A DNA stretch of 64,000 nucleotides from the NCBI RefSeq assembly GCF_019972295.1, contig NZ_BLJA01000001.1, positions 3,798,093 to 3,862,092 on the forward strand, in the 5' to 3' direction. The translations under genes were made by a program, and so were the position numbers. The DNA is from Geobacter sp. AOG2 (GTDB taxonomy: Bacteria > Desulfobacterota > Desulfuromonadia > Geobacterales > Pseudopelobacteraceae). Under the pieces are notes generated by a model. It was not told where the DNA came from. It made no database searches and worked only from the letters and a program-made list of their open reading frames with translations. Of the stretch, positions 1 to 64,000 are shown in pieces (the stretch's first letter is position 1; every line of letters begins with the position of its first letter).

Positions 1-464
1 TGGTGGAGCGCCCCATGAGCTTTGCCCTGGCCGACCTCCGGTTGCTCCCCAGCCGGGTTCAGACCACGCGCCACGACTGCGTGGAGGGATGGAGCGCCAT
101 CGCCGAGTGGAAAGGGGCGCGCCTGGGGGCGCTTCTGGAGGAGGTGCGGCCCAAGCCCAACGCCCGCTACGTGGTCTTCCACTGCGCCGACCCCATGGAG
201 GACGACGGGACCTCGCCCTACTACGAGAGCATCGACATGGAGGACGCATTCCACCCCCAGACGATCCTGGCCTACGAAATGAACGGCAAGACGCTGCCCG
301 TCGCCAACGGTGCGCCGCTTCGGCTGCGGCTGGAACGGCAATTGGGGTACAAGATGGCCAAGTACGTCATGCGCATCGAGCTGGTGGAGGATTTTTCCGC
401 CATAGGCGGCGGCAGGGGCGGGTACTGGGAGGACCAGGGGTATGAGTGGTACGCGGGGGTCTGA
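1..464 (+). CDS. Molybdopterin-dependent oxidoreductase, sulfite-oxidase fold (3' part only)
   Basis: The gene enters from the left edge; reading is open from base 3, so the true start is outside the window. The visible 153 residues match the C-terminal half of the sulfite oxidase/MsrP-type Moco domain. HDCVEGWS near residue 24 carries the cysteine that ligates molybdenum in this family. The later stretch with LPVANGAPLRLRLERQLGYK is the typical pterin-binding C-terminal region. The substrate cannot be read from this fragment; reductases of oxidised methionine or other S/N-oxides are possible. It is followed after 84 nt by the SET-domain gene on the same strand. Confidence 0.8.
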   Translation, partial: VERPMSFALADLRLLPSRVQTTRHDCVEGWSAIAEWKGARLGALLEEVRPKPNARYVVFHCADPMEDDGTSPYYESIDMEDAFHPQTILAYEMNGKTLPVANGAPLRLRLERQLGYKMAKYVMRIELVEDFSAIGGGRGGYWEDQGYEWYAGV

Positions 465-548
465 GCCCGGAGAACCCCAAGACGCTCACGTGCGGTCCCG
501 ATACACGGTGATTCTCCCGATTCCGCTGGACCCGGAGGCAACTACCCC

Positions 549-1019
549 ATGAAGAAGACTCCCCGTTTTAAGGACTATGCAAATACGTCGACGCTTGAAA
601 TCGAGGCCGACGAGGAGGAATACCTGTATATCCGGGAATCCCGGATACCCGGCGCAGGCAATGGGTTGTTTACCGCGATACCGATCTACCGGGATGAGGT
701 GATCTCTCTTTTCAAAGGGAGGACCCTCTCGGAGAAAGAGGCGCAACGCAGGGTGGAAAACGGCCAGGACGCCTATTTCATGAACATGCCGGACGGCACC
801 ATACTGGATTCCATGGATGTGAAGTGCTTTGCCAAATATGCCAACGATGCCACCGGGGCGGTCAAAACCGCGTACCGGAACAATGCAACGATAACCCTGG
901 ACGAAAAGGGCCATGTCTGTATCGTGGCGAACAGGAGGATCCCGGCCGGTGGGGAGATCTACTGCGCCTACGGCACGGGCTACTGGAAGAAGCGTTCGGC
1001 CACGGGGGATTCGGCCTGA
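549..1019 (+). CDS. SET domain-containing protein
   Basis: This 156-residue protein is almost entirely a SET domain. [12 protein letters not shown] (about residues 36-47) is the first SET motif. The NNATI and GGEIYCAYG stretches near residues 111-146 correspond to the cofactor- and substrate-lining motifs. Bacterial SET proteins of this size are putative protein-lysine methyltransferases; no target is known here. A GGAGG lies just upstream of the ATG. Spacing of about 50 nt to the next gene suggests cotranscription with the MBL-fold protein. Family assignment is fairly sure, biological role unknown. Confidence 0.75.
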
Positions 1020-1066
1020 CCGCCTTCCGCGAGGATGCGCCCCCACGGCACCCAAAGGAGCACGGC

Positions 1067-1792
1067 ATGGAAACCAGGATCGACGAAATCGCACCCCACC
1101 TCTACCGCCTCTCCACCTACATCGCCAAGATCGACCTCCAGTTCAACCAGTTCCTCGTGGATGACGACGAGCCGCTCCTGTACCACACCGGCCTGCGGGG
1201 CATGTTCCCGCTGATCCGCGATGCCGTGGCCACGGTCCTGGACCCGGCGCGCATCCGCTGGATAGGCTTCAGCCATTTCGAGGCCGACGAATGCGGCTCC
1301 CTGAACGACTGGCTGGCCCTGGCCCCCCACGCAAAGCCGGTGTGCGGCATGATCGGGGCCATGGTCAACATCGACGATTTCATCTGCGGCCGGGCGCACA
1401 TCATGGCCACCGGCGAGATACTGGCCACCGGCCGCCACCGGTTCCGATTTCTGGAGACGCCCCAGGTCCCCCATGCCTGGGATGCCAGCCTCCTGTTCGA
1501 GGAGACCGGCTCGACCCTGTTCTGCTCCGACCTCTTCCTCCATAACGGCGACCTCCCCCCCGTGACGGAAAACGACGTGGTCGGGCCGGCCCGGAAGGCG
1601 CTCACCACCTACGAGGCGGGGCCGCTGGCCCATCCCTATCCCTATTCCCGCCTGACCGACACCACCCTGCACATGCTGGCCGACCTCAAGCCCAAGCGTC
1701 TCGCCGTCATGCACGGCTCGTGCTTCAGCGGCGACGGGGAGAAGGCCCTGCGGGACCTGGCGGTGATGTATGCCGAGGTGTTGGGGGAGTAG
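1067..1792 (+). CDS. ODP-type diiron MBL-fold protein (flavodiiron-like without flavodoxin)
   Basis: The 241-residue product is a metallo-beta-lactamase-fold protein of the oxygen-binding diiron (ODP) type. [10 protein letters not shown] supplies the H-x-E-x-D ligands. VPHAWD, FCSDLF and MHGSCF supply the later His, Asp and His, so the full diiron ligand set is visible. Flavodiiron proteins carry this domain fused to flavodoxin; here the flavodoxin domain is absent, so an external electron donor would be needed. The ATG at 1067 is chosen because AAAGGAG sits 6 nt upstream; a longer frame opens at 824 but overlaps the SET gene. A role in O2/NO handling or sensing is inferred. Confidence 0.8.
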
Positions 1793-1886
1793 GGAGGAGG
1801 TAGCTGGAGAGAGGGGAGGGGCTGTTCAGATTTTGAGATTTACGGGCCCGCCCCCGTTTATCTCTCTCTAGGGATGAGCCAAAGCC

Positions 1887-3182
1887 TCATAACGACTCTC
1901 TTTTTAAGCTCATTTGCCAGGGAGGGGGCCAGATCTTCAACTGATGGTTTCCATCACGCCGCCAAATACCAACTTCTTCTTCCCATCTTGGCCACTCGTC
2001 ATTGTAGTACTTATCCATGGAAGGGATATAATTTATACAATTATTTACCATTATCAAGCTTATCAGCATCAGTATCAGGCAGTTGAAAATGGAATTTGCG
2101 CCTTTATTGCCATACGCAGAAACCAAAAAGATCATTATCATGGCACTTGGAGCAAAAATGTAGCGTGGGCCTCCAACACCGTTGATAGATAGCTTGACAG
2201 ATATTGTATAAACAGTGATTGCCGAGAATATGATGAACAACATATCTGTGTTGTTTCGGTGTATTACCAGCAGCGGGAGTATAATCAAGAGCATTACGAA
2301 ACCGGTCAAAAAATATACTGCTACATATTTTTCAAGTACGGGCATATTCCATAACGTGATCATAAGATGCATTGTCATTTTATCTATTTTATCAACAAAA
2401 TCATAATTAAGCGTATTATCGCTGGCCAACAATTTACTTGTTAACAAGGTTGTTTGTTTAATTATTTTAACATAAGTTTCATCGACAGATATGAAACGTT
2501 CTGTTAATTCATTAGCATTATGCAATAGGGTATATACGAATACTGATATCTGCAAGATTGAGCATGATGTTAAACAATAAGCATATGTCATATATTTTTT
2601 CGATTTTGTTTCGACTGCCTTGATAATAAACAATGGCGTCATAATGCAGGAGAGTATTCCGGTCAAACCGGCCAATGCTAATAGTGACAATTCTGTTTTA
2701 GATATCCTGTCATTTTCAGTTGGATATTTATCCAATAAAATAATGACTGTTAATATACAAAGCCAATATTGTATTCCAACTGTTGTCAGCCATATCTGAC
2801 CCGGACAAAGCAGAGGGAAAGAGATGGCAATCAAATATCGCTTGAAATGCGTATTAAATAGTGAAATGTCACTCCACACAACATAGAGCGACACAGATAG
2901 TTGTAAAATTAAGGCCTCGTAGGTTGTTATCAAGGGTGAAATTTCCAGAGGGAATAGGGCTGCTAATGAAGTAGAAATAACATTATATAATGCGTAATAA
3001 CCAAAATGCGGCGTTAACAGATAATGCAGAAATGAATTATTGAATGCAAATTGGAAGAAAATGGAACCCTCTTCGGCGTAAAAACGCGGATGATACAACA
3101 ATTGGGGCTTGCGAAAAATGGTCGCAGCAAAAACTGCTATTGTCATAAGGATATTCGGTATATTGCTTCTAAAACTAATCAT
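1887..3182 (-). CDS. AT-rich multispanning membrane protein, unknown function
   Basis: The 431-residue product has roughly ten hydrophobic segments and an N-terminal PRFYAEEGSIFF motif of the kind seen in uncharacterised membrane proteins of polysaccharide or lipid-glycan loci. I cannot assign a reaction. Base composition is strikingly AT-rich against GC-rich neighbours, suggesting acquisition by transfer. It stands alone, convergent with the MBL gene. Its upstream region carries a 14-bp inverted repeat (3207-3249) and copy 1 of the composite terminator/palindrome element. Confidence 0.65.
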   Translation of the reverse strand: MISFRSNIPNILMTIAVFAATIFRKPQLLYHPRFYAEEGSIFFQFAFNNSFLHYLLTPHFGYYALYNVISTSLAALFPLEISPLITTYEALILQLSVSLYVVWSDISLFNTHFKRYLIAISFPLLCPGQIWLTTVGIQYWLCILTVIILLDKYPTENDRISKTELSLLALAGLTGILSCIMTPLFIIKAVETKSKKYMTYAYCLTSCSILQISVFVYTLLHNANELTERFISVDETYVKIIKQTTLLTSKLLASDNTLNYDFVDKIDKMTMHLMITLWNMPVLEKYVAVYFLTGFVMLLIILPLLVIHRNNTDMLFIIFSAITVYTISVKLSINGVGGPRYIFAPSAMIMIFLVSAYGNKGANSIFNCLILMLISLIMVNNCINYIPSMDKYYNDEWPRWEEEVGIWRRDGNHQLKIWPPPWQMSLKRESL

Positions 3183-3206
3183 TCACACTCCAGATTTTCC
3201 CCACGT

Positions 3207-3249
3207 GTCGCGTCTGCATTCTACATAAAATGGAAAATGTGGACGCGAC
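3207..3249 (-). repeat. Inverted repeat in the leader of the AT-rich membrane gene
   Basis: GTCGCGTC (3207-3214) pairs perfectly with GACGCGAC (3242-3249). After two unpaired bases the stem continues with CATT and AATG, leaving a loop of about 15 nt. It lies 25-67 nt upstream of the membrane-protein start on the minus strand. It could be an RNA hairpin in the leader or an operator. There is no T-run after it on the minus strand, so a terminator is unlikely. Confidence 0.6.
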
Positions 3250-3309
3250 CCTTATGCGTTTTCCGGCATTGCCTCCGACCCCTACACCCCCTTCTACTCC
3301 CCGCCCCCG

Positions 3310-3476
3310 CAAATTTCAACCGTAAAATCAGCATGTTAAAAAAATTAACACTATTGCAAAAGTGTTAAAAAAATTACCATTCCGGGCCATCCCGCCACAT
3401 CCCACTCAACCCCCCGACATCACACAAAAAAAGAAACCCGGACCACTACCGGATGTCTCTCTTTGTATCATTTTGA
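3310..3476 (-). repeat. Composite element copy 1 (TCAAAAWGATACAAA, terminator, tandem TGTTAA-N5-TTAACA)
   Basis: Read on the minus strand, the copy starts with TCAAAATGATACAAA (3476-3462). An imperfect 10-bp hairpin with a T-rich tail follows (3455-3428), then GTGTGATGTCGG. Two AT-palindromes follow: a perfect TGTTAA-N5-TTAACA at 3334-3350 and an imperfect one starting at 3363, 29 nt apart. It ends in CTGATTTTACGGTTG. The same order recurs at 27963-28116 and 50599-50769. It probably terminates transcription coming from the right and provides a regulated promoter region for the membrane gene. Confidence 0.7.
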
Positions 3477-3610
3477 CCCAACGTCGCCCGAATCCTGAAT
3501 GCACGCGATGGTCAAATCCCGGCCAATTCAGATATTGCCACCGGAAACACCTGGGGCTATAGTTACTCCGTATCCCGGATTCTCCAACGCGCTCTCCCAA
3601 AGGATAACCC

Positions 3611-4822
3611 ATGAGATTGGCGGATTATGCAATGAACTATGCCCGTTTGTTCCCGTTTCTGGCGGTCTGCATCCTGTCCGGCTGTGTGAGCGGAGCGCAG
3701 CAGCAGAAGGGGAGTTGGCCGTGGGAGTACAACAGACAGGAGGGAAGGTACCCGACCGGCGATTATGTTGCCGTCAGCGGGCCGGTGGCCAATTTCGGGG
3801 ATGCGCCCAAGGCCGTGAAGCCGGTGACCCCGGAATCCCTTGCGCCGCCCGCACCCGCCGCAGCCTCTCCCGCCGGGGCGGCGTCGGCGAAGACTCCACC
3901 TCCCCCGGCGTCCCCGGCCCGTAAACCGGGTCCGGGCGCGGTTACCGGCCAGGCACAACGGGGCTACGACTTTACCGTGGCCGAGACGAAGATACTGTCG
4001 CCGTCGTATGTGCCCACGGGTTCGGTCCGCGAGGCCTACGACATCGTTGCCTGCAATCGCGGCAACGCCCCGGTCTCGGTCACCATCGGTGGCGGTACTG
4101 CGTCGGAAAACATGGCCACGGACAAGCCCCTGCCCGTTACGGCGGTCGTGCCACCCCATACGGATCAGGTCCTGGTGCGGGTATCGGCCAGGATGAAGAA
4201 CAAGGCCTACCGGTTCGGGTACACCACCTCGTGGAGCATTGGCGACCATAGGGCGCGCCACCAGTGCCCGGAACACTACCGGTTCCCCTTCGGGGAGAAG
4301 GTACGGGCCTTCGCGAGCGTGGGCGATCCCGCCGGTTCCACGTCCTATACCCGCTATGCCGTCGTCTTCTCCCTGCCCGCCGGCACCCCCGTGCTTGCCG
4401 CGCGCAAAGGCGCGGTGGTCCGGATCGACCCGTCCGACGACAAGATCGACATACTCCACGACGATGGGACGATTGCATCCTACAGTCATCTCGGCGGGAT
4501 CGGCGCGGGGGTCGCGGCGGGGAAGGCCGTTGCGGCCGGTGAGGCCATCGGCACGGCGGGTGCGGCGGATAATCGGGAAGTCGTGTTCTTCCAGCTTACC
4601 GTGTGGCGGCCGGAGCCGCGGCCCAGCGCCTCGCCCCTGGCAAACGGGCCGAATCCGGGCTATGACCTCGTTTCGTTCCCCCTGGAGTTCTGCACCACGG
4701 ATACCGGCGGGTGCAGGGTTCTGACCCAAAGCCAATGGGTGGCGAGGAACGGGGCAGCCGACGTGAAGAAACAGGGTAAGCGCGGGACAAGACCGGCAGT
4801 GCGCAAGGGTGGGGGGAGTTGA
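3611..4822 (+). CDS. Lipoprotein with degenerate LytM/M23-like domain
   Basis: This 403-residue protein begins with a lipoprotein signal ending in LSGC, then a Pro/Ala-rich linker (about residues 75-115). The C-terminal half resembles a LytM barrel: SLPAGTPVLAARKGAVV, then DDGTIASYSHLGGI, then AAGEAIGTAG. The zinc ligands of active M23 peptidases are missing: the HLHFE-like motif reads VVFFQLTVW and the first His position is not conserved. By analogy with EnvC/NlpD it may regulate an amidase rather than cut peptidoglycan; this is inference. AAAGGATAACCC precedes the ATG. A GC-rich hairpin follows the stop. Confidence 0.65.
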   Translation: MRLADYAMNYARLFPFLAVCILSGCVSGAQQQKGSWPWEYNRQEGRYPTGDYVAVSGPVANFGDAPKAVKPVTPESLAPPAPAAASPAGAASAKTPPPPASPARKPGPGAVTGQAQRGYDFTVAETKILSPSYVPTGSVREAYDIVACNRGNAPVSVTIGGGTASENMATDKPLPVTAVVPPHTDQVLVRVSARMKNKAYRFGYTTSWSIGDHRARHQCPEHYRFPFGEKVRAFASVGDPAGSTSYTRYAVVFSLPAGTPVLAARKGAVVRIDPSDDKIDILHDDGTIASYSHLGGIGAGVAAGKAVAAGEAIGTAGAADNREVVFFQLTVWRPEPRPSASPLANGPNPGYDLVSFPLEFCTTDTGGCRVLTQSQWVARNGAADVKKQGKRGTRPAVRKGGGS

Positions 4823-4846
4823 GGCGGGATATTCGATAGAAGGCGA

Positions 4847-4877
4847 TTCCGGGGAAGGTAGACACCACTCCCCGGAA
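4847..4877. terminator. Hairpin between convergent genes
   Basis: TTCCGGGGA (4847-4855) pairs perfectly with TCCCCGGAA (4869-4877). It lies between the converging LytM-like lipoprotein gene and fdxB. There is no strong T-run on either side, so it is a weak or factor-assisted terminator at best. Confidence 0.5.
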
Positions 4878-4891
4878 CCGCCCGATCCCGT

Positions 4892-5176
4892 CTAGGAGGT
4901 ATAGCCGTAGGCGTGGGCTTCGACCGGCTCAAAGGAGAAACAACCCTTGGGACAGTTCTGCCCGCAGGCCTTGCAGCCGATACAGTTCCCGCCGTTGGCG
5001 ATCTTCATATACGCCTTTACCGTGTCTTCCGTATCCACCTCTTCGTATGCCAGGACGTTCCTTGTGCACGACTTGTAGCAACGGCCGCAGCCGATGCACA
5101 GCTCTTTATCCAGCGTTTTGATGAAATCCGGTGTCCACTCGTGCCCGTCTCTGGTCAACCCTGTGATCAATGCCAT
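4892..5176 (-). CDS. fdxB: Nif-specific ferredoxin III
   Basis: The 94-residue protein has two cysteine clusters, CIGCGRCYKSC (about residue 27) and CIGCKACGQNC (about residue 65), for two [4Fe-4S] clusters. The N-terminal LTRDGHEWTPDFI is characteristic of FdxB, a ferredoxin encoded with nitrogen-fixation genes and implicated in nitrogenase metallocluster assembly. AAAGGAGCAACAGAAC precedes the ATG at 5176; a longer frame upstream has no such site. No other nif gene is adjacent; the ArsC-like nitrogenase-associated gene lies about 42 kb away. Confidence 0.9.
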   Translation of the reverse strand: MALITGLTRDGHEWTPDFIKTLDKELCIGCGRCYKSCTRNVLAYEEVDTEDTVKAYMKIANGGNCIGCKACGQNCPKGCFSFEPVEAHAYGYTS

Positions 5177-5541
5177 GTTCTGTTGCTCCTTTGTGTGGTT
5201 TTTTGGTGCAAACAGCCTGTTGAACAGCCTTCTCCAACCCATCAGCCGTTCGGGCACAAAAAAAGCCCGAAATACCTGAAAGGCATGCCGAGCTTCGTTG
5301 CTTGACCGTCTACTATCAATTTGGTCAAGTATATATGAGAAGGTTACAGGAAGACAAGCTCTGATTTTTTGTGCGATGAACCGTTGCCGGCGAGGCGGTG
5401 GTGGGGGAGCGAAACGGCCAACGGCCCGAACGGGGGAAAGCCGGGTGCCGATGGGCAGGCTTGACACCCCGGTCCTCCTCCCATACTATTCGGCGAGCAG
5501 GCCGTACACGTTCCACCCTGAAGGCCTACAGGACCAAAGCG

Positions 5542-6360
5542 ATGAAACCCAGCCATACTTTCTGGAACGACGCCGATCTGCCGTTTGTGGAAATGCGCCG
5601 CACGCTGCGGAGCACCGTGTCCTATACCGCGCACTGCCACCGGGAGTTCTGTGTCGGCGCGGTCACCGAGGGCGTCACCCTGACGACGATCCGGGATACG
5701 GGGTATGCCGCGTCCCCGGGCTCGCTCGTCCTCATCGCCCCGGAATCGGTGCACAGTTGCAACCCCCCGGCGGGCGCGGCCCGCTCCTACATCATGGCGT
5801 ACCTGGATGTGCGGTGGTGCCGATCCGTCCAGGAGTCGTTATTCGGCCCGCTGGAGAGGTTCCTCTCCCCTGTTCCGGTCCTCCTGGAAAACGAAGCCCT
5901 GTTCGCTGCCTTCCTTGAGTTGGCGGACCTTCTCGCCGGTAATGCCTCGTCCCGGGAAAAGACCGTGGGGCTGACCAGGTTTGCCGGCGACCTCTTCGCC
6001 GCGGCCTGCGACCCGGTCGAGGCCCGTGACGAAGAGGTGTCCGAAGGTATTATTCGCGAGGTCAGGAATTATTTGGCGCAGCGGCCCGAGCGGAACATAA
6101 GCCTGGACGAACTGGCCGCCACCTTTCGCTGCAACCCCTGCCACCTGCTGCGCAGTTTCAAGAAGTTTGTGGGCCTGCCGCCCCACGCCTACATGCTGAT
6201 CGCCCGTATCGAGCGGGCCAAGCAGCTCCTGCTGGACGGCGTCCCCGTGTCCCGCGTCGCCGTGGAGACCGGTTTTGCCGATCAGAGCCATTTCCACCGG
6301 GTCTTTCGCCGCACCCTTGCCGCTACCCCCCGCCAGTATCAGCACGGTTTCGTCAAATAA
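5542..6360 (+). CDS. AraC family transcriptional regulator
   Basis: The 272-residue regulator has an N-terminal cupin-like sensing domain (HCHREFCVGAV at about residue 32). The C-terminal double helix-turn-helix is recognisable from DELAATFRCNPCHLLRSFKK and GFADQSHFHRVFRR. The ATG at 5542 begins MKPSHTFW, the usual start for amino-acid-type AraC/LysE pairs. It lies 107 nt upstream of a LysE-type exporter on the same strand, so it probably controls that exporter. The ligand is unknown. Confidence 0.88.
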   Translation: MKPSHTFWNDADLPFVEMRRTLRSTVSYTAHCHREFCVGAVTEGVTLTTIRDTGYAASPGSLVLIAPESVHSCNPPAGAARSYIMAYLDVRWCRSVQESLFGPLERFLSPVPVLLENEALFAAFLELADLLAGNASSREKTVGLTRFAGDLFAAACDPVEARDEEVSEGIIREVRNYLAQRPERNISLDELAATFRCNPCHLLRSFKKFVGLPPHAYMLIARIERAKQLLLDGVPVSRVAVETGFADQSHFHRVFRRTLAATPRQYQHGFVK

Positions 6361-6467
6361 GTCAATTTCGTACAATATTTCAGGACCGGAATCCGGGCAT
6401 CATCCCCCTGCCGCCGTGATCGTTCATGACGGCGCTTGCCGACTACGCGAGCATCAGGGGAGGTGTC

Positions 6468-7091
6468 GTGTCCAAATACTTACTGGAGTTCGGCGCGATC
6501 GCCGTCGCGCATTTCCTGGCCTTGATCAGTCCGGGGCCGGATTTCTTCCTCATCGTGGGGACCGCGGCCCGGCAGGGCAGGGCGCGGGCGGCCGCCGTCT
6601 GTTTCGGTATCGCCGCAGCCAATGGCCTGTATATTCTGCTTGCCCTTACCGGTTGCGCCGTCGTCAAGAACCGCCCGCTGCTCTGGGCGTCCCTGAAGAC
6701 GGCGGGTGCGCTCTATCTGCTCTACCTGGCCGTGCTGCTGCTGAGAGCGCCCCCACGGGCCGACCGCGGCGCCGCGGTCCCGGAGAAGGTGGCAGCCTCC
6801 TCCCGTTTCCGCTCCTTCGGCGCCGGGTTTCTCTCGGCGGCGCTCAATCCCAAGAACGCCGTTTTCTATCTCAGCCTCTTCGCCCTGATCGTGGACCCGA
6901 AAACCCCGGCCGGGGTTCAGGCCGTGTATGGCGCATGGATGTTCTGCGCGGTGCTGGGCTGGGATCTGCTCGTCGCCCGGACAATCGGTAACGGGCGTGT
7001 CACACGCTATGTGGACGGCTCCGCGCACTGGCTGGAAAAGGGCTCCGGGATCGTCCTGTTCATCCTGGGGATCATCATGCTGGTCCGGTAG
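6468..7091 (+). CDS. LysE/RhtB family amino-acid exporter
   Basis: The 207-residue inner-membrane protein has about six hydrophobic segments and the family signatures ISPGPDFFLI near the N-terminus and LNPKNAVFYLSLF in the middle. Proteins of this family export amino acids or their derivatives. The GTG at 6468 is chosen because GGGGAGG lies a few bases upstream; an ATG at 6426 is in frame but has no such site. Control by the upstream AraC gene is inferred from adjacency. Confidence 0.88.
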   Translation: MSKYLLEFGAIAVAHFLALISPGPDFFLIVGTAARQGRARAAAVCFGIAAANGLYILLALTGCAVVKNRPLLWASLKTAGALYLLYLAVLLLRAPPRADRGAAVPEKVAASSRFRSFGAGFLSAALNPKNAVFYLSLFALIVDPKTPAGVQAVYGAWMFCAVLGWDLLVARTIGNGRVTRYVDGSAHWLEKGSGIVLFILGIIMLVR

Positions 7092-7149
7092 CGGCGGCGC
7101 ATTTTATTCAGGGAGAGTGCGGGATGACGGCGGCGTCGGAGGGAGGGTG

Positions 7150-8325
7150 TCAGGTATGCTTCCCAACGGGCTTCCCGCGCAAAATCAGAAAGCCGATGGT
7201 TCCCGCTACCAGCGAACTGAGCAGGATGCTTGTTTTCGAGTTCTGGACGATCTCAGGGGTGTCGAATGCCAGCAGGGTTATGAATATCGACATGGTAAAT
7301 CCGATGCCGCTCAGAAAACCCGCACCGACGATATGGTTCCATCGGACATCCTCGGGCAGGCGGGAGATGCCCCATTTGACGGCCAACAGGCTGAACAGGG
7401 TGATGCCCAGCGGTTTGCCGGCGACCAGGCCGGCAAAGACGCCCAGGCTGTTCGGCGACGCCAGTTGCGGAACCCAATTGCCGGTCAGGGCGATTCCAGT
7501 GTTTGCCAGGGCGAAGACCGGCATGATCAGGAAGGCCACCGGTTTGTGCATGAAATGCTGCAATTGGTAGGACGGCGATTTTTCATCCCCGTTGCGGAAG
7601 GGGATGGCAAAGGCGAGCAGCACCCCGGCGATCGTGGCATGAACACCGGATTGCAGCATAAAGTACCACATGACGACGCCGGGTATGAGATAGGCGCTCA
7701 ACCTGTTCACGCCGAAACGATTCAAGGCCAGTAATCCGGCATATACCCCCAGGGACAAGATGAAATACGGGAGGGAGAAGTCGCTTTGATAAAACAGGGC
7801 GATCACCAGGATTGCACCCAGGTCGTCTATGATGGCCAATGCGGTCAGAAAGATCTTGAGCGATACGGGGACCCTGTCCCCGAGCAGGGCAAGCACCCCG
7901 ATGGCGAAGGCAATGTCGGTCGCCATGGGGATGCCGGCGCCGGCTTGCGTCGCGGTGCCGGAATTGAACAGGAAGTGCAGCAGCGCGGGCATTATCATGC
8001 CGCCTATGGCCGCGATAATCGGCAATGACGCATTTTTTGGGCGGGACAGCTCCCCGATGTAGATTTCCCTCTCGATTTCCAACCCGATCAACAGGAAAAA
8101 AATGGACATCAGGCCGTCATTGATCCAATGTTCCAGGCTATACTTCAGGATAAAGGTATCGCCGACGCCCAGAGCGATCTTGGTGTGCCAGAAATCCAGA
8201 TAGTCTTGCCCGAAAGGTGAATTGGCGATGCCAATCGAGGTAATGGTGCAGAGGATCAGGATGATTCCGGACGTTTTCTCGTTATTGAAAAATTCAATAA
8301 AGAGTTTGGTTAGTTTTATTTTCAT
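7150..8325 (-). CDS. nhaA: Na+/H+ antiporter NhaA
   Basis: The protein of about 391 residues matches NhaA throughout, with roughly 12 membrane segments. The ALAIIDDLGAILVIALFY stretch contains the adjacent aspartates that bind Na+/H+ in the family. GIPMATDIAFAIGVLALLG and GIGFTMSIFI are also typical. It exchanges internal Na+ (or Li+) for external protons in pH and salt homeostasis. The start at 8325 has a GGAGGATA upstream; a start at 8376 would add 17 unusual residues. The SD can be paired by an upstream TATCCTC (see leader feature). Confidence 0.95.
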   Translation of the reverse strand: MKIKLTKLFIEFFNNEKTSGIILILCTITSIGIANSPFGQDYLDFWHTKIALGVGDTFILKYSLEHWINDGLMSIFFLLIGLEIEREIYIGELSRPKNASLPIIAAIGGMIMPALLHFLFNSGTATQAGAGIPMATDIAFAIGVLALLGDRVPVSLKIFLTALAIIDDLGAILVIALFYQSDFSLPYFILSLGVYAGLLALNRFGVNRLSAYLIPGVVMWYFMLQSGVHATIAGVLLAFAIPFRNGDEKSPSYQLQHFMHKPVAFLIMPVFALANTGIALTGNWVPQLASPNSLGVFAGLVAGKPLGITLFSLLAVKWGISRLPEDVRWNHIVGAGFLSGIGFTMSIFITLLAFDTPEIVQNSKTSILLSSLVAGTIGFLILRGKPVGKHT

Positions 8326-8335
8326 ATATTTGAAA

Positions 8336-8400
8336 TATCCTCCGGTTTTTGCTTCCGTTCGGGGTGAGGATACCATGTGGCGGCACTGATTTTATGCCAC
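8336..8400 (-). promoter_or_regulatory. Structured nhaA leader with sequestered Shine-Dalgarno
   Basis: In the transcript, a hairpin GTGGC/GCCAC (8400-8377) is followed by TATCCTC (8372-8366). That 7-mer is the exact complement of GAGGATA (8342-8336), which is the nhaA ribosome-binding site. Pairing would close a stem with a loop of about 23 nt and hide the SD. nhaA genes in other bacteria carry cation riboswitches (nhaA-I and nhaA-II motif RNAs); whether this is one cannot be judged by eye. The pairing itself is direct observation; regulation is inference. Confidence 0.45.
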
Positions 8401-8686
8401 CCGATTAGAGGAATAACTATGGTCAATCTAATACAGCTTCGTGCATCCGGTCAAGCCCGGCCATGCCATTTTTCCGGCCGGGAAACGTTTGTGTCGTTGA
8501 CAATCTCCTTTTCGTGAGAGAAACTTGGTAGACCGGCAACATATTGGAATCATTTAATGCTGCCTTTGGTGACGTGCTACAGTTTGTGGGGCATTCTGCC
8601 GATTATTATAAATTGAATGGTAACTATTGGGACCTGCTGCCGCTGGAGCGGGCAGTGCATCTGAAACGCTGAAAAGGGGAGAGGCA

Positions 8687-9886
8687 ATGGCCTTGGAGTA
8701 TTCACCTATCGTGCTCGACTCGATCAACCACGAGAATTTTCCGAAGGTAGAGCTGTTCGTCAAGCTCGACGCGAAATACACGCTCTATAAACCGGAAAAT
8801 ACCAAGCTCACTATCCACAATATCGAACGGTTGCGCGAAAACGGGACGGAGTTCGTCTACATCAACAGCAAGGATTCGGAAGAAGTCCAGGCGCATGTGG
8901 AAAAGAGACTGGACGATTCCCGTGCCGTCAATATCCTGTCGCAATATTCGAAGAACCTCATCTGCTGCCAGATGATCATCAAATGTATCGACGACGTTTT
9001 CAAGAAACCCAACCAGGCCGCTCCGTTCGAAAAATGCCGCACCATGCTGGGAAAGGTGTCTCTCCAGTTCGGGGACAGGAACGAGTTGATCAACCTCTTT
9101 GCCAAGCTCGAAGACAATTTCGATAAATACCTCATCAATCACTCGGCGCAGACCACGATCCTTTCGATGTTCATGTGCGACAAACTGTTCAATGCCGGGA
9201 AGGACGAACTTGTCGGCATCGGTGTGGGGGCCATGCTGCACGATATCGGGATGTTGTCCGTGTCGAGCGATATTACCGACAAGATGGACGTCCTCTCGGA
9301 GGACGAATATTACCGGGTCAAGCTCCACCCGAAATACGGCGTTGACCTGCTCAATAACGCAGGGGTCAAGAGCCGGATCGTGCATGACATTACCCTGAAC
9401 CATCACGAACGGCATGACGGCAGCGGGTATCCGAGGGCGCTGGTTGGCCCTGATATCCCCAGGTACGCGATGCTGGTGTCCATCTGCGACATCTACTGCG
9501 CCCTGACCATGAACCGCCCGTACAAGGCCGCATCAACCCCTGCCGAAGCCCTGCGGACCATGAAGAGTCAAAAGCAACTCTTCGACCCGGATATCTTTGG
9601 GGGCTTTTTGGCGATTATGGAGGATAAATCCCATAAGGAAGCGGTTGTGGAGGAGAAAAAAACGCCCGAAATGGTCAAGACCCTCGATATGGCCGAGATC
9701 CGGGAGATGAGAAAGCAGATGCGGAACCCGAACGTCGATCGCAACAAGCTGGTCAGGATGCATTCCATCATAACGGATAACATCAATAACTCGTTTGGCG
9801 AAGAACGTCTGGCCTTGACCGAACTGAGAACGGAATTGAAGAATCTGCTCAGATCGCTGTTTGCGGAAGGGCCGGAAAAAAGATAA
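8687..9886 (+). CDS. HD-GYP domain protein (c-di-GMP phosphodiesterase-like)
   Basis: The 399-residue protein has an N-terminal region of about 150 residues resembling DUF3391-like sensory segments. An HD-GYP domain follows: MLHDIGM near residue 186 gives the HD pair and HHERHDGSGYP near residue 240 gives the GYP motif. HD-GYP enzymes hydrolyse c-di-GMP or 3'3'-cGAMP. The C-terminal tail is helical and charged. GGGGAGAGGCA precedes the ATG at 8687. It is a single gene; PilZ effectors and a GEMM-type riboswitch candidate elsewhere in the window would be downstream readers of such nucleotides. Confidence 0.88.
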   Translation: MALEYSPIVLDSINHENFPKVELFVKLDAKYTLYKPENTKLTIHNIERLRENGTEFVYINSKDSEEVQAHVEKRLDDSRAVNILSQYSKNLICCQMIIKCIDDVFKKPNQAAPFEKCRTMLGKVSLQFGDRNELINLFAKLEDNFDKYLINHSAQTTILSMFMCDKLFNAGKDELVGIGVGAMLHDIGMLSVSSDITDKMDVLSEDEYYRVKLHPKYGVDLLNNAGVKSRIVHDITLNHHERHDGSGYPRALVGPDIPRYAMLVSICDIYCALTMNRPYKAASTPAEALRTMKSQKQLFDPDIFGGFLAIMEDKSHKEAVVEEKKTPEMVKTLDMAEIREMRKQMRNPNVDRNKLVRMHSIITDNINNSFGEERLALTELRTELKNLLRSLFAEGPEKR

Positions 9887-10078
9887 AGAACCGATGGGAA
9901 AGGCCCCCGAAGCGCCCTTTTCTCTCCCCAGGGGACGGCTACCGATCAGGCAGAGTCGGTTGCCGCGTCCCGGCTGGCCCCCCCAAATTACCCAGAGCGG
10001 GAAGACTCCTTTGTGGCCGCAAACGTAATTAGCTTGGTATTGTGTCCCAATTGGCATACTGTGGTACTTGAGGTGCTT

Positions 10079-10360
10079 ATGGAAAATGTCAAGGTGGCGA
10101 TAGATGCGAAAGAATTGGCGCAGCGGATCAACAGGGTATTGACCAAGGGGAAACACCGCCTGGTGAGGTCGCGCAGCGATAGCGACAAGCTGAACCTGGG
10201 CGAATGGTACGTCGTCAGTACCTCCACAAACGCGGTTACGTCCTGGCATAGCGATATCGTGGAGTTGGCGCAGGAAACGGCCGCGTTGCAGCCCCACGAA
10301 TATTTCGACCCGGAGCGGCCGGACAAGAAGCCCGCTCGCGAGCGCGATGAATACTACTGA
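10079..10360 (+). CDS. Conserved-type small protein, unknown function
   Basis: This 93-residue charged, soluble protein has no signal peptide and no motif I recognise. The sequence has normal codon use and a plausible GAGGTG ribosome-binding site before the ATG at 10079. It contains a compact middle with LNLGEWYVVSTSTNAVTSWH and an acidic/basic C-terminus. It stands alone after the HD-GYP gene. Confidence 0.55.
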   Translation: MENVKVAIDAKELAQRINRVLTKGKHRLVRSRSDSDKLNLGEWYVVSTSTNAVTSWHSDIVELAQETAALQPHEYFDPERPDKKPARERDEYY

Positions 10361-10462
10361 AATGAAGGCCTGCGCCCAGGGAAAGGCAGTGTCTGCAGGT
10401 CGGAAAACCGGCCGCTGCACGTAATTCCTGGGGGCGCTCCGGGCGAATCACGCCGGCGCCCG

Positions 10463-11998
10463 TCAGATTTCAATCATGAATTCCGCCCCGTCGGGGCCGT
10501 TCCTCACCGTCAGACTCCCTCCCATGTTGGTCTCGATGATGTTCTTCGACAGGAAGAGCCCGATCCCCGTGCCGTTCATCCCTTTGGTGCTGAAGTACGG
10601 TTCGAATATGTTGTCGATGATCTCCCCGGGGATGCCGCCGGCATTGTCGCTGATGGTTATCACCGATATGCCGTCCCGGACCGTGGAGGTTACGGTTATC
10701 GTTCCATCGGCAATCTCGCGTTCCACAAGCGCGTCGCGGGCATTCTGCAGGATGTTCAGGATCACCTGGGAGAACTCGTTGGGATAACCGTTGATCCGTG
10801 CGTTGCCGTCGAGCCGGGTCTTGAGCGCTATCTGATGGTGCCTGAAACCATCCACTACCAGGCTGATGGACTGTTGAATCGCCGAGGCCACGCTAAAGTC
10901 GCTTTTCTCCTTGTCGGGCTTGAAGAAGTTCCTGAAGTCGTCGATGGTCTGGGACATGTGGTGGATCAGCTTCATGGCATCCCTGGTGCTGCTGTCGAGA
11001 AGCTCCTTGCTGAAATCGCCCGTCTCGTAAAACAGGGCCAGGCGCTGGATGTTCAAACCCAGGACATTCAGAGGCTGGCGCCACTGGTGGGCTATATTGT
11101 TGAGCATCTCCCCCATGATCGCAAGGCGGCTCTGGTACAAAAGAAGCCGGTCCTTTTCCCGGAGTTCGGCGGTGCGCTCGGCGACCCTGATCTCCAGCAT
11201 TTCGCTGTACTGCTGCAGGGCTTCCTCCAGTTTGATGCGGTCCGTGACCTCCAGTGCCAGGGAGAGGATCGACCGCAGGTTCCCCGAATCGTCCAGTAGC
11301 GATGAGTTGTACCATTCGCAATGGACGACCGAACCGTCCTTGCGGTAGTTGCGGTTGGCCGAAAACCTGCTGGGATTCTTGCCGTTTTGCAGGTCGGAAA
11401 CGACCTGGGCCACCTGGGGCGAGTCATCGTCATAGATCCAGCGGAAATCTTCCAGGCGCTTGCCCAACACCTCCCCTGCCTTCCAGCCGAAGATGCGTTC
11501 GGCGGCGCCGGACCAGCGGGTAAGCCGCATATCCGGCCCCCATTCGATCACCGCCAGCGGGGAGTTATCGATATGGTAGTTCAGCCGTTGCGTCAACTCC
11601 CGCAGCTGCTCGTCGCCTTGCCGCGCCGCCGCCGCTTCCCGCTCGGCCCGATGGCGCGCCGTGCGCAGCTTCCCGGCCAGCAGGCTCACTCCGACGCTGG
11701 CGGCCACCCAGATGACCTGCCTCATTACTTCACCATGGTCGGAGGGGTTGAACCGGTCGAACACGACGTTGACCAGGAACAGGGCACCAAAGGTTGCGAT
11801 CAAGCCCGGCCCCACGCCTCCCAGGGCCGCGGCCACCACGACCGCCGGGTAGAAGCCCAGGTACTGCTCCGGGTCCACCGCCTCCGGCACCAGCCAGCCG
11901 AACAGCGCCGCCAGTGCGGTGGCCGCCACGGCAATGCCGTAGCGGTACGTGAAGCTCCGTTCCGTACTTTGGGATGTTGCAATGTCGGATAGTTTCAT
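10463..11998 (-). CDS. Membrane PAS sensor histidine kinase (DUF4118 type)
   Basis: The 511-residue kinase opens with four hydrophobic segments of the KdpD-like DUF4118 type (residues about 15-105). A PAS domain follows (WGPDMRLTRWSGAAERIFGW), then a coiled coil. The H-box is NNIAHQWRQPLN and the ATPase domain carries NILQNARDAL, DNAGGIPGEI and GTGIGLFLSK. No receiver is attached and no response regulator is adjacent, so its partner is elsewhere. I chose the ATG at 11998 (MKLSDIATS); the frame extends to 12187 but that part looks non-coding. Confidence 0.88.
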   Translation of the reverse strand: MKLSDIATSQSTERSFTYRYGIAVAATALAALFGWLVPEAVDPEQYLGFYPAVVVAAALGGVGPGLIATFGALFLVNVVFDRFNPSDHGEVMRQVIWVAASVGVSLLAGKLRTARHRAEREAAAARQGDEQLRELTQRLNYHIDNSPLAVIEWGPDMRLTRWSGAAERIFGWKAGEVLGKRLEDFRWIYDDDSPQVAQVVSDLQNGKNPSRFSANRNYRKDGSVVHCEWYNSSLLDDSGNLRSILSLALEVTDRIKLEEALQQYSEMLEIRVAERTAELREKDRLLLYQSRLAIMGEMLNNIAHQWRQPLNVLGLNIQRLALFYETGDFSKELLDSSTRDAMKLIHHMSQTIDDFRNFFKPDKEKSDFSVASAIQQSISLVVDGFRHHQIALKTRLDGNARINGYPNEFSQVILNILQNARDALVEREIADGTITVTSTVRDGISVITISDNAGGIPGEIIDNIFEPYFSTKGMNGTGIGLFLSKNIIETNMGGSLTVRNGPDGAEFMIEI

Positions 11999-12472
11999 GG
12001 TGTGCCATCCTGGGGCAGGGGCTCCCTGGAAACGTGAAACCTTGGAAGCGTGTCGCTTGACCGGGAGGCATCGTTGCAGGGAGACCATAGCCGGAAAAAC
12101 TGGCCCGGATGTGAGAATAATAGTCTCAATAACATGTTTTTCCACGGTGTCACAATGGTTTTGTCGAGACTGCCGGACCTCTGTCATTGATGCCGCCCCG
12201 GCCTGGACGGTCCATGGCAGTTGTTACTGATGTACCAGGTTCCGAAGGGCGACACCCGGTATGCGCCAGCGGCGTGTTGCCTTGCCGGAATGTCCGAATT
12301 TCATACCTTATTTGCGGTATGGAGTGCCTGCTTTGGGGCGATTCGGCTGGCATCGGGGCGGTATTTTGTTTTGTAATATACTGAATTATAACAATATTTC
12401 TTTAAAAATGCATTTGGCACCACCTGTGCAATACCTAGAGCAAGCTTTTAAATTTATCTGGAGGTAATACCA

Positions 12473-12703
12473 ATGAAAAAAGTTCTCTCCACCATCGTAG
12501 CCGCTATCGTTGCTCTGTCCTTCTCCGCCGTTGTTTTCGCTGCTGACGCTGCTGCTCCTGCTGCTGACGCCGCTGCTCCGGCTGCTGAAATGAAGAAAGA
12601 AACGAAGAAACCGGCCAAAAAAGCCAAAAAAGCCAAAAAAGCCAAAAAAGTGAAAAAAGAAGAGAAAAAAGAAGAAGCTCCGGCTGCTCCGGCTGCCAAG
12701 TAA
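12473..12703 (+). CDS. Exported Ala/Pro/Lys-rich low-complexity protein
   Basis: The 76-residue protein has a clear signal peptide (MKKVLSTIVAAIVALSFSAV, cleavage after VFA). The mature part consists of ADAAAPA repeats, then a lysine run built from KKAKK units, and ends EEAPAAPAAK. A strong ribosome-binding site (TGGAGG) precedes it and a strong intrinsic terminator follows 25 nt after the stop, so it is an independent, probably well-expressed unit. A periplasmic or surface polycationic protein is the reasonable reading; no function can be stated. Confidence 0.75.
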   Translation: MKKVLSTIVAAIVALSFSAVVFAADAAAPAADAAAPAAEMKKETKKPAKKAKKAKKAKKVKKEEKKEEAPAAPAAK

Positions 12704-12728
12704 TTTTTCCTTCACCGGAATGAAAAAG

Positions 12729-12757
12729 GCCGCATCGAAAGATGCGGCTTTTTTTTG
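12729..12757 (+). terminator. Intrinsic terminator of the Ala/Lys-rich gene
   Basis: GCCGCATC (12729-12736), a GAAA tetraloop and GATGCGGC (12741-12748) are followed by a run of T. This is a textbook terminator. Confidence 0.93.
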
Positions 12758-12759
12758 GT

Positions 12760-13347
12760 CGTTTTTCCTTGGTATCGACATGTCTCCCGAAACAATAGGC
12801 CGGCCTGACTCTATCCCCATGAAGTCAGGCTGTTGCAGCCGTTCGGGTGGTCCTTTGCACTGATGTCGACTAAGATTGAGCAATTGACGGTATTCCTGAT
12901 CCGGCAGAAACCCTTTTCGGACCGCACTGCTTGCAAACCCGCTTGATGCCCTTCCCAGGTCCTCCGAATTGTCACCGCCTCCGCAAATTTTGCGCCTTTA
13001 TAACCCCCATTTTCCTCATTAACCCCCCGACCATACCCGCTACCACCGGAACAACGAAACACCAGAGGGCCGCTGGCGGCGCTATCCGTGGGGCCGACTA
13101 TTAAAATGGTCAACAAGCCGGTCCGGCGGCATCGAATGTGCAAATTGGGTGCACGTGCGAACCAGAACGAACCATAAGTCACACAAACATCTGCCACAGG
13201 GACACTGAGCACTTCGACGGCTGGAACCAGTTTAGAAGGTGGAAGGGAATATACGGTACAAGGGGCGGGTAACCCCAGAAGCGGGGGTACGACATCGATC
13301 CCCTTTATCTTTGCGCACTCGATATAAGCCGTTTTGTTTTAACGTTT
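12760..13347. other. Gene-free stretch
   Basis: No convincing gene is seen. The minus-strand frame at 12811-13212 has biased, non-protein-like composition and no ribosome-binding site. Some GC-rich inverted repeats are present (for example GGGGCGGGTAACCCC near 13262). Promoter elements for the metalloprotease gene probably lie at the right end but I cannot place them. Confidence 0.5.
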
Positions 13348-13373
13348 CCTGTGTCTTCGTGTCTCTGTGGCAG
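13348..13373 (+). repeat. Single arm of the CTGTGTCTCTGTGGCAG dispersed repeat
   Basis: CCTGTGTCTTCGTGTCTCTGTGGCAG-type sequence, split here by reading as CCTGTGTCTTCG plus TGTCTCTGTGGCAG. It matches the arms of the two terminal-inverted-repeat elements at 58222-58359 and 60755-60891. Only the right arm is present, directly upstream of the metalloprotease gene. Confidence 0.7.
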
Positions 13374-13399
13374 ATGTCGAATCCATGAGAAGGTACCCC

Positions 13400-16300
13400 A
13401 TGAACAGCGCACGCGCATTTGTTTCCACACTCCTGACCGGGACTGTTATCGCCCTCTGGCTCGTTTTCTCCCCGCTACCGGTCATGGCTGCGCCCCTGGC
13501 ATCCCAATTCTTCGCTACCGACCCCACGGCTGCCCAGATCATGACCGGCATCACCTACGACATGAACGACCCGAACTGGATCGTCGCCACCAAGGAGAAT
13601 CGAAATATCTTTGCCTTCAAGGTCTTCTCCGGGTTGTTCATGCTCGGCTACCAGACCGAGATGGGGTACAACTACGGCCTCAATGACCAGCAGGTACGGG
13701 CCATCACGGCCTTCCAGGCCCGTAACGGCTTGCCGGTGACCAGCGTGGTGGACAGTACCTGTCTGAGCATGATCGACCAGCAACTGGTGTCCCGTGAGCA
13801 GGCGTTGGCTGTCACCGGACAAGGGTTTCTGCTATACAACCACATGCAGCAGCTCCTGGCCAACGACGTCTCCAAGGACACCCTGGCCACCATCTACAGT
13901 CTTCCCATGGCCGTGCTGCCCCATTACCTCCGGATGTCCGGCTACGAGACGGTTCAGTGCATCGTGGGGCAGTGCGTGGGCACCATCAAGGATGCCCAGG
14001 GTGTGGACCTCTCCATCTACGCCACACCGGTGGATGTGACCAGCGACTACCGCTTCGTGGGGGCCTATTTCGACCCGGCGGTATCCAGTACGCGCTTTCC
14101 CAGCGCCGCCGTGGACGCGGATACAGTGCTGCACGAGTACGCCCACTATCTGGACGGTCATCTGTACCGGAACATCAACCGCGCCGGTCAGCCGCTGTTC
14201 GGCGTCCTGGATACCACGGGCTTCTCCGACATCTCCTACGACATGGCCGCCTGCGCCAACGGCTGTTGCCCCCGGAGAAGCTCCGACCCCATGGAGTGGA
14301 TCAGCAAGTACGGCTTCACCGCCGGCGTCGGCACCTGCCCGGCCGGCAGTTCCTACGCGGAGGAGGAGTGGGCCGAAGCGTTCTCCATGTACGTGGCCGC
14401 GGGGCGGGACTTCCGTAGTGCGGCCCAGGCCAATGCCACTATCGCCCGGAAGTACGACTGGCTGAAGGACAACGTGTTCATGGGGCTGGAGTACGACACG
14501 GACCTGCCCAGGGGGATGGAGAGCGGCTGCAACGACGTGTATGGCACCGCCGCCGCCCTGCCGGGGTATGCCAAATGCGACGACGCTTATCTTTGGGACT
14601 TCACGCTCCCCCTGGTGGCGGCCAGCGTGGACACCACCCCGGCGGCGTTCTCCTTTGCCGCTGAAACCGGTGTGGAGATATCCACCGTCACCGTCTCGGC
14701 CGGGGCCACGGTGAACGGCATCAATTGGGGCGCGCCGGTCACCGTGGCCGGCGGGGAATACGCGATCAACGGCGGTGCCTACGGCTCGGCACCGGGCGTG
14801 GTGCATAACAACGACACGGTGGTTGTGCGCCAAACCTCCTCCGCCTCCTACGGCATCCAAACCGATGCGGTGCTGACCATCGGTGGCGTCTCCGCCACCT
14901 TCAGCGTCACCACCCGCATTCCGGCCCAACCGACCATCTCCGGCTCTCCGGCCACGGCGGTCATGACCTCCGTTCCCTACTCATTCACCCCCGCCTCCGC
15001 AAACGCCGTCTCCTTCACCATCAGCGGCACACTGCCCGCAGGACTTACCTTCGACCCGGCCACCGGCAGCCTGAGCGGCACCTTGGGTGTTGCCGGCAGT
15101 TACGGCCCCCTTGTCATCTCTGCGTTGAACGGCAATCTGTCTGCGGCGCTCCCCGGTTTCACCATCACGGCCACGGCCCCGGTGGGCAGCTTTGCCGCCA
15201 CCGGATCCCTGAACACCGGCCGGGAGGAGCACACCGCCACCCTGCTCAGTAACGGCAAGGTGCTGGTGGCGGGCGGGTACGACTGGCTCAATACGTCGAC
15301 CGCCACGGTGGAGCTGTACGATCCGGCCACCGCAACCTGGAGCCCGGCCGCGGCCATGACCTCTCCTCGGGCCGGACATACCGCCACCCTGCTGCATGAC
15401 GGAACGGTACTGGTGACGGGGGGATACGACGACAATTACGCCACCCTGGAGAGCTCGGAGCTGTACGACCCGATCACCGATACCTGGAGCGCCGTAGGAG
15501 CCATGGCCTCCTCCCGCAGCGGCCATACGGCAATCCTGCTGCCAAGCGGCGCGGTACTGGCGGCAGGCGGCATGGTCGGCGGCATGAGCATCGCCGGGGC
15601 CGAACTGTACGACCCGGCGAGCAAGACGTGGCAAGCGACGCCCCCCATGGCAACAGCCCGCTCCTACCATAGCGCCGTACTGCTCAATAACGGTAAGGTC
15701 CTGGTGGCCGGCGGGTATGACGCCGATGTGGCCATAATCCCCAGTGCCGAGTTGTACGACCCGGCCGCCAACACCTGGAGCCAGGCTTCCGCCATGCACC
15801 AGGCCAGGGCCAACCACGCGGCAAACCTGCTCCCGGACGGCACGGTCCTGGCCTGCGGCGGTTTCGACGAGAATTACGCCACTTCCGCCACTGCCGAACG
15901 CTACGACCCGGTGGCCGACCGATGGAACGCGGCCGCCCCCATGTCGTCCCAGCGCGCCTTTCATACCTCCACCCTGTTGAGTCGCGGCCTGGTTCTGGCG
16001 GCCGGAGGCCAGGGGGCCTCCGGCTCCCTGGCCACGGCCGAAGTGTACGACCCGGCGGGCAACGCCTGGATCGCCTCCGGCCCCCTGGCCGTCGCCCAGA
16101 TGTACCACAGCGCCACCCTGCTTACTAACGGCCTGGTGCTGCTGGCAGGAGGCAATTCGGAGGTGGCCTCCGCCGTCACGGATGCCCAGGTCTACGACAA
16201 CGGCCAGACCCCGGACTACGCGGTCATCTTCGTCAGCGGCGGCAACGGCTCCGTCACCGGGGTCGCGGCCCAGCGGATCGCTCGGGGAGGGAGCGCCACA

Positions 16301-16663
16301 ACGGTCGTTGCCGTCCCGGTCACCGGCTACCGGTTCGTCGACTGGACCGGCACGAATGGTTTCGCCCCAAGCACAGCCAACCCCCTGAGCGTGGCTGCGG
16401 TAACGGCCGGTATGACCGTCACGGCAAACTTTCTGCCGCTGCCCGACGGCGTCGTGGTATCCGGGGGCGCTACGCCCAATGTGGGGGATGTCCTCGCGGT
16501 CTTGCGCCACGTGACCGGGCTGGCGTCCCTGACCCCGGCCCAGAAAGCCCATGCCGACGTGGCCCCCCTGGGACCGGACGGCATGCCGCTCGGCAACGGC
16601 GTGGTGGATCTGGGGGACGTGCTCGTGCTTCTGCGCCGGGCGGCCGGGCTGGCGAGCTGGTAG
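13400..16663 (+). CDS. Secreted multidomain zinc metalloprotease with kelch repeats and dockerin-like end
   Basis: The product has 1087 residues. A signal peptide ends near PVMAA. A peptidoglycan-binding-like segment (DQQVRAITAFQARNGLPV) is followed by a HEYAH zinc motif near residue 244, with EEEWAEAF about 80 residues later as a possible third ligand region. Then come a putative Ig domain (SFTPASANAVSFTISGTLPA) and about six kelch-type repeats (nt 15200-16190, each with a LLxNGxVLVAGG core). A GNGSVTG/YRFVDWTG repeat domain precedes two GDVLxxLR segments, which resemble dockerin type I duplicated motifs. ATG 13400 follows GAGAAGGT. Substrate unknown; an extracellular or surface role is inferred. 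Confidence 0.82.
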   Translation: MNSARAFVSTLLTGTVIALWLVFSPLPVMAAPLASQFFATDPTAAQIMTGITYDMNDPNWIVATKENRNIFAFKVFSGLFMLGYQTEMGYNYGLNDQQVRAITAFQARNGLPVTSVVDSTCLSMIDQQLVSREQALAVTGQGFLLYNHMQQLLANDVSKDTLATIYSLPMAVLPHYLRMSGYETVQCIVGQCVGTIKDAQGVDLSIYATPVDVTSDYRFVGAYFDPAVSSTRFPSAAVDADTVLHEYAHYLDGHLYRNINRAGQPLFGVLDTTGFSDISYDMAACANGCCPRRSSDPMEWISKYGFTAGVGTCPAGSSYAEEEWAEAFSMYVAAGRDFRSAAQANATIARKYDWLKDNVFMGLEYDTDLPRGMESGCNDVYGTAAALPGYAKCDDAYLWDFTLPLVAASVDTTPAAFSFAAETGVEISTVTVSAGATVNGINWGAPVTVAGGEYAINGGAYGSAPGVVHNNDTVVVRQTSSASYGIQTDAVLTIGGVSATFSVTTRIPAQPTISGSPATAVMTSVPYSFTPASANAVSFTISGTLPAGLTFDPATGSLSGTLGVAGSYGPLVISALNGNLSAALPGFTITATAPVGSFAATGSLNTGREEHTATLLSNGKVLVAGGYDWLNTSTATVELYDPATATWSPAAAMTSPRAGHTATLLHDGTVLVTGGYDDNYATLESSELYDPITDTWSAVGAMASSRSGHTAILLPSGAVLAAGGMVGGMSIAGAELYDPASKTWQATPPMATARSYHSAVLLNNGKVLVAGGYDADVAIIPSAELYDPAANTWSQASAMHQARANHAANLLPDGTVLACGGFDENYATSATAERYDPVADRWNAAAPMSSQRAFHTSTLLSRGLVLAAGGQGASGSLATAEVYDPAGNAWIASGPLAVAQMYHSATLLTNGLVLLAGGNSEVASAVTDAQVYDNGQTPDYAVIFVSGGNGSVTGVAAQRIARGGSATTVVAVPVTGYRFVDWTGTNGFAPSTANPLSVAAVTAGMTVTANFLPLPDGVVVSGGATPNVGDVLAVLRHVTGLASLTPAQKAHADVAPLGPDGMPLGNGVVDLGDVLVLLRRAAGLASW

Positions 16664-16795
16664 GCGCCCTATGGGCAATTCGTGTGATACCGGCGGGATA
16701 GGGTGGTTTGTTTATATTAATGGCATTTTTGCGTTGAAACGTATGGTCACGTGCTGTAGAGAAGAGGTGTCATTGAATACAATCCGGGGGTGGGT

Positions 16796-17317
16796 ATGAA
16801 GATCGGGGTGATGACCATGAGAGTACTGCTTGCCGTGGCTACCGTGCTGCTCGCTTTCTCCATCGCCGGGGCGGAGATGTACCAATGGGTGGACGAGAAC
16901 GGCGCGGTGACCTTCAAGGATACGCCGCCTCCCGCATCCAAGAAAAAGAAAAAGGTTAAGGTCTACCGGGACAACGACTTCGCCCCCGCCCCGCCCCCCC
17001 AGCCGGTGTCCGCAAAGCCCACCGGCAAGAGTGCCGCCGCACAGGTAGCGCAACCGGCGCCATCCCCTCAGGTGCATTTCACCGGCACAGTGGAGTTGTA
17101 CGTTACCTCCTGGTGCGGCTACTGCAAACGGGCCCAAAGTTATCTGAAGAGCAAGGGCGTCCCGTATGTGGCCTACGACATCGAACAGGACAGCGCCGCC
17201 AGACAGCGGCACAAGGACCTGGGCGGCCACGGCGTGCCGCTGATCATCATCGGCTCGCACAAGATGAACGGCTTTTCTCCGGAGGAGATGGATTATTATC
17301 TGAACAACGGCAGGTAG
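16796..17317 (+). CDS. DUF4124-glutaredoxin fusion, exported
   Basis: The protein has about 173 residues: a signal peptide ending near AGA, then a DUF4124 domain (EMYQWVDENGAVTFKDTPPP). A Lys/Pro linker leads to a C-terminal glutaredoxin domain with the active site WCGYC and a GVPLIIIG cis-proline loop. It is likely a periplasmic thiol-disulfide protein. Several in-frame starts exist (GTG 16790, ATG 16796, 16811, 16817); 16796 is a compromise and 16817 would begin exactly at the signal peptide MRVLLAV. Confidence 0.85.
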   Translation: MKIGVMTMRVLLAVATVLLAFSIAGAEMYQWVDENGAVTFKDTPPPASKKKKKVKVYRDNDFAPAPPPQPVSAKPTGKSAAAQVAQPAPSPQVHFTGTVELYVTSWCGYCKRAQSYLKSKGVPYVAYDIEQDSAARQRHKDLGGHGVPLIIIGSHKMNGFSPEEMDYYLNNGR

Positions 17318-17507
17318 GGGCGGGGGAAGGGCATCCGGTTTCCTGAGAGGTGGTTCAAGGACATCAAGCCGGATTCCGGTCGTTGATCCATGAAGTAACT
17401 GATTGATACGATAGTGATCTTGAGGGAGGTCTCGTGCGCGGGCTAGCCCGTGGCCAGGACAACGGTAAGCTCGACCCCGTGTTCTCTCTTTTGTTGCACC
17501 TTGGTAG

Positions 17508-20186
17508 TCATGACTTTGTCAATAACTCCCTCACCTTTCCCATAAACGTATCGCAGGTGAATGGTTTGGCGAGAAAGTGCTCGCTGTCTTCCAATTTGAT
17601 ATTGGTGATCCCGCTTTTGTCGTATCCCGAGATGTACAGTACCGCACCAATATCTTGCCGCGCTTCCTTCAGCCTGGTAAACAACTGCCTGCCGTCCATG
17701 CCGGGCATAACCAGGTCGGAGATCAAAAGATCGATCTTTCCCGAAAGTTGTCGGGCAATGGTAAATGCCTGGTCCGGCCCCTCCGCCACATGTATCGTGT
17801 AGCCCAACTCGCCCATCAGTTCAGAAATCATTCTACGCACCGAGTCATTGTCCTCGACCAGCAGGATTGTCTCATTTCCGGTGAAATCTTTTGAAACCGT
17901 TTTCGCCATGCTGACGGGCAGTTCGGGGTTCTGGTCGTAACACGGGAAATACATTTTGAATGTCGAGCCGTTGCCCTCGGTACTGCTCACCTCGATATGC
18001 CCGTTGTGCTGCCTGACTATTCCATAGACATTTGCCAGGCCGAGTCCGGTACCATGTCCGGCTTCTTTCGTGGTGAAAAACGGTTCGAATATATGCTTCG
18101 CGGTTTTCTCGGACATGCCGCAACCGTTGTCCTCAAAGGAAAGCAGGACATAACAGCCGGCTACCATTCCAGGATGATTCTGGGCATACTCGTCATCGAT
18201 CAGGGCCTTGCCGGTCTCAATGGCGATAACGCCTTGCGCGGCGATGGCATCCTTGGCATTGATAGCCAAATTCAGAAGGACCTGTTCCAGCTTTGACTGG
18301 TCAGCCAGGATTACTTCAGGCAGTGGGGAGAGATTGAGCCGTATATCGATGTTTTCGCGCAAGGTGCGCCGGATAATAGGGTAAAATGACCGAATGGTTT
18401 CGTTGATGTCCGTGGCTTTGATGAGCATGACCTGCTTGCGGCCGAAGCTGAGCAGTTGCTGTGTCAGGTCCCGTGCCTTATGCGAGGCCGAAATGATCGA
18501 TTCGAGCTTTCCGTAAGCCTTTTTATCGTCCTTGGGAATCACCTTTTTCAGCATGTCGGCATAAATTATGATCGGTGTGAGAAGGTTGTTGAAATCATGG
18601 GCCACTCCTCCGGCCAAGTGGCCAATGGCCTCCATCTTCTGGGACTGGTGCAGTTGTTCCTCAAGGGCCACTCGTTCCGCCTCGACGCGGTTGCGCTCGA
18701 TGGCAATGCCGGCAAAGGCCGATGCCTGCTCGACGAGACGGAGTTCCTCCTCACCCGGCGATGCCGGATGGCGGTGATAGACGGCGAATGTGCCAAGTAC
18801 CTTGCCGGAAGATGACCGTATCGGTTCCGACCAGCATGAACGCAGACCGGCCTCCCCGGCAGAGGTGAAGCCTTCCCAGAAAGGGTGGGTGGCAATGTCT
18901 TCGACGACCACCCGTTCATTTCGGTATGCCGCCGTGCCGCAGGAGCCGATCCCCTCACCGATCCTGGTCAGATTCACCGCGGCATTATAAGCATCCGGCA
19001 GGCTCGGCGCCGCCCCGTTCAAAAGCCGCTTGCCATCTTCACTGACCAGAAGGATCGAACAGAGCGCTTCCGGCCGCTCCCTCTCGATGGCCGAGGCAAT
19101 GAAGCCCAGAAGATCGGGAAGCGATTCTCCGCGGGCGATCCGCTCCAGTATCTCTGAACGGGTATGTTCACGTACTTCCGACTTTTTCAGTTCGGTGATG
19201 TCCTTGACCACATGAACGGCCCTGAATATCTTTCCGTATTCATCAAAGACCGGGTCCAGTGAAACATCGAACCACTTGTCGGCCGCCTGAAACTGCACGG
19301 AGGCGCGCCGCCCTGTCGCTATCATTTCGTTGAACGGGCACTGACCCATGGGAGGTGAGCCCCCATGGGCGACGTCGCAGCAGCGGTCCCCGCAGATATC
19401 CTGCGGCGGACGCCCAAAGATGCTCTGAGTGGCACTGTTGGCCCGGAGAATGGCCCGATTCATATCGAGAAGCCAGATGGCATCGGCGGAGGCATCGAAG
19501 GTCTGCTGCCACTCCTGCACGATCATTGAAAGCTTTTTGTCAGTCTCCTTGTGTTCTGTGACGTCATCAACGGCAATGATGGCGCATGCCTGGCCTGAAG
19601 CCACAATCGGTTCAATGCTGATTTTCAGCCACATGTGTTTTTTGACGGCGTCACTGGATCGCTCCAGTTGAATTTCAACGCCATAGCGGGCCTGACGTGA
19701 CTTCATGATACTCTGAACCATCTCCCGCAGGCTACAGACGGAACACTCCGGGGCATGACCGCATTCATGGTTGTCCTGTGTCGTGTAGGCGCAATCGAAA
19801 ACCTGGCCGGGCACAAGACCGATAATGCTCGCAGCCCCCTTGTCGCAGATTGCCTCCATGGCGCGGTTCGCCTCGATAACCCGGCATGATTCACTGATGA
19901 TCATCATGCCGACAGGCGCCGCTTCAAAGATGGACCTGGCATTGTCCCTTTCAGTGGCTGCAGCCTCTTCAGCGTGCTGGCGGGATGCTATCTCGGCTTC
20001 CAATATGTTCGTTTGAAGGTGCAGTTCGTTTTCAATCAACTCCCGCCGCTGGATTTCCTCTTCCAACTCCCGAAGTTTCTTCAACAGTTCCGGGTAGTAG
20101 CTTTTCTGTGATGACTGGTCGCCACGTCCTGCTATTTGCTCATGGAACTCTTCCCGGCTATTTTGGGGATCAAAGGATTTCGTCAT
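17508..20186 (-). CDS. PAS-PAS-GAF hybrid histidine kinase with receiver domain
   Basis: The 892-residue soluble hybrid kinase has an N-terminal coiled coil and two PAS domains. The first contains a cysteine-rich insertion, [11 protein letters not shown], and the second a [17 protein letters not shown] segment. A GAF domain, a HisKA with [10 protein letters not shown], and an ATPase with DNGCGMSE and [11 protein letters not shown] follow. The C-terminal receiver has ILLVEDND and the phosphorylatable Asp in [12 protein letters not shown]. The cysteine clusters could bind metal or sense redox state. ATG 20186 (MTKSFDPQ) is used; an upstream extension to 20354 is compositionally non-coding. No DNA-binding output is attached. 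Confidence 0.88.
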
Positions 20187-21063
20187 GGATTCGCTCGATT
20201 TCAGTTTGTATCGGTTTGCGCTGGTTGGTCGCCTTGCAGGGGGCCGACGGGCATTTGTGGCTGGATGGTGGGTACTGGCCCCGCCCGCTGTGTGCCGCAC
20301 GGCGCTTTTCAGCGCAAACCCCGCGTTCCGTCCCTTGTGAATTGGGAGAGGCACCGGGAAACGGTCTGCCGGAGAAGCCCGATCTGTTCAAACAATCCAC
20401 GATCCTGTCTGTCTGGTCGACAGGCCGCCGGGATGCCATGATCAGAAACAACGGGCACGTATTTGAGACCGGATCGACATGCTACCGGTTCGCCGCGGCA
20501 AGTGAACCGCTTTTAAAGTATCATCTCGGTAACAACGGGCTTGCAAAACGGCACTGCCGAGACCATGTCCATGTCTTCAGGTTTCTATTGATTATATTAA
20601 TTGTTTGGATGTAGTAATGTTGCTAAAGGTGCAATAAAACTACATTTAATTATGTATACCACCACGTAGTCAAATACTCAACAAATTATTAAAATATGAT
20701 TATAAACAGATATCAATAGATATGCGGCGCGAACAAGCGCTCCACCTCGCTATTTCCCTTGGGGCCGGACAACAAACCCGCGGCGCCGGCGTGGTGAATC
20801 CGGGGGGCGTCATCATAATTCTGCGTCGGGTGGTCGCCTGGCAAGTTGGTAGTTGGCTGGGGTTACCGGGGGAAGGAATCCTCCGGTGCGGGAAATTCTG
20901 AATGGGCAGGGATGTAACCGGTCACTTCCCGGCCGAGCTTGCGCACATGGCTGATGAACACGGGATGAGCACGGCATCGATCTTGTGGGCTATCTCATGC
21001 CGCTCTCCATGACCGGCACGCCGGGCCGCTTCGGGCCCCGCACGGCCGCAAAAATACGAGAGG
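20187..21063. other. Gene-free stretch with AT-rich core
   Basis: About 880 nt without a supportable gene. The part from roughly 20580 to 20720 is markedly AT-rich and could hold promoters of the kinase gene or decayed foreign DNA. Frames in the GC-rich flanks are shadows with no ribosome-binding site. No recognisable RNA structure was found. Confidence 0.5.
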
Positions 21064-21630
21064 CTAGCGGGGCCGGCTTTTTTCGAATTGTGCCTGTACT
21101 TCCTTTTGCATGTCGAACTGACGCTCGACCAGCTTTTGCAACTGCTCCGCCGAAATCTCTCCCAAAACCTTCTGCCGCACGATGCCGTTGCCGTCCAGGA
21201 TGAAAACGGTGGGGAAGCCGAACACCCCATATTGTTCCGAAGTCGTGGTGTGTTCGTCCGTGAGCAACGTGAAGGTCAGCCCGTTGTCTTTCGCGAATGA
21301 CTCCACCAGCTTCGCCGGACTTCCCACGTTGACGGCCAGGATCGCCAGGCCCTTGTCCCTGACGCGGCGGTAGAAAGGTTCGAGCAGTTTCACCCGGTCG
21401 CTGCAGCAGGTATTGGCCCAGAAGTACAGGACAACGACCTTGCCCTTGAACCGGCCGATGTCCACGGGCTCGCCCCGGAGGTCGCTGCCCGGGGATGAGG
21501 GCGGTTTTTCGCCGATCACGACCCCCTGCTTGTTGTCGCAGCCGGGGCAAAGACAGAGGATTGCCGCCATAAGCAGGGCGGCTCCAAAGATCGGCCTGAA
21601 CATGGTCGGGCGCGGTGAGGATGGTTTCAT
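21064..21630 (-). CDS. TlpA-like thioredoxin-fold lipoprotein with altered active site
   Basis: The 188-residue protein starts with a lipoprotein signal (lipobox ending in PGC) and continues as a TlpA/ResA-like redoxin. KVVVLYFWANTCCSDRV is at the position where the family has WCxxC. Here the motif is TCCSD, so the resolving cysteine is lost and two adjacent cysteines replace it. GFPTVFILD is the normal cis-proline loop. It is the second gene of a two-gene unit, 43 nt downstream of another TlpA-family gene. ATG 21630 follows CGGAGCTTGAAAAA. A metal- or haem-handling rather than classical thiol-exchange role is possible. Confidence 0.8.
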   Translation of the reverse strand: MKPSSPRPTMFRPIFGAALLMAAILCLCPGCDNKQGVVIGEKPPSSPGSDLRGEPVDIGRFKGKVVVLYFWANTCCSDRVKLLEPFYRRVRDKGLAILAVNVGSPAKLVESFAKDNGLTFTLLTDEHTTTSEQYGVFGFPTVFILDGNGIVRQKVLGEISAEQLQKLVERQFDMQKEVQAQFEKSRPR

Positions 21631-21673
21631 TTTTTCAAGCTCCGTGATGGATCGCCCCTGTGTTTCATACGCA

Positions 21674-22171
21674 TCATTGTCTGAAATATGACTCCAGGTC
21701 CGCAGGCAGCCCATAGCCGCGGTAAGCCACCACGCCCGATCTGCCGATGATGACGCAGTAGGGCATCCCCGGCACCCCGAAGGACTTTGCCACATCACCC
21801 CTGGGATCGACGACTATTTCGTAGCCGGGTTTGTTATCGGCGACGAAGCTCTGGATATCCTCAAGGCTCTCACCCTCGTTGACACCGATCACCTTCAGGA
21901 GCGGGTCGGAGTTCAGGGAGTTGAGATGGGGCACCTCTTTCCGGCAGATCGGGCACCAAGCCGCCCAGAAGGCGACAATTACCGCCTTCCTGCCGATGAA
22001 GGGTATCAGGGTAACCTGCTCCCCGGTTGGCGTCCTGAGGTCGAGTTCGCCCAGGATCGGCCTGGCTGCCTCCCGGGTACCGCCGGTTTCCGCCTTTGCC
22101 GGTCCGGGCAAGGCGAGGGCAAACAGGCAAAGGAATGCCACAAGGGTCAATGCGGTTGAACGATACGCCAT
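21674..22171 (-). CDS. TlpA family thiol-disulfide oxidoreductase, exported
   Basis: The 165-residue protein has a signal peptide ending in AKA and a thioredoxin fold with the intact active site WCPIC (about residue 73) and the loop GVPGMPYCVII. It is a likely periplasmic reductant, for example in cytochrome maturation or disulfide repair. GGGAGCAGATC precedes the ATG at 22171. It is first in an operon with the CC-type TlpA-like lipoprotein; the two may work on the same substrate. Confidence 0.88.
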   Translation of the reverse strand: MAYRSTALTLVAFLCLFALALPGPAKAETGGTREAARPILGELDLRTPTGEQVTLIPFIGRKAVIVAFWAAWCPICRKEVPHLNSLNSDPLLKVIGVNEGESLEDIQSFVADNKPGYEIVVDPRGDVAKSFGVPGMPYCVIIGRSGVVAYRGYGLPADLESYFRQ

Positions 22172-22356
22172 GATCTGCTCCCTTTCCCAAAGCCCCGGCA
22201 TGTCGCAGGAGGCTTTCAGGAATAACTTAACGCGGCTTTGGTTCGGCTTCCTTCCAGCTTACGATCCTTCCCGTTCCGGTGTCAACGAACCTTTGGAGCG
22301 AGACGTTCGCGCCTCCGCCGCACCGGCAACGGCTTTCCGGGACATTGCCCGCCGCT

Positions 22357-22521
22357 TTACCCCTGGCTGTCCCTCATCTCCTTGATTACCTCGATGATCT
22401 CTCCCCTGGTCAGGATGCCCTTCTTTTCCAGGACCGTTATCAGGGCCAGCATCTCATAGCTGTGGGAAACCACCAACTCCTCCAGGGACAGCATCTGTTC
22501 GTCGTCAAGCTTGTTCGTCAT
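22357..22521 (-). CDS. Small acidic protein overlapping the hemerythrin gene
   Basis: A 54-residue open frame starts with ATG at 22521 inside the last codons of the upstream hemerythrin gene (17-nt overlap) and ends TAA at 22357-22359. It reads MTNKLDDEQMLSLEELVV and so on, with a helical, amphipathic pattern and no cysteines. GGATC lies just before the ATG. The overlap suggests translational coupling to the hemerythrin. Similar short helical ORFs of unknown function occur next to signalling genes; I cannot name a family. Confidence 0.65.
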   Translation of the reverse strand: MTNKLDDEQMLSLEELVVSHSYEMLALITVLEKKGILTRGEIIEVIKEMRDSQG

Positions 22522-22930
22522 GGATGATCCTTTGCACGGGCCGTTTTGATTTGATGGAATACTTCCTGTCCTCGGTCATGACGTGATCGATGAGCCACTT
22601 CCACAGGTGCAACACTATTTCCTTCGACACCATCACCTCATTTGCGCCGTGGGTATGGTGGTATTTGCCTATCATGGCGGAGAACGACCGGTGTTCCGAG
22701 AGATGCTTGTTGATATCGGGGTATTCGATGCTCTTCATGTGCTGCTCTTCCGCATGGAAATGGTAGGTGCTGTAGGCGACCAGTTCCTCGATGACGGCAC
22801 TGAGTTTTGTTCTGTTCTTGTTCAGGCAACTGTCGTAGAGCTTGTTGAACACTTCGAACAGGTTCTTGTGATGGTTGTCCAGCTCTTCGTTGCCCACGGA
22901 ATATTTCCTGCTCCAGGTAAAATGTTCCAT
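22505..22930 (-). CDS. Bacteriohemerythrin
   Basis: The 141-residue single-domain hemerythrin has the diiron ligands in order: NEELDNHH (first His/His region), YHFHAEEQHM (HxxxE...H), SEHRSF and WLIDHVMTED (final H and D). Such proteins bind O2 reversibly and serve oxygen storage, delivery or sensing. AAGCACCGTATG context places the start at 22930. The gene heads a unit with the 54-residue protein and is preceded by an EamA-type transporter gene on the same strand, 12 nt upstream. Confidence 0.93.
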   Translation of the reverse strand: MEHFTWSRKYSVGNEELDNHHKNLFEVFNKLYDSCLNKNRTKLSAVIEELVAYSTYHFHAEEQHMKSIEYPDINKHLSEHRSFSAMIGKYHHTHGANEVMVSKEIVLHLWKWLIDHVMTEDRKYSIKSKRPVQRIIHDEQA

Positions 22931-22942
22931 ACGGTGCTCCGG

Positions 22943-23371
22943 TTATTTGCGTATGATCAGGGCAAGGCCGGCGAGTGTCAGCAGGATGCCCAGGAGACGT
23001 CCGACCGACAAGGGCTCCCGGTAGACGATGATGGCGACCGGGATGAGCATGAGCGCCGCCAGGCCGTTGACCGCTATGCCGGACCATTGGAGAGAGCCGC
23101 CGGTCCGGTAGAAAAACAGAAAGCCGATCTCGATCAGGAACGCTCCGGCGCCAAGAGCTGCGACAGGCCAGTTCAGCACCTGGGCGCTATAGGAGGTGAC
23201 GGCTGTGCCCTGAAAGAACGGCGCAGCCGCGGCCGAAAGCAGGAACGCAAAACCATAGGCGCCCATGAGAATGACCATGGGGTTAGCCGTCGCCGCCAGG
23301 GTTTTTTGCCCTATATGGTAGATGGCATTGCCGCCCGCGGCAATGAATATGAAGATAACGAATGGCTTCAT
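22943..23371 (-). CDS. EamA/DMT-family small transporter
   Basis: The 142-residue protein has four to five hydrophobic segments. It ends in the typical EamA half-repeat AIIVYREPLSVGRLLGILLTLAGLALI. It is one EamA unit rather than the usual duplicated pair, so it probably works as a dimer, like small multidrug-type transporters. ATG 23371 is chosen over upstream in-frame codons because the membrane protein begins there (MKPFVIFIF) after a GAGG. Substrate unknown. Confidence 0.8.
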   Translation of the reverse strand: MKPFVIFIFIAAGGNAIYHIGQKTLAATANPMVILMGAYGFAFLLSAAAAPFFQGTAVTSYSAQVLNWPVAALGAGAFLIEIGFLFFYRTGGSLQWSGIAVNGLAALMLIPVAIIVYREPLSVGRLLGILLTLAGLALIIRK

Positions 23372-23439
23372 CCCGGACCTCGGCCTACCTCCCTTTGTAT
23401 CTGTACGTCGTCCCGGCCGGACCGGGAGCGAATGCCCCG

Positions 23440-24033
23440 CTACCACTTCTCCAAATGGATCTTGTCCTTCCGGTACTTGTCCTTGGGCTTGTCCTCGCCG
23501 GTCGGGACGCCGATCAGTATGACGTTCAGAGGGATGACGTTGGCCGGTATGCCGAGCACACTGCGCACGTGTTTCATCTTTTCCTCATAGGGATATGAGG
23601 CGGTCCAGTGCCCGCCGAGTCCCAGCGCCTCGGTGGCCAGCAGGATATTCTCGCTGGCCAGCGAGGCGTCGATGACCGCGAAGTCCTTGCTCTTCAGGTT
23701 GGCTATTTCCGGTTCCGCGCAGACGACAATGACCGCCCCCGCCTTGTAGATACCCCGCGCGTTCGGCAGACCGGCACCCAGGGCATCCCGCTTCTGCTTG
23801 TCGGTCACCACCACGAACGACCACGGCTGCTTGTTGACGGCTGTGGGCGCGGCCATGCCGGCCCGGATGATCTTGTCCAGGTCTTCCGTACCGACCGTCG
23901 CCCCGGTAAAGGAGCGGACGCTCTTCCGGGAATGGATGACGGAAAACGTATCTTTCGCCGTGTCGGCCGCTTTGGCCGAAACAGCCCCCGCCGACAACAA
24001 GGCGGCCACCAGGCAGATAAAGGCAATTCTCAT
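23440..24033 (-). CDS. Nitroreductase family protein with signal peptide
   Basis: The 197-residue flavoprotein of the nitroreductase fold has SRKSVRSFTG near the start, APTAVNKQPWSFVVV, and GLGGHWTASYP for FMN contacts. Unusually it begins with a cleavable signal peptide (MRIAFICLVAALLSAGAVSA), so it is predicted to be periplasmic; FMN-containing enzymes need Tat export or periplasmic flavin loading. GGAGGGTTGGGAC precedes ATG 24033. The substrate (quinones, nitro compounds, metals) cannot be read from sequence. Confidence 0.88.
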   Translation of the reverse strand: MRIAFICLVAALLSAGAVSAKAADTAKDTFSVIHSRKSVRSFTGATVGTEDLDKIIRAGMAAPTAVNKQPWSFVVVTDKQKRDALGAGLPNARGIYKAGAVIVVCAEPEIANLKSKDFAVIDASLASENILLATEALGLGGHWTASYPYEEKMKHVRSVLGIPANVIPLNVILIGVPTGEDKPKDKYRKDKIHLEKW

Positions 24034-24062
24034 GTCCCAACCCTCCAATGAAGATGCTTTTC

Positions 24063-24095
24063 AAAAAAAAACGCCCATTGCGGAAACAATGGGCG
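24063..24095 (-). terminator. Intrinsic terminator downstream of the outer-membrane barrel gene
   Basis: CGCCCATTG (24072-24080) and CAATGGGCG (24087-24095) form a perfect 9-bp stem. On the minus strand it is followed by a long T-run (24071-24063). It ends the transcript of the beta-barrel gene and isolates the nitroreductase. Confidence 0.9.
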
Positions 24096-24195
24096 ATTGT
24101 GCTATGGTCCGGATATCTTTGTCAACGGATTAACTGACCGGCTCGGGGAATCTCGGTCGCCGCATGGGCGGAAAAGAACCCTTTCCGGACGGAAA

Positions 24196-24813
24196 TCAGT
24201 TGAAGAAATACCGCACACCGAACGTCATGGAAAAACTGTCCGGATCAAACTCACCTACCTTGGCGCCACCGGCCTTGATATCGGCGTTCGGGGCGATAAC
24301 CCCCTTGATCTCGGAGGTCAGGGCCAGTTGCCGCAGAAGGAAATAATCCGCTCCAGCCTTCACATGGACCCCTGCCACGGTATCCACATCCAGGCCGTTA
24401 TTGGCGCCATTGACGAGGATGTCCAGCCCGAACCCGGCATAGGGGACCAACTTTTTGACCGGGAGGTTGAGATAGCGGTACTGTGCCCCCAGAGAGATAT
24501 TGGTGGTATCGAAATCCGTACCAGCATCCGTACCGAAGCCGGTATGGGTAACCTCGAACTCGGCCGCGTAATTATTGAGAATGCCGTAGATAAGGCCGCC
24601 GCCGCCGACGAAGCCCGTATCCGTATGCCCCCTTCCGATCACGAAGCCGGTGCCGACCGCATCGCTGTCCGCGGGCACCAGGAAGCCGATTTCGCCCGTT
24701 ATGCCAAATCTGTCCTTGATACTCTCCGTACTATTCGCGTCCGCCGCCATGGCACTCGTGCCAACCAAGCTGCAAACCAACACCAGACATGCCGCAATCA
24801 TTTCCTTTTTCAT
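24196..24813 (-). CDS. Outer membrane beta-barrel protein (OmpW/OmpX-like)
   Basis: The 205-residue protein has a signal peptide ending in AMA. The mature part shows alternating amphipathic strands with GAQYRYLNL, VPYAGFGLDI and a C-terminal MTFGVRYFFN. The terminal aromatic residue pair is the usual outer-membrane insertion signal. Size and motif fit an 8-stranded barrel. GGAGGTAAAGAGC precedes the ATG. It may be a small porin or adhesin; nothing more can be said. It follows the coiled-coil protein gene on the same strand by 64 nt. Confidence 0.82.
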   Translation of the reverse strand: MKKEMIAACLVLVCSLVGTSAMAADANSTESIKDRFGITGEIGFLVPADSDAVGTGFVIGRGHTDTGFVGGGGLIYGILNNYAAEFEVTHTGFGTDAGTDFDTTNISLGAQYRYLNLPVKKLVPYAGFGLDILVNGANNGLDVDTVAGVHVKAGADYFLLRQLALTSEIKGVIAPNADIKAGGAKVGEFDPDSFSMTFGVRYFFN

Positions 24814-24877
24814 GCTCTTTACCTCCATGTTTTTTCGTAGGCGTCCACATAGCAACTACAGGGCGCCCTGGGTGGAA

Positions 24878-25168
24878 CTATTTGAACTTCGAGGTCGCCT
24901 CGTGGAAGGCGGCTTTGACTTCCGTCCAGGCCTTTTCCAGCCCGGTCTTCATATCTTCCCAGGCCTCATCGCCGGATGCCTTTAGTTCGCGCAGCCTTAT
25001 CCCTGCTTCGCCCTGCTTGTGCTGCAAGGATTCGATGGCCTTGTAGTACTCGACCTTCATATCGGCCGTCATCTTTTCCGCCTTGGCTTTGAGCAGGGTG
25101 ATCTGCGCATTCCATTCCTTCAATTGCGCATCGAGTCTTTCCTCATACGCCTTTCGTCGATCACTCAT
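24878..25168 (-). CDS. Coiled-coil protein, unknown function
   Basis: The 96-residue, highly charged protein is predicted helical throughout (LKEWNAQITLLKAKAEKM, heptad pattern) without cysteines or signal peptide. CCGGAGGTGATTGTC gives an excellent ribosome-binding site for the ATG at 25168. Similar small coiled-coil proteins occur near envelope and stress genes in deltaproteobacteria. It is likely in one transcript with the outer-membrane barrel gene. No specific function can be claimed. Confidence 0.75.
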   Translation of the reverse strand: MSDRRKAYEERLDAQLKEWNAQITLLKAKAEKMTADMKVEYYKAIESLQHKQGEAGIRLRELKASGDEAWEDMKTGLEKAWTEVKAAFHEATSKFK

Positions 25169-25371
25169 GACAATCACCTCCGGTTCATTCAAATAATGGC
25201 GGACAGTGCGATAGTGCCCGCCTCGGTCCAGGGGTTGGTAACGCAATGAGCATGCCGGAGGAGGGCGGTGGTCGCGGTGCACGTAACGGGCCGGATGTGC
25301 GGGATAAAAACCAGGCACGTGCGCGGGGTGGGGAAAAGCCGTCAGCGGGAAGCCGTCAAGTTTGACATATC

Positions 25372-25385
25372 CGCCATATATGGCG
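25372..25385. promoter_or_regulatory. Perfect 14-bp palindrome CGCCATATATGGCG in a gene-free spacer
   Basis: The stretch 25169-25566 has no gene and separates divergent units. It contains the perfect palindrome CGCCATATATGGCG 5 nt after a TTGACA hexamer (25362-25367). It could be an operator for either the coiled-coil/barrel unit (left) or the oxidoreductase (right). No cognate regulator is adjacent. Confidence 0.35.
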
Positions 25386-25566
25386 AACCCTTTGGGATCG
25401 GCGACGATATGCTCGCCCGCGTCTTTACGCGTGCCCCAGACAGTGGCGCCGGGAACCGAAGCCCCCCGAAGAACTCCTGCGACAATTTCATATAGTGGTA
25501 CAATTACCTTGACGACAGAGGATGGATACCCATTCCACGGAAATTATACCATAAAGGAGAAACACC

Positions 25567-26556
25567 ATGCCGAAGATAGTACGTTTTTATGAAACAGGAG
25601 ATGCCGGGGTGCTCAGGATCGAGGAGTTGCCCCTTGTGGAGCCGGGAGAGGGAGAGATTCGCCTGAAGGTCGAGGCCATCGGCTTAAATCGCGCCGAGGT
25701 CATGTTCCGGCAGGGACGGTATCTGGAAGCTCCCAACCTTCCCTCGCGGCTCGGCTATGAAGCGGCGGGAACCGTAGACGCCGTGGGACCCGGCGTCGGC
25801 AGCGTCAAGATCGGCGACCGGGTAAGCACCATACCCTCATTTTCCGTCGGCGCCTATGGGGTCTACGGCGAAAGCGCCATCGTGCCGGCCTATGCCGCGG
25901 TCCCGTATCCGTCGGGGCTGTCGCCGGTCGAGGGGGCGGCGATCTGGATGCAGTACCTGACGGCTTTCGGGGCGCTTGTCGAATTCGGCAAATTGCAGAA
26001 AGGCGGCTCAGTACTGATCACCGCGGCGACCAGCAGCGTGGGCCTGGCCGCCATCCAGATCGCAAAATCCGTCGGGGCCACCGCCGTCGCCGCCACCCGG
26101 GGCAGAGGGAAGAAGGCCTTTCTCCTGGGCGCGGGGGCGGATCACGTCATCGTGACCGATGAAGAAGATCTGGTTGCGGGCGCCATGGCCCCTACCTCCG
26201 GGAAAGGCGTCGACATGGTCTTCGACCCCGTGGGCGGGCCGCTCTTGGAAACGCTTGCCGCCGCCGCCGGTCAAGGCGCGACGATCTTCGAGTACGGCGC
26301 ATTGTCGCCCGAGCCGACGCCCTTTCCGTTGTTCGCGGCGCTGGGAAAAGGACTCTCCGTGCGGGGGTACACCCTGTTCGAGATCGTGAAGGACCCCGAA
26401 CGGCTGGCCCGCGGCAAGCACTTCGTCTACAGCGGCCTCGAATCCGGCGCGCTGAAACCCGTCATCGACCGCACATTCCCGCTGGAGAGTATTGTGGAAG
26501 CCCACCGGTACATGGAGTCCAACCAGCAGAAAGGCAAGATAGTGGTGACGGTGTAA
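25567..26556 (+). CDS. Zinc-independent quinone oxidoreductase-like dehydrogenase (MDR family)
   Basis: The 329-residue enzyme is a medium-chain dehydrogenase/reductase. GYEAAGTVDAVGPGV (about residue 60) marks the GroES-like domain. ITAATSSVGLAAIQIAKSVGA (read as two parts, about residues 150-170) is the Rossmann dinucleotide site. Catalytic-zinc ligands of alcohol dehydrogenases are absent, pointing to NADPH:quinone oxidoreductase-like activity. AAAGGAGAAACACC precedes the ATG. It stands alone. Confidence 0.9.
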   Translation: MPKIVRFYETGDAGVLRIEELPLVEPGEGEIRLKVEAIGLNRAEVMFRQGRYLEAPNLPSRLGYEAAGTVDAVGPGVGSVKIGDRVSTIPSFSVGAYGVYGESAIVPAYAAVPYPSGLSPVEGAAIWMQYLTAFGALVEFGKLQKGGSVLITAATSSVGLAAIQIAKSVGATAVAATRGRGKKAFLLGAGADHVIVTDEEDLVAGAMAPTSGKGVDMVFDPVGGPLLETLAAAAGQGATIFEYGALSPEPTPFPLFAALGKGLSVRGYTLFEIVKDPERLARGKHFVYSGLESGALKPVIDRTFPLESIVEAHRYMESNQQKGKIVVTV

Positions 26557-26931
26557 CGGGGGTGAGAGGGGCAGTTGCGCATTCCGGCAAAGTACATGCA
26601 CACCTGCCCCCCATTCTCTTTTCCCTGGCGTGTGAGCCGGACACGAGTACTCCGTGCCTGCTCTTTCCGCTGCCGAAGCAAACCGCGCTAATCACCTTGA
26701 CGGCACTTTTAGCGTGGCAGCATAGCCTGTGGGAACAGGTCCCGGAGGAATGGCAGGGGGTGGCGCGGAGCCTTTGTATTTTCTTGAGTTAATTGGTAAG
26801 ATACTACTGTATTTTCCGCAGTCGTGGTGATATGGAACGTGGTGGAGAGAAACCGGCCCCGGTGGAAAACATCACGGCCGGGACCGTTGGCTTGCCGACG
26901 GCGAATAAAAGCGGCATAAGAAGGAGGTATC
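26557..26931. other. Gene-free stretch
   Basis: No supportable gene. The right end contains the AGAAGGAGGTATC ribosome-binding site of the hemerythrin gene and an AT-rich promoter-like patch near 26785-26820. No hairpin or repeat was noticed. Confidence 0.5.
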
Positions 26932-27354
26932 GTGCCTTATCTGGAATGGAACGCCACATTTGAACTTGGTATCGAAGAATTCGACCACCACCACAAGTTC
27001 CTTGTGGACCTGCTGAACATGACCTATGACGGCCTTACCTGTGAAGCGCCTCGCGATGAGCTTGGGGCGGTTCTTGACGAACTGATCAATTATGCCGGCT
27101 ATCACTTTGCCGCCGAAGAACACTGGATGGAGGTACACGACTACCCCGATGCCCCCCAGCACTGCGAGGAACACAAAAAATTCAGTACAAGGATTATGGA
27201 ATTTCAGAAGGACTTTTACCAGGAAAAAGCGGACCTGTCTTTTGAGGTCCTGCAATTTCTCAATGGCTGGCTAACCGACCATATCCTCAAGACCGATGCC
27301 GGATATGGGCGCTTTGCCCAGGGGTTGTTGCCGGTCGCCCAGGAGGATCCTTGA
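26932..27354 (+). CDS. Bacteriohemerythrin
   Basis: This second hemerythrin has 140 residues and starts with GTG after AGAAGGAGGTATC. Ligand motifs are EEFDHHHKF, YHFAAEEHWM, CEEHKKF and WLTDHILKTD, all complete. It differs clearly from the copy at 22505 (different spacing and C-terminus), so it is not a recent duplicate. It is expressed as a single gene and is closed by a strong bidirectional terminator. Confidence 0.92.
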   Translation: MPYLEWNATFELGIEEFDHHHKFLVDLLNMTYDGLTCEAPRDELGAVLDELINYAGYHFAAEEHWMEVHDYPDAPQHCEEHKKFSTRIMEFQKDFYQEKADLSFEVLQFLNGWLTDHILKTDAGYGRFAQGLLPVAQEDP

Positions 27355-27443
27355 GGAACATCGTTGAGGAGTGACATTGGGGGATACGTTTCGTAGAGTC
27401 GCAAAAGCCACATAAACGGTGTAATTCGTTACGCCCCGTTATT

Positions 27444-27490
27444 ATACAAAGAGAGGCCCCCGGATCAGTCCCGCGGGCCTCTCTTTGTAT
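27444..27490. terminator. Bidirectional terminator, 16-bp perfect stem
   Basis: ATACAAAGAGAGGCCC (27444-27459) pairs without mismatch to GGGCCTCTCTTTGTAT (27475-27490). It lies between the converging hemerythrin and the small minus-strand gene. Its ATACAAAGAGAGGC arm resembles the start of the composite element, suggesting related terminator stock. Confidence 0.9.
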
Positions 27491-27571
27491 GATTCTGGAC
27501 AACGCTTCACCCACCCGCGGTCCGTCTTCCCTTCCGGTTCTCCTTCGTCTTTTCTGAACCTTGAAACTTTT

Positions 27572-27853
27572 TTACCAGTAAATCTCTTTGTTTATGTTTT
27601 TTATGGCATCGTTCCAGCTCAGCTTTTTTAAAAAGGGGTGCCAATTCCGGGGGGCGTTGAAAAACAAGCAGTCGCCTTTTTTCCAGATCGGCACCACGGT
27701 GCCGGCAAGACCGGCGCCTTGTGTGTGCGTTTGCAATTCTTTAATGATCTCCTGTTGCTCTTCATTGTTTTTAGAGCCAAAAGCAGGGTCCAGTGGGAAT
27801 ATTATAAGGTCTGCGCCCTGTTCTTTCACATGGGCCACTTTGAATCTCGGCAT
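27572..27853 (-). CDS. Small AT-rich orphan protein, unknown function
   Basis: The 93-residue soluble protein has a central helical part (EEQQEIIKELQTH) and aromatic patches (RNWHPFLKKLSWNDA) but no domain I recognise. ATG 27853 is preceded by AGGAAAGGTG; a GTG at 27862 is also in frame. The gene is AT-richer than its surroundings and sits directly downstream of composite element copy 2, as the membrane gene at 1887 does for copy 1. A transferred accessory gene is likely. Confidence 0.6.
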   Translation of the reverse strand: MPRFKVAHVKEQGADLIIFPLDPAFGSKNNEEQQEIIKELQTHTQGAGLAGTVVPIWKKGDCLFFNAPRNWHPFLKKLSWNDAIKNINKEIYW

Positions 27854-27962
27854 CGGTTTCACCTTTCCTCATACGCAGCCTGAGCTGCTATTGACATATC
27901 ATCTGATTTGTTTCCGCGTCCACATGGATAATGTAATATATTCAGTTTACACAATACATATT

Positions 27963-28116
27963 CAATTTTCAATAGAAAAAACAGTATGTTAAAAAAATTA
28001 ACACTCTCGATTTTGTGAAAGATATGACCGTAAACGGAGCTGTGTGCGAACTAACCGTTTTCACATGAAAAAAGCTCCCGGAACATTCCCGGAAGCCTTA
28101 GTTTGTATCATTTTGA
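27963..28116 (-). repeat. Composite element copy 2
   Basis: On the minus strand: TCAAAATGATACAAA (28116-28102), then a GC-rich hairpin built on CTTCCGGGAA and TTCCGGGAGC with T-run, then CATGTGAAAACGG. AGTG next to a single perfect TGTTAA-N5-TTAACA (27987-28003) follows, then CTGTTTTTTCTATTGAAAATTG. Order and spacing match copies 1 and 3. It lies between the PilZ gene (upstream) and the 93-residue orphan (downstream). Confidence 0.7.
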
Positions 28117-28170
28117 TAGAGCCGCAACGACCGTGCACATTTCTCTCTACCGCTGGCTCCTCCTGCCAGG

Positions 28171-28530
28171 CTACCCGGTGATGAGATCGGCCATAATGAT
28201 TGTTTCCTGGATGACGGCGTCAGGGTATTCGATCTTCGAAGCGATGAGTTCACGTAACTGAATGAAAGAGGGGAGGTCAATCTCGTTGATTTTTAGTCCC
28301 AATCCCTGATCATTCTCGTAGATTACCGTGGCGGGGAATTGAAATTCCCTCTGAAAATAGCTGGCTTTCACATGTACCGGCTGATTGACGGGGATTTTTG
28401 CGTCGGTTTTTATGAACAGGCCCCGCAAGCTGATCTCCATAATCTCGCAGGATATGGTTTGTTCACCGTACTCGATGGTCGCCTGTGCCGAGACTTCGAC
28501 CCTCGAAAATCTTCTCGTGTTCACGGTCAT
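28171..28530 (-). CDS. PilZ domain protein
   Basis: The 119-residue protein is a single PilZ domain. RRFSRVEV gives the RxxxR motif near residue 6 and EISLRGLFI the downstream (D/N)xSxxG-like motif, with Glu in place of Asp. PilZ domains bind c-di-GMP and change partner interactions. It probably affects motility, exopolysaccharide or signalling. GAGGCGAC precedes the ATG. Confidence 0.85.
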   Translation of the reverse strand: MTVNTRRFSRVEVSAQATIEYGEQTISCEIMEISLRGLFIKTDAKIPVNQPVHVKASYFQREFQFPATVIYENDQGLGLKINEIDLPSFIQLRELIASKIEYPDAVIQETIIMADLITG

Positions 28531-28679
28531 GTCGCCTCACTTAGATCGTGTCTACATGCTGCCTTTTTTTAACATAACATGATACATAAAAGATTCCAAT
28601 TGTTTGATGCGTCAGGGCATCAGGGGGCGCCCCCCGCCCATTGTTACCGTCCGTAGCCTCGAATGAAAAGCGGGCCGTT

Positions 28680-28871
28680 TCAGGTGTTGTGATGCGCCGG
28701 GCTGTCCAGGAGCCGTTCGGCAGCCGCCAGGTCCTCCTCGGCCACCATGACCTCCTTCACCTTGGCCCCTTCGCCCAGGATCTGTAACGAATACTCGATG
28801 CCTCCTTCTTTCAGGAGGTCCGTTATCCGCCTCGCGTCAGAATCGCTCATCGCGTCGTAGAAGCGTGCCAT
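28680..28871 (-). CDS. Small DUF2007-like putative signal-transducing protein
   Basis: The 63-residue protein MARFYDAMSDSDARRITDLL resembles the short DUF2007 (prokaryotic signal-transducing protein) fold: a small alpha-beta unit ending VMVAEEDLAAAERLL. The start at 28871 is preferred over 28877 because GGAGG lies 8 nt before it but only 2 nt before the other ATG. Function of this family is unknown. Confidence 0.65.
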   Translation of the reverse strand: MARFYDAMSDSDARRITDLLKEGGIEYSLQILGEGAKVKEVMVAEEDLAAAERLLDSPAHHNT

Positions 28872-29047
28872 ATCCATTACCTCCGTTTCTTGCGATCCCG
28901 CGTGGATGTATGTTAACAATTTTATCATATCACGAATTGTCGGGATCGTTCACAATTTGATCGCCCTGACGAGGTGCCTTTGAGGTATAGTGGTGCTCCA
29001 TACGGATAATCCCGGGACACGAACCTCGGCAGAAAGGATTCCTCTCC

Positions 29048-29491
29048 ATGCGCGCCAAGCCCGATTTTCCCATACGCATCTTCTACGACGGCTCGTGCCC
29101 GGTCTGCAATGCCGAGGTGGAGGGATACGGGCGCAAGGACCGGGCGGGTCGCCTGATCCTGGTGGATGTGAGCTCGCCTGACTTCGACGCCTCCCCCTAC
29201 AATATCACCCTGGCGGATTTCATGTACCAGATGCACGTCCTGGATAATTCCGGCCGGCTCTACCGCGGGGTGGACGCCTTCTGGGCCATCTGGCAGGCCT
29301 TCCCGGCCTCGCGGTTCCTGGGCCTGTGCGGCGTCCTGATCACTCTGCCGCTGGTGAACCCCTTGGCCAGGCTCTTTTACCGGGTGTTTGCCCGCCTCCG
29401 GGTCTATCTTCCGAAACGTCGCCGGGACTGCACGAGCGGTTCCTGCCGGACCGACGGGGGAGGGTCGGCTAACGGAGGCGGGCGCCCGTGA
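29048..29491 (+). CDS. DCC-family (DUF393) thiol-disulfide protein
   Basis: The 147-residue protein carries the N-terminal signature FYDGSCPVCNAEV, which gives the family its name (a DxxCxxC thioredoxin-like motif). FWAIWQAFP and a hydrophobic segment follow, then a basic, cysteine-containing tail. Such proteins are putative oxidoreductases. AGGATTCCTCTCC precedes the ATG. It is followed after 138 nt by the ParA-like gene. Confidence 0.85.
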   Translation: MRAKPDFPIRIFYDGSCPVCNAEVEGYGRKDRAGRLILVDVSSPDFDASPYNITLADFMYQMHVLDNSGRLYRGVDAFWAIWQAFPASRFLGLCGVLITLPLVNPLARLFYRVFARLRVYLPKRRRDCTSGSCRTDGGGSANGGGRP

Positions 29492-29629
29492 TTTTGTCGA
29501 GGAAATGTGAAAAAAAAGGGTTTTTTCGTTGAGAAGAAAAACGGGCATGGCATCCGACGGTCCCGTGGGTTATAATGAGAACCGCCAGACACGACAAGCC
29601 GTACCACACTATGGACGCCGGACACGCGA

Positions 29630-31018
29630 ATGAAGCCGTATCCCTACATCATAACCATCTCCTCGGAAAAAGGGGGGGTGGGCAAGACCACCCTGGCCAG
29701 CAATCTGGCCGTATTCCTGAAGGCCCTGCGAGAGAACCTGCCGGTCACTATCCTCTCCTTCGACAACCACTTCACCATTGACCGGATGTTCGCCCGGGAT
29801 GGGCAGAGGTCGGAAGGCTCCGTTCTGGAGATGTTGGAGGGGGAACCGGCCGGTAGCTTGGTGCGTAGCGGCCAGTACGGCGTCGGCTATATCCCTTCCT
29901 CCGCCGGCCTGAATGCCCTTCATGCCCGCTTCACGGACCCCATGACCCTGACGCGCCTGCTGGCGGAATCCGGATTGCCGGGCGTGGTGATCATCGATAC
30001 GCGTCCCGACCTGAATCCCCTGACCCAGAATGCCCTTTACGCCGCCGACCGGGTGTTGATCCCGGTTAAGGACATGGCCAGCATGGAGAACTGCAAGAAC
30101 ATCATCGCCCTGGCGGAGCGGCGCGGCATGGAGAGGGAGGCCCTGGCCCTGATCCCCTGCCTGGTGGACGAGCGGATCAAATATGAGGGGGACACCAGGG
30201 ACCAGAAGACCCTGCTGAGGGCTTTCGCCGCAGAACGGGGCTACCGCTGCCTGGATATCTGCATCTCCAAAAGTCCCAAGGTGGAGAGCCTTACCACCAA
30301 CCCGGACGGTAAGATCTATCCGATCCTGACTCATGCCAGAGGGACGGAGGTCCACGGACAGTTCCGGGAGATCGCCCTGGACGTGCTTAAGGCCCTGGAT
30401 GCCCTTCCCGCGCCCCGCGCATCCTTTTTGTACCTGCCCGGACCGGCCGAGCAGGGGTTCAGGCCGATGCAGGATTTTCCGGTGCGCGCAGAAGGGCTGG
30501 CGGAGCGCTGCCTGATCTGCGGAATGCTGCTGGCGGAGCATCCCGAGGGACGCGGCTTCTACTACGAGACATCGGATTGGACCCGGCGCGGCTTTCTGCA
30601 CAGTTCCTGCTTTGTGGACGTGCTCTGCGCCGCGCTCTACGGACTGACCCGCGATTCCCAGGGGTACGGCATAGCCCGCCTGGTGGTCGCCGAAAAGGCC
30701 CGCAAACAGGTAACCTTGATTCGCTCCAGGCGGGTCGGCGACTCAGACCGGGTCGATATCCGGCTGTTCGACGCCGAAGGTGAACAACAGTTTCAGAAGG
30801 AGTTGAGCCTGGACGAACCGGGGGAGGGGGAGGCCGTGGGAACCTATGACCGGCTCATGCAGTTGCTGAGCGGAGCCCTGCCCGGAGAGGGCACGGGCGC
30901 ATGGTTGGCCGTGCACCCGGTTGATCCCGAATACCCCGAATCGGTCCTGGGGGAAGAACAGTACCGCGCCGTCCACCACGTGCAGTCCGTCATCAGCGGA
31001 GCTGCCGGCCTCTCCTGA
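29630..31018 (+). CDS. ParA/MinD-type ATPase with cysteine-containing C-terminal domain
   Basis: The 462-residue protein has a deviant Walker A (SSEKGGVGKTTLASNL) at the N-terminus and VVIIDTRPDLN as Walker B, so the first about 260 residues are a ParA-like ATPase. The C-terminal about 200 residues contain a CLICG motif and appear unrelated to Soj/ParA. No parB or parS-like genes are adjacent. It may position a protein complex or act in regulation; not a plasmid partition pair on this evidence. Confidence 0.8.
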   Translation: MKPYPYIITISSEKGGVGKTTLASNLAVFLKALRENLPVTILSFDNHFTIDRMFARDGQRSEGSVLEMLEGEPAGSLVRSGQYGVGYIPSSAGLNALHARFTDPMTLTRLLAESGLPGVVIIDTRPDLNPLTQNALYAADRVLIPVKDMASMENCKNIIALAERRGMEREALALIPCLVDERIKYEGDTRDQKTLLRAFAAERGYRCLDICISKSPKVESLTTNPDGKIYPILTHARGTEVHGQFREIALDVLKALDALPAPRASFLYLPGPAEQGFRPMQDFPVRAEGLAERCLICGMLLAEHPEGRGFYYETSDWTRRGFLHSSCFVDVLCAALYGLTRDSQGYGIARLVVAEKARKQVTLIRSRRVGDSDRVDIRLFDAEGEQQFQKELSLDEPGEGEAVGTYDRLMQLLSGALPGEGTGAWLAVHPVDPEYPESVLGEEQYRAVHHVQSVISGAAGLS

Positions 31019-31241
31019 GCAAGGGGGGCTCGCACGAAAACCGGGAATTCCCCTGCCGGAACCCGCCGTTTCTCTACCCCTCAGCCGCTCTTTCCCCCTC
31101 CTCTTCGAATCCCTTGACACAGCATTGCCAACCATGGTTTCGGGCCGGTTACGAAATGTTTTCAAAACCGTCACATCGGGGCTGAGAGACTTGTGGTATC
31201 GTTGTAATAACGTAATGGAAAGAGACAAGGAGGGGTGAGAT

Positions 31242-31781
31242 ATGGATCAGAGACATGCGATTCGGTACGATTCCGAACTATTGCCGAAAAAACTGGCCAC
31301 GACCACCATTTTGCTGGGAGAAGACCGTTCCCTGGAATCGCAGGTGGTCAATTACTGCGCCCTTGGGATGAAGGTCATAATTCCCCCAGCCGTTATTCCT
31401 GACGATCCTCCAAAGAAAAACGACACCGTGAGGGTTCTTCTGCCGGTTACCGGAGGTGCACAACTGTGGTTTACCGGCATGTGTGTCCATGCCGAGAAAG
31501 AGCAGGATGGGTCCGTCGCCATGGGGATTTATTTTTACAACCCCACCGAACAGAACCATCTCCATGCGTTATTGTTTACCTCCCTTAACGAGTTATTCCA
31601 GGCGCCGGCATTCATCAGGCACGAATGGGAAGAGTTGGTGGGGAAATTGTGCGATTTCGATGACCCGGAGATGAAAGAGATCGGGCATCGGGAAATGGAT
31701 ATCATAAGGACGCATCGGCAAGGGAACCGCTTCCGGCCGGGCTGCGCTGCGGGTACGGACTGTGTTTGCACTTCCCGGTAA
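31242..31781 (+). CDS. PilZ-like domain protein
   Basis: The 179-residue protein has QRHAIRY at its N-terminus (RxxxR-type motif) and VVNYCALGMKVIIP where PilZ proteins have DxSxxG-like residues (here C-A-L-G). The fold agrees up to about residue 105; the C-terminus is helical and ends in a cysteine-rich tail. c-di-GMP binding is plausible but the second motif is degenerate. GGAGGGGTGAGAT precedes the ATG. Confidence 0.65.
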   Translation: MDQRHAIRYDSELLPKKLATTTILLGEDRSLESQVVNYCALGMKVIIPPAVIPDDPPKKNDTVRVLLPVTGGAQLWFTGMCVHAEKEQDGSVAMGIYFYNPTEQNHLHALLFTSLNELFQAPAFIRHEWEELVGKLCDFDDPEMKEIGHREMDIIRTHRQGNRFRPGCAAGTDCVCTSR

Positions 31782-31813
31782 CGGTTCGTTTCTTCCATAG
31801 GATCCCGCGGGGA

Positions 31814-32005
31814 TCAGGGCGGCGGGACCGTCACGAGTTCTGCCCGTAACGGCTCGGAATCCCAGGTGACCTCAGGGTAAAGGGATTTATCGAGGCGGAG
31901 GTAGGTGCCGTCGAGCCCCGAAGGAGCCCACCAGCATTCTTTTCCCCGGTGAGGGGCTTCGTTGAAGAGATACAGGTCGTTGTTCTTGTCTCTGGCGATG
32001 TACAT
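31814..32005 (-). CDS. Small Trp-containing protein, unknown function
   Basis: The 63-residue protein begins MYIARDKNNDLYLFNEAP and has ECWWAPSGL in the middle; GAGGAAATACC lies upstream of the ATG. It looks like a small beta-rich folded unit. I do not recognise a family. Confidence 0.6.
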   Translation of the reverse strand: MYIARDKNNDLYLFNEAPHRGKECWWAPSGLDGTYLRLDKSLYPEVTWDSEPLRAELVTVPPP

Positions 32006-32381
32006 GGTATTTCCTCCTCACAAGTCCCGTGAAATAGTAGATATCCTATTGGTCGTAGTATGCCTCTCAATCCTTCCCAGAGATGATCCCTCCGTTTTCC
32101 GGTTCGAAGAAATGTTGCCGCACGATTTTCCTGGACTCCGTTACGGCCTTTGTCTGAACAAACGTACGCCTGCCGACCAACAGGCTATCGACGCGGGCAA
32201 GCTTGGCTGAACAATGGCTGGCCCAGGTTTTCGATGGTTTCGGTCTCCGCGGGAGCTTGCCGGGTGGTGTATCCTTGCGGGAGACGTGCTAAACTGTCCG
32301 GGCCGATTCGGGGAACACGACCGTGCGCCCGCGACCGGGATTCTTCACTCCTCGAAACAACCGGGAAAGGAGAGTGTCATC
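32006..32381. other. Gene-free stretch
   Basis: Between the divergent 63-residue protein and NIPSNAP-like gene. Open frames here are short and without ribosome-binding sites. Promoters for both genes are expected but none is clear enough to place. Confidence 0.45.
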
Positions 32382-32675
32382 ATGCGCGAACAGATACGTA
32401 TCTATACCATCAATAAAGGTTGCCTGCACCAGTTTGTCGAAGAGTGGCGCGGGAAGATCCGGCCGCTCAGGGAAAAGCTCGGTTTCAGGATAATCGGGGC
32501 GTGGGCCGTGGAAGCCACCAACCAGTTTGTATGGGTTCAGAGGTACGAAGGGGACAAAAACTGGGAAGAGCAGGACCAAGCGTATTTCGCCTCGGACGAG
32601 AGGCGGGCCATGGAGCCGGACCCGGCGCGCCTGATCGCCAGGATGGAACAATACTTTGCGGAGCCGGTCCTGTAA
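32382..32675 (+). CDS. NIPSNAP family protein
   Basis: The 97-residue protein has the NIPSNAP/dimeric alpha-beta barrel pattern: an IRIYTINKG opening strand, then EEWRGKIRPL, GAWAVEATNQFVWVQRYEG and a closing amphipathic helix. GGAAAGGAGAGTGTC precedes the ATG at 32382. Bacterial members are small homodimers of unsettled function. It stands alone. Confidence 0.8.
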   Translation: MREQIRIYTINKGCLHQFVEEWRGKIRPLREKLGFRIIGAWAVEATNQFVWVQRYEGDKNWEEQDQAYFASDERRAMEPDPARLIARMEQYFAEPVL

Positions 32676-32764
32676 GGCGCACAAGTCCCCCAGGACCCTT
32701 GAATCCCAGGGGACTTGCCCGGTATGGAACTTCTGTCAATCTCTCTCCCAACCCCGTTCCCCCC

Positions 32765-33517
32765 TCAGAGGTGGATTCCTCCCGAGACCTCCACCCGCTG
32801 GCCGTTGATCCAGCGGCAACCGTCGGACAACAGGGCGGCCACCGCGCCGCCGATGTCGTCCGGCAGGCCGACCCGGCCCAAGGCGGTCTGGGACGCGATG
32901 AAGCGGTTGATCTCGGCATTATCCCGCACCGCACCGCCGCCGAAGTCGGTCTCGATGGCGCCGGGGGCCACCGCGTTCACGGCGATCCCCCGCGGCCCCA
33001 ACTCCAGGGCCAGGTAGCGGGTCAGGGTCTCGATGCCTCCCTTCATGGCGCCGTAGGCGCTGTAGCCGGGCAGGGAGAACCGGGCCAGGCCGGACGAGAT
33101 GTTCACGATCCTCCCGCCGTCCTTGATGAGCGGCAGAAGCCGCTGGGTCAGGAAGAACACCCCCTTGAAATGGATGTTCATCAACAGGTCGAACTGCTCC
33201 TCGGTGGTTTCGGCGAAGGGTGCGTTGACGCCGACGCCTGCGTTGTTGACCAGAAAGTCGAAGTCGTTTCGCTGCCACGTCTGTGCCAGGGCTGTTTTGA
33301 CCCTGTCTGCGAAGGCAGGGAAACCCTTGTGGTCCCCCGCGTCCAGGCGCAGGGCTACGGCCTTGCGGCCCGCGGCCGTCACCTTGGCGACAACCTCCGC
33401 CGCCTCGGCCTGCTTGCTGTTGTAGGTGATGATGACGTCATTGCCTGCGTCGGCCAAGTGCAGGGCGATGCTCTTGCCCAGGCCGCGGCTGGCGCCGGTT
33501 ACAAGTGCGATGCTCAT
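32765..33517 (-). CDS. SDR family oxidoreductase
   Basis: The 250-residue classical short-chain dehydrogenase has TGASRGLGKS (TGxxxGxG) for NAD(P) binding, NNAG, the Ser of NISSGLA and the YSAYGAMK catalytic Tyr/Lys. PGAIETDF is the family's post-catalytic segment. The substrate is unknown; sequence resembles 3-ketoacyl-ACP reductase-like SDRs. Single gene, start at the ATG with AAAGGAACCGCAA. Confidence 0.93.
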   Translation of the reverse strand: MSIALVTGASRGLGKSIALHLADAGNDVIITYNSKQAEAAEVVAKVTAAGRKAVALRLDAGDHKGFPAFADRVKTALAQTWQRNDFDFLVNNAGVGVNAPFAETTEEQFDLLMNIHFKGVFFLTQRLLPLIKDGGRIVNISSGLARFSLPGYSAYGAMKGGIETLTRYLALELGPRGIAVNAVAPGAIETDFGGGAVRDNAEINRFIASQTALGRVGLPDDIGGAVAALLSDGCRWINGQRVEVSGGIHL

Positions 33518-33772
33518 TTGCGGTTCCTTTCTCAGGTTAGTGTCGGGCTGTTCATGTCATAATCCTACTATACGCCCCCACACGTCCCGGGTGAAGGCAT
33601 GATCGTGCGGAATGCTTGCCTGTTTCTCCAGTGTGCCACATTTTTTTCGCTACGCGAGCGCAAAACATTTGAGGCGGGCTCGGGAAGGGTCAAATAGGAT
33701 TCGGGAAGTTTCTCATTGAAAAACGGTCCGGTTTCGGGCGATAACAGGCCATGGGTGAAATCAGGGAAAGGT

Positions 33773-34114
33773 ATGCTGACGATGGCGCTGCCCGATGAGG
33801 AACTGACAAGGGTGGGGGAGGTGCTGGAACCGTTCTGCCGGACGCGGAGCGGCGATTCGGTCACGGTCGCCTGCCAGGTCCGGGGGAACCGGGTGACCCT
33901 GGTGGAGACCCGTCCTCTGTTTATCGACCCATCGATCATGAACAGCGTGAACGTGGCCCAGTTCGAGTTTGTCCCGGACCTCAAGGTCTGGACCCTGTAC
34001 TGGTACGACCGGAAGAACCGGCGCCAGCCGTACCCCACGGGGCGTAACCGGGACAGCCTGGAAAAGCTGGTCGCGGAGGTGGCGGCCGATCCCACCGGCA
34101 TCTTCTGGGACTGA
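33773..34114 (+). CDS. DUF3024-like protein
   Basis: The 113-residue protein with VTLVETRPLFIDPS and KVWTLYWYDRKNR resembles the DUF3024 family (small proteins of unknown function often found with repair or stress genes). Two ATGs are close (33773 and 33782); GGGAAAGG is at good distance from the second. A terminator hairpin follows about 65 nt downstream. Confidence 0.65.
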   Translation: MLTMALPDEELTRVGEVLEPFCRTRSGDSVTVACQVRGNRVTLVETRPLFIDPSIMNSVNVAQFEFVPDLKVWTLYWYDRKNRRQPYPTGRNRDSLEKLVAEVAADPTGIFWD

Positions 34115-34179
34115 CCGGAATCTTTATTGGACTTATAGGACCTATGAATCCCATGGATCCTGACGCCAGCAACAGCAGA

Positions 34180-34210
34180 GCCCCCGGCAGCAATGCCGGG
34201 GGCATTCGTT
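34180..34210 (+). terminator. Intrinsic terminator
   Basis: GCCCCCGGCA (34180-34189) pairs with TGCCGGGGGC (34194-34203), followed by ATTCGTTTTT. A short 9-nt periodic GGAC repeat (34127-34160) lies just before it. It closes the DUF3024-like gene and insulates the next unit. Confidence 0.88.
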
Positions 34211-34290
34211 TTTGTGCCCCATTATCTTTAGGAGAGGGGTATAATAAAGTAAGGCATTTGAGAGATCATGGATGACGCGAGGTGGCTGGT

Positions 34291-34719
34291 ATGAAAAAGC
34301 TCATTCGCATACTGGCGGTACTCCTGATAGCGACAGCCGCGGTTCACGCCCTGCCGGCGCAGGCCGACCGGGGCGGGCAGGTGGTGGTGCGCGGAGGCGG
34401 GCGTTTCGGGCATGGCGGCTATGGCGGCGGTCACGGCGGGGTGGGGGTCTATATCGGGCCGGGATGGTGGGGGCCGGGGTGGGCGGGTTATCCCTATCCC
34501 TATTACCCCTACTATTATTATCCCTATTACCCCTCGCCGCCCGTTGTAGTGCAGCCGCCCGAGATTTATGTCGATCCCGCGCCCCAGGAGGAAACGCCGA
34601 GTTACTGGTATTTCTGTCCGGACCCGCAGGGATATTATCCCTATGTCAAAAAGTGCCCGAAGGGTTGGCTGAAGGTGGTTCCTCCTGCAAATCCGCCGGA
34701 GGGGGGAGGAGAAAAATGA
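34291..34719 (+). CDS. Exported Gly/Tyr/Pro-rich protein
   Basis: The 142-residue protein has a signal peptide (MKKLIRILAVLLIATAA), then glycine-rich repeats, a YPYYPYYYYPYYP stretch and a C-terminal module YWYFCPDPQGYYPYVKKC. That module recurs in exported proteins of many proteobacteria. Probably an envelope or surface protein. It overlaps the next gene by 4 nt (ATGA), so the two are cotranslated with the glycine-zipper lipoprotein. Confidence 0.75.
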   Translation: MKKLIRILAVLLIATAAVHALPAQADRGGQVVVRGGGRFGHGGYGGGHGGVGVYIGPGWWGPGWAGYPYPYYPYYYYPYYPSPPVVVQPPEIYVDPAPQEETPSYWYFCPDPQGYYPYVKKCPKGWLKVVPPANPPEGGGEK

Positions 34720-35243
34720 TACTTATCAAATTCATGCGAATGCGGGCGGCAGTAGCTGCGGTGCTGGTGGTGAGCGGTTGTGCGACCATACCGGCGGGCC
34801 CCAGCGTGCTCGTGCTGCCGGGGGCGGGAAAATCGTTCGAACAATTCCAGACCGATGACTATGTGTGCAGGCGCTGGGCGGAACAACAGATAGGCATGAC
34901 GGCCCAGCAGACCGCTCAGGACAATACGGTTAAGGGGGCTGCGGTCGGGACCATGATTGGTGCCGGCGCCGGCGCGCTCCTGGGGGCGGCCAGCGGCCAT
35001 GCGGGTGCCGGTGCGGCCATTGGCGCGGGCAGCGGGCTCTTGATGGGAACGGCTGTGGGTGCCGGCTCCGGTGAGGAATATGGCTGGGAATCCCAGCGGA
35101 GATACGACTACGCCTATGTGCAGTGCATGTATTCCAAAGGTAATGAAATCCCCGGCGCGGTGCACCAGTACCGGATACGGAAACGCACCACTCCGCCGCC
35201 ACCGTCATCCGTACCGCCCGACTATGTGCCGCCGGAACAATAA
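34716..35243 (+). CDS. Glycine-zipper lipoprotein
   Basis: The 175-residue protein has a lipobox ending in VSGC. After CATIPAGPSVLVLPG comes a Gly/Ala-rich zipper (AAVGTMIGAGAGALLGAASG, roughly residues 70-115), then RRYDYAYVQCMYSKGNEIPG and a Pro-rich tail. It is a paralogue of the protein at 48714, sharing the N-terminus and the RRYDxAYxQCMYS motif. Glycine-zipper lipoproteins insert in or bridge the outer membrane. ATG at 34716 overlaps the upstream stop. Confidence 0.8.
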   Translation: MILIKFMRMRAAVAAVLVVSGCATIPAGPSVLVLPGAGKSFEQFQTDDYVCRRWAEQQIGMTAQQTAQDNTVKGAAVGTMIGAGAGALLGAASGHAGAGAAIGAGSGLLMGTAVGAGSGEEYGWESQRRYDYAYVQCMYSKGNEIPGAVHQYRIRKRTTPPPPSSVPPDYVPPEQ

Positions 35244-35257
35244 GCTGGCCGGGCCAG

Positions 35258-35327
35258 GGGATTTATGGGACAAATGGGACAAATAAGCCTTTTATAAGTC
35301 CCATCGGTCCCATTTGTCCTATAAACT
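35258..35327. repeat. 9-nt periodic GGAC repeat cluster B, inverted arms
   Basis: GGGATTTATGGGACAAATG-type units (about 9-nt period) face CCCATCGGTCCCATTTGTCC-type units across a short centre, so the stretch can fold into a hairpin. It lies between the glycine-zipper lipoprotein and the end of the CheB-CheR fusion gene. The same unit family recurs at 48400, 49673, 55978, 56755 and 58560. Confidence 0.8.
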
Positions 35328-35336
35328 TTATACCCC

Positions 35337-38300
35337 CTACACCGCCCCTTCCTCAGACTCCGCCTTCGCCAATGTCTCCCGGATCAGTTCCCGGCACGCG
35401 TTGAAGTCGATCGGTTTGGAGATATAGGCGTCCATGCCGGCGGCGAGGCATCGCTCCTCGTCTTCCTTGAGGGCATGTGCCGTCATGGCGATGATGGGGA
35501 TATGACCGCCGCGGCTGCGTTCCTTTCCGCGTATGGCGCCGGTGGCCTCAAAGCCGTTCATGTAGGGCATCTGCACGTCCATCAGGATCAGGTCGTACTC
35601 CCCTCCCTCCCACATCTCGACCACCTTCTGGCCGTTTTCGGCAAGGTCGATCTCGTAGTTGGTTCGCCGGAGCATTACCCCAAGCATCTTTCTGATGGTC
35701 TGGTCATCCTCGGCGAGGAGGAGACGCGGGCTTGCCTGCGCTCCGCTACCGGGGGTCGCCGCTGTCGGCGCGGTCTTCTGCGGCGTGGGGGCGGTATCGC
35801 GCTCCGGCTCCGCCTCGGCGAACGGGATATAGCAGAAAAAGGTGCTTCCCTTCCCTTCTTCGCTCTTGAAGGTAATCTTTCCCCCCATGCGCTCCACAAT
35901 CTCCTTGCTGATGGCCAGGCCCAGGCCGGTGCCGCCGTGGATACGGGAGTGGGAATCGTCTATCTGGCTGAATTCGCGGAAGAGAAGGTTCTTTTTGTCC
36001 TCCGGGATACCGATGCCGGTGTCGGTAATGGCGAAGATGACCTCCCTCCCCCCGCCGTCGGTGCTGTCGCCTGTTGAGACGTTGATTGCCACCGTGCCCA
36101 CCTCGGTAAACTTGATCGCATTACCCGTCAGGTTCGTCAATACCTGACTGAGCCGGGTCTGGTCACCGATCAGCGTATCGGGCACGGCATCGGCCACGGT
36201 AAACGTGAGGGTGATTTTCTTGTTCTTCGCGGCCGGGAACAAGATGTTTGCCGCATTTTTTACGCATTCCCGGATGGAGAACGGTTTCGGGTCAATGGAT
36301 AGCTTGCCCGCTTCGATTTTGGTCAGGTCAAGGATGTCGTTCAAGATCCTGAGCAGTGAACCGGCCGAGGTGTGGGCCGCGGAGATGAATTCCCGTTGTT
36401 CAGCCTCAAGATTGCCGGATAGGACGAGGTCGAGCATGCCGAGGACTCCGGTCATGGGAGTTCGCAGCTCATGGCTCATGTTGGCCAGAAAACGGCTCTT
36501 GGTCCGGGTCCCCGACTCGGCCGCCTCCTTCGCCAGTTGCAGTGCCGCTTCGGCTTTACGCTGCTCGGAGATGTCGGTGTTCGTGCCGAACCAGCGGACC
36601 ACCGTGCCTTCCCGGTCGCGCAGTGGCATCACCCGCGTGAGGAAAGGGCGAAACACGCCGTCCGCACCGAGGAGGGGGAATATCATATCGAACGGTTTAC
36701 CGGTAGCGATCGAGTCCTGCCATTGTTCAACGACCTGTGGCAACACCTGGGGATCGTGGACCGACTGCCATCCCCAACCCTCCATTTGTTCGGGGCCGGT
36801 GCCGGTGTACTCGTACCAGCGCTGGTTGTACCAGGTTATCCAGCCGTCGGCGTTTGCCATCCAACAAAGCTGGGGTATGGCATCGGCGAGGGTGCGGAAC
36901 CGCTCTTCGCTCTCCCGTAGGGCCTCCTCGGCCTGCTTGCGCTCGGAGATGTTGCGCGCCACGTGCACCGACCCGATCATCAGCCCCGCGTGGTCCAGAA
37001 GCGGGGTCGTGGAGACGAGATAGTCCCCGCCCAGGCTCTCCTCATATACTTCTTCCCGGTGTTCCCCGCCGTCGGTAAGGGTCCGGACGTGGGGACAGAA
37101 TCCCGGCGGCAGGTCCGACCCGTGGATCGCCTCGTAGCAGCGCAGGCCCACGCACTCCTCGGGCGTCCGGCCGAGCTGCTCCGCCATGGCCCGGTTGACG
37201 CGCACCACCCGGTGGTGGTGGTCGATGATGGCGATCAGGTCGGGAACGCTGTTGAAGGTCAGTTCCCATTCGTCCCTGGTACGTTGCAACTCTGCCTCGG
37301 CACGCTTGATCTCGGTGATGTCCCGGCAGGTCACTATCGACCCCACGATTACGCCGTCCCGATCGCGAATGGGGGCGAAGCTGTAGCTTCCTGTCCATGT
37401 TTCGCCGGTGTCCTTGCGGCGCAAGGTATACTCCGCGTTGGTGGCCGACTCTCCGCGGAGCGCGCGGGGGACCGCCCACTGTTCCGTGGGCGACGGCTCG
37501 CCGTTGGCCTGGAACACCTCCAGGATGTCGGAGTATTCGGCAAAGGAGGTGATGCATTCGTCCTTGCTGCGAAACCGGAGATAGGTGGCAAAGGCGTCGT
37601 TGAATTCGACGAACCGCGCCTCCGCATCGGTGATGAACAGGGCGTCGTTCATGCTGGCAAGGGCCGCCTCCAGCTTGGTCCTGCTCTCGGCCGCCTCGGC
37701 CTCGGCCCGCTTGCGCTCGGTGATGTCGTGCATCATCACCTGGATGGCGACCCCCTGCCGGTCCACGAAGGTCACCGCCGCCACCTCCACCTGCCGCTCG
37801 CTGCCGTCCGGCCGCAGGACGCTGGTTTCCGTCAGCGGTACACCGCCGCCGCGCAGGAGGGTCTTGATCCGCTCGGTCATGGCGGCATGGAAATCCGGGT
37901 GGACGAAATCATAGGGCGTCCGGCCGATAACGGCGGCGCCGTCGGCCCCGAACAGCTCCAGCGCCGCCCGGTTCGCGTATTCGATGCGGTTGTCGCGGTT
38001 GATGAAGATGGCGATCGGAGCGGTCTCCACGAGACCGCGGTACCGCTCTTCGTTTTTGCGCAGCTCATCGATCATCCGCTTGCGCTCGGTGATGTCGATG
38101 AGGGTGACCACCAGGCCGTCGATAACCCCCGCCGGGGTCCGGTAGGGGAAGAGGCGCTTCAGGTAGCACCGGTCGCTGTCCAGGGTCGTCACCTCGCGCT
38201 CGGCGAAGGGCTGCCCCGCCAGGACGGTCTCCGCGTCGCGGGTGAAGGTGGGCCAATCGATCTTGCCCGCAAAGTGCCGGAAGGGGCGGCCGCTGTCGGC

Positions 38301-40661
38301 CGGGATCAGGTTGAAGAGGGTGGCGGCGGCCGGGGTGAAGCCCTTGAGGTCCAGCCTGCGGTCGAGGAAGATCGTGGCGATCCCCGAGGTGGCCAGCAGG
38401 TTCTCCATGTTGCTGTTGGCCTGGTTCAGTTCCTCAACCTTGCCCTGCAATTCGGCGTTGACCGTCACCAGCTCCTCGTTCAGGGCCTGCAACTCCTCCT
38501 TGGAGGTCTCCAACTCCTCGTTGGTGGACTGGAGTTCCTCGTTGGCGGACTGGAACTCCTCGTTGATGGACATCAACTCCTCGCTGGCCGACAGGAACCC
38601 CTCGTTGGAGCTCTCCAACTGCTCGGTGGTGGCCTGGAGCTGTTCGTGGGTGATGTGCAACTGCTCTTCCAGCTGGCGGATCAACTGTTCCCGCGAGGTC
38701 TCGCCCTCGGATGCCTCCTCTTCCCCGGCCGGGAGCGATGGGGCGGCCGACGAGGCGGCCGGCTCGAAGACGACCATCAGCAGCTTCCCGCCCGACGGAG
38801 AGGCGCCCAGCGGCTTGACCAGGATATTGACCGTCGTCCCGTCCCCGTCGTTGACCTTCACGCCCCGGAAGTTCACCTCGCCCTGCTCGGCGAACCCCTT
38901 GTAGATCGCCGCCCTCAGGGCCGGCCGCAGCTCCTCCCGGGCCATCTTCAGGATGTCGCGGCTCTGCTCGCCCACCGGGACCTCCAGGAAGCGGCCCGTG
39001 CGGGAGGAGGTATGGATCACCTCGTACTTCTCGTTGATCACCACCCCCGGCGGGGCGTAGCGCTCCACCAGGAACCGGTCGGCCATGGCGTCGGGGGACG
39101 GCTCCCGGATTTCGGCCGGGCGGGCGGGGCGCTGTTTCCCCGGCAGCCGGATCGACGTGGCGAGGGGGAACGGGTTCTCGACGCGGTGCGCACCTTCGCG
39201 GCGGATGAAGATCTTCCACTTCTTGTCGAGCGTGGTGAACAGCTCGCTCCGGTGCCCCACCGATTCCGCGCTGCCGAGGAAGAGGACGCCCCCCGGTTTC
39301 AGGACCTGGTGGAACAGGGTGATGAGCCGTTTCTGCATGTCCGGGTTGAGGTAGATGAGGAAGTTGCGGCAGGCCAGAAAGTCGAGGCGCGAGAACGGGG
39401 GGTCCTTGATCAGGCTGTGGTGGGCGAAGACGACCATCTCCCGCAGGGCTTTCGCCACCTGCCAGTGGCCGTCGCCCCCGGTGAAGAAGGCCTTCAGGCG
39501 CTCCTCGCCCACGTCGGATACGGCGGCGTCGTCGTACAGGCCGGCCCGGGCCTGGGCGACCGCAACCTCGTCGATGTCGGTGGCAAAGATCTGCGCCCTG
39601 GCGGCAAGCCGGTGCTCGTCCAGGTATTCCCGGATCAGCATGGCCATGGAGTAGGCCTCCTCGCCGGTGGCGCAACAGGTATGCCAGATCCGGACCGGGT
39701 CATCCGGGTCCCGGTCCGCGAACAGTCGCGGGATGACCTCCCGGCGCAGGGTGTCGAACGCCTCCGGGTCGCGGAAGAAGCCGGTCACGCCGATGAGGAT
39801 GTCCTGGCACAGGGCGTGGGCCTCCTGGTGGTTTTTCCGCAGCAGGGCGATGTACTTCCCGATCCCCGCCGCGTCGTTCACCGCCATGCGCCGCTCGATG
39901 CGCCGGATCACGGTGCTTGTCTTGTAGGAACTGAAGTCGTGGCCGGTGACGGCCTTCACGACGGTAAAGATGGCGTGCAGGTCGTCCTCCATGGTGGCGG
40001 GATGGCAGGCCTGGGCGGCGAGGCTGCAGACCCCGCGGGCGATCTCGGCGAGCTTCACCGGGATCGCCTCCGCCGGCAGGACCAGGCTCGCCGCACCGGC
40101 GGCAATGACGCTCCGGGGCATGGCGGGGCTGACGGCCGAGGCCGGGTCCTGCGCGATGACCGTGCCGCCCGCCGCCCGGATCGCCCGCGCCCCCACCGTC
40201 CCGTCGGTGCCGAAACCGGACAGGACCACGGCAATCACGTTCCCTCCCCGCGCCTCGGCCAGGGAGTGGAACAGGCGGTCGATGGGATGGTGCGCCCTGA
40301 GCGGCTCTGCGGGGTCGGCAAGGTGGAGCAGCAGCCGGTCTCCGCTCACGGTCAGCCCTCTGCCTGCCGGGATCACGTGGATCCGGTCGGGAGCCAGCGG
40401 CATCTCGTCCTCGGCCGTCACGACCTCCATGGTGGTATAGCGGCCCAGCATCTCGGCCAGAAACGACGGGCCGCTTGCCGGGAGGTGCATGACCACCACG
40501 AAGGCGACACCGCAGTCGGTGGGCATGGCGGTAAAGAGCTGCTCCAGGGCTTCCTGACCGCCTGCGGAGGCGCCGATGGCGACGACGAGGCAGGGTGGTG
40601 GTGCTTCCGCAGTGGAGGCCGCGCTGCTTTTTTCCGAGGATGATGTTTTCTTGATGGACAT
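35337..40661 (-). CDS. CheB-CheR-PAS hybrid histidine kinase, 1774 residues
   Basis: Domain order from the N-terminus: CheB methylesterase-like domain (catalytic Ser in IGASAGGQEAL, His in VVVMHLP, Asp in SGFGTDGT); CheR methyltransferase domain (ATGEEAYSMAMLI, FATDIDEVAVAQAR). A long coiled coil (ESNEGFLSASEELMSINEEF-type heptads) is followed by several PAS domains. HisKA has FLANMSHELRTPM, the ATPase has DTGIGIPEDKK and GTGLGLAIS, and the receiver has LLLAEDD with the Asp in LILMDVQMPYMNG. Such fusions link protein methylation with phosphorelay. ATG 40661 (MSIKKTSSS) is used. No separate che genes are adjacent. It is a single gene. Confidence 0.93.
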   Translation of the reverse strand: MSIKKTSSSEKSSAASTAEAPPPCLVVAIGASAGGQEALEQLFTAMPTDCGVAFVVVMHLPASGPSFLAEMLGRYTTMEVVTAEDEMPLAPDRIHVIPAGRGLTVSGDRLLLHLADPAEPLRAHHPIDRLFHSLAEARGGNVIAVVLSGFGTDGTVGARAIRAAGGTVIAQDPASAVSPAMPRSVIAAGAASLVLPAEAIPVKLAEIARGVCSLAAQACHPATMEDDLHAIFTVVKAVTGHDFSSYKTSTVIRRIERRMAVNDAAGIGKYIALLRKNHQEAHALCQDILIGVTGFFRDPEAFDTLRREVIPRLFADRDPDDPVRIWHTCCATGEEAYSMAMLIREYLDEHRLAARAQIFATDIDEVAVAQARAGLYDDAAVSDVGEERLKAFFTGGDGHWQVAKALREMVVFAHHSLIKDPPFSRLDFLACRNFLIYLNPDMQKRLITLFHQVLKPGGVLFLGSAESVGHRSELFTTLDKKWKIFIRREGAHRVENPFPLATSIRLPGKQRPARPAEIREPSPDAMADRFLVERYAPPGVVINEKYEVIHTSSRTGRFLEVPVGEQSRDILKMAREELRPALRAAIYKGFAEQGEVNFRGVKVNDGDGTTVNILVKPLGASPSGGKLLMVVFEPAASSAAPSLPAGEEEASEGETSREQLIRQLEEQLHITHEQLQATTEQLESSNEGFLSASEELMSINEEFQSANEELQSTNEELETSKEELQALNEELVTVNAELQGKVEELNQANSNMENLLATSGIATIFLDRRLDLKGFTPAAATLFNLIPADSGRPFRHFAGKIDWPTFTRDAETVLAGQPFAEREVTTLDSDRCYLKRLFPYRTPAGVIDGLVVTLIDITERKRMIDELRKNEERYRGLVETAPIAIFINRDNRIEYANRAALELFGADGAAVIGRTPYDFVHPDFHAAMTERIKTLLRGGGVPLTETSVLRPDGSERQVEVAAVTFVDRQGVAIQVMMHDITERKRAEAEAAESRTKLEAALASMNDALFITDAEARFVEFNDAFATYLRFRSKDECITSFAEYSDILEVFQANGEPSPTEQWAVPRALRGESATNAEYTLRRKDTGETWTGSYSFAPIRDRDGVIVGSIVTCRDITEIKRAEAELQRTRDEWELTFNSVPDLIAIIDHHHRVVRVNRAMAEQLGRTPEECVGLRCYEAIHGSDLPPGFCPHVRTLTDGGEHREEVYEESLGGDYLVSTTPLLDHAGLMIGSVHVARNISERKQAEEALRESEERFRTLADAIPQLCWMANADGWITWYNQRWYEYTGTGPEQMEGWGWQSVHDPQVLPQVVEQWQDSIATGKPFDMIFPLLGADGVFRPFLTRVMPLRDREGTVVRWFGTNTDISEQRKAEAALQLAKEAAESGTRTKSRFLANMSHELRTPMTGVLGMLDLVLSGNLEAEQREFISAAHTSAGSLLRILNDILDLTKIEAGKLSIDPKPFSIRECVKNAANILFPAAKNKKITLTFTVADAVPDTLIGDQTRLSQVLTNLTGNAIKFTEVGTVAINVSTGDSTDGGGREVIFAITDTGIGIPEDKKNLLFREFSQIDDSHSRIHGGTGLGLAISKEIVERMGGKITFKSEEGKGSTFFCYIPFAEAEPERDTAPTPQKTAPTAATPGSGAQASPRLLLAEDDQTIRKMLGVMLRRTNYEIDLAENGQKVVEMWEGGEYDLILMDVQMPYMNGFEATGAIRGKERSRGGHIPIIAMTAHALKEDEERCLAAGMDAYISKPIDFNACRELIRETLAKAESEEGAV

Positions 40662-40967
40662 GGTGGTGCGCCTTGGTCTGGTGAGGTTTCGCTCCGGCCC
40701 CGTGGTGAGGGCTAAAGCCGATGCGCCTCTCTGGTGGGTCGGAGACTCGTGAATCAAAGAAAAATTAGCACACAAAATAAAAAAAACCAATAGCAAGCGG
40801 ATAGTTCAGAAAAGATCGGATTCACACCGGAGGAGCGCTAAAAACGTCATATGACGGTAACCGACGGGGAATATGAGCAACGTTTGTGTCCCACCTCCAG
40901 GATCGTGCAATGGTGGCGACCATTCAGGCGTCATCCCCGGCATAAGGCTATTCGGATTTTTTTTGTC

Positions 40968-41003
40968 TTTTTTCCACATGTGTTGATAACCATGTGGAAA
41001 AAA
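40968..41003. promoter_or_regulatory. 36-bp inverted repeat with DnaA-box-like 9-mers
   Basis: TTTTTTCCACATG (40968-40980) pairs perfectly with CATGTGGAAAAAA (40991-41003) around a 10-nt loop. TTTTCCACA occurs in both arms and TTATCAACA (minus strand) in the loop. Each differs by one base from the DnaA box TTATCCACA, and TTATCCCCA follows at about 41149. The T-runs precede rather than follow the stem, so it is not a terminator. It lies in a 560-bp gene-free gap. Confidence 0.4.
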
Positions 41004-41222
41004 ATTGATTGCACGACGTAACGCGGTGCCTCACCGACATCATCCGCCTCAACGCCCCCTCGCCGTGTCCGGGAAACCCCCCACACAAAAAACGTAACTC
41101 CACGGACATATTTTTTGCACATTCTGTTGTAGTGTCCAAGCTACGGATTATCCCCAACGCCTTTCCAAGGTGAAGCGATCCGAAAAAACCGAGAAAGATA
41201 CACAAAAAGGAGGATGACTGTA

Positions 41223-42692
41223 ATGTACAAGAAACATTATCTGGCCCTTACCGGGGCACTGGTCGCGGCATATCTGCTCATGGCCGGCTGCGCGAACGAC
41301 TCCACGACCCAGGCTGGCCCCTTTGCTGTTGTGGCCATGACCGACGGTACGACCGGTGCCGAACCGTACCTGGTGAGAGACGGCGCCATAACCCTGATCA
41401 AGGACATCAACCCGGGAACCGGCGATTCCAGCCCTATCGGCTTTACCGCCTTTAACGGCAAAATTTATTTCTTTGCCACCGATAATACGTCGTATGGACT
41501 CTGGGCTACCGACGGTACCTCGGCCGGGACCACCCAGGTAAAGGCCTTTCATACAACCACCATAACCAAAACCACGGACATGGTGGTTACAACGGCTTCC
41601 AAATCGAGCAATTTCTCAGGTTTTGCGGTATTCAACGGCAAACTCTATTTTGCTGCCGACGACGGCACCAACGGTACCGAATTGTGGGCCACGGACGGCA
41701 CCACGGCAGGCACCGCCATGGTGGCGGACATCAACCCGACCGCGGGCAGCAGTTCCTATCCCACAGGATTTACGGTCTTCAACGGCAAGCTCTATTTCCG
41801 TGCTGGTGACGGCACCAACGGTACCGAATTGTGGGCCACGGACGGCACCACGGCCGGCACCGCCATGGTGGCGGACATCAACCCGGCCGCGGGCAAAGGT
41901 TCCTATCCCTCGGGATTTGCGGCCTTCAACGGCAAACTCTATTTCCAGGCTGATGACGGCACCAACGGTACCGAATTGTGGGTTACGGACGGCACCACGG
42001 CCGGCACCGCCATGGTGGCGGACATCAACCCGACTGCGGGCAGCGATTCCTATCCCTCGGGATTTACGGTCTTCAACGGCAAACTCTATTTCCGGGCTGA
42101 TGACGGCACCAACGGTACCGAACTGTGGGCTACGGACGGCACCACGGTCGGCACTGTCATGGTGGCGGACATCAAGCCAACTGCGGGCAGCAGTTCCTAT
42201 CCCTCGGGATTTACGGTCTTCAACGGCAAGCTCTATTTCTCTGCCGACGACGGCACCAATGGCGCTGAACTATGGGCTACGGACGGCACCGCAGCCGGCA
42301 CCGCCATGGTGGCGGACATCAACCCGGCTGCGGGCAGCAGTTCCTATCCCTCGGGATTTACGGTCTACAACGGCAAACTCTATTTCTCTGCCGAAGACAG
42401 CACCAATGGCGCTGAGCTGTGGGTTACAGACGGCACCACAGCCGGCACCGTCATGGTGGCGGACATATTTTCGGGATCAAGTGGTTCACATGCTGCGTCA
42501 CTCCAGTATTTTGCCAGCATGACCGGGTCGGCCTGCCTGCACGGGGACTTCAAGACCTTCCTGCTCGGGGCTTATGACGCCGCTCATGGCCTGGAGATAT
42601 GGAGCACCGACGGCACGGCAAGCGGGACAAAGCTGTTGACGGACCTGAACCCTGGAACGGGTGACGGCATCGCCTCGCCCAACATCAAATAA
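41223..42692 (+). CDS. ELWxTDGT-repeat lipoprotein
   Basis: The 489-residue protein has a lipobox ending in LMAGC. The rest consists of tandem 49-residue repeats with the core NGTELWATDGTTAGT, then ADINPTAGSSSYPSGF and FNGKLYF. At least six units are nearly identical at DNA level with a 147-nt period; outer units are diverged. The pattern suggests a beta-propeller or solenoid on the cell surface, with copy number open to change by recombination. AAAAAGGAGGATGACTGTA precedes the ATG at 41223; a nearby ATG at 41214 overlaps the ribosome-binding site. Confidence 0.85.
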   Translation: MYKKHYLALTGALVAAYLLMAGCANDSTTQAGPFAVVAMTDGTTGAEPYLVRDGAITLIKDINPGTGDSSPIGFTAFNGKIYFFATDNTSYGLWATDGTSAGTTQVKAFHTTTITKTTDMVVTTASKSSNFSGFAVFNGKLYFAADDGTNGTELWATDGTTAGTAMVADINPTAGSSSYPTGFTVFNGKLYFRAGDGTNGTELWATDGTTAGTAMVADINPAAGKGSYPSGFAAFNGKLYFQADDGTNGTELWVTDGTTAGTAMVADINPTAGSDSYPSGFTVFNGKLYFRADDGTNGTELWATDGTTVGTVMVADIKPTAGSSSYPSGFTVFNGKLYFSADDGTNGAELWATDGTAAGTAMVADINPAAGSSSYPSGFTVYNGKLYFSAEDSTNGAELWVTDGTTAGTVMVADIFSGSSGSHAASLQYFASMTGSACLHGDFKTFLLGAYDAAHGLEIWSTDGTASGTKLLTDLNPGTGDGIASPNIK

Positions 42693-42775
42693 TAGCAAAA
42701 GCCCTCCTGTCTGTACGTACCGTGTATAGGCAGGAGGAATGTGCTTCGGGCGCCGTTTTCCCGGAGAAGAACGTC

Positions 42776-42814
42776 ATACAAAAAGCCCTCGGGTCCGCCG
42801 GGGGCTTTTTGTAT
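42776..42814. terminator. Bidirectional terminator
   Basis: ATACAAAAAGCCC (42776-42788) pairs perfectly with GGGCTTTTTGTAT (42802-42814); inner CGG/CCG extends the stem. It ends the ELWxTDGT-repeat gene about 85 nt after its stop. The stretch 42815-43185 has no convincing gene. Confidence 0.9.
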
Positions 42815-43185
42815 GGCTGATACGGAGGGGGCAGGGAGGCCCCGGGCCTACGTCATCATGCATGAATGGGGACAGCTCGGGCGCCGCCACCGGATTTCTG
42901 ACCTTCCAACCGATCTCCTCCCTTTCAAGCGGGACCGTGCCGGTGGCGTCCCACATCTCGCTTTTGTTCCATCCCCTCGCCGATCCGAAAACGACACGGA
43001 ATATTCACCAAAATGTAACAGCCGTTTGGGTAACTATTTGATACATATATTCATCATTGCTTTAACGAGCCCACGGCCGCACCTTTACGGCCAGGCCAAG
43101 ACGGACACGACCCTGGCGTCGCTGTACCGGAGGCTGTTCATAAGGGATTCCATTCCTGCGCACATCTTTGCCTGAGAGGAACGCC

Positions 43186-43428
43186 ATGATAAAAAAGATT
43201 GGTCACAACTACACGAGGGACCCCTATCCGTGGGACGGCGCCGAAATCCTTTCCCATTCCGCTTCATGGACGTGTTGCGGCATGAATCTCCCGGCGACGT
43301 ATTTTAGCTGCCCGATGTGCGAAAAAGAGCGGAATCCGGGTAGGGAGGCCGGGATCGGTAGACCTCTGGACAGTGATGGCTTTGAGATCGGAGGAGTAGC
43401 GGTGGCGGCGGGCCAATGCCCTGAGTGA
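43186..43428 (+). CDS. Small cysteine-rich protein, unknown function
   Basis: The 80-residue protein has SASWTCCGMN and SCPMCEKE, giving a CC...CxxC arrangement that could hold zinc. GAGAGGAACGCC precedes the ATG at 43186. No family is recognised. It is convergent with the MarR gene, separated by 57 nt. Confidence 0.6.
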   Translation: MIKKIGHNYTRDPYPWDGAEILSHSASWTCCGMNLPATYFSCPMCEKERNPGREAGIGRPLDSDGFEIGGVAVAAGQCPE

Positions 43429-43485
43429 TAAATCTTGCGGGTGGGTAATCTCCAGGCGTCACGACGCTTGGGGAACACTATGTAT

Positions 43486-43926
43486 CTACGGCTTTGAAAT
43501 TTTGTCGCTCAGGACGAGATTTATTTTGCGGAGGGTTTTCTGGAAGTGTTCGACTTCATCCACCGTTAAGGTAGTCAGCAACTCCATGGCGAATTTCTGA
43601 TCCAGCGGCTTGAGCTTGGCCGCCAATTGCTCTCCCTCTTCCGTGACATGCAAGGCATATGAGCGGCGGTCCAGTGGGTGGTCGACCCTTCTCACCCACC
43701 CCTTTTTCTCCAGCCGGTCTAACAGTTTTGTAATATTATTGGCGTCTTTTTCGGTAATAGAGGCAAGTTCCCGCTGTGTTATCCCATTGTGCTCGACCAG
43801 TTTGCTCAGGATGGACCACTGCTCTGCCGTAATGTCGAAAGCCTTGAACCGTATGTTGAACAATTGGCTGAATTTTCTGGCGACTGCGTTTATAACAAAC
43901 CCCAAAGCGTCATCGGCAGTTAGCAT
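43486..43926 (-). CDS. MarR family transcriptional regulator
   Basis: The 146-residue winged-helix regulator has ITAEQWSILSKL, ITQRELASITEKDANNITKLL (recognition region, shown in parts of one helix-turn-helix), and the wing DHPLDRRSYALHVTEEG. GAGGGGGTAAC precedes the ATG at 43926. Its own promoter contains a 13-bp inverted repeat with one mismatch. A related 26-bp perfect palindrome lies upstream of the small membrane gene at 44266, so autoregulation and control of that gene are likely. Confidence 0.92.
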   Translation of the reverse strand: MLTADDALGFVINAVARKFSQLFNIRFKAFDITAEQWSILSKLVEHNGITQRELASITEKDANNITKLLDRLEKKGWVRRVDHPLDRRSYALHVTEEGEQLAAKLKPLDQKFAMELLTTLTVDEVEHFQKTLRKINLVLSDKISKP

Positions 43927-43944
43927 TGTTACCCCCTCGTAACA

Positions 43945-43986
43945 TACGTCCACAAACAATATCATTAGGTATAGTTTGTAGACGTA
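43945..43986 (-). promoter_or_regulatory. Likely MarR operator at its own promoter
   Basis: TACGTCCACAAAC (43945-43957) and GTTTGTAGACGTA (43974-43986) are inverted repeats with one mismatch and a 16-nt spacer. Overlapping it, TATAGT-N6-ACGTA (43970-43986) matches the spacing and sequence of the half of the palindrome at 44521-44546. The site lies 19-60 nt upstream of the MarR start codon. Confidence 0.6.
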
Positions 43987-44165
43987 ATAAAATCAAGCGC
44001 CTTTTGGCCGGTACGCTTACGGGGGGATTCTGGAAAGTTCTCGATCTGGCGGTGAAACCTGCACGCCGGCTGAATCGGCAGCATTAGGTCTCGACCGTAT
44101 ACGTTGTTTCCGGGCAGCGGTTGCGGCATGCCGTTTTTGATGGATCTCGGCTTTGCCGGTCCATA

Positions 44166-44209
44166 AATAAAGGCCTCTCGACGGTGTTGACCGTCAAGAG
44201 GCCTTTATT
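44166..44209. terminator. Bidirectional terminator
   Basis: AATAAAGGCCTCT (44166-44178) pairs perfectly with AGAGGCCTTTATT (44197-44209); inner GACGGT and ACCGTC extend the stem. It ends the transcript of the small membrane protein on the minus strand and could stop plus-strand transcription too. Confidence 0.9.
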
Positions 44210-44265
44210 GTGCTGCGGGAGGTGCAGGCTTTGCGTGTTGTGTGACAGGGCTCGGGTTTGTCGGG

Positions 44266-44406
44266 TTAATAGATGTAAAACATTGCATCATAGTTCTTTA
44301 CATCGGTGACGGAGGTATCGGTCCTCTCGCTCCATCCGTAGGCCAACGTGCACAGAACGGTTACCAGGAAACACACCATGACCATAATTGTCGATTGCTT
44401 TTTCAT
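44266..44406 (-). CDS. 46-residue single-span membrane or exported protein
   Basis: MKKQSTIMVMVCFLVTVLCT forms one hydrophobic segment, followed by a short polar tail (SERTDTSVTDVKNYDAMF). AAAAGGAGAAAAAGTT is a strong ribosome-binding site. It is monocistronic between two terminators and has a 26-bp palindrome 115 nt upstream. It could be a small membrane peptide whose expression is regulated by the neighbouring MarR protein. Confidence 0.65.
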   Translation of the reverse strand: MKKQSTIMVMVCFLVTVLCTLAYGWSERTDTSVTDVKNYDAMFYIY

Positions 44407-44520
44407 AACTTTTTCTCCTTTTGGAATATTAGTTTGTCGTACCCTTGGTGGCAAATTTCCCAGGAATGAACCTTGCGTGGGGCTGCATGCACCGCCAGTC
44501 ATTCCCTCATCCTGTTTACA

Positions 44521-44546
44521 ACTATAGTACGCTTACGTACTATAGT
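44521..44546 (-). promoter_or_regulatory. 26-bp perfect palindromic operator
   Basis: ACTATAGTACG and CGTACTATAGT, separated by CTTA, form a perfect inverted repeat. The TATAGT-N6-ACGTA spacing is also found in the MarR promoter region at 43970. It lies in the promoter region of the 46-residue membrane protein. Binding by the MarR protein is inferred. Confidence 0.65.
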
Positions 44547-44573
44547 CAAGTTTATTTTACATGAACGTAGAAT

Positions 44574-44616
44574 AAAAAAGATCACCCCCTTTGCTCGTGC
44601 GGGGTGATCTTTTTTT
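44574..44616. terminator. Bidirectional terminator
   Basis: AAAAAAGATCACCCC pairs with GGGGTGATCTTTTTT across a 12-nt loop (44574-44616). It separates the aldo/keto reductase gene (its 3' end on the minus strand) from the small membrane gene's promoter. Confidence 0.9.
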
Positions 44617-44677
44617 ATGATACTTTTCAATAGGTTATTTGGCCTGGGCGCTCAAGGCGGGCACCGTGGCCGGCGGC

Positions 44678-45883
44678 TTAGTCGGCCTCGATCCTGAATT
44701 TTTCTTTGCCGGCGGCCACGAGTTCCTTCAGTGACGGCCCTTCCATCTCGGCAGCGACGTCGGTCAAAAGGTCCGGGATCGGGATCTGCTGGGGGCATTT
44801 GTCCAGGCAGGCGCCGCAGGCCGTGCACAGGGAGGCGTACCCCGGTTTGGCGCTGAGCAGTTCGTCGCTCATCCGCAGGGCATAGATGAACTTTGCCTCC
44901 ATCTCGTTGCCGAACATATGCATCTTGTTGTAGACATCGAAACAGCCGGGGATATCCACGCCCGCGGGGCAGGGCATGCAGTACCCGCAACCGGTGCAGC
45001 CGACCTTCATCAGCTCCTGATATTTCCGGCTGACCCGGTCCACCAGGGACAATTCCTCCCCGGTCAAGGCCCCGCTTTCGGCAGAATCGGCGATGGCCAG
45101 GTTCTCCTCGATGTGGCGCTCCTCGTTCATGCCGGAGAGCAGCAGCGTGACCTCCGGGTGGTTCCACACCCAGCGCAGCGCCCATTCCACGGGGGTGCGC
45201 CGGACGGCGGCCTCGCTCCAGATCCCGGCCACGGCGGGCGGCGGAGTGGGTAGGCCCAGGTTCCCTCCGCGCAGCGGTTCCATGGCGATCACCCCCAGAC
45301 CTCTGGCGGCGGCGTAGCGCATTCCGGCGGCACCGGCCTGGAATTCCCGGTCCAGGAAATTGTACTGGATCTGGCAAAACACCCAGGGGTAGGCATCCAC
45401 GATCCGGCTGAAATCCGGCCCCAGCCCGTGGAAGGAAAAACCGGCGTTGACGATCCGCCCGTCCGCCCGGGCCCGGTCCAGAAAGTCCGCGACGCCCAGG
45501 CTCGCCATGGTGTCCCACTGGGGGCCGTCCAGGCTATGGACGAGGTAGTAGTCGATGCGGTCGGTGCCCAGTTTTTCCAGTTGGGCCGCCAGGTACCGGT
45601 CCATGTCGGCGCGGCTCCTGATCATCCACGAGGGGAGTTTGGTCGCCACCTTCACCCGGTCCCGGTAACCGTCCTTCAGGGCCTTCCCCAGCAGGATCTC
45701 GCTCTCGCCCCCGTGATAGGGCCACGCCGTGTCCATGTAGTTCACGCCGTTGTCGATGGCATGGCGGATCTGGGCAATCGCCCGCGCCTCGTCGATCCGG
45801 CCGTCCTTCATGGGGAGGCGCATGCACCCGAATCCCAGCACGGAAAGCTTATCCCCATTCTTCGGCATGGTTCTGTATTGCAT
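44678..45883 (-). CDS. Aldo/keto reductase with C-terminal [4Fe-4S] ferredoxin-like segment
   Basis: The 401-residue protein has the AKR barrel in the first about 280 residues (DTAWPYHGGESEILLGKAL with the catalytic Tyr, KVATKLPSW with the Lys, YYLVHSLDGP). A C-terminal segment with CTGCGYCMPCP and CTACGACLDKCP suggests an iron-sulfur unit. Such fused AKR proteins are common in anaerobes, with unknown substrates. The start at 45883 follows AAAGGAGAGATAGCC. Single gene. Confidence 0.9.
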   Translation of the reverse strand: MQYRTMPKNGDKLSVLGFGCMRLPMKDGRIDEARAIAQIRHAIDNGVNYMDTAWPYHGGESEILLGKALKDGYRDRVKVATKLPSWMIRSRADMDRYLAAQLEKLGTDRIDYYLVHSLDGPQWDTMASLGVADFLDRARADGRIVNAGFSFHGLGPDFSRIVDAYPWVFCQIQYNFLDREFQAGAAGMRYAAARGLGVIAMEPLRGGNLGLPTPPPAVAGIWSEAAVRRTPVEWALRWVWNHPEVTLLLSGMNEERHIEENLAIADSAESGALTGEELSLVDRVSRKYQELMKVGCTGCGYCMPCPAGVDIPGCFDVYNKMHMFGNEMEAKFIYALRMSDELLSAKPGYASLCTACGACLDKCPQQIPIPDLLTDVAAEMEGPSLKELVAAGKEKFRIEAD

Positions 45884-46033
45884 GGCTATCTCTCCTTTGC
45901 GTCCCGCGCGTCGCACGTCATGGTTTGCCGTCATAGTAGGCTGCAACGGGCCGAAAATTCAATACCTGTTCCTGCCGATAACTTGCCTGTTTCTCCGGGA
46001 TTCCGCGAGGGGAAAGGCGTCAGGCGTCCGCGC

Positions 46034-46723
46034 TTATGGTGCGGGACCCCGGCCCGCCGTGCGCCAGGTGACCGCCTCCACCACCAGTCCCGCATACGCC
46101 CCGGCGATCACGTCGCTCAGAAAATGGTAATCGGTCGCGATCAGGGCCAGCGCCAGGAGCAACAGCAGCGCCAGGCATGCCGGGCGACAGCGCGGATGGA
46201 AGCGCCACACCACCGCCGCCATGGCGGTGACGACCACCATGTGCCCGGAGGGGAAGCCGGAATGCCGCCCATCCGCCCCGAACCACTGGAACCCGTACTC
46301 CTGCGGGGCCATGAGCCATTCCCTGGTGTTGATCCTGCCGAAGACCGGTTTCAGGAGCGCTTTTGCCGCAAAGGCCGCGGGGGCGGCGATGGCGAGCATC
46401 TTGTAACTGAGCGCGGCGGCGTCGATGCCGTGGCGGGAAATTCGCTGGCGGAACAGGGCGTAGGAGGCGGCCGAGACGCAGGCCACCAGGAGGAGCAGGG
46501 CGTCGGGGAGGGTCGAGGTGTAGTGCGCCCAGGCCTTGTTTGCGTAGAGCGCGCGCCAGACGAAGCGGGCGACGGGGATGTCCAGGCGGGCCACGCAGAG
46601 CCAGGTCGCCAGGGCCGCGGGGACCAGGCCCGCCAGGAGGGCGGCTTCGTAGCCGGGGCGTTTTCGGGCGGATGTGTGCGGCACCTTCTGAGCTGGAATA
46701 GGCGTCCCCTTTGGCCGGTTCAT
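46034..46723 (-). CDS. PAP2-family membrane phosphatase
   Basis: The 229-residue protein has about five membrane segments and the PAP2 signatures: KPVFGRINTRE (first motif, with Lys and Arg), PSGH and ATDYHFLSDVIAG (third motif, with His and Asp). Members remove phosphate from lipid phosphates such as undecaprenyl pyrophosphate or phosphatidic acid. The FGRINTRE motif departs from the usual KxxxxxxRP by lacking Pro. Single gene. Confidence 0.88.
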   Translation of the reverse strand: MNRPKGTPIPAQKVPHTSARKRPGYEAALLAGLVPAALATWLCVARLDIPVARFVWRALYANKAWAHYTSTLPDALLLLVACVSAASYALFRQRISRHGIDAAALSYKMLAIAAPAAFAAKALLKPVFGRINTREWLMAPQEYGFQWFGADGRHSGFPSGHMVVVTAMAAVVWRFHPRCRPACLALLLLLALALIATDYHFLSDVIAGAYAGLVVEAVTWRTAGRGPAP

Positions 46724-46974
46724 GTTACGGTACGATGTTACGGTGGTACTACGGTACTATACGGTTGTTCGCCGTCCTTTGCAAGTTGCCCTCGGATTTC
46801 CCGGCGGAATGCGGGAAACATCCCCCGCTTCTTGCAAAGCCCCCCCTTCCCGTGTATAATCCAACCACCATAACGACACCCGTCGGCCACGCAACGATGC
46901 TCGGCACACCCTCACCCGGTGGCCGGGCATTTTTTTTTGCCGCCGGCCGGCCTACCCGGAAAAGGAGGAAGCGT

Positions 46975-47241
46975 ATGAAAGCAGTGTGGGAAAAAGTATT
47001 CGAGTATGCATCGATGCCGGTGCACGGCAGCCTGTCGCGCAAACTGCGCAAGGGGATCAGGGTCCAGATCAACGAAGGGAAGATCTATTCCGAGGCCACC
47101 CTGTTCCTGGGGGAGGAATACGTGCGCATCTCCGAAGAGGAAGGGCAGGGCGAGGCGATCAACACCTACGTCGATTGGAACAAGGTGGAGTCGGTACGCA
47201 CCTACAGCGAGCAGGAAGAGGCCGGACGCAAGCGGAAATAA
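46975..47241 (+). CDS. Small protein upstream of the nitrogenase-associated gene, unknown function
   Basis: The 88-residue soluble protein has a beta-rich part (GIRVQINEGKIYSEATLFL) and a helical, charged C-terminus. AAAGGAGGAAGCGT precedes the ATG at 46975. It is likely first in an operon with the ArsC-like protein (67 nt downstream) and the M41-like protein. No domain recognised. Confidence 0.7.
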   Translation: MKAVWEKVFEYASMPVHGSLSRKLRKGIRVQINEGKIYSEATLFLGEEYVRISEEEGQGEAINTYVDWNKVESVRTYSEQEEAGRKRK

Positions 47242-47308
47242 GGCAGGACGGCGCGGTCCCGGCGTCGCCGACGGGTCGCCGGACCGCGCACCCAACCAAG
47301 GAGGGCCC

Positions 47309-47725
47309 ATGGCCGCAATCACATTCTGGGAAAAAACGGGCTGCCAGGGAAACGCCCGGCAAAAAGAGATCCTCCTCGCCTCCGGGCACGAGCTGGAGGT
47401 GCGCGACCTGCTCACCGAACCGTGGAGCGCGGACACCCTGGCGCTCTTCTTCGGGGAGCGTCCCGTGGGGGAATGGTTCAACCCGGCCCACCCAAAGGTC
47501 AAATCCGGGGAGGTCGTCCCCGGCGATTTCAGCCGGCAGGAGGCGCTCGCCCTCATGGTGGCCGAACCGCTGTACATCGTGCGGCCCCTCATGCAGGTAG
47601 GCGACGAACGGCTGGCCGGGTTCGAGGTGGAACAGGTGCACAACTGGATCGGCCTCGCCCTGGACAGTGTCGGCGAACGGGACCCCAGGAACTGCCCGTG
47701 CGTCACCCGGACCGCCGCGCCGTGA
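47309..47725 (+). CDS. ArsC/Spx-fold nitrogenase-associated protein
   Basis: The 138-residue protein has a thioredoxin-like fold of the ArsC/Spx type. ITFWEKTGCQGNARQK places a single Cys where ArsC has its catalytic residue. The region EVRDLLTEPWSADTLALFF continues the family pattern, including the GEWFNPAHP segment. Members of this group are encoded with nitrogen fixation genes and called nitrogenase-associated protein. AAGGAGGGCCC precedes the ATG. The stop overlaps the next start (GTGA), so the two are translationally coupled. Confidence 0.82.
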   Translation: MAAITFWEKTGCQGNARQKEILLASGHELEVRDLLTEPWSADTLALFFGERPVGEWFNPAHPKVKSGEVVPGDFSRQEALALMVAEPLYIVRPLMQVGDERLAGFEVEQVHNWIGLALDSVGERDPRNCPCVTRTAAP

Positions 47726-48228
47726 TCCCCGAACCGCAGCGGATCGCCATCCACCAGGCCGGCCATGCCGTCGCGCAAACCCTCGTGGGACGGCGCCGCT
47801 TTACCGTGGCCAGCGTCTCCATCGACGCCGAACCGGCCCGGAGCCGCCACGGGCTGCCCGCCCAGGGCCAGGCCCTGCTGGACCGGGAGACCTTCCTGGG
47901 GCTCTACGAATTCGGGCTGGTCACCCTGGCGGGCATCGCCGCCGAAGAACGCTACCTGGCCCAGGACGAACCGGCCGACGACCCCGTGGTGGCCCTCAGC
48001 GACCTGGCCGAATGGCAGGAACAGGCCTGGGACGCCCTCCAGGACGAGGCCAGGGTAGGGATCGTCAGCCTGAACGTCATGCGCAAGCTGGGGGAATGGA
48101 TGGCCGACGACGGCATCTGGGTGGTGGTGGAGCAGGTGGCCCAAGCCCTGCTGGCCCACGGGACCATCCAGGGGGAGGTGTTGCAGCAACTGCTGGCCCC
48201 CCTGGAGGAGTACCGGGGGAAGGGGTAA
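47722..48228 (+). CDS. M41-like metallopeptidase domain protein with Gln in place of catalytic Glu
   Basis: The 168-residue protein starts with GTG at 47722, overlapping the upstream stop by 4 nt. AIHQAGHAVAQTLVG aligns with the HEAGHA motif of FtsH-type (M41) peptidases, but the Glu is Gln, which should abolish hydrolysis. LAGIAAEERYL fits the helix carrying a downstream ligand region of that family. The ATPase part is absent. It may bind rather than cut a partner, perhaps the upstream nitrogenase-associated protein. The Gln is unambiguous in the DNA (CAG). Confidence 0.6.
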   Translation: MIPEPQRIAIHQAGHAVAQTLVGRRRFTVASVSIDAEPARSRHGLPAQGQALLDRETFLGLYEFGLVTLAGIAAEERYLAQDEPADDPVVALSDLAEWQEQAWDALQDEARVGIVSLNVMRKLGEWMADDGIWVVVEQVAQALLAHGTIQGEVLQQLLAPLEEYRGKG

Positions 48229-48231
48229 AAC

Positions 48232-48399
48232 CATGGGAGTTATAGGTTATGGGGAAAATCATGGGAGTTATAGGTTATGGGGAAAATCATGGGAGTTATA
48301 GGTTATGGGGAAAATCATGGGAGTTATAGGTTATGGGGAAAATCATGGGAGTTATAGGTTATGGGGAAAACCATGGGAGTTATAGGCTATGGGACTTAT
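48232..48399. repeat. Six tandem copies of a 28-nt repeat
   Basis: CATGGGAGTTATAGG starts at 48232, 48260, 48288, 48316, 48344 and 48372, with the intervening TTATGGGGAAAAT. The period is exactly 28 nt, so unit copies are nearly identical. It merges into the 9-nt periodic cluster to its right. There are no unique spacers, so this is not CRISPR. Confidence 0.92.
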
Positions 48400-48612
48400 G
48401 GGACAAATAGGACTCATGGGAAAGCTCATAAACCCTCTGATTTCCCATTTGTCCCATAGGTCCTATAGGTCCCATGGTTTTCCATAGATCCCATGGTTTC
48501 CCAATAGGACAAATAGGACCAATAGGACTTATAGGAAAGCTCATCCCCCTTCCTGGTTTCCCATAAGTCCCATAGGTCCCATAAGTCCCATGATTTCCCA
48601 TAAGTCCTATAA
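48380..48612. repeat. 9-nt periodic GGAC repeat cluster C
   Basis: Left arm units (GGACTTATG, GGACAAATA, GGACTCATG) with 9-nt period face right-arm complements (CATAAGTCC, CATAGGTCC) in three or more successive hairpin-like sets. The stretch lies between the M41-like operon and the glycine-zipper lipoprotein gene; frames through it give GTYGTYG or GLIGPMG-like strings and are not genes. Confidence 0.85.
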
Positions 48613-48713
48613 CTCCCATTATCCTCCCTCCTCCCCCCCATTCTTTCCACAGTTTTTTTGTTGAGAAGCCCCCCCGATTGCGGTAGATTATCAGCCGGAA
48701 AGGGGTTAAAACC

Positions 48714-49631
48714 ATGAAATACTCAAAACTTACCTCATTGCTCTCCATCCTGGCGCTGAGCGCGTGCGCCACGCTCCCCGCCGGTCCCAGCGTCAATGTC
48801 CTGCCCGCCCAGGGCAAGCCGTTCGAAACCTTTATGAAGGAGGACGCGGCCTGCCGCCAGTGGGCCGAACGGCAGACCGGCAACTCCACCCAGGACACCT
48901 ACGATAAGGACCTGGCCACCGGGGCCATTGCCGGCACCGCCGTGGGCACCGGGCTGGGCGCGGCCATCGGCTCCGCCTCCGGCCATGTGGGCGCGGGTGC
49001 CGCCGTGGGCGCCGCCACCGGCCTGCTCTTCGGCTCGGCCATCGGCTCCGGCGCGGCGCAGGAAAGCAGCCGCGAGGTCCAGCGCCGCTACGACAACGCC
49101 TACATGCAGTGCATGTACAGCTACGGCAACCAGGTGCCCGGCTACCATCCCATGGTCGCACAGACCAAACCCGCCGCCGTCCCGCCGCCGCCCCCAACCC
49201 CGCCGGTCGCAGCCGATCAGGCTTACGACGTGCCCGACGACGCCGTGGCCCCGCCGGAAGACACCCCGCCGCCCGCGCCGCCCGAGGTCGCACCCCCTGC
49301 CACGCAATACGCCGCCCCGCCGCCGGTGTATATCGAGCAGGCCCCCCAATTCGTCTACTCGCCCCAGATCGGCATGTACGTCGCCGTGGGCGTCCCCTAC
49401 GACCTGGTCTACACCGGCTCGGAGTATTTCTACTGGTACGGCGGCAACTGGTATCGCGGCCCCTACTACAACGGCCCGTGGACCTATGCAACCCGCGCCT
49501 ACTACCCCCGGCCGCTGCTCCAGTACCGCATCGGCTATATCCGCCACTACCGCAACTACGAGTACGGCCAGTGGCGCCGGTACGGCACCCGCTACCAGGG
49601 GCGCTTCCACCGCCCCGTATATCGGAGATAA
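48714..49631 (+). CDS. Glycine-zipper lipoprotein with Pro/Tyr-rich C-terminus
   Basis: The 305-residue protein has a lipobox ending in LSAC, then CATLPAGPSVNVLPAQG, a Gly-zipper (GTAVGTGLGAAIGSASG to AIGSG) and RRYDNAYMQCMYSYGNQVPG. A Pro-rich linker and an extra C-terminal domain rich in Tyr (YFYWYGGNWYRGPYYNG, IRHYRNYEYGQW) follow. The first 150 residues parallel the protein at 34716. An outer-membrane or surface anchoring role is inferred. AAGGGGTTAAAACC precedes the ATG. Confidence 0.82.
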   Translation: MKYSKLTSLLSILALSACATLPAGPSVNVLPAQGKPFETFMKEDAACRQWAERQTGNSTQDTYDKDLATGAIAGTAVGTGLGAAIGSASGHVGAGAAVGAATGLLFGSAIGSGAAQESSREVQRRYDNAYMQCMYSYGNQVPGYHPMVAQTKPAAVPPPPPTPPVAADQAYDVPDDAVAPPEDTPPPAPPEVAPPATQYAAPPPVYIEQAPQFVYSPQIGMYVAVGVPYDLVYTGSEYFYWYGGNWYRGPYYNGPWTYATRAYYPRPLLQYRIGYIRHYRNYEYGQWRRYGTRYQGRFHRPVYRR

Positions 49632-49641
49632 CAACCAGAAA

Positions 49642-49668
49642 AGCCCCGGCGACCGGGGCTTTTTTTTG
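49642..49668 (+). terminator. Intrinsic terminator
   Basis: AGCCCCGG (49642-49649), a CGA loop and CCGGGGCT (49653-49660), followed by eight T. It ends the glycine-zipper lipoprotein transcript 10 nt after its stop. Confidence 0.93.
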
Positions 49669-49672
49669 TGGG

Positions 49673-49858
49673 ATTGATGGGGATTATAGGAAAAATAGGA
49701 AAATGGGACTTATAGGAATTATAGGACTCATGGGAAAGCTCATCCCCCCTCATGGTTTCCCATAGGTCCTATTGGTCCTATAGGTCCCATTGGTCCCATA
49801 AAGCTCATCCCCCCTCCTGGTTTCCCATAAGTCCCATTATTCCTATTAGTCCCATAAA
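49673..49858. repeat. 9-nt periodic GGAC repeat cluster D
   Basis: Left-arm units around GGACTTATAGG face right-arm units such as CATAGGTCCTATTGGTCC and CATAAGTCC. A subsection GCTCATCCCCCCTC repeats about 60 nt apart (49736 and 49800). It lies between the two adjacent glycine-zipper genes. Confidence 0.82.
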
Positions 49859-49936
49859 GCCCAGCCCCCCGGTACCCCTATCCCCCGATTTGGCGTATAC
49901 TATACTTATCAAGCAAAAACAAAAAAGGAGAACGCC

Positions 49937-50479
49937 ATGAACCAGTCCATTATCAAGGGCGTCATGGTCGGTATAGCGACGGTGGCGCTTGCGGTTGCCG
50001 GAGTGGCAGGCTACAAGACAATGCACCCCACGTCTGCGGATGTCGTCGCAGTGAAGGAGATCACCAGGACGGTCGAAACCCCGCGCCGGGAATGCCGGGA
50101 TGTGCAGGTACAACGGCGTGCGCCGACCTCCGACCCCAACCGGATCGCCGGGACGGTGATCGGCGGCCTGGCGGGCGGCCTGCTGGGTAACCAGATCGGC
50201 AGGGGCGCGGGCAATGCCGTGGCCACGATTGCCGGGGCCGCCGGCGGAGCCTATGTGGGCAACCAGGTGCAGGGCGGCATGCAGAGAAACGATATAGTCA
50301 CCGCCACGAAACGCATCTGCAAGACGGTCTACGACAAGACGATGCAGGTGGTGGGCTATGACGTCACCTATCGCCTCAAGGGCAAGGAAGACGTGGTAAG
50401 GCTGGCCTACCGGCCGGGCGCCACGCTGCCGGTGGAGAACGGGCAGGTGGTCGCTGCTCCGCCGGTAACGACCCAGTGA
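49937..50479 (+). CDS. Glycine-zipper 2TM-domain protein (SlyB/17-kDa antigen-like)
   Basis: The 180-residue protein has an N-terminal hydrophobic segment (VMVGIATVALAVAGVAGY) and a glycine-zipper 2TM region (AGTVIGGLAGGLLGNQIG, then GNAVATIAGAAGGAYVGNQV). A C-terminal part with YDVTYRLKGKEDVVRLAYRP follows. It resembles outer membrane lipoproteins of the SlyB/rickettsial 17-kDa antigen class, although no lipobox Cys is present at the usual place. AAAAAGGAGAACGCC precedes the ATG. Confidence 0.82.
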   Translation: MNQSIIKGVMVGIATVALAVAGVAGYKTMHPTSADVVAVKEITRTVETPRRECRDVQVQRRAPTSDPNRIAGTVIGGLAGGLLGNQIGRGAGNAVATIAGAAGGAYVGNQVQGGMQRNDIVTATKRICKTVYDKTMQVVGYDVTYRLKGKEDVVRLAYRPGATLPVENGQVVAAPPVTTQ

Positions 50480-50598
50480 CGGGTGCATCCGGGAAGATGG
50501 CTGTCCCGGAATTCCCAGGGGTGCGGTAGTCCCATAGCTCCCCAGGAAGAGGGGCCGATACGGGGCGCATGCAATGCACCCCTAAGTGTATGATTGCG

Positions 50599-50769
50599 TC
50601 AAAAAGATACAAACAGAGGCCTCCGGAAAAGTTCCGGGGGTTATTTTTTGTGTGATAACGGTGGGTTCGGGTAAAAGAGGCCGGAATGGTCTTTTTATGT
50701 TAATTTTTTTAACATTTTTAAAAAAGTGTTAATTATTTTAACATATTGATTTTTCGATTGATTTTTGTA
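50599..50769 (+). repeat. Composite element copy 3 (plus strand)
   Basis: Order: TCAAAAAGATACAAA (50599-50613), CCTCCGGAA/TTCCGGGGG hairpin (50620-50640) with T-run, GTGTGATAACGG. Two perfect TGTTAA-N5-TTAACA palindromes follow at 50698-50714 and 50727-50743, 29 nt apart, then ATTGATTTTTCGATTG. It starts the low-GC block and lies about 130 nt upstream of the riboswitch candidate. Part A probably terminates the glycine-zipper gene transcript. Confidence 0.75.
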
Positions 50770-50899
50770 TTTACATCATATAGAGGATTAAGCGGGTAAC
50801 GCTAAAATACTTAAATTTTATAGGCCTCTACCTCTCTGCGTTGTAAAAACCAGTGTCATGGAAAAGGAGAAAGTAACAAGCCTCAAGCTGGACATATCC

Positions 50900-51012
50900 G
50901 TATTCCCGATAAAGCCTAACTCTCCGTGAGGAGGGGGCGGAAAGCTACGGGTCTTCGCTATGAAGATGGCCGAACTGCCGAAGGAGATTTCTTCTTGTAG
51001 TTCGGCCATTTT
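50900..51012 (+). ncRNA. GEMM-I (cyclic dinucleotide) riboswitch candidate with intrinsic terminator
   Basis: The core reads AAAGCCTAAC, a short stem capped by a GTGA (GNRA) tetraloop, then GGGCGGAAAGCTACGGGTC, a variable stem, and GATGGCCGAACTGCCGAAGG. This is the order and sequence style of GEMM-I aptamers (c-di-GMP; in Geobacter relatives also 3'3'-cGAMP). ATGGCCGAACT (50966-50976) can instead pair with AGTTCGGCCAT (50999-51009), followed by TTTT, giving a terminator that shares bases with the aptamer. The next gene is a 38-residue zinc-ribbon protein with a MITE in between. Ligand and folding are inferred; no covariance model was run. Confidence 0.65.
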
Positions 51013-51130
51013 GCGTTCAGCCCCAATAAGCATCACTTCAATTTGCAATTTTGAAGCGAAGTGTACTGACGAAGCTTTCGTATCCCCGGAAGTACCCGGT
51101 TCGGAAGGGGAAAAAATAGCGCGAGGAACC

Positions 51131-51214
51131 AATAAGGGGACAGGCTACTTATTAGGGGCCACCATGCCGAGGATATCAAGAGTTTTCAGACAATAATTAA
51201 CCTGTCTCCTTATT
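51131..51214 (+). mobile_element. 84-nt MITE with RAYT start-codon remnant
   Basis: Ends AATAAGGGGACAGG... and ...CCTGTCTCCTTATT are 24-nt inverted repeats with four mismatches. The centre begins ATGCCGAGGATATCAAGAG, which resembles the first codons (MPRI) of REP-associated tyrosine transposases. Only about 35 nt of centre is left, so it is non-autonomous. It sits between the riboswitch candidate and the zinc-ribbon gene. Confidence 0.75.
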
Positions 51215-51269
51215 GATGTTCAGGCAGCACCGGCAAATAAGCCGCAAAACTAACTTAGGAGGAAGAACA

Positions 51270-51386
51270 ATGGCCGAGGAAAAAATCAAATGCGGTAGTT
51301 GCAAGACTGAGAATTGGGTCGATCCGTTCAAAACAACATCCTGTAAGAAATGCGGTTCACCAATTAAAGGTACTAAGGCAAAATAA
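51270..51386 (+). CDS. 38-residue zinc-ribbon protein
   Basis: MAEEKIKCGSCKTENWVDPF, then KTTSCKKCGSPIKGTKAK: two CxxC pairs separated by 13 residues, a compact zinc ribbon. AGGAGGAAGAACA precedes the ATG, the strongest ribosome-binding site in the block. It lies within the low-GC block between two MITEs and may be the target of the upstream riboswitch. It is followed 79 nt later by the 210-residue protein. Confidence 0.7.
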   Translation: MAEEKIKCGSCKTENWVDPFKTTSCKKCGSPIKGTKAK

Positions 51387-51465
51387 GAGTTTGGTTCTAA
51401 ACCACCATTTTTGCTATGGATGGCACCTTTACAGTAGAAGCAGCATAATCCACAAGGAGGATGCA

Positions 51466-52098
51466 ATGGGATTTTTTTCGAAGGCATATGAACCTGGAGG
51501 TCGACACCACATACGTATTACTGACGATAGTTTCGCAAAGGCAAATAAATTGGTTAAGGAAGATAGTGAATATAAAGAAATATACAAGACTATTGCTAAA
51601 GACAATGAATGTTTACAGTATCAAGCTCACGATTTTCCTGTAATTGAAATATTGGGTAGTTTCATGTTGAGTTACCATTTAGAAGAAGAACGGCTAGGTA
51701 TTCCTGAAAATCTAAGAGCCGCTAACATTGAGCTTGGAAGGAAAGATCAAGTTGAATTTAGTAAATTTGTGGATAGATTTAATGAGAAAATAGATGCAAA
51801 GGCGGACAGGAAACAAGCTGCCTGGGAAGAGAAGGGAATAGGTGGTAAGTTATTTAGTATGGCAGCTGGGGTTGCCGTCAAGGGAATTGCAGCGGTAGCA
51901 ACGGGCAAATCAGAAGACCTTAGGACGTATGAGAAGTTTTTCTCTGACTATATATCTGGCGATTCACCAAAGGCTAAAGAATACATTCACCAATTTGCAA
52001 TACAATTTGGACCATCAGATGAGGGGGTCCTAGCGGTTTCTAACGCGATTAGAAGAAGCTACTGGATGGCTGAATTTGCTAAGTATAATAGAAGTTGA
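51466..52098 (+). CDS. Low-GC soluble protein, unknown function
   Basis: The 210-residue protein starts MGFFSKAYEPGGRHHIRITD and is mostly helical. A glycine/alanine-rich segment (GGKLFSMAAGVAVKGIAAVA, about residues 125-145) might contact a membrane. No family is recognised. AAGGAGGATGCA gives a good ribosome-binding site for ATG 51466; the frame extends further left but without start signals. With the zinc-ribbon gene it forms a two-gene cargo between the two MITEs. Confidence 0.6.
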   Translation: MGFFSKAYEPGGRHHIRITDDSFAKANKLVKEDSEYKEIYKTIAKDNECLQYQAHDFPVIEILGSFMLSYHLEEERLGIPENLRAANIELGRKDQVEFSKFVDRFNEKIDAKADRKQAAWEEKGIGGKLFSMAAGVAVKGIAAVATGKSEDLRTYEKFFSDYISGDSPKAKEYIHQFAIQFGPSDEGVLAVSNAIRRSYWMAEFAKYNRS

Positions 52099-52198
52099 TA
52101 TCTTTTGTTGAACTGCGAATATATTGGTTTTGAAATGGGTCTAGCTTGCTTGAAAGTCAGGCCCATATTTCTTCGCCTCAATCTGAAAGCACGCGACC

Positions 52199-52286
52199 AA
52201 TATGGGGACAGGCTACTTATTGAGGTGTCAACATGCCGAGGATAGCAAGAGGTTTCAAATGGCAATAAGTAGCCTGTCCCCATATT
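52199..52286 (+). mobile_element. 88-nt MITE with perfect 24-bp terminal inverted repeats
   Basis: AATATGGGGACAGGCTACTT (first 20 of 24) at 52199 is matched exactly by the inverted copy at 52263-52286. The centre starts ATGCCGAGGATAGCAAGAGG, again RAYT-like (MPRIARG). The perfect ends suggest more recent movement than the 51131 copy. Both copies are followed by GATGTTC. Confidence 0.85.
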
Positions 52287-52320
52287 GATGTTCCGGGTAA
52301 TTCATTTTAAAGGATCAAAA

Positions 52321-54072
52321 ATGTCATTCCAAACACCAATTACAATTGCCAATGCTATAGAGGATGTTGAGTATAATAGGCTTCTCTTGCCTGCAATTCA
52401 AAGAGAATTTGTTTGGTCAAATTCACAGATTGAGTGGTTGTTTGACTCTATAATGCGTCACTACCCAATTAGTTCTTTCTTGTTTTGGAAAGTTGAAGGA
52501 GAGACAAAAAGTCAGTATAAGTTTTATAGCTTCCTCAATAACTACCGAGAGAGATATCAGACACATAATGCTGAATTTAGCACTAACGGTGTTAACGATT
52601 TCATGGCGGTCCTTGATGGGCAGCAAAGACTTGCATCAATATATATTGGCCTGAAGGGGAGTTATGCCTACAAGATGCCACGGCTTTGGTGGAATAATGA
52701 TGAATACAGCATTCCCACAAGGCTCCTTTATCTCAACATACTAACGCCTTTAAATGATGAAGAAGATGGTAGAGTGTATGATTTTAAATTTCTAACCAGA
52801 GACGAATATAGTCAAGATAAAAGAAAGTGGTTTAAGGTTGGTGATATATTAAACCTCAAAAGCCTTTTTGAATTTAATAAGTATTTAGATGAAAATAGTT
52901 ATAAGGATAATGAATTTAGCTATGAGACCCTGTCTAGGTTGCAAGAATCAATACATACTGATAGAATGATTAACTATTTTCTCGAAAAAGAACAAAATAT
53001 AGATAAAGCTCTTAATATTTTTATTAGGATTAATAGCGGGGGAGAGCCTCTTAATTTTTCCGACTTGCTTATGTCTATTGCTATAGCAAATTGGTCAAAG
53101 AAAGATGCTCGCAAAGAACTGAATTTATTGGTAGATGAAATTAGAGACAAAGGTTTCTTTATTAACAAAGATTTAATATTAAAGACTTTCCTCGTTCTTT
53201 ATAGTAACGACATTAGATTTAAAGTGACAAATTTCTCTAAGGGCAACGCTCAAGATTTTGAAGAAAAATGGGATAATATTAAGTGTTCATTTCATAGTGT
53301 ATTTGATTTGATTAAATCATTCGGATTTACAGAAACCACACTGACATCTAAAAACGCTATTATTCCTATTATATACTATCTTTATCACAAGAACATTTAC
53401 ACTGATTTTCACAGAAAAAAATGTTATGAGGCAGACAGGAATGTCATTAAGAAGTGGCTCCATGTTGTTTTAATAAAGAGAACTTTCGGCGGACAAGCAG
53501 ACGCCATACTATCAAAGATAAGAAATGTTTTTACTGACGATATAGGTATAGAAAAAATTAAGCTGTCAATTCAGGAGTTTCCTCATGACTTGATTGTCAA
53601 GGAATTGCGTGGCACTACAAAAGACATGACATTTGATGAAGATTATATCGATAAGCTATTACAAATTCAAAAAGATGATTCTCTATGTTTCTCAATACTT
53701 GCAGTACTTTACCCTCACCTAGACTATAGGAATGGAGACTTTCACAAAGACCACATATTCCCAGAATCTATGTTTATGAAGAGAAAATTAACCAAACTTG
53801 GAATAGGTGATGTTGATTTTGAGTTTTACTTGGACCGTAACAATTACAATGGTATAGCTAACCTACAATTACTAGACAGCAATGAAAATATGTCAAAACA
53901 AGATATCGACCTTAAGACGTGGGTATTGGGCGAGTCCAAGAAAAAAAACCTTACTCAGAAAGAGTTCTGTGTGAGGCATTTGATACCTGAGCTGCTTGAA
54001 GTTTCTCAATTCAAAGAATTCATCTACGCCAGAAAGGAGCTTCTCAAAGGCTTGCTACTTCAACTCGCTTAG
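52321..54072 (+). CDS. GmrSD-like DUF262/DUF1524 nuclease protein
   Basis: The 583-residue protein has an N-terminal DUF262 (ParB/Srx-like) domain: LPAIQREFVWSNSQIEWLF, PISSFLFWKV and VLDGQQRLASIYIG. The C-terminal DUF1524 HNH-type segment has HKDHIFPESM and GIANLQLLDSNENMS. This fusion is the layout of single-chain GmrSD-type modification-dependent restriction enzymes; related DUF262 proteins occur in other defence systems. AAAGGATCAAAA precedes the ATG at 52321; a start at 52285 lies in the MITE. AT-rich. MITE copies or fragments lie at both ends. Confidence 0.82.
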   Translation: MSFQTPITIANAIEDVEYNRLLLPAIQREFVWSNSQIEWLFDSIMRHYPISSFLFWKVEGETKSQYKFYSFLNNYRERYQTHNAEFSTNGVNDFMAVLDGQQRLASIYIGLKGSYAYKMPRLWWNNDEYSIPTRLLYLNILTPLNDEEDGRVYDFKFLTRDEYSQDKRKWFKVGDILNLKSLFEFNKYLDENSYKDNEFSYETLSRLQESIHTDRMINYFLEKEQNIDKALNIFIRINSGGEPLNFSDLLMSIAIANWSKKDARKELNLLVDEIRDKGFFINKDLILKTFLVLYSNDIRFKVTNFSKGNAQDFEEKWDNIKCSFHSVFDLIKSFGFTETTLTSKNAIIPIIYYLYHKNIYTDFHRKKCYEADRNVIKKWLHVVLIKRTFGGQADAILSKIRNVFTDDIGIEKIKLSIQEFPHDLIVKELRGTTKDMTFDEDYIDKLLQIQKDDSLCFSILAVLYPHLDYRNGDFHKDHIFPESMFMKRKLTKLGIGDVDFEFYLDRNNYNGIANLQLLDSNENMSKQDIDLKTWVLGESKKKNLTQKEFCVRHLIPELLEVSQFKEFIYARKELLKGLLLQLA

Positions 54073-54102
54073 GAGAAGCCAAACAGTGGTTACGTCTCAA
54101 CC

Positions 54103-54131
54103 AGGGAACTAATAAGGAAACAGGCTGCCTA
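54103..54131. repeat. Fragment of the GGGGACAGGCTACTTATT family
   Basis: AATAAGGAAACAGGCTGCCT resembles one arm of the MITEs with two to three changes and no partner arm nearby. It marks the right edge of the low-GC block, after the DUF262 gene. Confidence 0.55.
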
Positions 54132-54228
54132 TCGATCCACCCAGATAATTCCGGGGGTCATCCTTAATGCCGTCCGCCCCCTCCCGGCACTCCCCCAACC
54201 CACACGCGCACCAACAGGAACCCAACCA

Positions 54229-54681
54229 ATGCCACACCACTTCGCAAAGGCCATACTCATGGGCATACTATCCACCCTCCTTACCGCTTGCGCGGGTGAG
54301 CGCCCGACCAACCTGGGCGTGCACGACAACCGGTTGTCCGCGTGCCCGTCGTCCCCCAATTGCGTTTCCAGCCAGGCGGCCGATGAACGGCACCGGATCG
54401 CGCCGTTGACCTTCACCGGCGATGCCGACGCGGCCTTTGCCCGGTTGAAGCGGGTTCTCTCCCACCGCAGCGACACGAATATCATCGAGGAGCAGCCCGG
54501 CTATCTTCGGGCCGAGTTGCACACCACCCTGTTTGTGGACGACGGGGAATTTCTGCTGGACCGGGATGCACGGGCGATCCAGGTCCGCTCGGCCTCGCGC
54601 CTGGGGTATTCGGACCTGGGCAAGAACCGCAGCCGCATGGAGGAGATTCGCCGCGAGTTCGCGGCAGCGGCGGACAAGTAG
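54229..54681 (+). CDS. DUF1499 family lipoprotein
   Basis: The 150-residue protein has a signal sequence ending in TACA (possible lipobox LLTAC). It continues with the DUF1499 hallmark CPSSPNCVSSQAADERHRI and DGEFLLDRDARAIQVRSASR. Members are small envelope proteins of unknown function. ATG 54229 is used. GC-rich again, marking the return to the core chromosome pattern. Confidence 0.85.
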   Translation: MPHHFAKAILMGILSTLLTACAGERPTNLGVHDNRLSACPSSPNCVSSQAADERHRIAPLTFTGDADAAFARLKRVLSHRSDTNIIEEQPGYLRAELHTTLFVDDGEFLLDRDARAIQVRSASRLGYSDLGKNRSRMEEIRREFAAAADK

Positions 54682-54869
54682 GGGGGCTGGGGCTGGTTTG
54701 GGGTCATTGAGAGACAACACACTAATTTAGCTATGAAATCATAAAACAGATATGGTATATTTGGGGAAAAAATAAGGGGCAACAACTACGTCGCCGAGCG
54801 CTCCATAAACGGATATCCTTTTATCGGCCTTTAAATGGCAAGCCAGCCATGGCATCGTGTGGAGCCGGT

Positions 54870-55973
54870 ATGACGGCAAAAGCTCACGATAATTATTGTC
54901 CCCGTCTTGATGGCCTGCGGGGCGTCGCCATCCTCCTGGTGCTTTTTTATCACTGCGGGTTTCTTCAGTTCAAAGGCGGATTCATCGGCGTCGACGTTTT
55001 CTTCGCCTTGAGCGGTTTCCTCATAACTTCGATGCTGCTCGCGGAAAATGAAAATTACGGCTCGATAAAGCTGAAAAAGTTTTATATGCGGAGAATCATC
55101 AGATTATTTCCCGCCTTGTGTTTTGTCCTGTTGTTCTATGTAATTCTGGATTTCGTCTTTCAGAAGCCTTTTCAACACATTTCCGAATTATTAGCCGCGC
55201 TGACCTATTGCCTGAATCTTTTCCTGGCCTTCAACCATAACCTGTTCATAGATAAATTGCACATAAATGCGGGGCACTTGTGGTCGCTCTCCATAGAGGA
55301 GCAGTATTACCTCTTTTGGCCGCTTTTGCTCCTGCTTCTGCTGAACACCGTCAAGCGTCGATCGTTTGTGCTTATTGCCGTATTACTCCTGCTCGGTCTG
55401 TCAATCGGTTCAAGATGTTATCTCGTCATGCATCAGGCCGGCGTGTTCAGGGTCTATTTCGGCAGCGACACCAGAATCGACAACCTTCTTTTGGGCAGCC
55501 TGGCAGCGGTCTTCTGCAAGCTCTTTCAAACGCCGGGAGACGGTTTTCTCAAATGGAGCGCTTACTTTGGCTGGCTCGGGCTTTTTTTCATCGTTTTTTT
55601 CGGGCGCGAAGAGCAGCCCGGGATGCTGTCCCTGGGCTTCACCCTGGTCGGCGTTTGCACCCTCGCGATCCTGATGCCCGCGGTTTATCTGCAAAGGAAT
55701 ACCCTTTCAAACGCCGTGCTCGATCAGTCATTTTTGAAGTGGACCGGAAAGCTGTCCTACAGCCTTTATCTGTGGCATTACCCGATCATCAAGTTGATTG
55801 GAAAAGTACACATGGGTTTTATTTGGGGGTGGAGGGTCTATGCCGCCGACATCGGCTTGTCCTTCGCTACGGCGGCCCTGTCCTATTATGCCGTGGAGAT
55901 GCCGTTTCTGTCGCTGAAAAAAAGGTTTGTCGCATCGGCCGCAGCCGAAAAGAAGGAGCTTTCGCCTGATTGA
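54870..55973 (+). CDS. Acyltransferase 3 family membrane protein (OafA-like)
   Basis: The 367-residue protein has about ten membrane segments. LDGLRGVAILLVLFYHCGF near the start holds the conserved His, GVDVFFALSGFLIT and LWSLSIEEQYYLFWPLL are family signatures. Members transfer acyl groups to sugars of O-antigen, peptidoglycan or exopolysaccharide. GGAGCCGGT before the ATG at 54870 favours that start over 54849. Single gene. Confidence 0.9.
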   Translation: MTAKAHDNYCPRLDGLRGVAILLVLFYHCGFLQFKGGFIGVDVFFALSGFLITSMLLAENENYGSIKLKKFYMRRIIRLFPALCFVLLFYVILDFVFQKPFQHISELLAALTYCLNLFLAFNHNLFIDKLHINAGHLWSLSIEEQYYLFWPLLLLLLLNTVKRRSFVLIAVLLLLGLSIGSRCYLVMHQAGVFRVYFGSDTRIDNLLLGSLAAVFCKLFQTPGDGFLKWSAYFGWLGLFFIVFFGREEQPGMLSLGFTLVGVCTLAILMPAVYLQRNTLSNAVLDQSFLKWTGKLSYSLYLWHYPIIKLIGKVHMGFIWGWRVYAADIGLSFATAALSYYAVEMPFLSLKKRFVASAAAEKKELSPD

Positions 55974-55977
55974 AGTA

Positions 55978-56112
55978 TATGGGACTAATGGGATTTATAG
56001 GACTTATAGGACTTATAGGAGCTATAGGACTTATAGGAGCTATGGGAACCCCGATTTCCCATAAGTCCCATTGGTCCCATAAGTCCCATGATTTCCCATA
56101 AGTCCCATGATT
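55978..56112. repeat. 9-nt periodic GGAC repeat cluster E, inverted arms
   Basis: GGACTTATA and GGAGCTATA units run left of 56045, followed by a short centre and CCCATAAGTCCCATTGGTCC-type units on the right. The whole can fold into a hairpin of about 60 bp. It separates the acyltransferase gene from the four-helix protein gene. Confidence 0.85.
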
Positions 56113-56118
56113 TTGATC

Positions 56119-56673
56119 TTACGATTTTTCCTTTCTCGCCTCCACCCTCGCCCTGGTCATCCTTTCGCGCAGGCCGCCGTCTTTCAGGAAATCCCGTTCC
56201 AGTGATTGTATCTGCCGGTCCAGCAGGTAGTTGGTCTGGTGGATCAGGCACAGGGCCATGTTGGCCACCACCTGGGCGGGGCGGGTCTCCACGAACGGGC
56301 GATAGGTCGCGAAATCCGCAGGGGTGGTATTCCCCAGTTTCCTCACATACCGGGCCTCGGGGGAATCCTTGGCCCAGATCTCCAGATCCCGCACCCGCAG
56401 GTAATCCCGGTAATCCTCCAGCAACTCCTCCAGGCTGGCCCGCGCCACGTTGGTCAGCTTGATCTCCATCTCCTTCGACGTCCCCGCCGCCTTGCTCCCT
56501 TCCACGATATTCTGCTTGCCCGAGCGGGCCGCCTGCACCATCTGGTCGATGGTGCGGTCGCCCCTGGTGAGGAACCGGGCGCAAAAGCGGAAGGTGAGGT
56601 CGTAGACAACTAAAGCCTTTTGGTAGGAGAGCAGATTCCGGTAGTCGCCGTGGGGCAGGATGATGGAGGTCAT
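56119..56673 (-). CDS. Four-helix-bundle (S23-like) protein
   Basis: The 184-residue protein with LLSYQKALVVYDLTFRFC, TIDQMVQAARSGKQNIVEGS, SLEELLEDYRDYLR matches the four-helix family named after proteins encoded in 23S rRNA intervening sequences. Members are often near repeat elements. Function unknown; no rRNA is near. The gene is flanked on both sides by GGAC repeat clusters E and F and a G-rich minisatellite. Confidence 0.85.
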   Translation of the reverse strand: MTSIILPHGDYRNLLSYQKALVVYDLTFRFCARFLTRGDRTIDQMVQAARSGKQNIVEGSKAAGTSKEMEIKLTNVARASLEELLEDYRDYLRVRDLEIWAKDSPEARYVRKLGNTTPADFATYRPFVETRPAQVVANMALCLIHQTNYLLDRQIQSLERDFLKDGGLRERMTRARVEARKEKS

Positions 56674-56692
56674 GGGAGGGTGGGGGTAGGGG

Positions 56693-56756
56693 CAGCGGGG
56701 GTGGTGGTGGCAGCGGGGGTGGTGGCAGCGGGGGTGGTGGTCGTGGCAGCGGCAGT
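56693..56756. repeat. G-rich minisatellite (CAGCGGGGGTGGTGG units)
   Basis: Three to four units of about 15 nt with five-G runs and GGTGGTGG follow the S23-like start region. On the plus strand such G-runs could form quadruplexes. The unit is unrelated to the neighbouring GGAC repeats. Confidence 0.85.
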
Positions 56757-56895
56757 TTTATGGGACCTATGGGACAAATAGGACTTATGAAAAGACTGGG
56801 CTCGCAAGGCCTTCCCATAAGTCCCATTGGTCCCATAAGTCCCATTGGTCCTATAAGTCCCATGGTTCTCATTAGTCCCATGGTTCTCAGGGGTC
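56755..56895. repeat. 9-nt periodic GGAC repeat cluster F
   Basis: Left arm GGGACCTATGGGACAAATAGG faces CATAAGTCC, CATTGGTCC and CATGGTTCTC units. It separates the S23-like promoter region from the first XRE gene. Confidence 0.8.
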
Positions 56896-56905
56896 ACTCT
56901 TTCCC

Positions 56906-57229
56906 TCATTCGTCCGCCGCTTTCAGTTTCATCATATACTGTATCACCTGGCGCACCTGCATGCTGGACAGGCCTTCGGTCGCCGCCAGCAGGACCTTTT
57001 CCTCGTAGCTCAACGGGCGTTGCTCCGCCTCCCGCGGGCCGTACAGTATGGTCTTTTCGTCCACGGCGAGGGCGTCGCACAGCCGGGGGAGGATCTTCTT
57101 CCCCGGACGGCGCTGTCCCCGTTCCATGGCCGATATGTACGGCTCCTTCACCTGGATGATCTCGGCCAACTGCTTCTGCGTGTAGCCCGCTTCCTCGCGC
57201 AATCTCCTGATGTTTTCCCCGACAGACAT
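56906..57229 (-). CDS. XRE family transcriptional regulator
   Basis: The 107-residue HTH regulator starts IRRLREEAGYTQKQLAEIIQ and continues VKEPYISAMERGQRRPGKK as helix-turn-helix. A helical C-terminus for dimer formation follows. It is a paralogue of the protein at 57346. ATG 57229. The motif AAGCTTAATCTAA lies 32 nt upstream, as it does upstream of the second XRE gene. Confidence 0.88.
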   Translation of the reverse strand: MSVGENIRRLREEAGYTQKQLAEIIQVKEPYISAMERGQRRPGKKILPRLCDALAVDEKTILYGPREAEQRPLSYEEKVLLAATEGLSSMQVRQVIQYMMKLKAADE

Positions 57230-57260
57230 TACCGGTTACCCTCCCTGTTGATGTGATTCT

Positions 57261-57273
57261 AAGCTTAATCTAA
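57261..57273 (-). promoter_or_regulatory. Shared upstream motif AAGCTTAATCTAA
   Basis: Found 32 nt before the XRE gene at 56906. A one-base variant, AAGCTTAATTTAA, lies 30 nt before the XRE gene at 57346. On the coding strand these read TTARATTAAGCTT, which might include a -10 hexamer. The pair of regulators may share or cross-regulate each other's promoter. Confidence 0.5.
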
Positions 57274-57345
57274 CACGGGGGCATGGCAAACCAAAAGCAT
57301 AATGCATTGTACGCACATGTTTGCTTAATCAAAAAGGATGTGCGG

Positions 57346-57744
57346 TCAGGTGACGGGACGGGACCGGACCGGACGGTTGGTGAAGGGTTGGCGCAGGATG
57401 AAGGGCCTGTAGGTATCGTTCCGTTCGCCGGCGGCCAGCAGGTCTTGTATGTACCGGAGCACGTGGAGTATCTGGTTGCGGGTGAGGCGCTCGATTATGG
57501 CCCGCAGTTCCGTTTTCTCCTGGTCTTCCCGGTGGTGTTGCGCCTTGCGCGGGCCGAAGAGGATGGTCATCTCGTCCACGGCGAGGGCGTCGCACAGGAG
57601 GGGGAGGAGCTTTTTCCCCGGACGGCGCTGTCCCCGCTCCAGGGCCGATATGTAGGCCGCCTTGACCCCGATGACCGCGCCCAGTTGTTGTTGCGTGTAG
57701 CCCGCCTCCAGACGGAGTTCCCGTATGCTGTTCCCGGTGTCCAT
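57346..57744 (-). CDS. XRE family transcriptional regulator, phage-type
   Basis: The 132-residue regulator has the same N-terminal HTH (LRLEAGYTQQQLGAVIGVKA, YISALERGQRRPGKK), with longer and different C-terminus. It is divergent from the small regulator gene at 57883, the layout of a phage repressor/antirepressor switch. ATG 57744 follows GAGGGGGCGATCATC. Confidence 0.88.
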   Translation of the reverse strand: MDTGNSIRELRLEAGYTQQQLGAVIGVKAAYISALERGQRRPGKKLLPLLCDALAVDEMTILFGPRKAQHHREDQEKTELRAIIERLTRNQILHVLRYIQDLLAAGERNDTYRPFILRQPFTNRPVRSRPVT

Positions 57745-57773
57745 GATGATCGCCCCCTCAGTGAATTATTGTG

Positions 57774-57786
57774 AAGCTTAATTTAA
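57774..57786 (-). promoter_or_regulatory. Shared upstream motif AAGCTTAATTTAA
   Basis: Lies 30 nt before the 57346 XRE gene, in the divergent region; one base differs from the copy at 57261-57273. Confidence 0.5.
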
Positions 57787-57831
57787 TCCTGCCGTTTGTC
57801 AAATAAAAAAATCAATATGTTTATTTTTAGC

Positions 57832-57860
57832 TTGACTACTAAATCAAATAGATTTAGTTT
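57832..57860 (+). promoter_or_regulatory. Phage-type promoter with operator CTAAATC-N5-GATTTAG
   Basis: TTGACT (57832-57837) and TAGTTT (57855-57860), 17 nt apart, form a candidate promoter for the small regulator gene. The perfect palindrome CTAAATC-AAATA-GATTTAG (57839-57857) overlaps it, so a bound repressor would block RNA polymerase. The divergent XRE protein is the obvious candidate. Confidence 0.6.
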
Positions 57861-57882
57861 TGAATCAAAAAGGAGGTGGTAC

Positions 57883-58059
57883 ATGACGGAACCAGATCAA
57901 CCGGATCATACCGCAAGCATGTCGCTGCGCCTGCCCCTGACCAAGAAACGGGAATTGCACAACCTGTCCCGGCGCACCGGCATCTCCGTGGGGAGCATCG
58001 TGAGGGGCCTGATCTACTCCCGCCTGGCCGAGGAGGAAGCCCATGCGCCGTGCGGTTAG
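57883..58059 (+). CDS. Small ribbon-helix-helix-like regulator
   Basis: The 58-residue protein has SMSLRLPLTKKRELHNLSRR, typical of a ribbon-helix-helix DNA-binding strand and helix, then GISVGSIVRGLIYSRLAEEE. A strong ribosome-binding site (AAAAAGGAGGTGG) precedes the ATG. It is divergent from the XRE repressor and first of a plus-strand series leading to the terminase genes. An excisionase/Cro-like role is plausible. Confidence 0.7.
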   Translation: MTEPDQPDHTASMSLRLPLTKKRELHNLSRRTGISVGSIVRGLIYSRLAEEEAHAPCG

Positions 58060-58107
58060 CCCGGAACCGGTTTCCGCGACCGCCGCGCGGTCAACGGGGC
58101 CGCCGCC

Positions 58108-58365
58108 ATGAAGGACCCGCAGCGGCACAATCACCAGGCCTGGCTGGCCTCCCCCCACGGGCGGAGCTGGCAGGCGGAGGCGGAGCGGCAGGGGCAGGGA
58201 CACGGGCAAAAACTTGAATCCGCCACGGAGACACAGAGACACGGAGAAAACCGGGAGGAAGGCAAAGAACAATTCGGTATGCAGGTTTCCCCCCAAAAAA
58301 TCTTTTTGTTTTTCTTTGCCTTCTCTGTGTACCTCTGTGTCTCCGTGTCTCTGTGGCAGATGTAG
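58108..58365 (+). CDS. Small prophage ORF probably truncated by repeat insertion
   Basis: An 85-residue frame starts MKDPQRHNHQAWLASPHGRS. From about residue 38 it runs into the terminal-inverted-repeat element (58222), giving low-complexity sequence to the end. A 22-residue frame (58042-58110) overlaps its start by the ATGA pattern. Real coding probably extends only to about 58215, the rest being element sequence. Confidence 0.35.
   Translation: MKDPQRHNHQAWLASPHGRSWQAEAERQGQGHGQKLESATETQRHGENREEGKEQFGMQVSPQKIFLFFFAFSVYLCVSVSLWQM
58222..58359. mobile_element. 138-nt element with CTCTGTGTCTCTGTGGC terminal inverted repeats
   Basis: GCCACGGAGACACAGAGACA at the left is repeated inverted as TGTCTCCGTGTCTCTGTGGC at the right (38-nt imperfect arms). 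No coding capacity. A relative of almost the same length is at 60755-60891. A non-autonomous mobile or structured repeat is inferred. Confidence 0.75.
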
Positions 58366-58400
58366 GTCTTTTTGATGGTATTGATTGAGGAGGTTACGAC

Positions 58401-58559
58401 ATGGAATGTCCCAAGTGCCGCTCCCGGCATATCCGTCTGGTGGCGGTGATCACCACCCCTTCGACCCTGGAGCGCGACGCCGACGATCAGGCCTGGGTGG
58501 AGGGGTATAGCTGCCTCATGTGCGGTTTTTGGGCGGATGCGGTCCCGGAGCTGCCGTGA
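58401..58559 (+). CDS. Small zinc-ribbon protein in the prophage remnant
   Basis: The 52-residue protein begins MECPKCRSRHIRLVAVITTP and ends YSCLMCGFWADAVPELP. Two CxxC pairs (residues 3-6 and about 41-44) form a zinc ribbon. GAGGAGGTTACGAC precedes the ATG. Small phage zinc-ribbon proteins like this are often near terminase genes. Function unknown. Confidence 0.65.
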   Translation: MECPKCRSRHIRLVAVITTPSTLERDADDQAWVEGYSCLMCGFWADAVPELP

Positions 58560-58772
58560 ATGGGTGGCTATGGGAAATTGTGGGGTTTATGGGAAATCAT
58601 GGGATTTATGGGTTATGGGACTTATGGGATTTATAGGACTTATGGGTTATGGGACTTATGGGATTTATGGGGCTTATGGGAAATCGGGGCTCCTATTTGT
58701 CCTATTGGTCCCATAAGTCCCATGGTTTCCTATTTGTCCCATAGGTCCCATAATCCCTATAAGTCCCATCAG
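58560..58772. repeat. 9-nt periodic GGAC repeat cluster G
   Basis: About 12 left units with GGACTTATG and GGATTTATG 9-nt spacing, then right-arm CATAAGTCC and CATTGGTCC units. It lies directly before the terminase small-subunit gene, showing that these repeats also occur inside acquired DNA. Confidence 0.85.
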
Positions 58773-58790
58773 CCTTTAAAGGAGGTACCT

Positions 58791-59213
58791 GTGCTGAACA
58801 AAAAACAACTGCTGTTCGTGAACGAATATCTGGTGGACCTGAACGCCACCCAGGCGGCCCTCCGGGCCGGGTACAGCCCGCGCCGGGCCGGTTCGACCGG
58901 CAGCGAGCTGCTGCACCAGCCGGAGGTCGGCGCGGCGATCCGCCAGGCGTTGACGACCCGGAGCAAAAAGCCGCAGGTGAGCAGCGAGGACATTATCCGC
59001 TCCATCGTGGAGATCCGGAGCAAGGCCGTGACCAGGGGGAGCCTCACCCAGGCGCTGAAGGCCAACGAGCTGTTGGGCAAGCACCTGAAGCTCTTCACCG
59101 ACCGGGTGGAGCACGCCGGGACGGAGGGGGCCGTGGAGCTGTCGGACACGGAGCTGTCCAACCGGCTCCTGACCCTCATCGCCATCCTTGAGGGGCGCGC
59201 CAATGTCCCATGA
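58791..59213 (+). CDS. Phage terminase small subunit
   Basis: The 140-residue protein starts with GTG after AAAGGAGGTACCT. LNKKQLLFVNEYLVDLNATQ, AALRAGYSPRRAGSTGSELL and a long helical C-terminus match the terminase small-subunit family (P27/Terminase_2-like). Small subunits recognise phage DNA and start packaging. It overlaps the large-subunit start by 11 nt. Confidence 0.9.
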   Translation: MLNKKQLLFVNEYLVDLNATQAALRAGYSPRRAGSTGSELLHQPEVGAAIRQALTTRSKKPQVSSEDIIRSIVEIRSKAVTRGSLTQALKANELLGKHLKLFTDRVEHAGTEGAVELSDTELSNRLLTLIAILEGRANVP

Positions 59214-60720
59214 TGCGCTGGAAAAGCTGAAAGGGCTTCTGGGCTATGCCACCCCCGAGGAGCGGGCCGAGCTGGCGGCCATCGCCAGGCGGCTCACCCC
59301 GGCCTGGGTGCCTTTGTTCCAGGGGCCGCAACAGGCGGCCTACGATTCGGCGGCGGACGTGCTCTTCTACGGCGGGGCGGCCGGCGGGGGCAAGACCGAC
59401 CTGGTGATCGGCGCGGCCCTGACCCGGCACCGGCGCTCCATCATCTTCCGCCGGGTCGGCACCGAGTTGCAGGCCATCATCGACCGCATGGGCGAGATCC
59501 TGGGCACGGCCGACGGCTTCAACGCCCAGCGCAACGTGTGGCGGCTGCCGGGCCGCCAGGTGGAGTTCGGGGCCGTACCGGTGCCGGGGGACGAGAAGAA
59601 ATACCAGGGCCGCCCCCACGACCTCAAGGTCTTCGACGAGATCACCTCCTTCCCCGAGGCCCAGTTCCGCTTCCTCATCACCTGGCTGCGCACCACGAGC
59701 AGGGGGCAGCGCTGCCGGGTCATCTGCACCGGCAACCCGCCCGTGGACAGCCAGGGGGAGTGGGTGGTGCGCTACTGGGCGCCCTGGCTGGACAAGGACC
59801 ATCCCAACCCGGCCGCGCCGGGGGAGCTGCGCTGGTTCGCCGTGCAGGAGGGCAAGGACGTGGAGCTGGAGAGCGGCGAGCCGTTCCTCCACCGGGGGCG
59901 GCGGATCACGCCCCAATCCCGCACCTTTATCCCATCAAAGGTGCAGGACAACCCCTTCCTCATGGAGACCGGCTACGAGGCCACCCTCCAGGCGCTGCCC
60001 GAACCGCTCCGCTCCCGGATGCTGGAGGGGGATTTCAGCGCGGGCCGGGACGAGAACCCCTTCCAGGTGATCCCCAACGCCTGGGTGGCGGCGGCCCAGG
60101 CCCGGTGGAGCGAGCAGGGCCGCCAAGGCCCCATGGACGCCGTGGGGCAGGACGTGGCGCGGGGCGGAAGGGCCGAGACGGTCGTCGCCCGCCGTCACGG
60201 GGCATGGTACGACACGCTCCTCTGCTATCCCGGCAGCGCCACCCCGGACGGCCCCAGCGCCGCCGCCGTGGCCATGTCCGCCGCGCGGGACGGCGCACCC
60301 ATCCACGTGGACGTCATCGGCTGCGGCACCAGCCCCTACGATCACCTGAACCAGGCCGGGGTGCACGTGGTGGCGATCAACGGCGCGGCGGCCAGCTACG
60401 GCGCGGACAAAAGCGGCAAGCTCCGCTTCCACAACCTGCGGGCCGAATTGTGGTGGAAGATGCGCGAAGCCCTGGACCCCGCCGCCGTGCCCCCCGTGGC
60501 CCTGCCGCCGGGCCAGGCCGTCCGCGCCGACCTGTGCGCTCCCACCTGGACCCTGCGCGCGGGCAAGATCCTCATCGAATCCAAGGAAGACCTCATGGCC
60601 CGCATCGGCCGCTCCCCGGACAAGGGGGACGCCCTGGTGTACGCCTCGGTGGAAACCCCCAAGCGCGCGGCGCTGGGCGGAAGGGCGGGGCATGTGGTGG
60701 AATACGACCCGTGGAAATAA
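59203..60720 (+). CDS. Phage terminase large subunit
   Basis: The 505-residue protein has an ATPase domain with FYGGAAGGGKTDLVIG (Walker A), LKVFDEITSF (Walker B) and ICTGNPP (coupling motif). The C-terminal nuclease domain has DAVGQDVARGGRAETVV with the conserved acidic residue, and YGADKSGKLRF. It translocates and cuts phage DNA during packaging. No portal, protease or capsid gene follows; only a 138-nt element and an HTH gene do. Full length and without obvious frameshift. Confidence 0.92.
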   Translation: MSHDALEKLKGLLGYATPEERAELAAIARRLTPAWVPLFQGPQQAAYDSAADVLFYGGAAGGGKTDLVIGAALTRHRRSIIFRRVGTELQAIIDRMGEILGTADGFNAQRNVWRLPGRQVEFGAVPVPGDEKKYQGRPHDLKVFDEITSFPEAQFRFLITWLRTTSRGQRCRVICTGNPPVDSQGEWVVRYWAPWLDKDHPNPAAPGELRWFAVQEGKDVELESGEPFLHRGRRITPQSRTFIPSKVQDNPFLMETGYEATLQALPEPLRSRMLEGDFSAGRDENPFQVIPNAWVAAAQARWSEQGRQGPMDAVGQDVARGGRAETVVARRHGAWYDTLLCYPGSATPDGPSAAAVAMSAARDGAPIHVDVIGCGTSPYDHLNQAGVHVVAINGAAASYGADKSGKLRFHNLRAELWWKMREALDPAAVPPVALPPGQAVRADLCAPTWTLRAGKILIESKEDLMARIGRSPDKGDALVYASVETPKRAALGGRAGHVVEYDPWK

Positions 60721-60754
60721 CCAAAATACCAAGGAACGGAAAAATCTTAAACCC

Positions 60755-60891
60755 GCCACAGAGACACAGAGACACAGAGAAAGGCACAAGAAAATGCACA
60801 AGACTTTTTCGGGGTAAAACCAGCAGCGGGATTCGATATTTTTATTTGCCTTGTTTCTGGTTTCCTCTGTGTCTCTGTGTCTCCGTGGCAG
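60755..60891. mobile_element. 137-nt element with CTCTGTGTCTCTGTGGC terminal inverted repeats
   Basis: GCCACAGAGACACAGAGACA at the left is matched by CTCTGTGTCTCTGTGTCTCC-type sequence at the right (60865-60891). A further single arm CCGTGTCTCTGTGGCAG follows at 60912-60928. It stands 35 nt after the terminase stop, where a portal gene would be expected. Confidence 0.75.
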
Positions 60892-60955
60892 GTGGTAATC
60901 TTTAATGTTATCCGTGTCTCTGTGGCAGGTTTTGACTTTGAATGGAGGTTGAGCG

Positions 60956-61177
60956 ATGAATATCGACGAGAGCATGGATACGTGGCGCAGGCGGCGGTGG
61001 GTGAGCGCCCAGGAGTTGGCCCAGGCCATGGAGGTGACCACCCGCACGGTGCGCAACTGGTGGTACTCGCGCAAGACCCCGCTCAAGGCGTGGATGGCCT
61101 ATGGGGATACGCGATTTATCCGCTTCACCGCGGCCTCGGCCATCGAGTTCGTGCAGGGCGGGTTCGAGGAGCCGTAG
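60956..61177 (+). CDS. Helix-turn-helix protein (MerR-like/excisionase-type)
   Basis: The 73-residue protein has RRRWVSAQELAQAMEVTTRT, then VRNWWYSRKTPLKAWMAYGD, a helix-turn-helix plus wing like small phage DNA-binding proteins. TGGAGGTTGAGCG precedes the ATG. It is the last gene of the prophage remnant on the plus strand. Confidence 0.7.
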   Translation: MNIDESMDTWRRRRWVSAQELAQAMEVTTRTVRNWWYSRKTPLKAWMAYGDTRFIRFTAASAIEFVQGGFEEP

Positions 61178-61208
61178 GGGAGGGCGGGCCGTGACGACGC
61201 AAGTGAAA

Positions 61209-61231
61209 GCCCCCGGAGGTGATCCGGGGGC
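61209..61231 (+). terminator. GC-rich hairpin after the HTH gene
   Basis: GCCCCCGGA (61209-61217) pairs with TCCGGGGGC (61223-61231). There is only a weak T-run (CTCTGTTGG), so termination may be partial. Confidence 0.6.
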
Positions 61232-61384
61232 CTCTGTTGGATATTTGGAGGACACAAGATAATGAATTGTTTCCCGCCATTCGCTCATTCGGTCCATAAT
61301 TTGCGCATAACTCTATCGCAATCGGCGCGTTTTGGGTACACTGCCGGAATCGACTCATTATATCTCACCAGGAGAGCGCGCCGC

Positions 61385-61879
61385 ATGATCACCATAGCAC
61401 CGTTCGAACAGGCAGATTGGCCATTGGTCTGGGACATCATCGCGCCCGTATTCCGCGCGGGCGAAACCTATTCGTATGCACCGGATATAACGGAGGCCGA
61501 GGCCCGCAGGCTGTGGGTCGAGGTCCCGGCCGCAACCTATGTGGCCAAGGACGAGGACGGCGCCGTGCTCGGCACGTACTTCCTCAAGCCGAATCAGCCG
61601 GGGTTGGGGTCGCATGTGTGCAACTGCGGGTATATTGTCGGCGATAACGCCCGGGGCAAGGGGGTGGCGACGCTCATGTGCGAGCATTCCCAGCAGGAGG
61701 GCACGCGGTTGGGATTCCGCGCGATGCAGTTCAATTTCGTGGTCTCCACCAATGAGGGCGCCGTGCGTCTCTGGCAGAAGCTGGGCTTCGCCATAGTGGG
61801 TACCATCCCCGGCGCGTTCCGCCACGCGAAGCTCGGCTTTGTGGATGCGTTCGTCATGTACAAGCTGCTGGAAGCATGA
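61385..61879 (+). CDS. GNAT family N-acetyltransferase
   Basis: The 164-residue protein has the GNAT motif A region CGYIVGDNARGKGVATLMCE (acetyl-CoA binding, R-G-K-G). AMQFNFVVSTNEGAVRLWQKLGF is the motif-B-like region with the NxxAxxLYxKxGF pattern. The substrate may be an amino group of an antibiotic, amino acid or protein. ATG 61385. Confidence 0.92.
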   Translation: MITIAPFEQADWPLVWDIIAPVFRAGETYSYAPDITEAEARRLWVEVPAATYVAKDEDGAVLGTYFLKPNQPGLGSHVCNCGYIVGDNARGKGVATLMCEHSQQEGTRLGFRAMQFNFVVSTNEGAVRLWQKLGFAIVGTIPGAFRHAKLGFVDAFVMYKLLEA

Positions 61880-62162
61880 CAGCCGGAAACTCGCATCGAA
61901 AGAAACCGGGGGGCCGGGGAGCGATAAGGAGATGTCCCCTTATTGCTTTCCGGTCAAAAGCAGGATGAGAAGGAGTAGAATCGGTTTTCCGAGCAATTTC
62001 ATAGTAACTCCATTTCTTCCGGTAAGTATGGGAATACGGGCATGAAGAGCAGACGGTAAATTGGTGCCCATTTCTGTTGTTCATCTTTTGCCCAACGGTG
62101 AGCCCGGCTGCACCGTCCGGCTTCTCGGGGCGGCGCATGGCCGGCCGGTTGAACGTCCGATT

Positions 62163-62687
62163 TTAGTGCACAATTTCCACTGTAGACCCATCTGGAACCA
62201 CGCGCCAAATCTCCTCGATTTCAGGGTCTGTCACGGCGATGCAGCCGAGTGTCCAGTCTCTTTTCGTATGAAGTTTGCCGATGAAGCCAATGCCATTCGG
62301 CAACCCATGAATCATGATGTCGCCGCCCGGAGAAACTCCTCGTGCTCTTGCCTGCGCGGTATCTTCAGCGTTTGGATAGGAGACGTGTAGCGCCCGATGA
62401 TATTTGCTGTTGAGCTTTCTTCTGTCGATTGAATAAATTCCTTCCGGGGTTCGTCCATCGCCTTCTTCTGTTTTCTTTCCAACAGGCTCTTTGCCTAGCG
62501 ATACTTCATAGGTTTTCAGCGGAATATTCTTGTTCAACAATGTCAGGCGACGCTTGCTCTTTTCGATTAGAATCTTGTCTGCCGTCGCATTTGCTGGTAA
62601 GGGGTTCTCAAGCCGTCCGGCCTTGAAGGAAAGGGCGGCAATGCCCACCGACACGATAATTAATGCGATGATGATCAGCTTTTTCAT
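62163..62687 (-). CDS. L,D-transpeptidase (YkuD) family protein
   Basis: The 174-residue protein has a single N-terminal hydrophobic segment, then KILIEKSKRRLTLL and the YkuD signature: IMIHGLPNG with the His, then DWTLGCIAVTDPEI with the catalytic Cys. It crosslinks peptidoglycan or attaches proteins in the periplasm. AAAGAAAAAATG start. AT-richer than average. Confidence 0.92.
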   Translation of the reverse strand: MKKLIIIALIIVSVGIAALSFKAGRLENPLPANATADKILIEKSKRRLTLLNKNIPLKTYEVSLGKEPVGKKTEEGDGRTPEGIYSIDRRKLNSKYHRALHVSYPNAEDTAQARARGVSPGGDIMIHGLPNGIGFIGKLHTKRDWTLGCIAVTDPEIEEIWRVVPDGSTVEIVH

Positions 62688-62806
62688 TTTTTCTTTCGTT
62701 CAACGGCTGGCCGGTGAGCGGGTTCACCGCTCCACTGGCCTTGTTGGCAATTCCTGTCTCGCAAAATGTTTAAGGTCAATCCTGCCTGCGCCTGCCCGTA
62801 CGTCTA

Positions 62807-63097
62807 TTAAAAATACTCGCTTTTGTCTACGCTTCTTGTTTCTAAAGATTGCGAAAATGCAAAATATCTGGCCTTGCCAGACCACAGGAAAAATAAAAAC
62901 ACGCGAGAACATTCAATTCTGACAATTATCTCGCCTTGGTTGGTACTCTGTTCGCCATCAACTTCTAAATAGTAATTTTTACGCCCCTTGCGTATTGAAT
63001 AACACTGAGTGTTATTTAACAGACTCAGAATTTCCTCATATGTTCTGTCTCGCCAAGTCTCTTCCTCTTGTGCAAGAATTTTATCTATTTCGGTCAT
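62807..63097 (-). CDS. Orphan AT-rich protein, unknown function
   Basis: The 96-residue protein starts MTEIDKILAQEEETWRDRTY (TTG at 63109 would add four residues). NYYLEVDGEQSTNQGEIIVR looks like a beta-rich core. No signal peptide, no motif recognised. Its location between a transpeptidase gene and a defence-type nuclease and its base composition suggest an accessory gene, possibly an immunity or antitoxin-like protein; this is a guess. Confidence 0.5.
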   Translation of the reverse strand: MTEIDKILAQEEETWRDRTYEEILSLLNNTQCYSIRKGRKNYYLEVDGEQSTNQGEIIVRIECSRVFLFFLWSGKARYFAFSQSLETRSVDKSEYF

Positions 63098-63312
63098 AGT
63101 GAAACTCAATTCGCCAACGTGTCGCGGCGTGACCTACGCGGCGAGGAGCCGCGTCAGTGTCTGCGCCGCTGTTGGGCGTCATGCCACTTCGAGTGTGGCA
63201 AGAATTTGGTCGATAACAGAATCTTCTTGCCCGCGGTGCTCAAGGCCGGTTGTGTAGGTTACGAGCACGACCGTATTCTCATTACGCAGCCACCACTCTC
63301 GAAGACAGAAAA

Positions 63313-63381
63313 GGGGACAGGCTACTTATTGGCTCTCTGCTACTCATTTGGTGCCTGTTCCCAATTAAGTATACTGTCCCC
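63313..63381. mobile_element. Decayed MITE of the GGGGACAGGCTACTTATT family
   Basis: GGGGACAGGCTACTTATT at 63313-63330 and the facing ACTGTCCCC at 63373-63381 mark the ends; the right arm is degenerate (AATTAAGTATACTGTCCCC). The RAYT start codons are gone. It lies just downstream (3') of the nuclease gene. Confidence 0.7.
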
Positions 63382-63400
63382 GGAATTCTCCTCTGACGCC

Positions 63401-64000
63401 TTATAGTACCCCAATCTTTGCCTCAAGTGGCACCAGAAAAAGCTGCGTAAAATCAGCTTGCATAGGTGTGACCGAGTCCAAGAGTGAAACTATTTTTTCT
63501 GCCAACACTGCCTTTGAATGCGAGATGCCGTTGCGGGAAATAATATCTCCTGTAATTTGTATCTCTGGACCAATGCCAAAAATCTTGTCGACGATGGAGG
63601 GAGGATAGTAATACTCGATGCCATTTTTAGGCCACTTAACAATGTGGTTAGAAGTTAGTCCCATTGTGATCAACTGCTCCGGCAAACCAGCGGTATGGGT
63701 CGAGTCAAGGATCACAAAGATTCTGTCTCTATATGGACTTTTCTGTAAATCAGAAAAGAGCCCTTTCGCAATACTCAATATTTCTTTAATTCTGCTGTCG
63801 GAGTGTGCAGGTACAACACTTATTAAGTATCCTGGATAACGAAGAGCGAGCACACGATCAATGAAGCTATGATCAGATTTACCTTCAACCAATATTATTG
63901 CAGAAGGCAAGTAAAGAGTTTCGAAGCGATTACCTAGTAAAAAGAAATGGATGTCATTAAAATCAGTTTGTGTCTCAACTTTTCTAACAGATATTTCGTC
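63401..64000 (-). CDS. OLD/AAA-type nuclease, TOPRIM domain end (partial)
   Basis: Reading is open from the right window edge without a stop, so the start is outside. The visible 199 residues begin with FNDIHFFLLGNRFETLYLP, then the TOPRIM signature AIILVEGKSDHSFIDRV (catalytic Glu/Asp region). FVILDSTHTAGL contains the DxD-like position as DS, where the second Asp is not Asp. This is the C-terminal part of the OLD family of ATP-dependent endonucleases, many of which act in phage defence (for example as GajA-like proteins). The ATPase part is beyond the window. Confidence 0.7.
   Translation of the reverse strand, partial: DEISVRKVETQTDFNDIHFFLLGNRFETLYLPSAIILVEGKSDHSFIDRVLALRYPGYLISVVPAHSDSRIKEILSIAKGLFSDLQKSPYRDRIFVILDSTHTAGLPEQLITMGLTSNHIVKWPKNGIEYYYPPSIVDKIFGIGPEIQITGDIISRNGISHSKAVLAEKIVSLLDSVTPMQADFTQLFLVPLEAKIGVL

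Follow-up and report, generated by a model that had tools for sequence, protein, structure and literature searches.

A dispersed family of terminator-plus-promoter elements in Oryzomonas, probably a shared and insulated entry promoter for hypervariable gene slots

It is an open question how acquired genes, those for defence in particular, come to have a promoter that works. The window is a stretch of 64,000 nucleotides, positions 3798093-3862092 of a closed Oryzomonas genome of 3.92 Mb (G000). A first-pass annotation had described three composite copies of one element in the window, each with its parts in the same order, and had read them as an insulated, repressible promoter cassette that collects at acquired genes. 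All three were found again at their positions with the parts in place. They belong to a dispersed family of terminator-plus-promoter modules of about 155-190 bp, and a single module, copied over the genome, seems to provide many variable slots with terminator, operator and promoter.

Read along the strand of the element, the parts are an imperfect dyad (P1), a covarying hairpin with a T-run, the sequence GTGTGANNNCGG, one or two copies of the palindrome TGTTAA-N5-TTAACA (P2; about 29 bp apart if there are two) and a sigma70-like promoter. The borders of the original description had to be moved at both ends. Its first motif, TCAAAAWGATACAAA, is present but forms only the right part of a wider dyad such as TGTATCAAAATGATACA; the tail TTGA/TTG is also there but is the -35 region, and another 15-25 nt up to the -10 belong to each element. 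The window contains additionally a fourth, partial copy at 27406-27497 (-), beyond the three described before. The features of the window are:

3288..3480, minus strand: copy 1, full element (nhmmer 135.8 bits; left-half covariance model 73.6 bits)
3464..3480 (core 3462-3476), minus strand: imperfect P1 dyad of copy 1, TGGGTCAAAATGATACA (motif scan, alignment)
3425..3459, minus strand: hairpin and T-run of copy 1 (read from the sequence; family covariation)
3363..3379, minus strand: distal P2 of copy 1, one mismatch (pattern scan)
3334..3350, minus strand: proximal P2 of copy 1 (pattern scan)
3291..3319, minus strand: predicted promoter of copy 1, TTGAAA-N17-TAGAAG
1887..3182, minus strand: AT-rich 431-aa ORF behind copy 1, no Pfam match
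27946..28118, minus strand: copy 2, full element with one P2 (profile 108 bits)
28068..28099, minus strand: hairpin and T-run of copy 2 (read from the sequence)
27987..28003, minus strand: P2 of copy 2 (pattern scan)
27944..27972, minus strand: predicted promoter of copy 2, TTGAAA-N17-TAAACT
27572..27853, minus strand: 93-aa ORF behind copy 2, no Pfam match
27406..27497, minus strand: partial element behind the 93-aa ORF, P1 and hairpin only (nhmmer 39.7 bits; covariance model 42.8 bits)
50595..50784, plus strand: copy 3, full element (blastn, profile, covariance model)
50595..50611, plus strand: imperfect P1 dyad of copy 3
50618..50650, plus strand: hairpin and T-run of copy 3
50698..50714, plus strand: distal P2 of copy 3 (pattern scan)
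50727..50743, plus strand: proximal P2 of copy 3 (pattern scan)
50758..50786, plus strand: predicted promoter of copy 3, TTGATT followed by TATAGA (spacer 15, the choice of the script) or TAGAGG (spacer 17)
50905..50983, plus strand, the same as copy 3: c-di-GMP-I-GGC riboswitch RF03167 behind copy 3 (62.1 bits)
51391..52098, plus strand: 235-aa ORF behind copy 3
52285..54072, plus strand: 595-aa ORF with GmrSD_N behind copy 3 (Pfam, scanned from 52453)

The riboswitch candidate that had been placed behind copy 3 turned out to be RF03167 on the same strand and lies in the presumed leader. At this locus a second-messenger riboswitch stands ahead of a restriction-like GmrSD_N gene. Copy 3 has a second terminator-like hairpin, AAAGAGGCCGGAATGGTCTTTTT (50674-50696, +), immediately ahead of its distal P2, and similar sequence occurs in other copies with the longer P1-P2 spacing. 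The promoter of copy 3 was missed by a simple consensus promoter scan.

The size of the family was determined with an nhmmer profile built from 24 copies of the own genome. In 318 kb of own loci it gave 32 matches of at least 40 bits, 24 of them copies that had served as profile input, and none in the reversed sequence; on control loci from genus g10, G001 and three other genomes the best score was 14.7 bits. The profile recovered the element in the congeners G002, G003 and G005 and, with two copies, in G004. After removal of overlaps the profile search of the fetched loci of five species yielded 93 full copies (G000 28, G002 21, G003 23, G005 19, G004 2), and the counts of the relatives are lower bounds because their loci were fetched around matches. 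The three copies of the window are real, but they are only three of 28 full copies in their own genome. Besides the full copies the profile search detected 12 that consist of P1 and hairpin only and eight that consist of the P2-promoter part only. A search of the own genome with a left-half covariance model gave 36 places at E <=0.01, and comparison of positions left six strong places outside full elements, that at 27406-27497 in the window included. With copy 3 as blastn query 22 own-genome places including itself were obtained, several of them 75-82% identical over nearly the full length. Copy 1 matched copy 3 at 75% identity, and copy 2, absent from these matches, aligned over 62 nt with a copy that has one P2 (81% identity). 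These identities fit the earlier remark that the copies are not a recent duplication.

Simple patterns were also counted. P2 with up to two mismatches occurs ten times in the window against 0.67 expected, a number reached by none of 100 shuffles. The sequence TCAAAANGATACA (<=2 mismatches) followed by P2 (<=1) at 75-160 nt was found three times in the window and not once in each of 100 dinucleotide shuffles. The exact P2 is present 44 times in the own genome versus zero for the reversed pattern. In a search of 97 genomes, the own included, G002 contained 22, G003 29, G005 19, G004 one and G001 none; two of the four genomes of genus g10 contained 8 and 10, within other repeats, and the remaining genomes 0 or 1 (reversed control 0 to 2). 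The palindromes of genus g10 (G063, G066) were considered as copies of the element and rejected: they are parts of other repeats, and those loci match the element at best with 14.7 bits. In L057, L058, L061 and L062, from two genomes of this genus of another family, the same palindrome recurs in another context, with repeats about 64 bp or 129 bp apart. A pattern scan of named genomes located the promoter part in ten stretches, nine from Oryzomonas japonica Red96 and one from a Geobacter MAG. The latter is the sole copy seen outside the genus; it has no clear P1 and reaches 68 bits, its match to the model beginning at position 51.

Some arrangements depart from the single complete element. Two full elements stand in tandem at L024:5459-5611 and 5685-5837 (226 bp start to start) ahead of a caspase-domain gene, and a similar pair of less complete copies is located at L041:9519 and 9698. 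At L034:5060-5221, L054:5207-5366 and L055:5611-5769 three P2 stand alone, with none of the other parts of the element, at intervals of 65-78 bp. By reading, these sites precede an alpha-amylase-like gene in G002 and G005; G000 keeps the sites, and no such gene was called there.

The hairpin was analyzed with 76 of the 93 left halves. The other 17, with a missing right border or an odd length and some without a good hairpin, had been removed by hand, and all covariation figures therefore lean upward. In this set 85.4% of the cells were paired versus 75.6 in shuffles, the covariation was 0.445 versus 0.272 in shuffled and 0.06-0.25 in slid versions, and nine of ten pairs had changed on both sides. 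A G+C hairpin with a T-run, a feature of intrinsic terminators, is present, and some copies, for example that in L031, have no clear one. P1 was also considered as a covarying RNA helix; no such covariation was found for this dyad, and P1 is therefore at most a DNA site. It is located mostly 84-91 or 95-99 nt ahead of the first P2, in two classes about one helical turn apart; in copy 2, with its one P2, the distance is 113. For the orientation of neighboring genes we used ORFs called by in-house scripts instead of a standard caller. The next downstream ORF is on the strand of the element in 66 of 81 full copies. The upstream ORF of full copies is on either strand (49/83), and in many copies the hairpin is therefore unable to act for the gene upstream. 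Of the 12 lone P1-hairpins, nine are preceded by a gene on their own strand, or ten if the 93-aa ORF of the window is counted, where the caller had placed an opposite-strand ORF.

The promoter part has a tight geometry, which could be parsed in 89 of the 93 copies; two without P2 and two without a -35 behind P2 were dropped. The search for the -35 covered 9-21 nt behind P2, and where spacers tied, 17 nt was preferred. The distance from the end of the proximal P2 to the -35 hexamer is 13 or 14 nt in all 89 copies. The hexamer reads TTGAAA in 70, and the spacer to the -10 is 17 in 79 and 16-18 in 86, with 15 in three, copy 3 among these by the choice of the script. The -10 is TAGAAG in 57, and 79 copies match TATAAT at only four of six positions. 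If the start is assumed 7 nt after the -10, the center of P2 falls at -57.9 (sd 0.6), and a second P2, found 28-30 bp further upstream in 42 of 89, near -87. Activators rather than repressors usually bind upstream of the -35, in a class I-like placement. Because P2 keeps a fixed distance to the hexamer, is located upstream of the -35 and is combined with a weak -10, activation from P2 is suggested, and repression appears less likely than activation. Of the cassette as first proposed, the insulated promoter fits the hairpin with T-run, the tight geometry and the same-strand ORF, whereas its repressible character is left unsupported by a P2 near -58/-87 and a weak -10.

The DNA behind the element is AT-rich. 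The G+C content of the 1.5 kb downstream is 0.507 versus 0.600 upstream and is lower in 70 of 89 copies (Wilcoxon p ~2e-11); G004 was excluded from these counts and also from the matched-locus groups and the comparison of element identity. Thirty downstream proteins, chosen mostly for low GC, were analyzed in detail with Pfam. Nine of them carry caspase, TIR+SLOG, AbiEii-type AAA, GmrSD_N, SIR2 (twice, once with NB-ARC), HSDR_N, HNH or AbiU2 domains, which we take to be typical of antiphage systems. The others include TerB, ORC-CDC6-like and UvrD matches, and seven matched nothing in Pfam. One member of this set of thirty, the NERD-UvrD protein of L082, is part of the conserved right flank and not of variable content. 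With PADLOC, 85 upstream proteins gave 80 family names and 84 downstream proteins gave 82 (25 each among the matches listed). Since these counts are alike on both sides, a claim of defence enrichment behind the elements was dropped; defence-like genes are present there, and only their presence is claimed. Some copies stand ahead of genes whose translations, read by eye without a family scan, look like chemoreceptors, lipoproteins, outer-membrane-like or secreted proteins. The annotation had placed copies 1 and 2 upstream of orphan genes, and the ORFs behind both have no Pfam match, but this description is too narrow for the family, as several copies precede ordinary conserved genes.

To compare loci between species, a flank was accepted under strict limits if at least 250 bp matched at 75% no more than 130 nt from the element with at least 350 bp of the other flank at hand. 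Twelve matched-locus groups retained only the upstream flank, six both flanks and five only the downstream flank, the groups overlapping within 18 locus components; one further upstream-only pair failed the limit for the other flank. Looser limits, with within-genome neighbors included, gave 64 upstream-only, 23 downstream-only and 28 both. Between species, the element thus more often keeps its upstream flank while the DNA directly behind it differs, a finding that goes beyond the first-pass annotation. In 25 upstream-only pairs the elements are on average 80.2% identical (66-96) versus 61.4% in 400 unrelated pairs. Three elements with different upstream flanks are followed by relatives of one DUF2726 protein (that in L025), at a distance of about 30 nt in two cases and about 0.9 kb in the third, and those elements share only 64-66% identity. 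Judged from these two sets of identities, the element goes with the place and not with the gene behind it. The idea that it collects at acquired genes holds in that the DNA behind is AT-rich and species-variable, but the element does not travel with these genes and tends to keep its upstream flank.

Single loci illustrate the exchange. At locus 7 the distance from the element to the same right flank is 9.4 kb in G000, 1.9 kb in G002, 2.8 kb in G003 and 4.3 kb in G005. The distances are also unequal at locus 4 (4.7 vs 2.7 kb), locus 6 (3.7 vs 4.1 kb) and locus 8 (5.5 vs 2.5 kb), and at locus 2, with a tRNA-Cys predicted by ARAGORN ahead of the element in both species, 48 bp in G002 stand against 2593 bp in G005. 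ARAGORN was also used to examine a tRNA-bounded island, which was rejected, as no tRNA was detected in nine scanned loci of places 1, 6 and 7. The upstream flank of copy 2, followed by an element, is kept in G002, G003 and G005 and the DNA behind is not; these orthologous elements are only 66% identical, hardly above unrelated copies. For copies 1 and 3 no element-bearing orthologue was found in the relatives, and in G003 the relative of the gene next to copy 1 lacks an element on the corresponding side. Past the 3' end of this G003 gene, on the opposite strand, lies a P1-hairpin half with 36 bits (L148:2784-2853, -). The element is not required for a variable slot: at locus 7 of G001 other DNA of about 2.7 kb separates the same two neighbors, the upstream gene and the right flank, and the profile has no match there; at locus 1 G000 contains variable DNA without an element and G004 has neither.

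We consider it probable that the element as a whole is a dispersed regulatory module composed of terminator, operator and promoter. Judged from its parts, it would serve hypervariable gene slots as a shared, insulated entry promoter, probably one that depends on an activator. The hairpin with its T-run would stop transcription arriving from upstream and so shield the promoter. One or two 17-bp operators, some 58 and 87 nt upstream of the start, would recruit a regulator, most likely an activator, and a weak sigma70-type promoter (typically TTGAAA-N17-TAGAAG) would then transcribe the gene behind. Within Oryzomonas the module seems to mark the left border of many hypervariable slots, and it also stands before some conserved genes. 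As the module tends to stay while the content is replaced, newcomers would come under one insulated control at 20 or so separate places, which may be its benefit. Against this reading, the five downstream-only locus groups show the reverse pattern.

An ordinary regulon would also produce many sites of strict architecture, if an activator or repressor had targets kept by selection and vertical descent and variable genes stood nearby by chance. The six locus groups that keep both flanks, the targets that by eye read like chemoreceptor, lipoprotein and secreted-protein genes and the P2 sites without the rest of the element, such as the three before the alpha-amylase-like gene in G002 and G005, agree with it. 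Several copies are 75-82% alike over nearly their full length, in P1 and the hairpin as well, which is more than shared regulation alone need give, and the DNA behind is AT-rich and species-variable; we therefore regard a regulon as possible but unlikely. No less doubtful is that P2 binds a repressor or a xenogeneic silencer, with the module insulating and silencing foreign genes. This was the view of the first-pass annotation, and AT-rich palindromes beside AT-rich foreign genes would suit it, yet P2 at about -58 and -87 does not cover the region from -35 to +1, and the weak -10 suits activation.

A mobile, MITE-like element that brought the downstream genes along as one unit would account for the many dispersed copies and for their absence at orthologous places (locus 7 in G001 and G004, locus 1 in G000 and G004, the copy 1 side of the gene in G003). 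Its ends would be expected to differ from what is seen: in five copies searched, inverted repeats occur only within P2, the hairpin and inner parts, and none join the ends. In addition, the upstream flank is kept while the content differs, and the docks of related genes, at 64-66% identity, do not share an element, which makes this origin improbable. An integron or its remnant, with Pc-like promoters and cassettes behind them, is a very improbable source. In its favor, the element is followed by attC-like ends at locus 7 and, as judged by eye, in G003 at locus 6, but such ends were seen at these two loci only. IntI exceeds the TIGR02249 cut-off in none of six Oryzomonas genomes, whereas G060 and G066 pass, and a heuristic attC scan of unknown sensitivity returned five rows at four places, of which only L074:7316-7374 was judged attC-like by eye. 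Attention is also drawn to attC-like sites that end the variable DNA at locus 6 (G003) and locus 7, possible integron remnants, at L074:7316-7374, around L074:7850, at L086:9850, at L109:1300 (-) and in L108.

It is conceivable, though we think it improbable, that the end of the element (typically GTAGAAGGG) is a recognized docking point of a decentralized, non-integron capture system that inserts or swaps DNA directly downstream of 20-30 regulated promoters. The DNA captured in this way would be rich in defence-like genes, and REP/RAYT (Y1 transposase) might assist. The REP-like motifs AAGTATACTGTCCCC and TGTAGAATGTAGACCTGACCC were counted 17 times in the 600 nt downstream of 91 elements versus once upstream, with 15 of the 17 in one orientation (for example L024:5611-5685 and L041:9642); the contrast is biased, since the motifs were picked after they had been seen behind elements. 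According to Pfam a Y1 transposase gene stands behind one element, and the REP/Y1 link is a lead only. Since G001 has such a slot in the absence of the element, we take a part of the element in capture as a possibility only.

A shared module makes the common control of acquired genes testable and provides both a pattern for finding untested defence-like genes and a natural set of insulated promoters. As bait for the P2-binding protein the sequence TGTTAATTTTTTTAACA is named. The operator of Rex is TTGTTAA-N4-TTAACAA; it shares the half-site TGTTAA with P2, but its spacer is 4 and that of P2 is 5. Rex as the P2 binder was rejected, as PF06971, its N-terminal domain, had matches in 0 of 14 genomes and in 7 of 14 control genomes. 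From Geobacter genomes multicopy intergenic families have been described, some palindromic and some read as regulatory sites (PMC2700814, PMC2996986). In the main texts of these two papers, where TGTTAA and TTAACA have no occurrence, such families appear likewise dispersed and intergenic, in the same order as Oryzomonas; they are set beside the element by description only, and the element family might be related to one of them. A literature search found no description of this element.

In an integron the cassettes fall under the Pc of one platform. As in the system of Pc and attI (PMC11014356), one fixed promoter stands ahead of exchangeable, mostly foreign genes. The element differs in its many dispersed copies, its own terminator and operators, the lack of an IntI over the cut-off and the lack of a general attC. 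It resembles Pc in its proposed function, but it is not filed as an integron because no integrase exceeds the cut-off in Oryzomonas and attC-like ends are confined to two loci. The defence-carrying integration hotspots of E. coli likewise show conserved flanks around variable, defence-bearing content, at least in the main text of PMC10121019, in which the word "promoter" has zero occurrences. According to that text the hotspots are defined by flanking core genes, whereas here a shared regulatory module forms one border.
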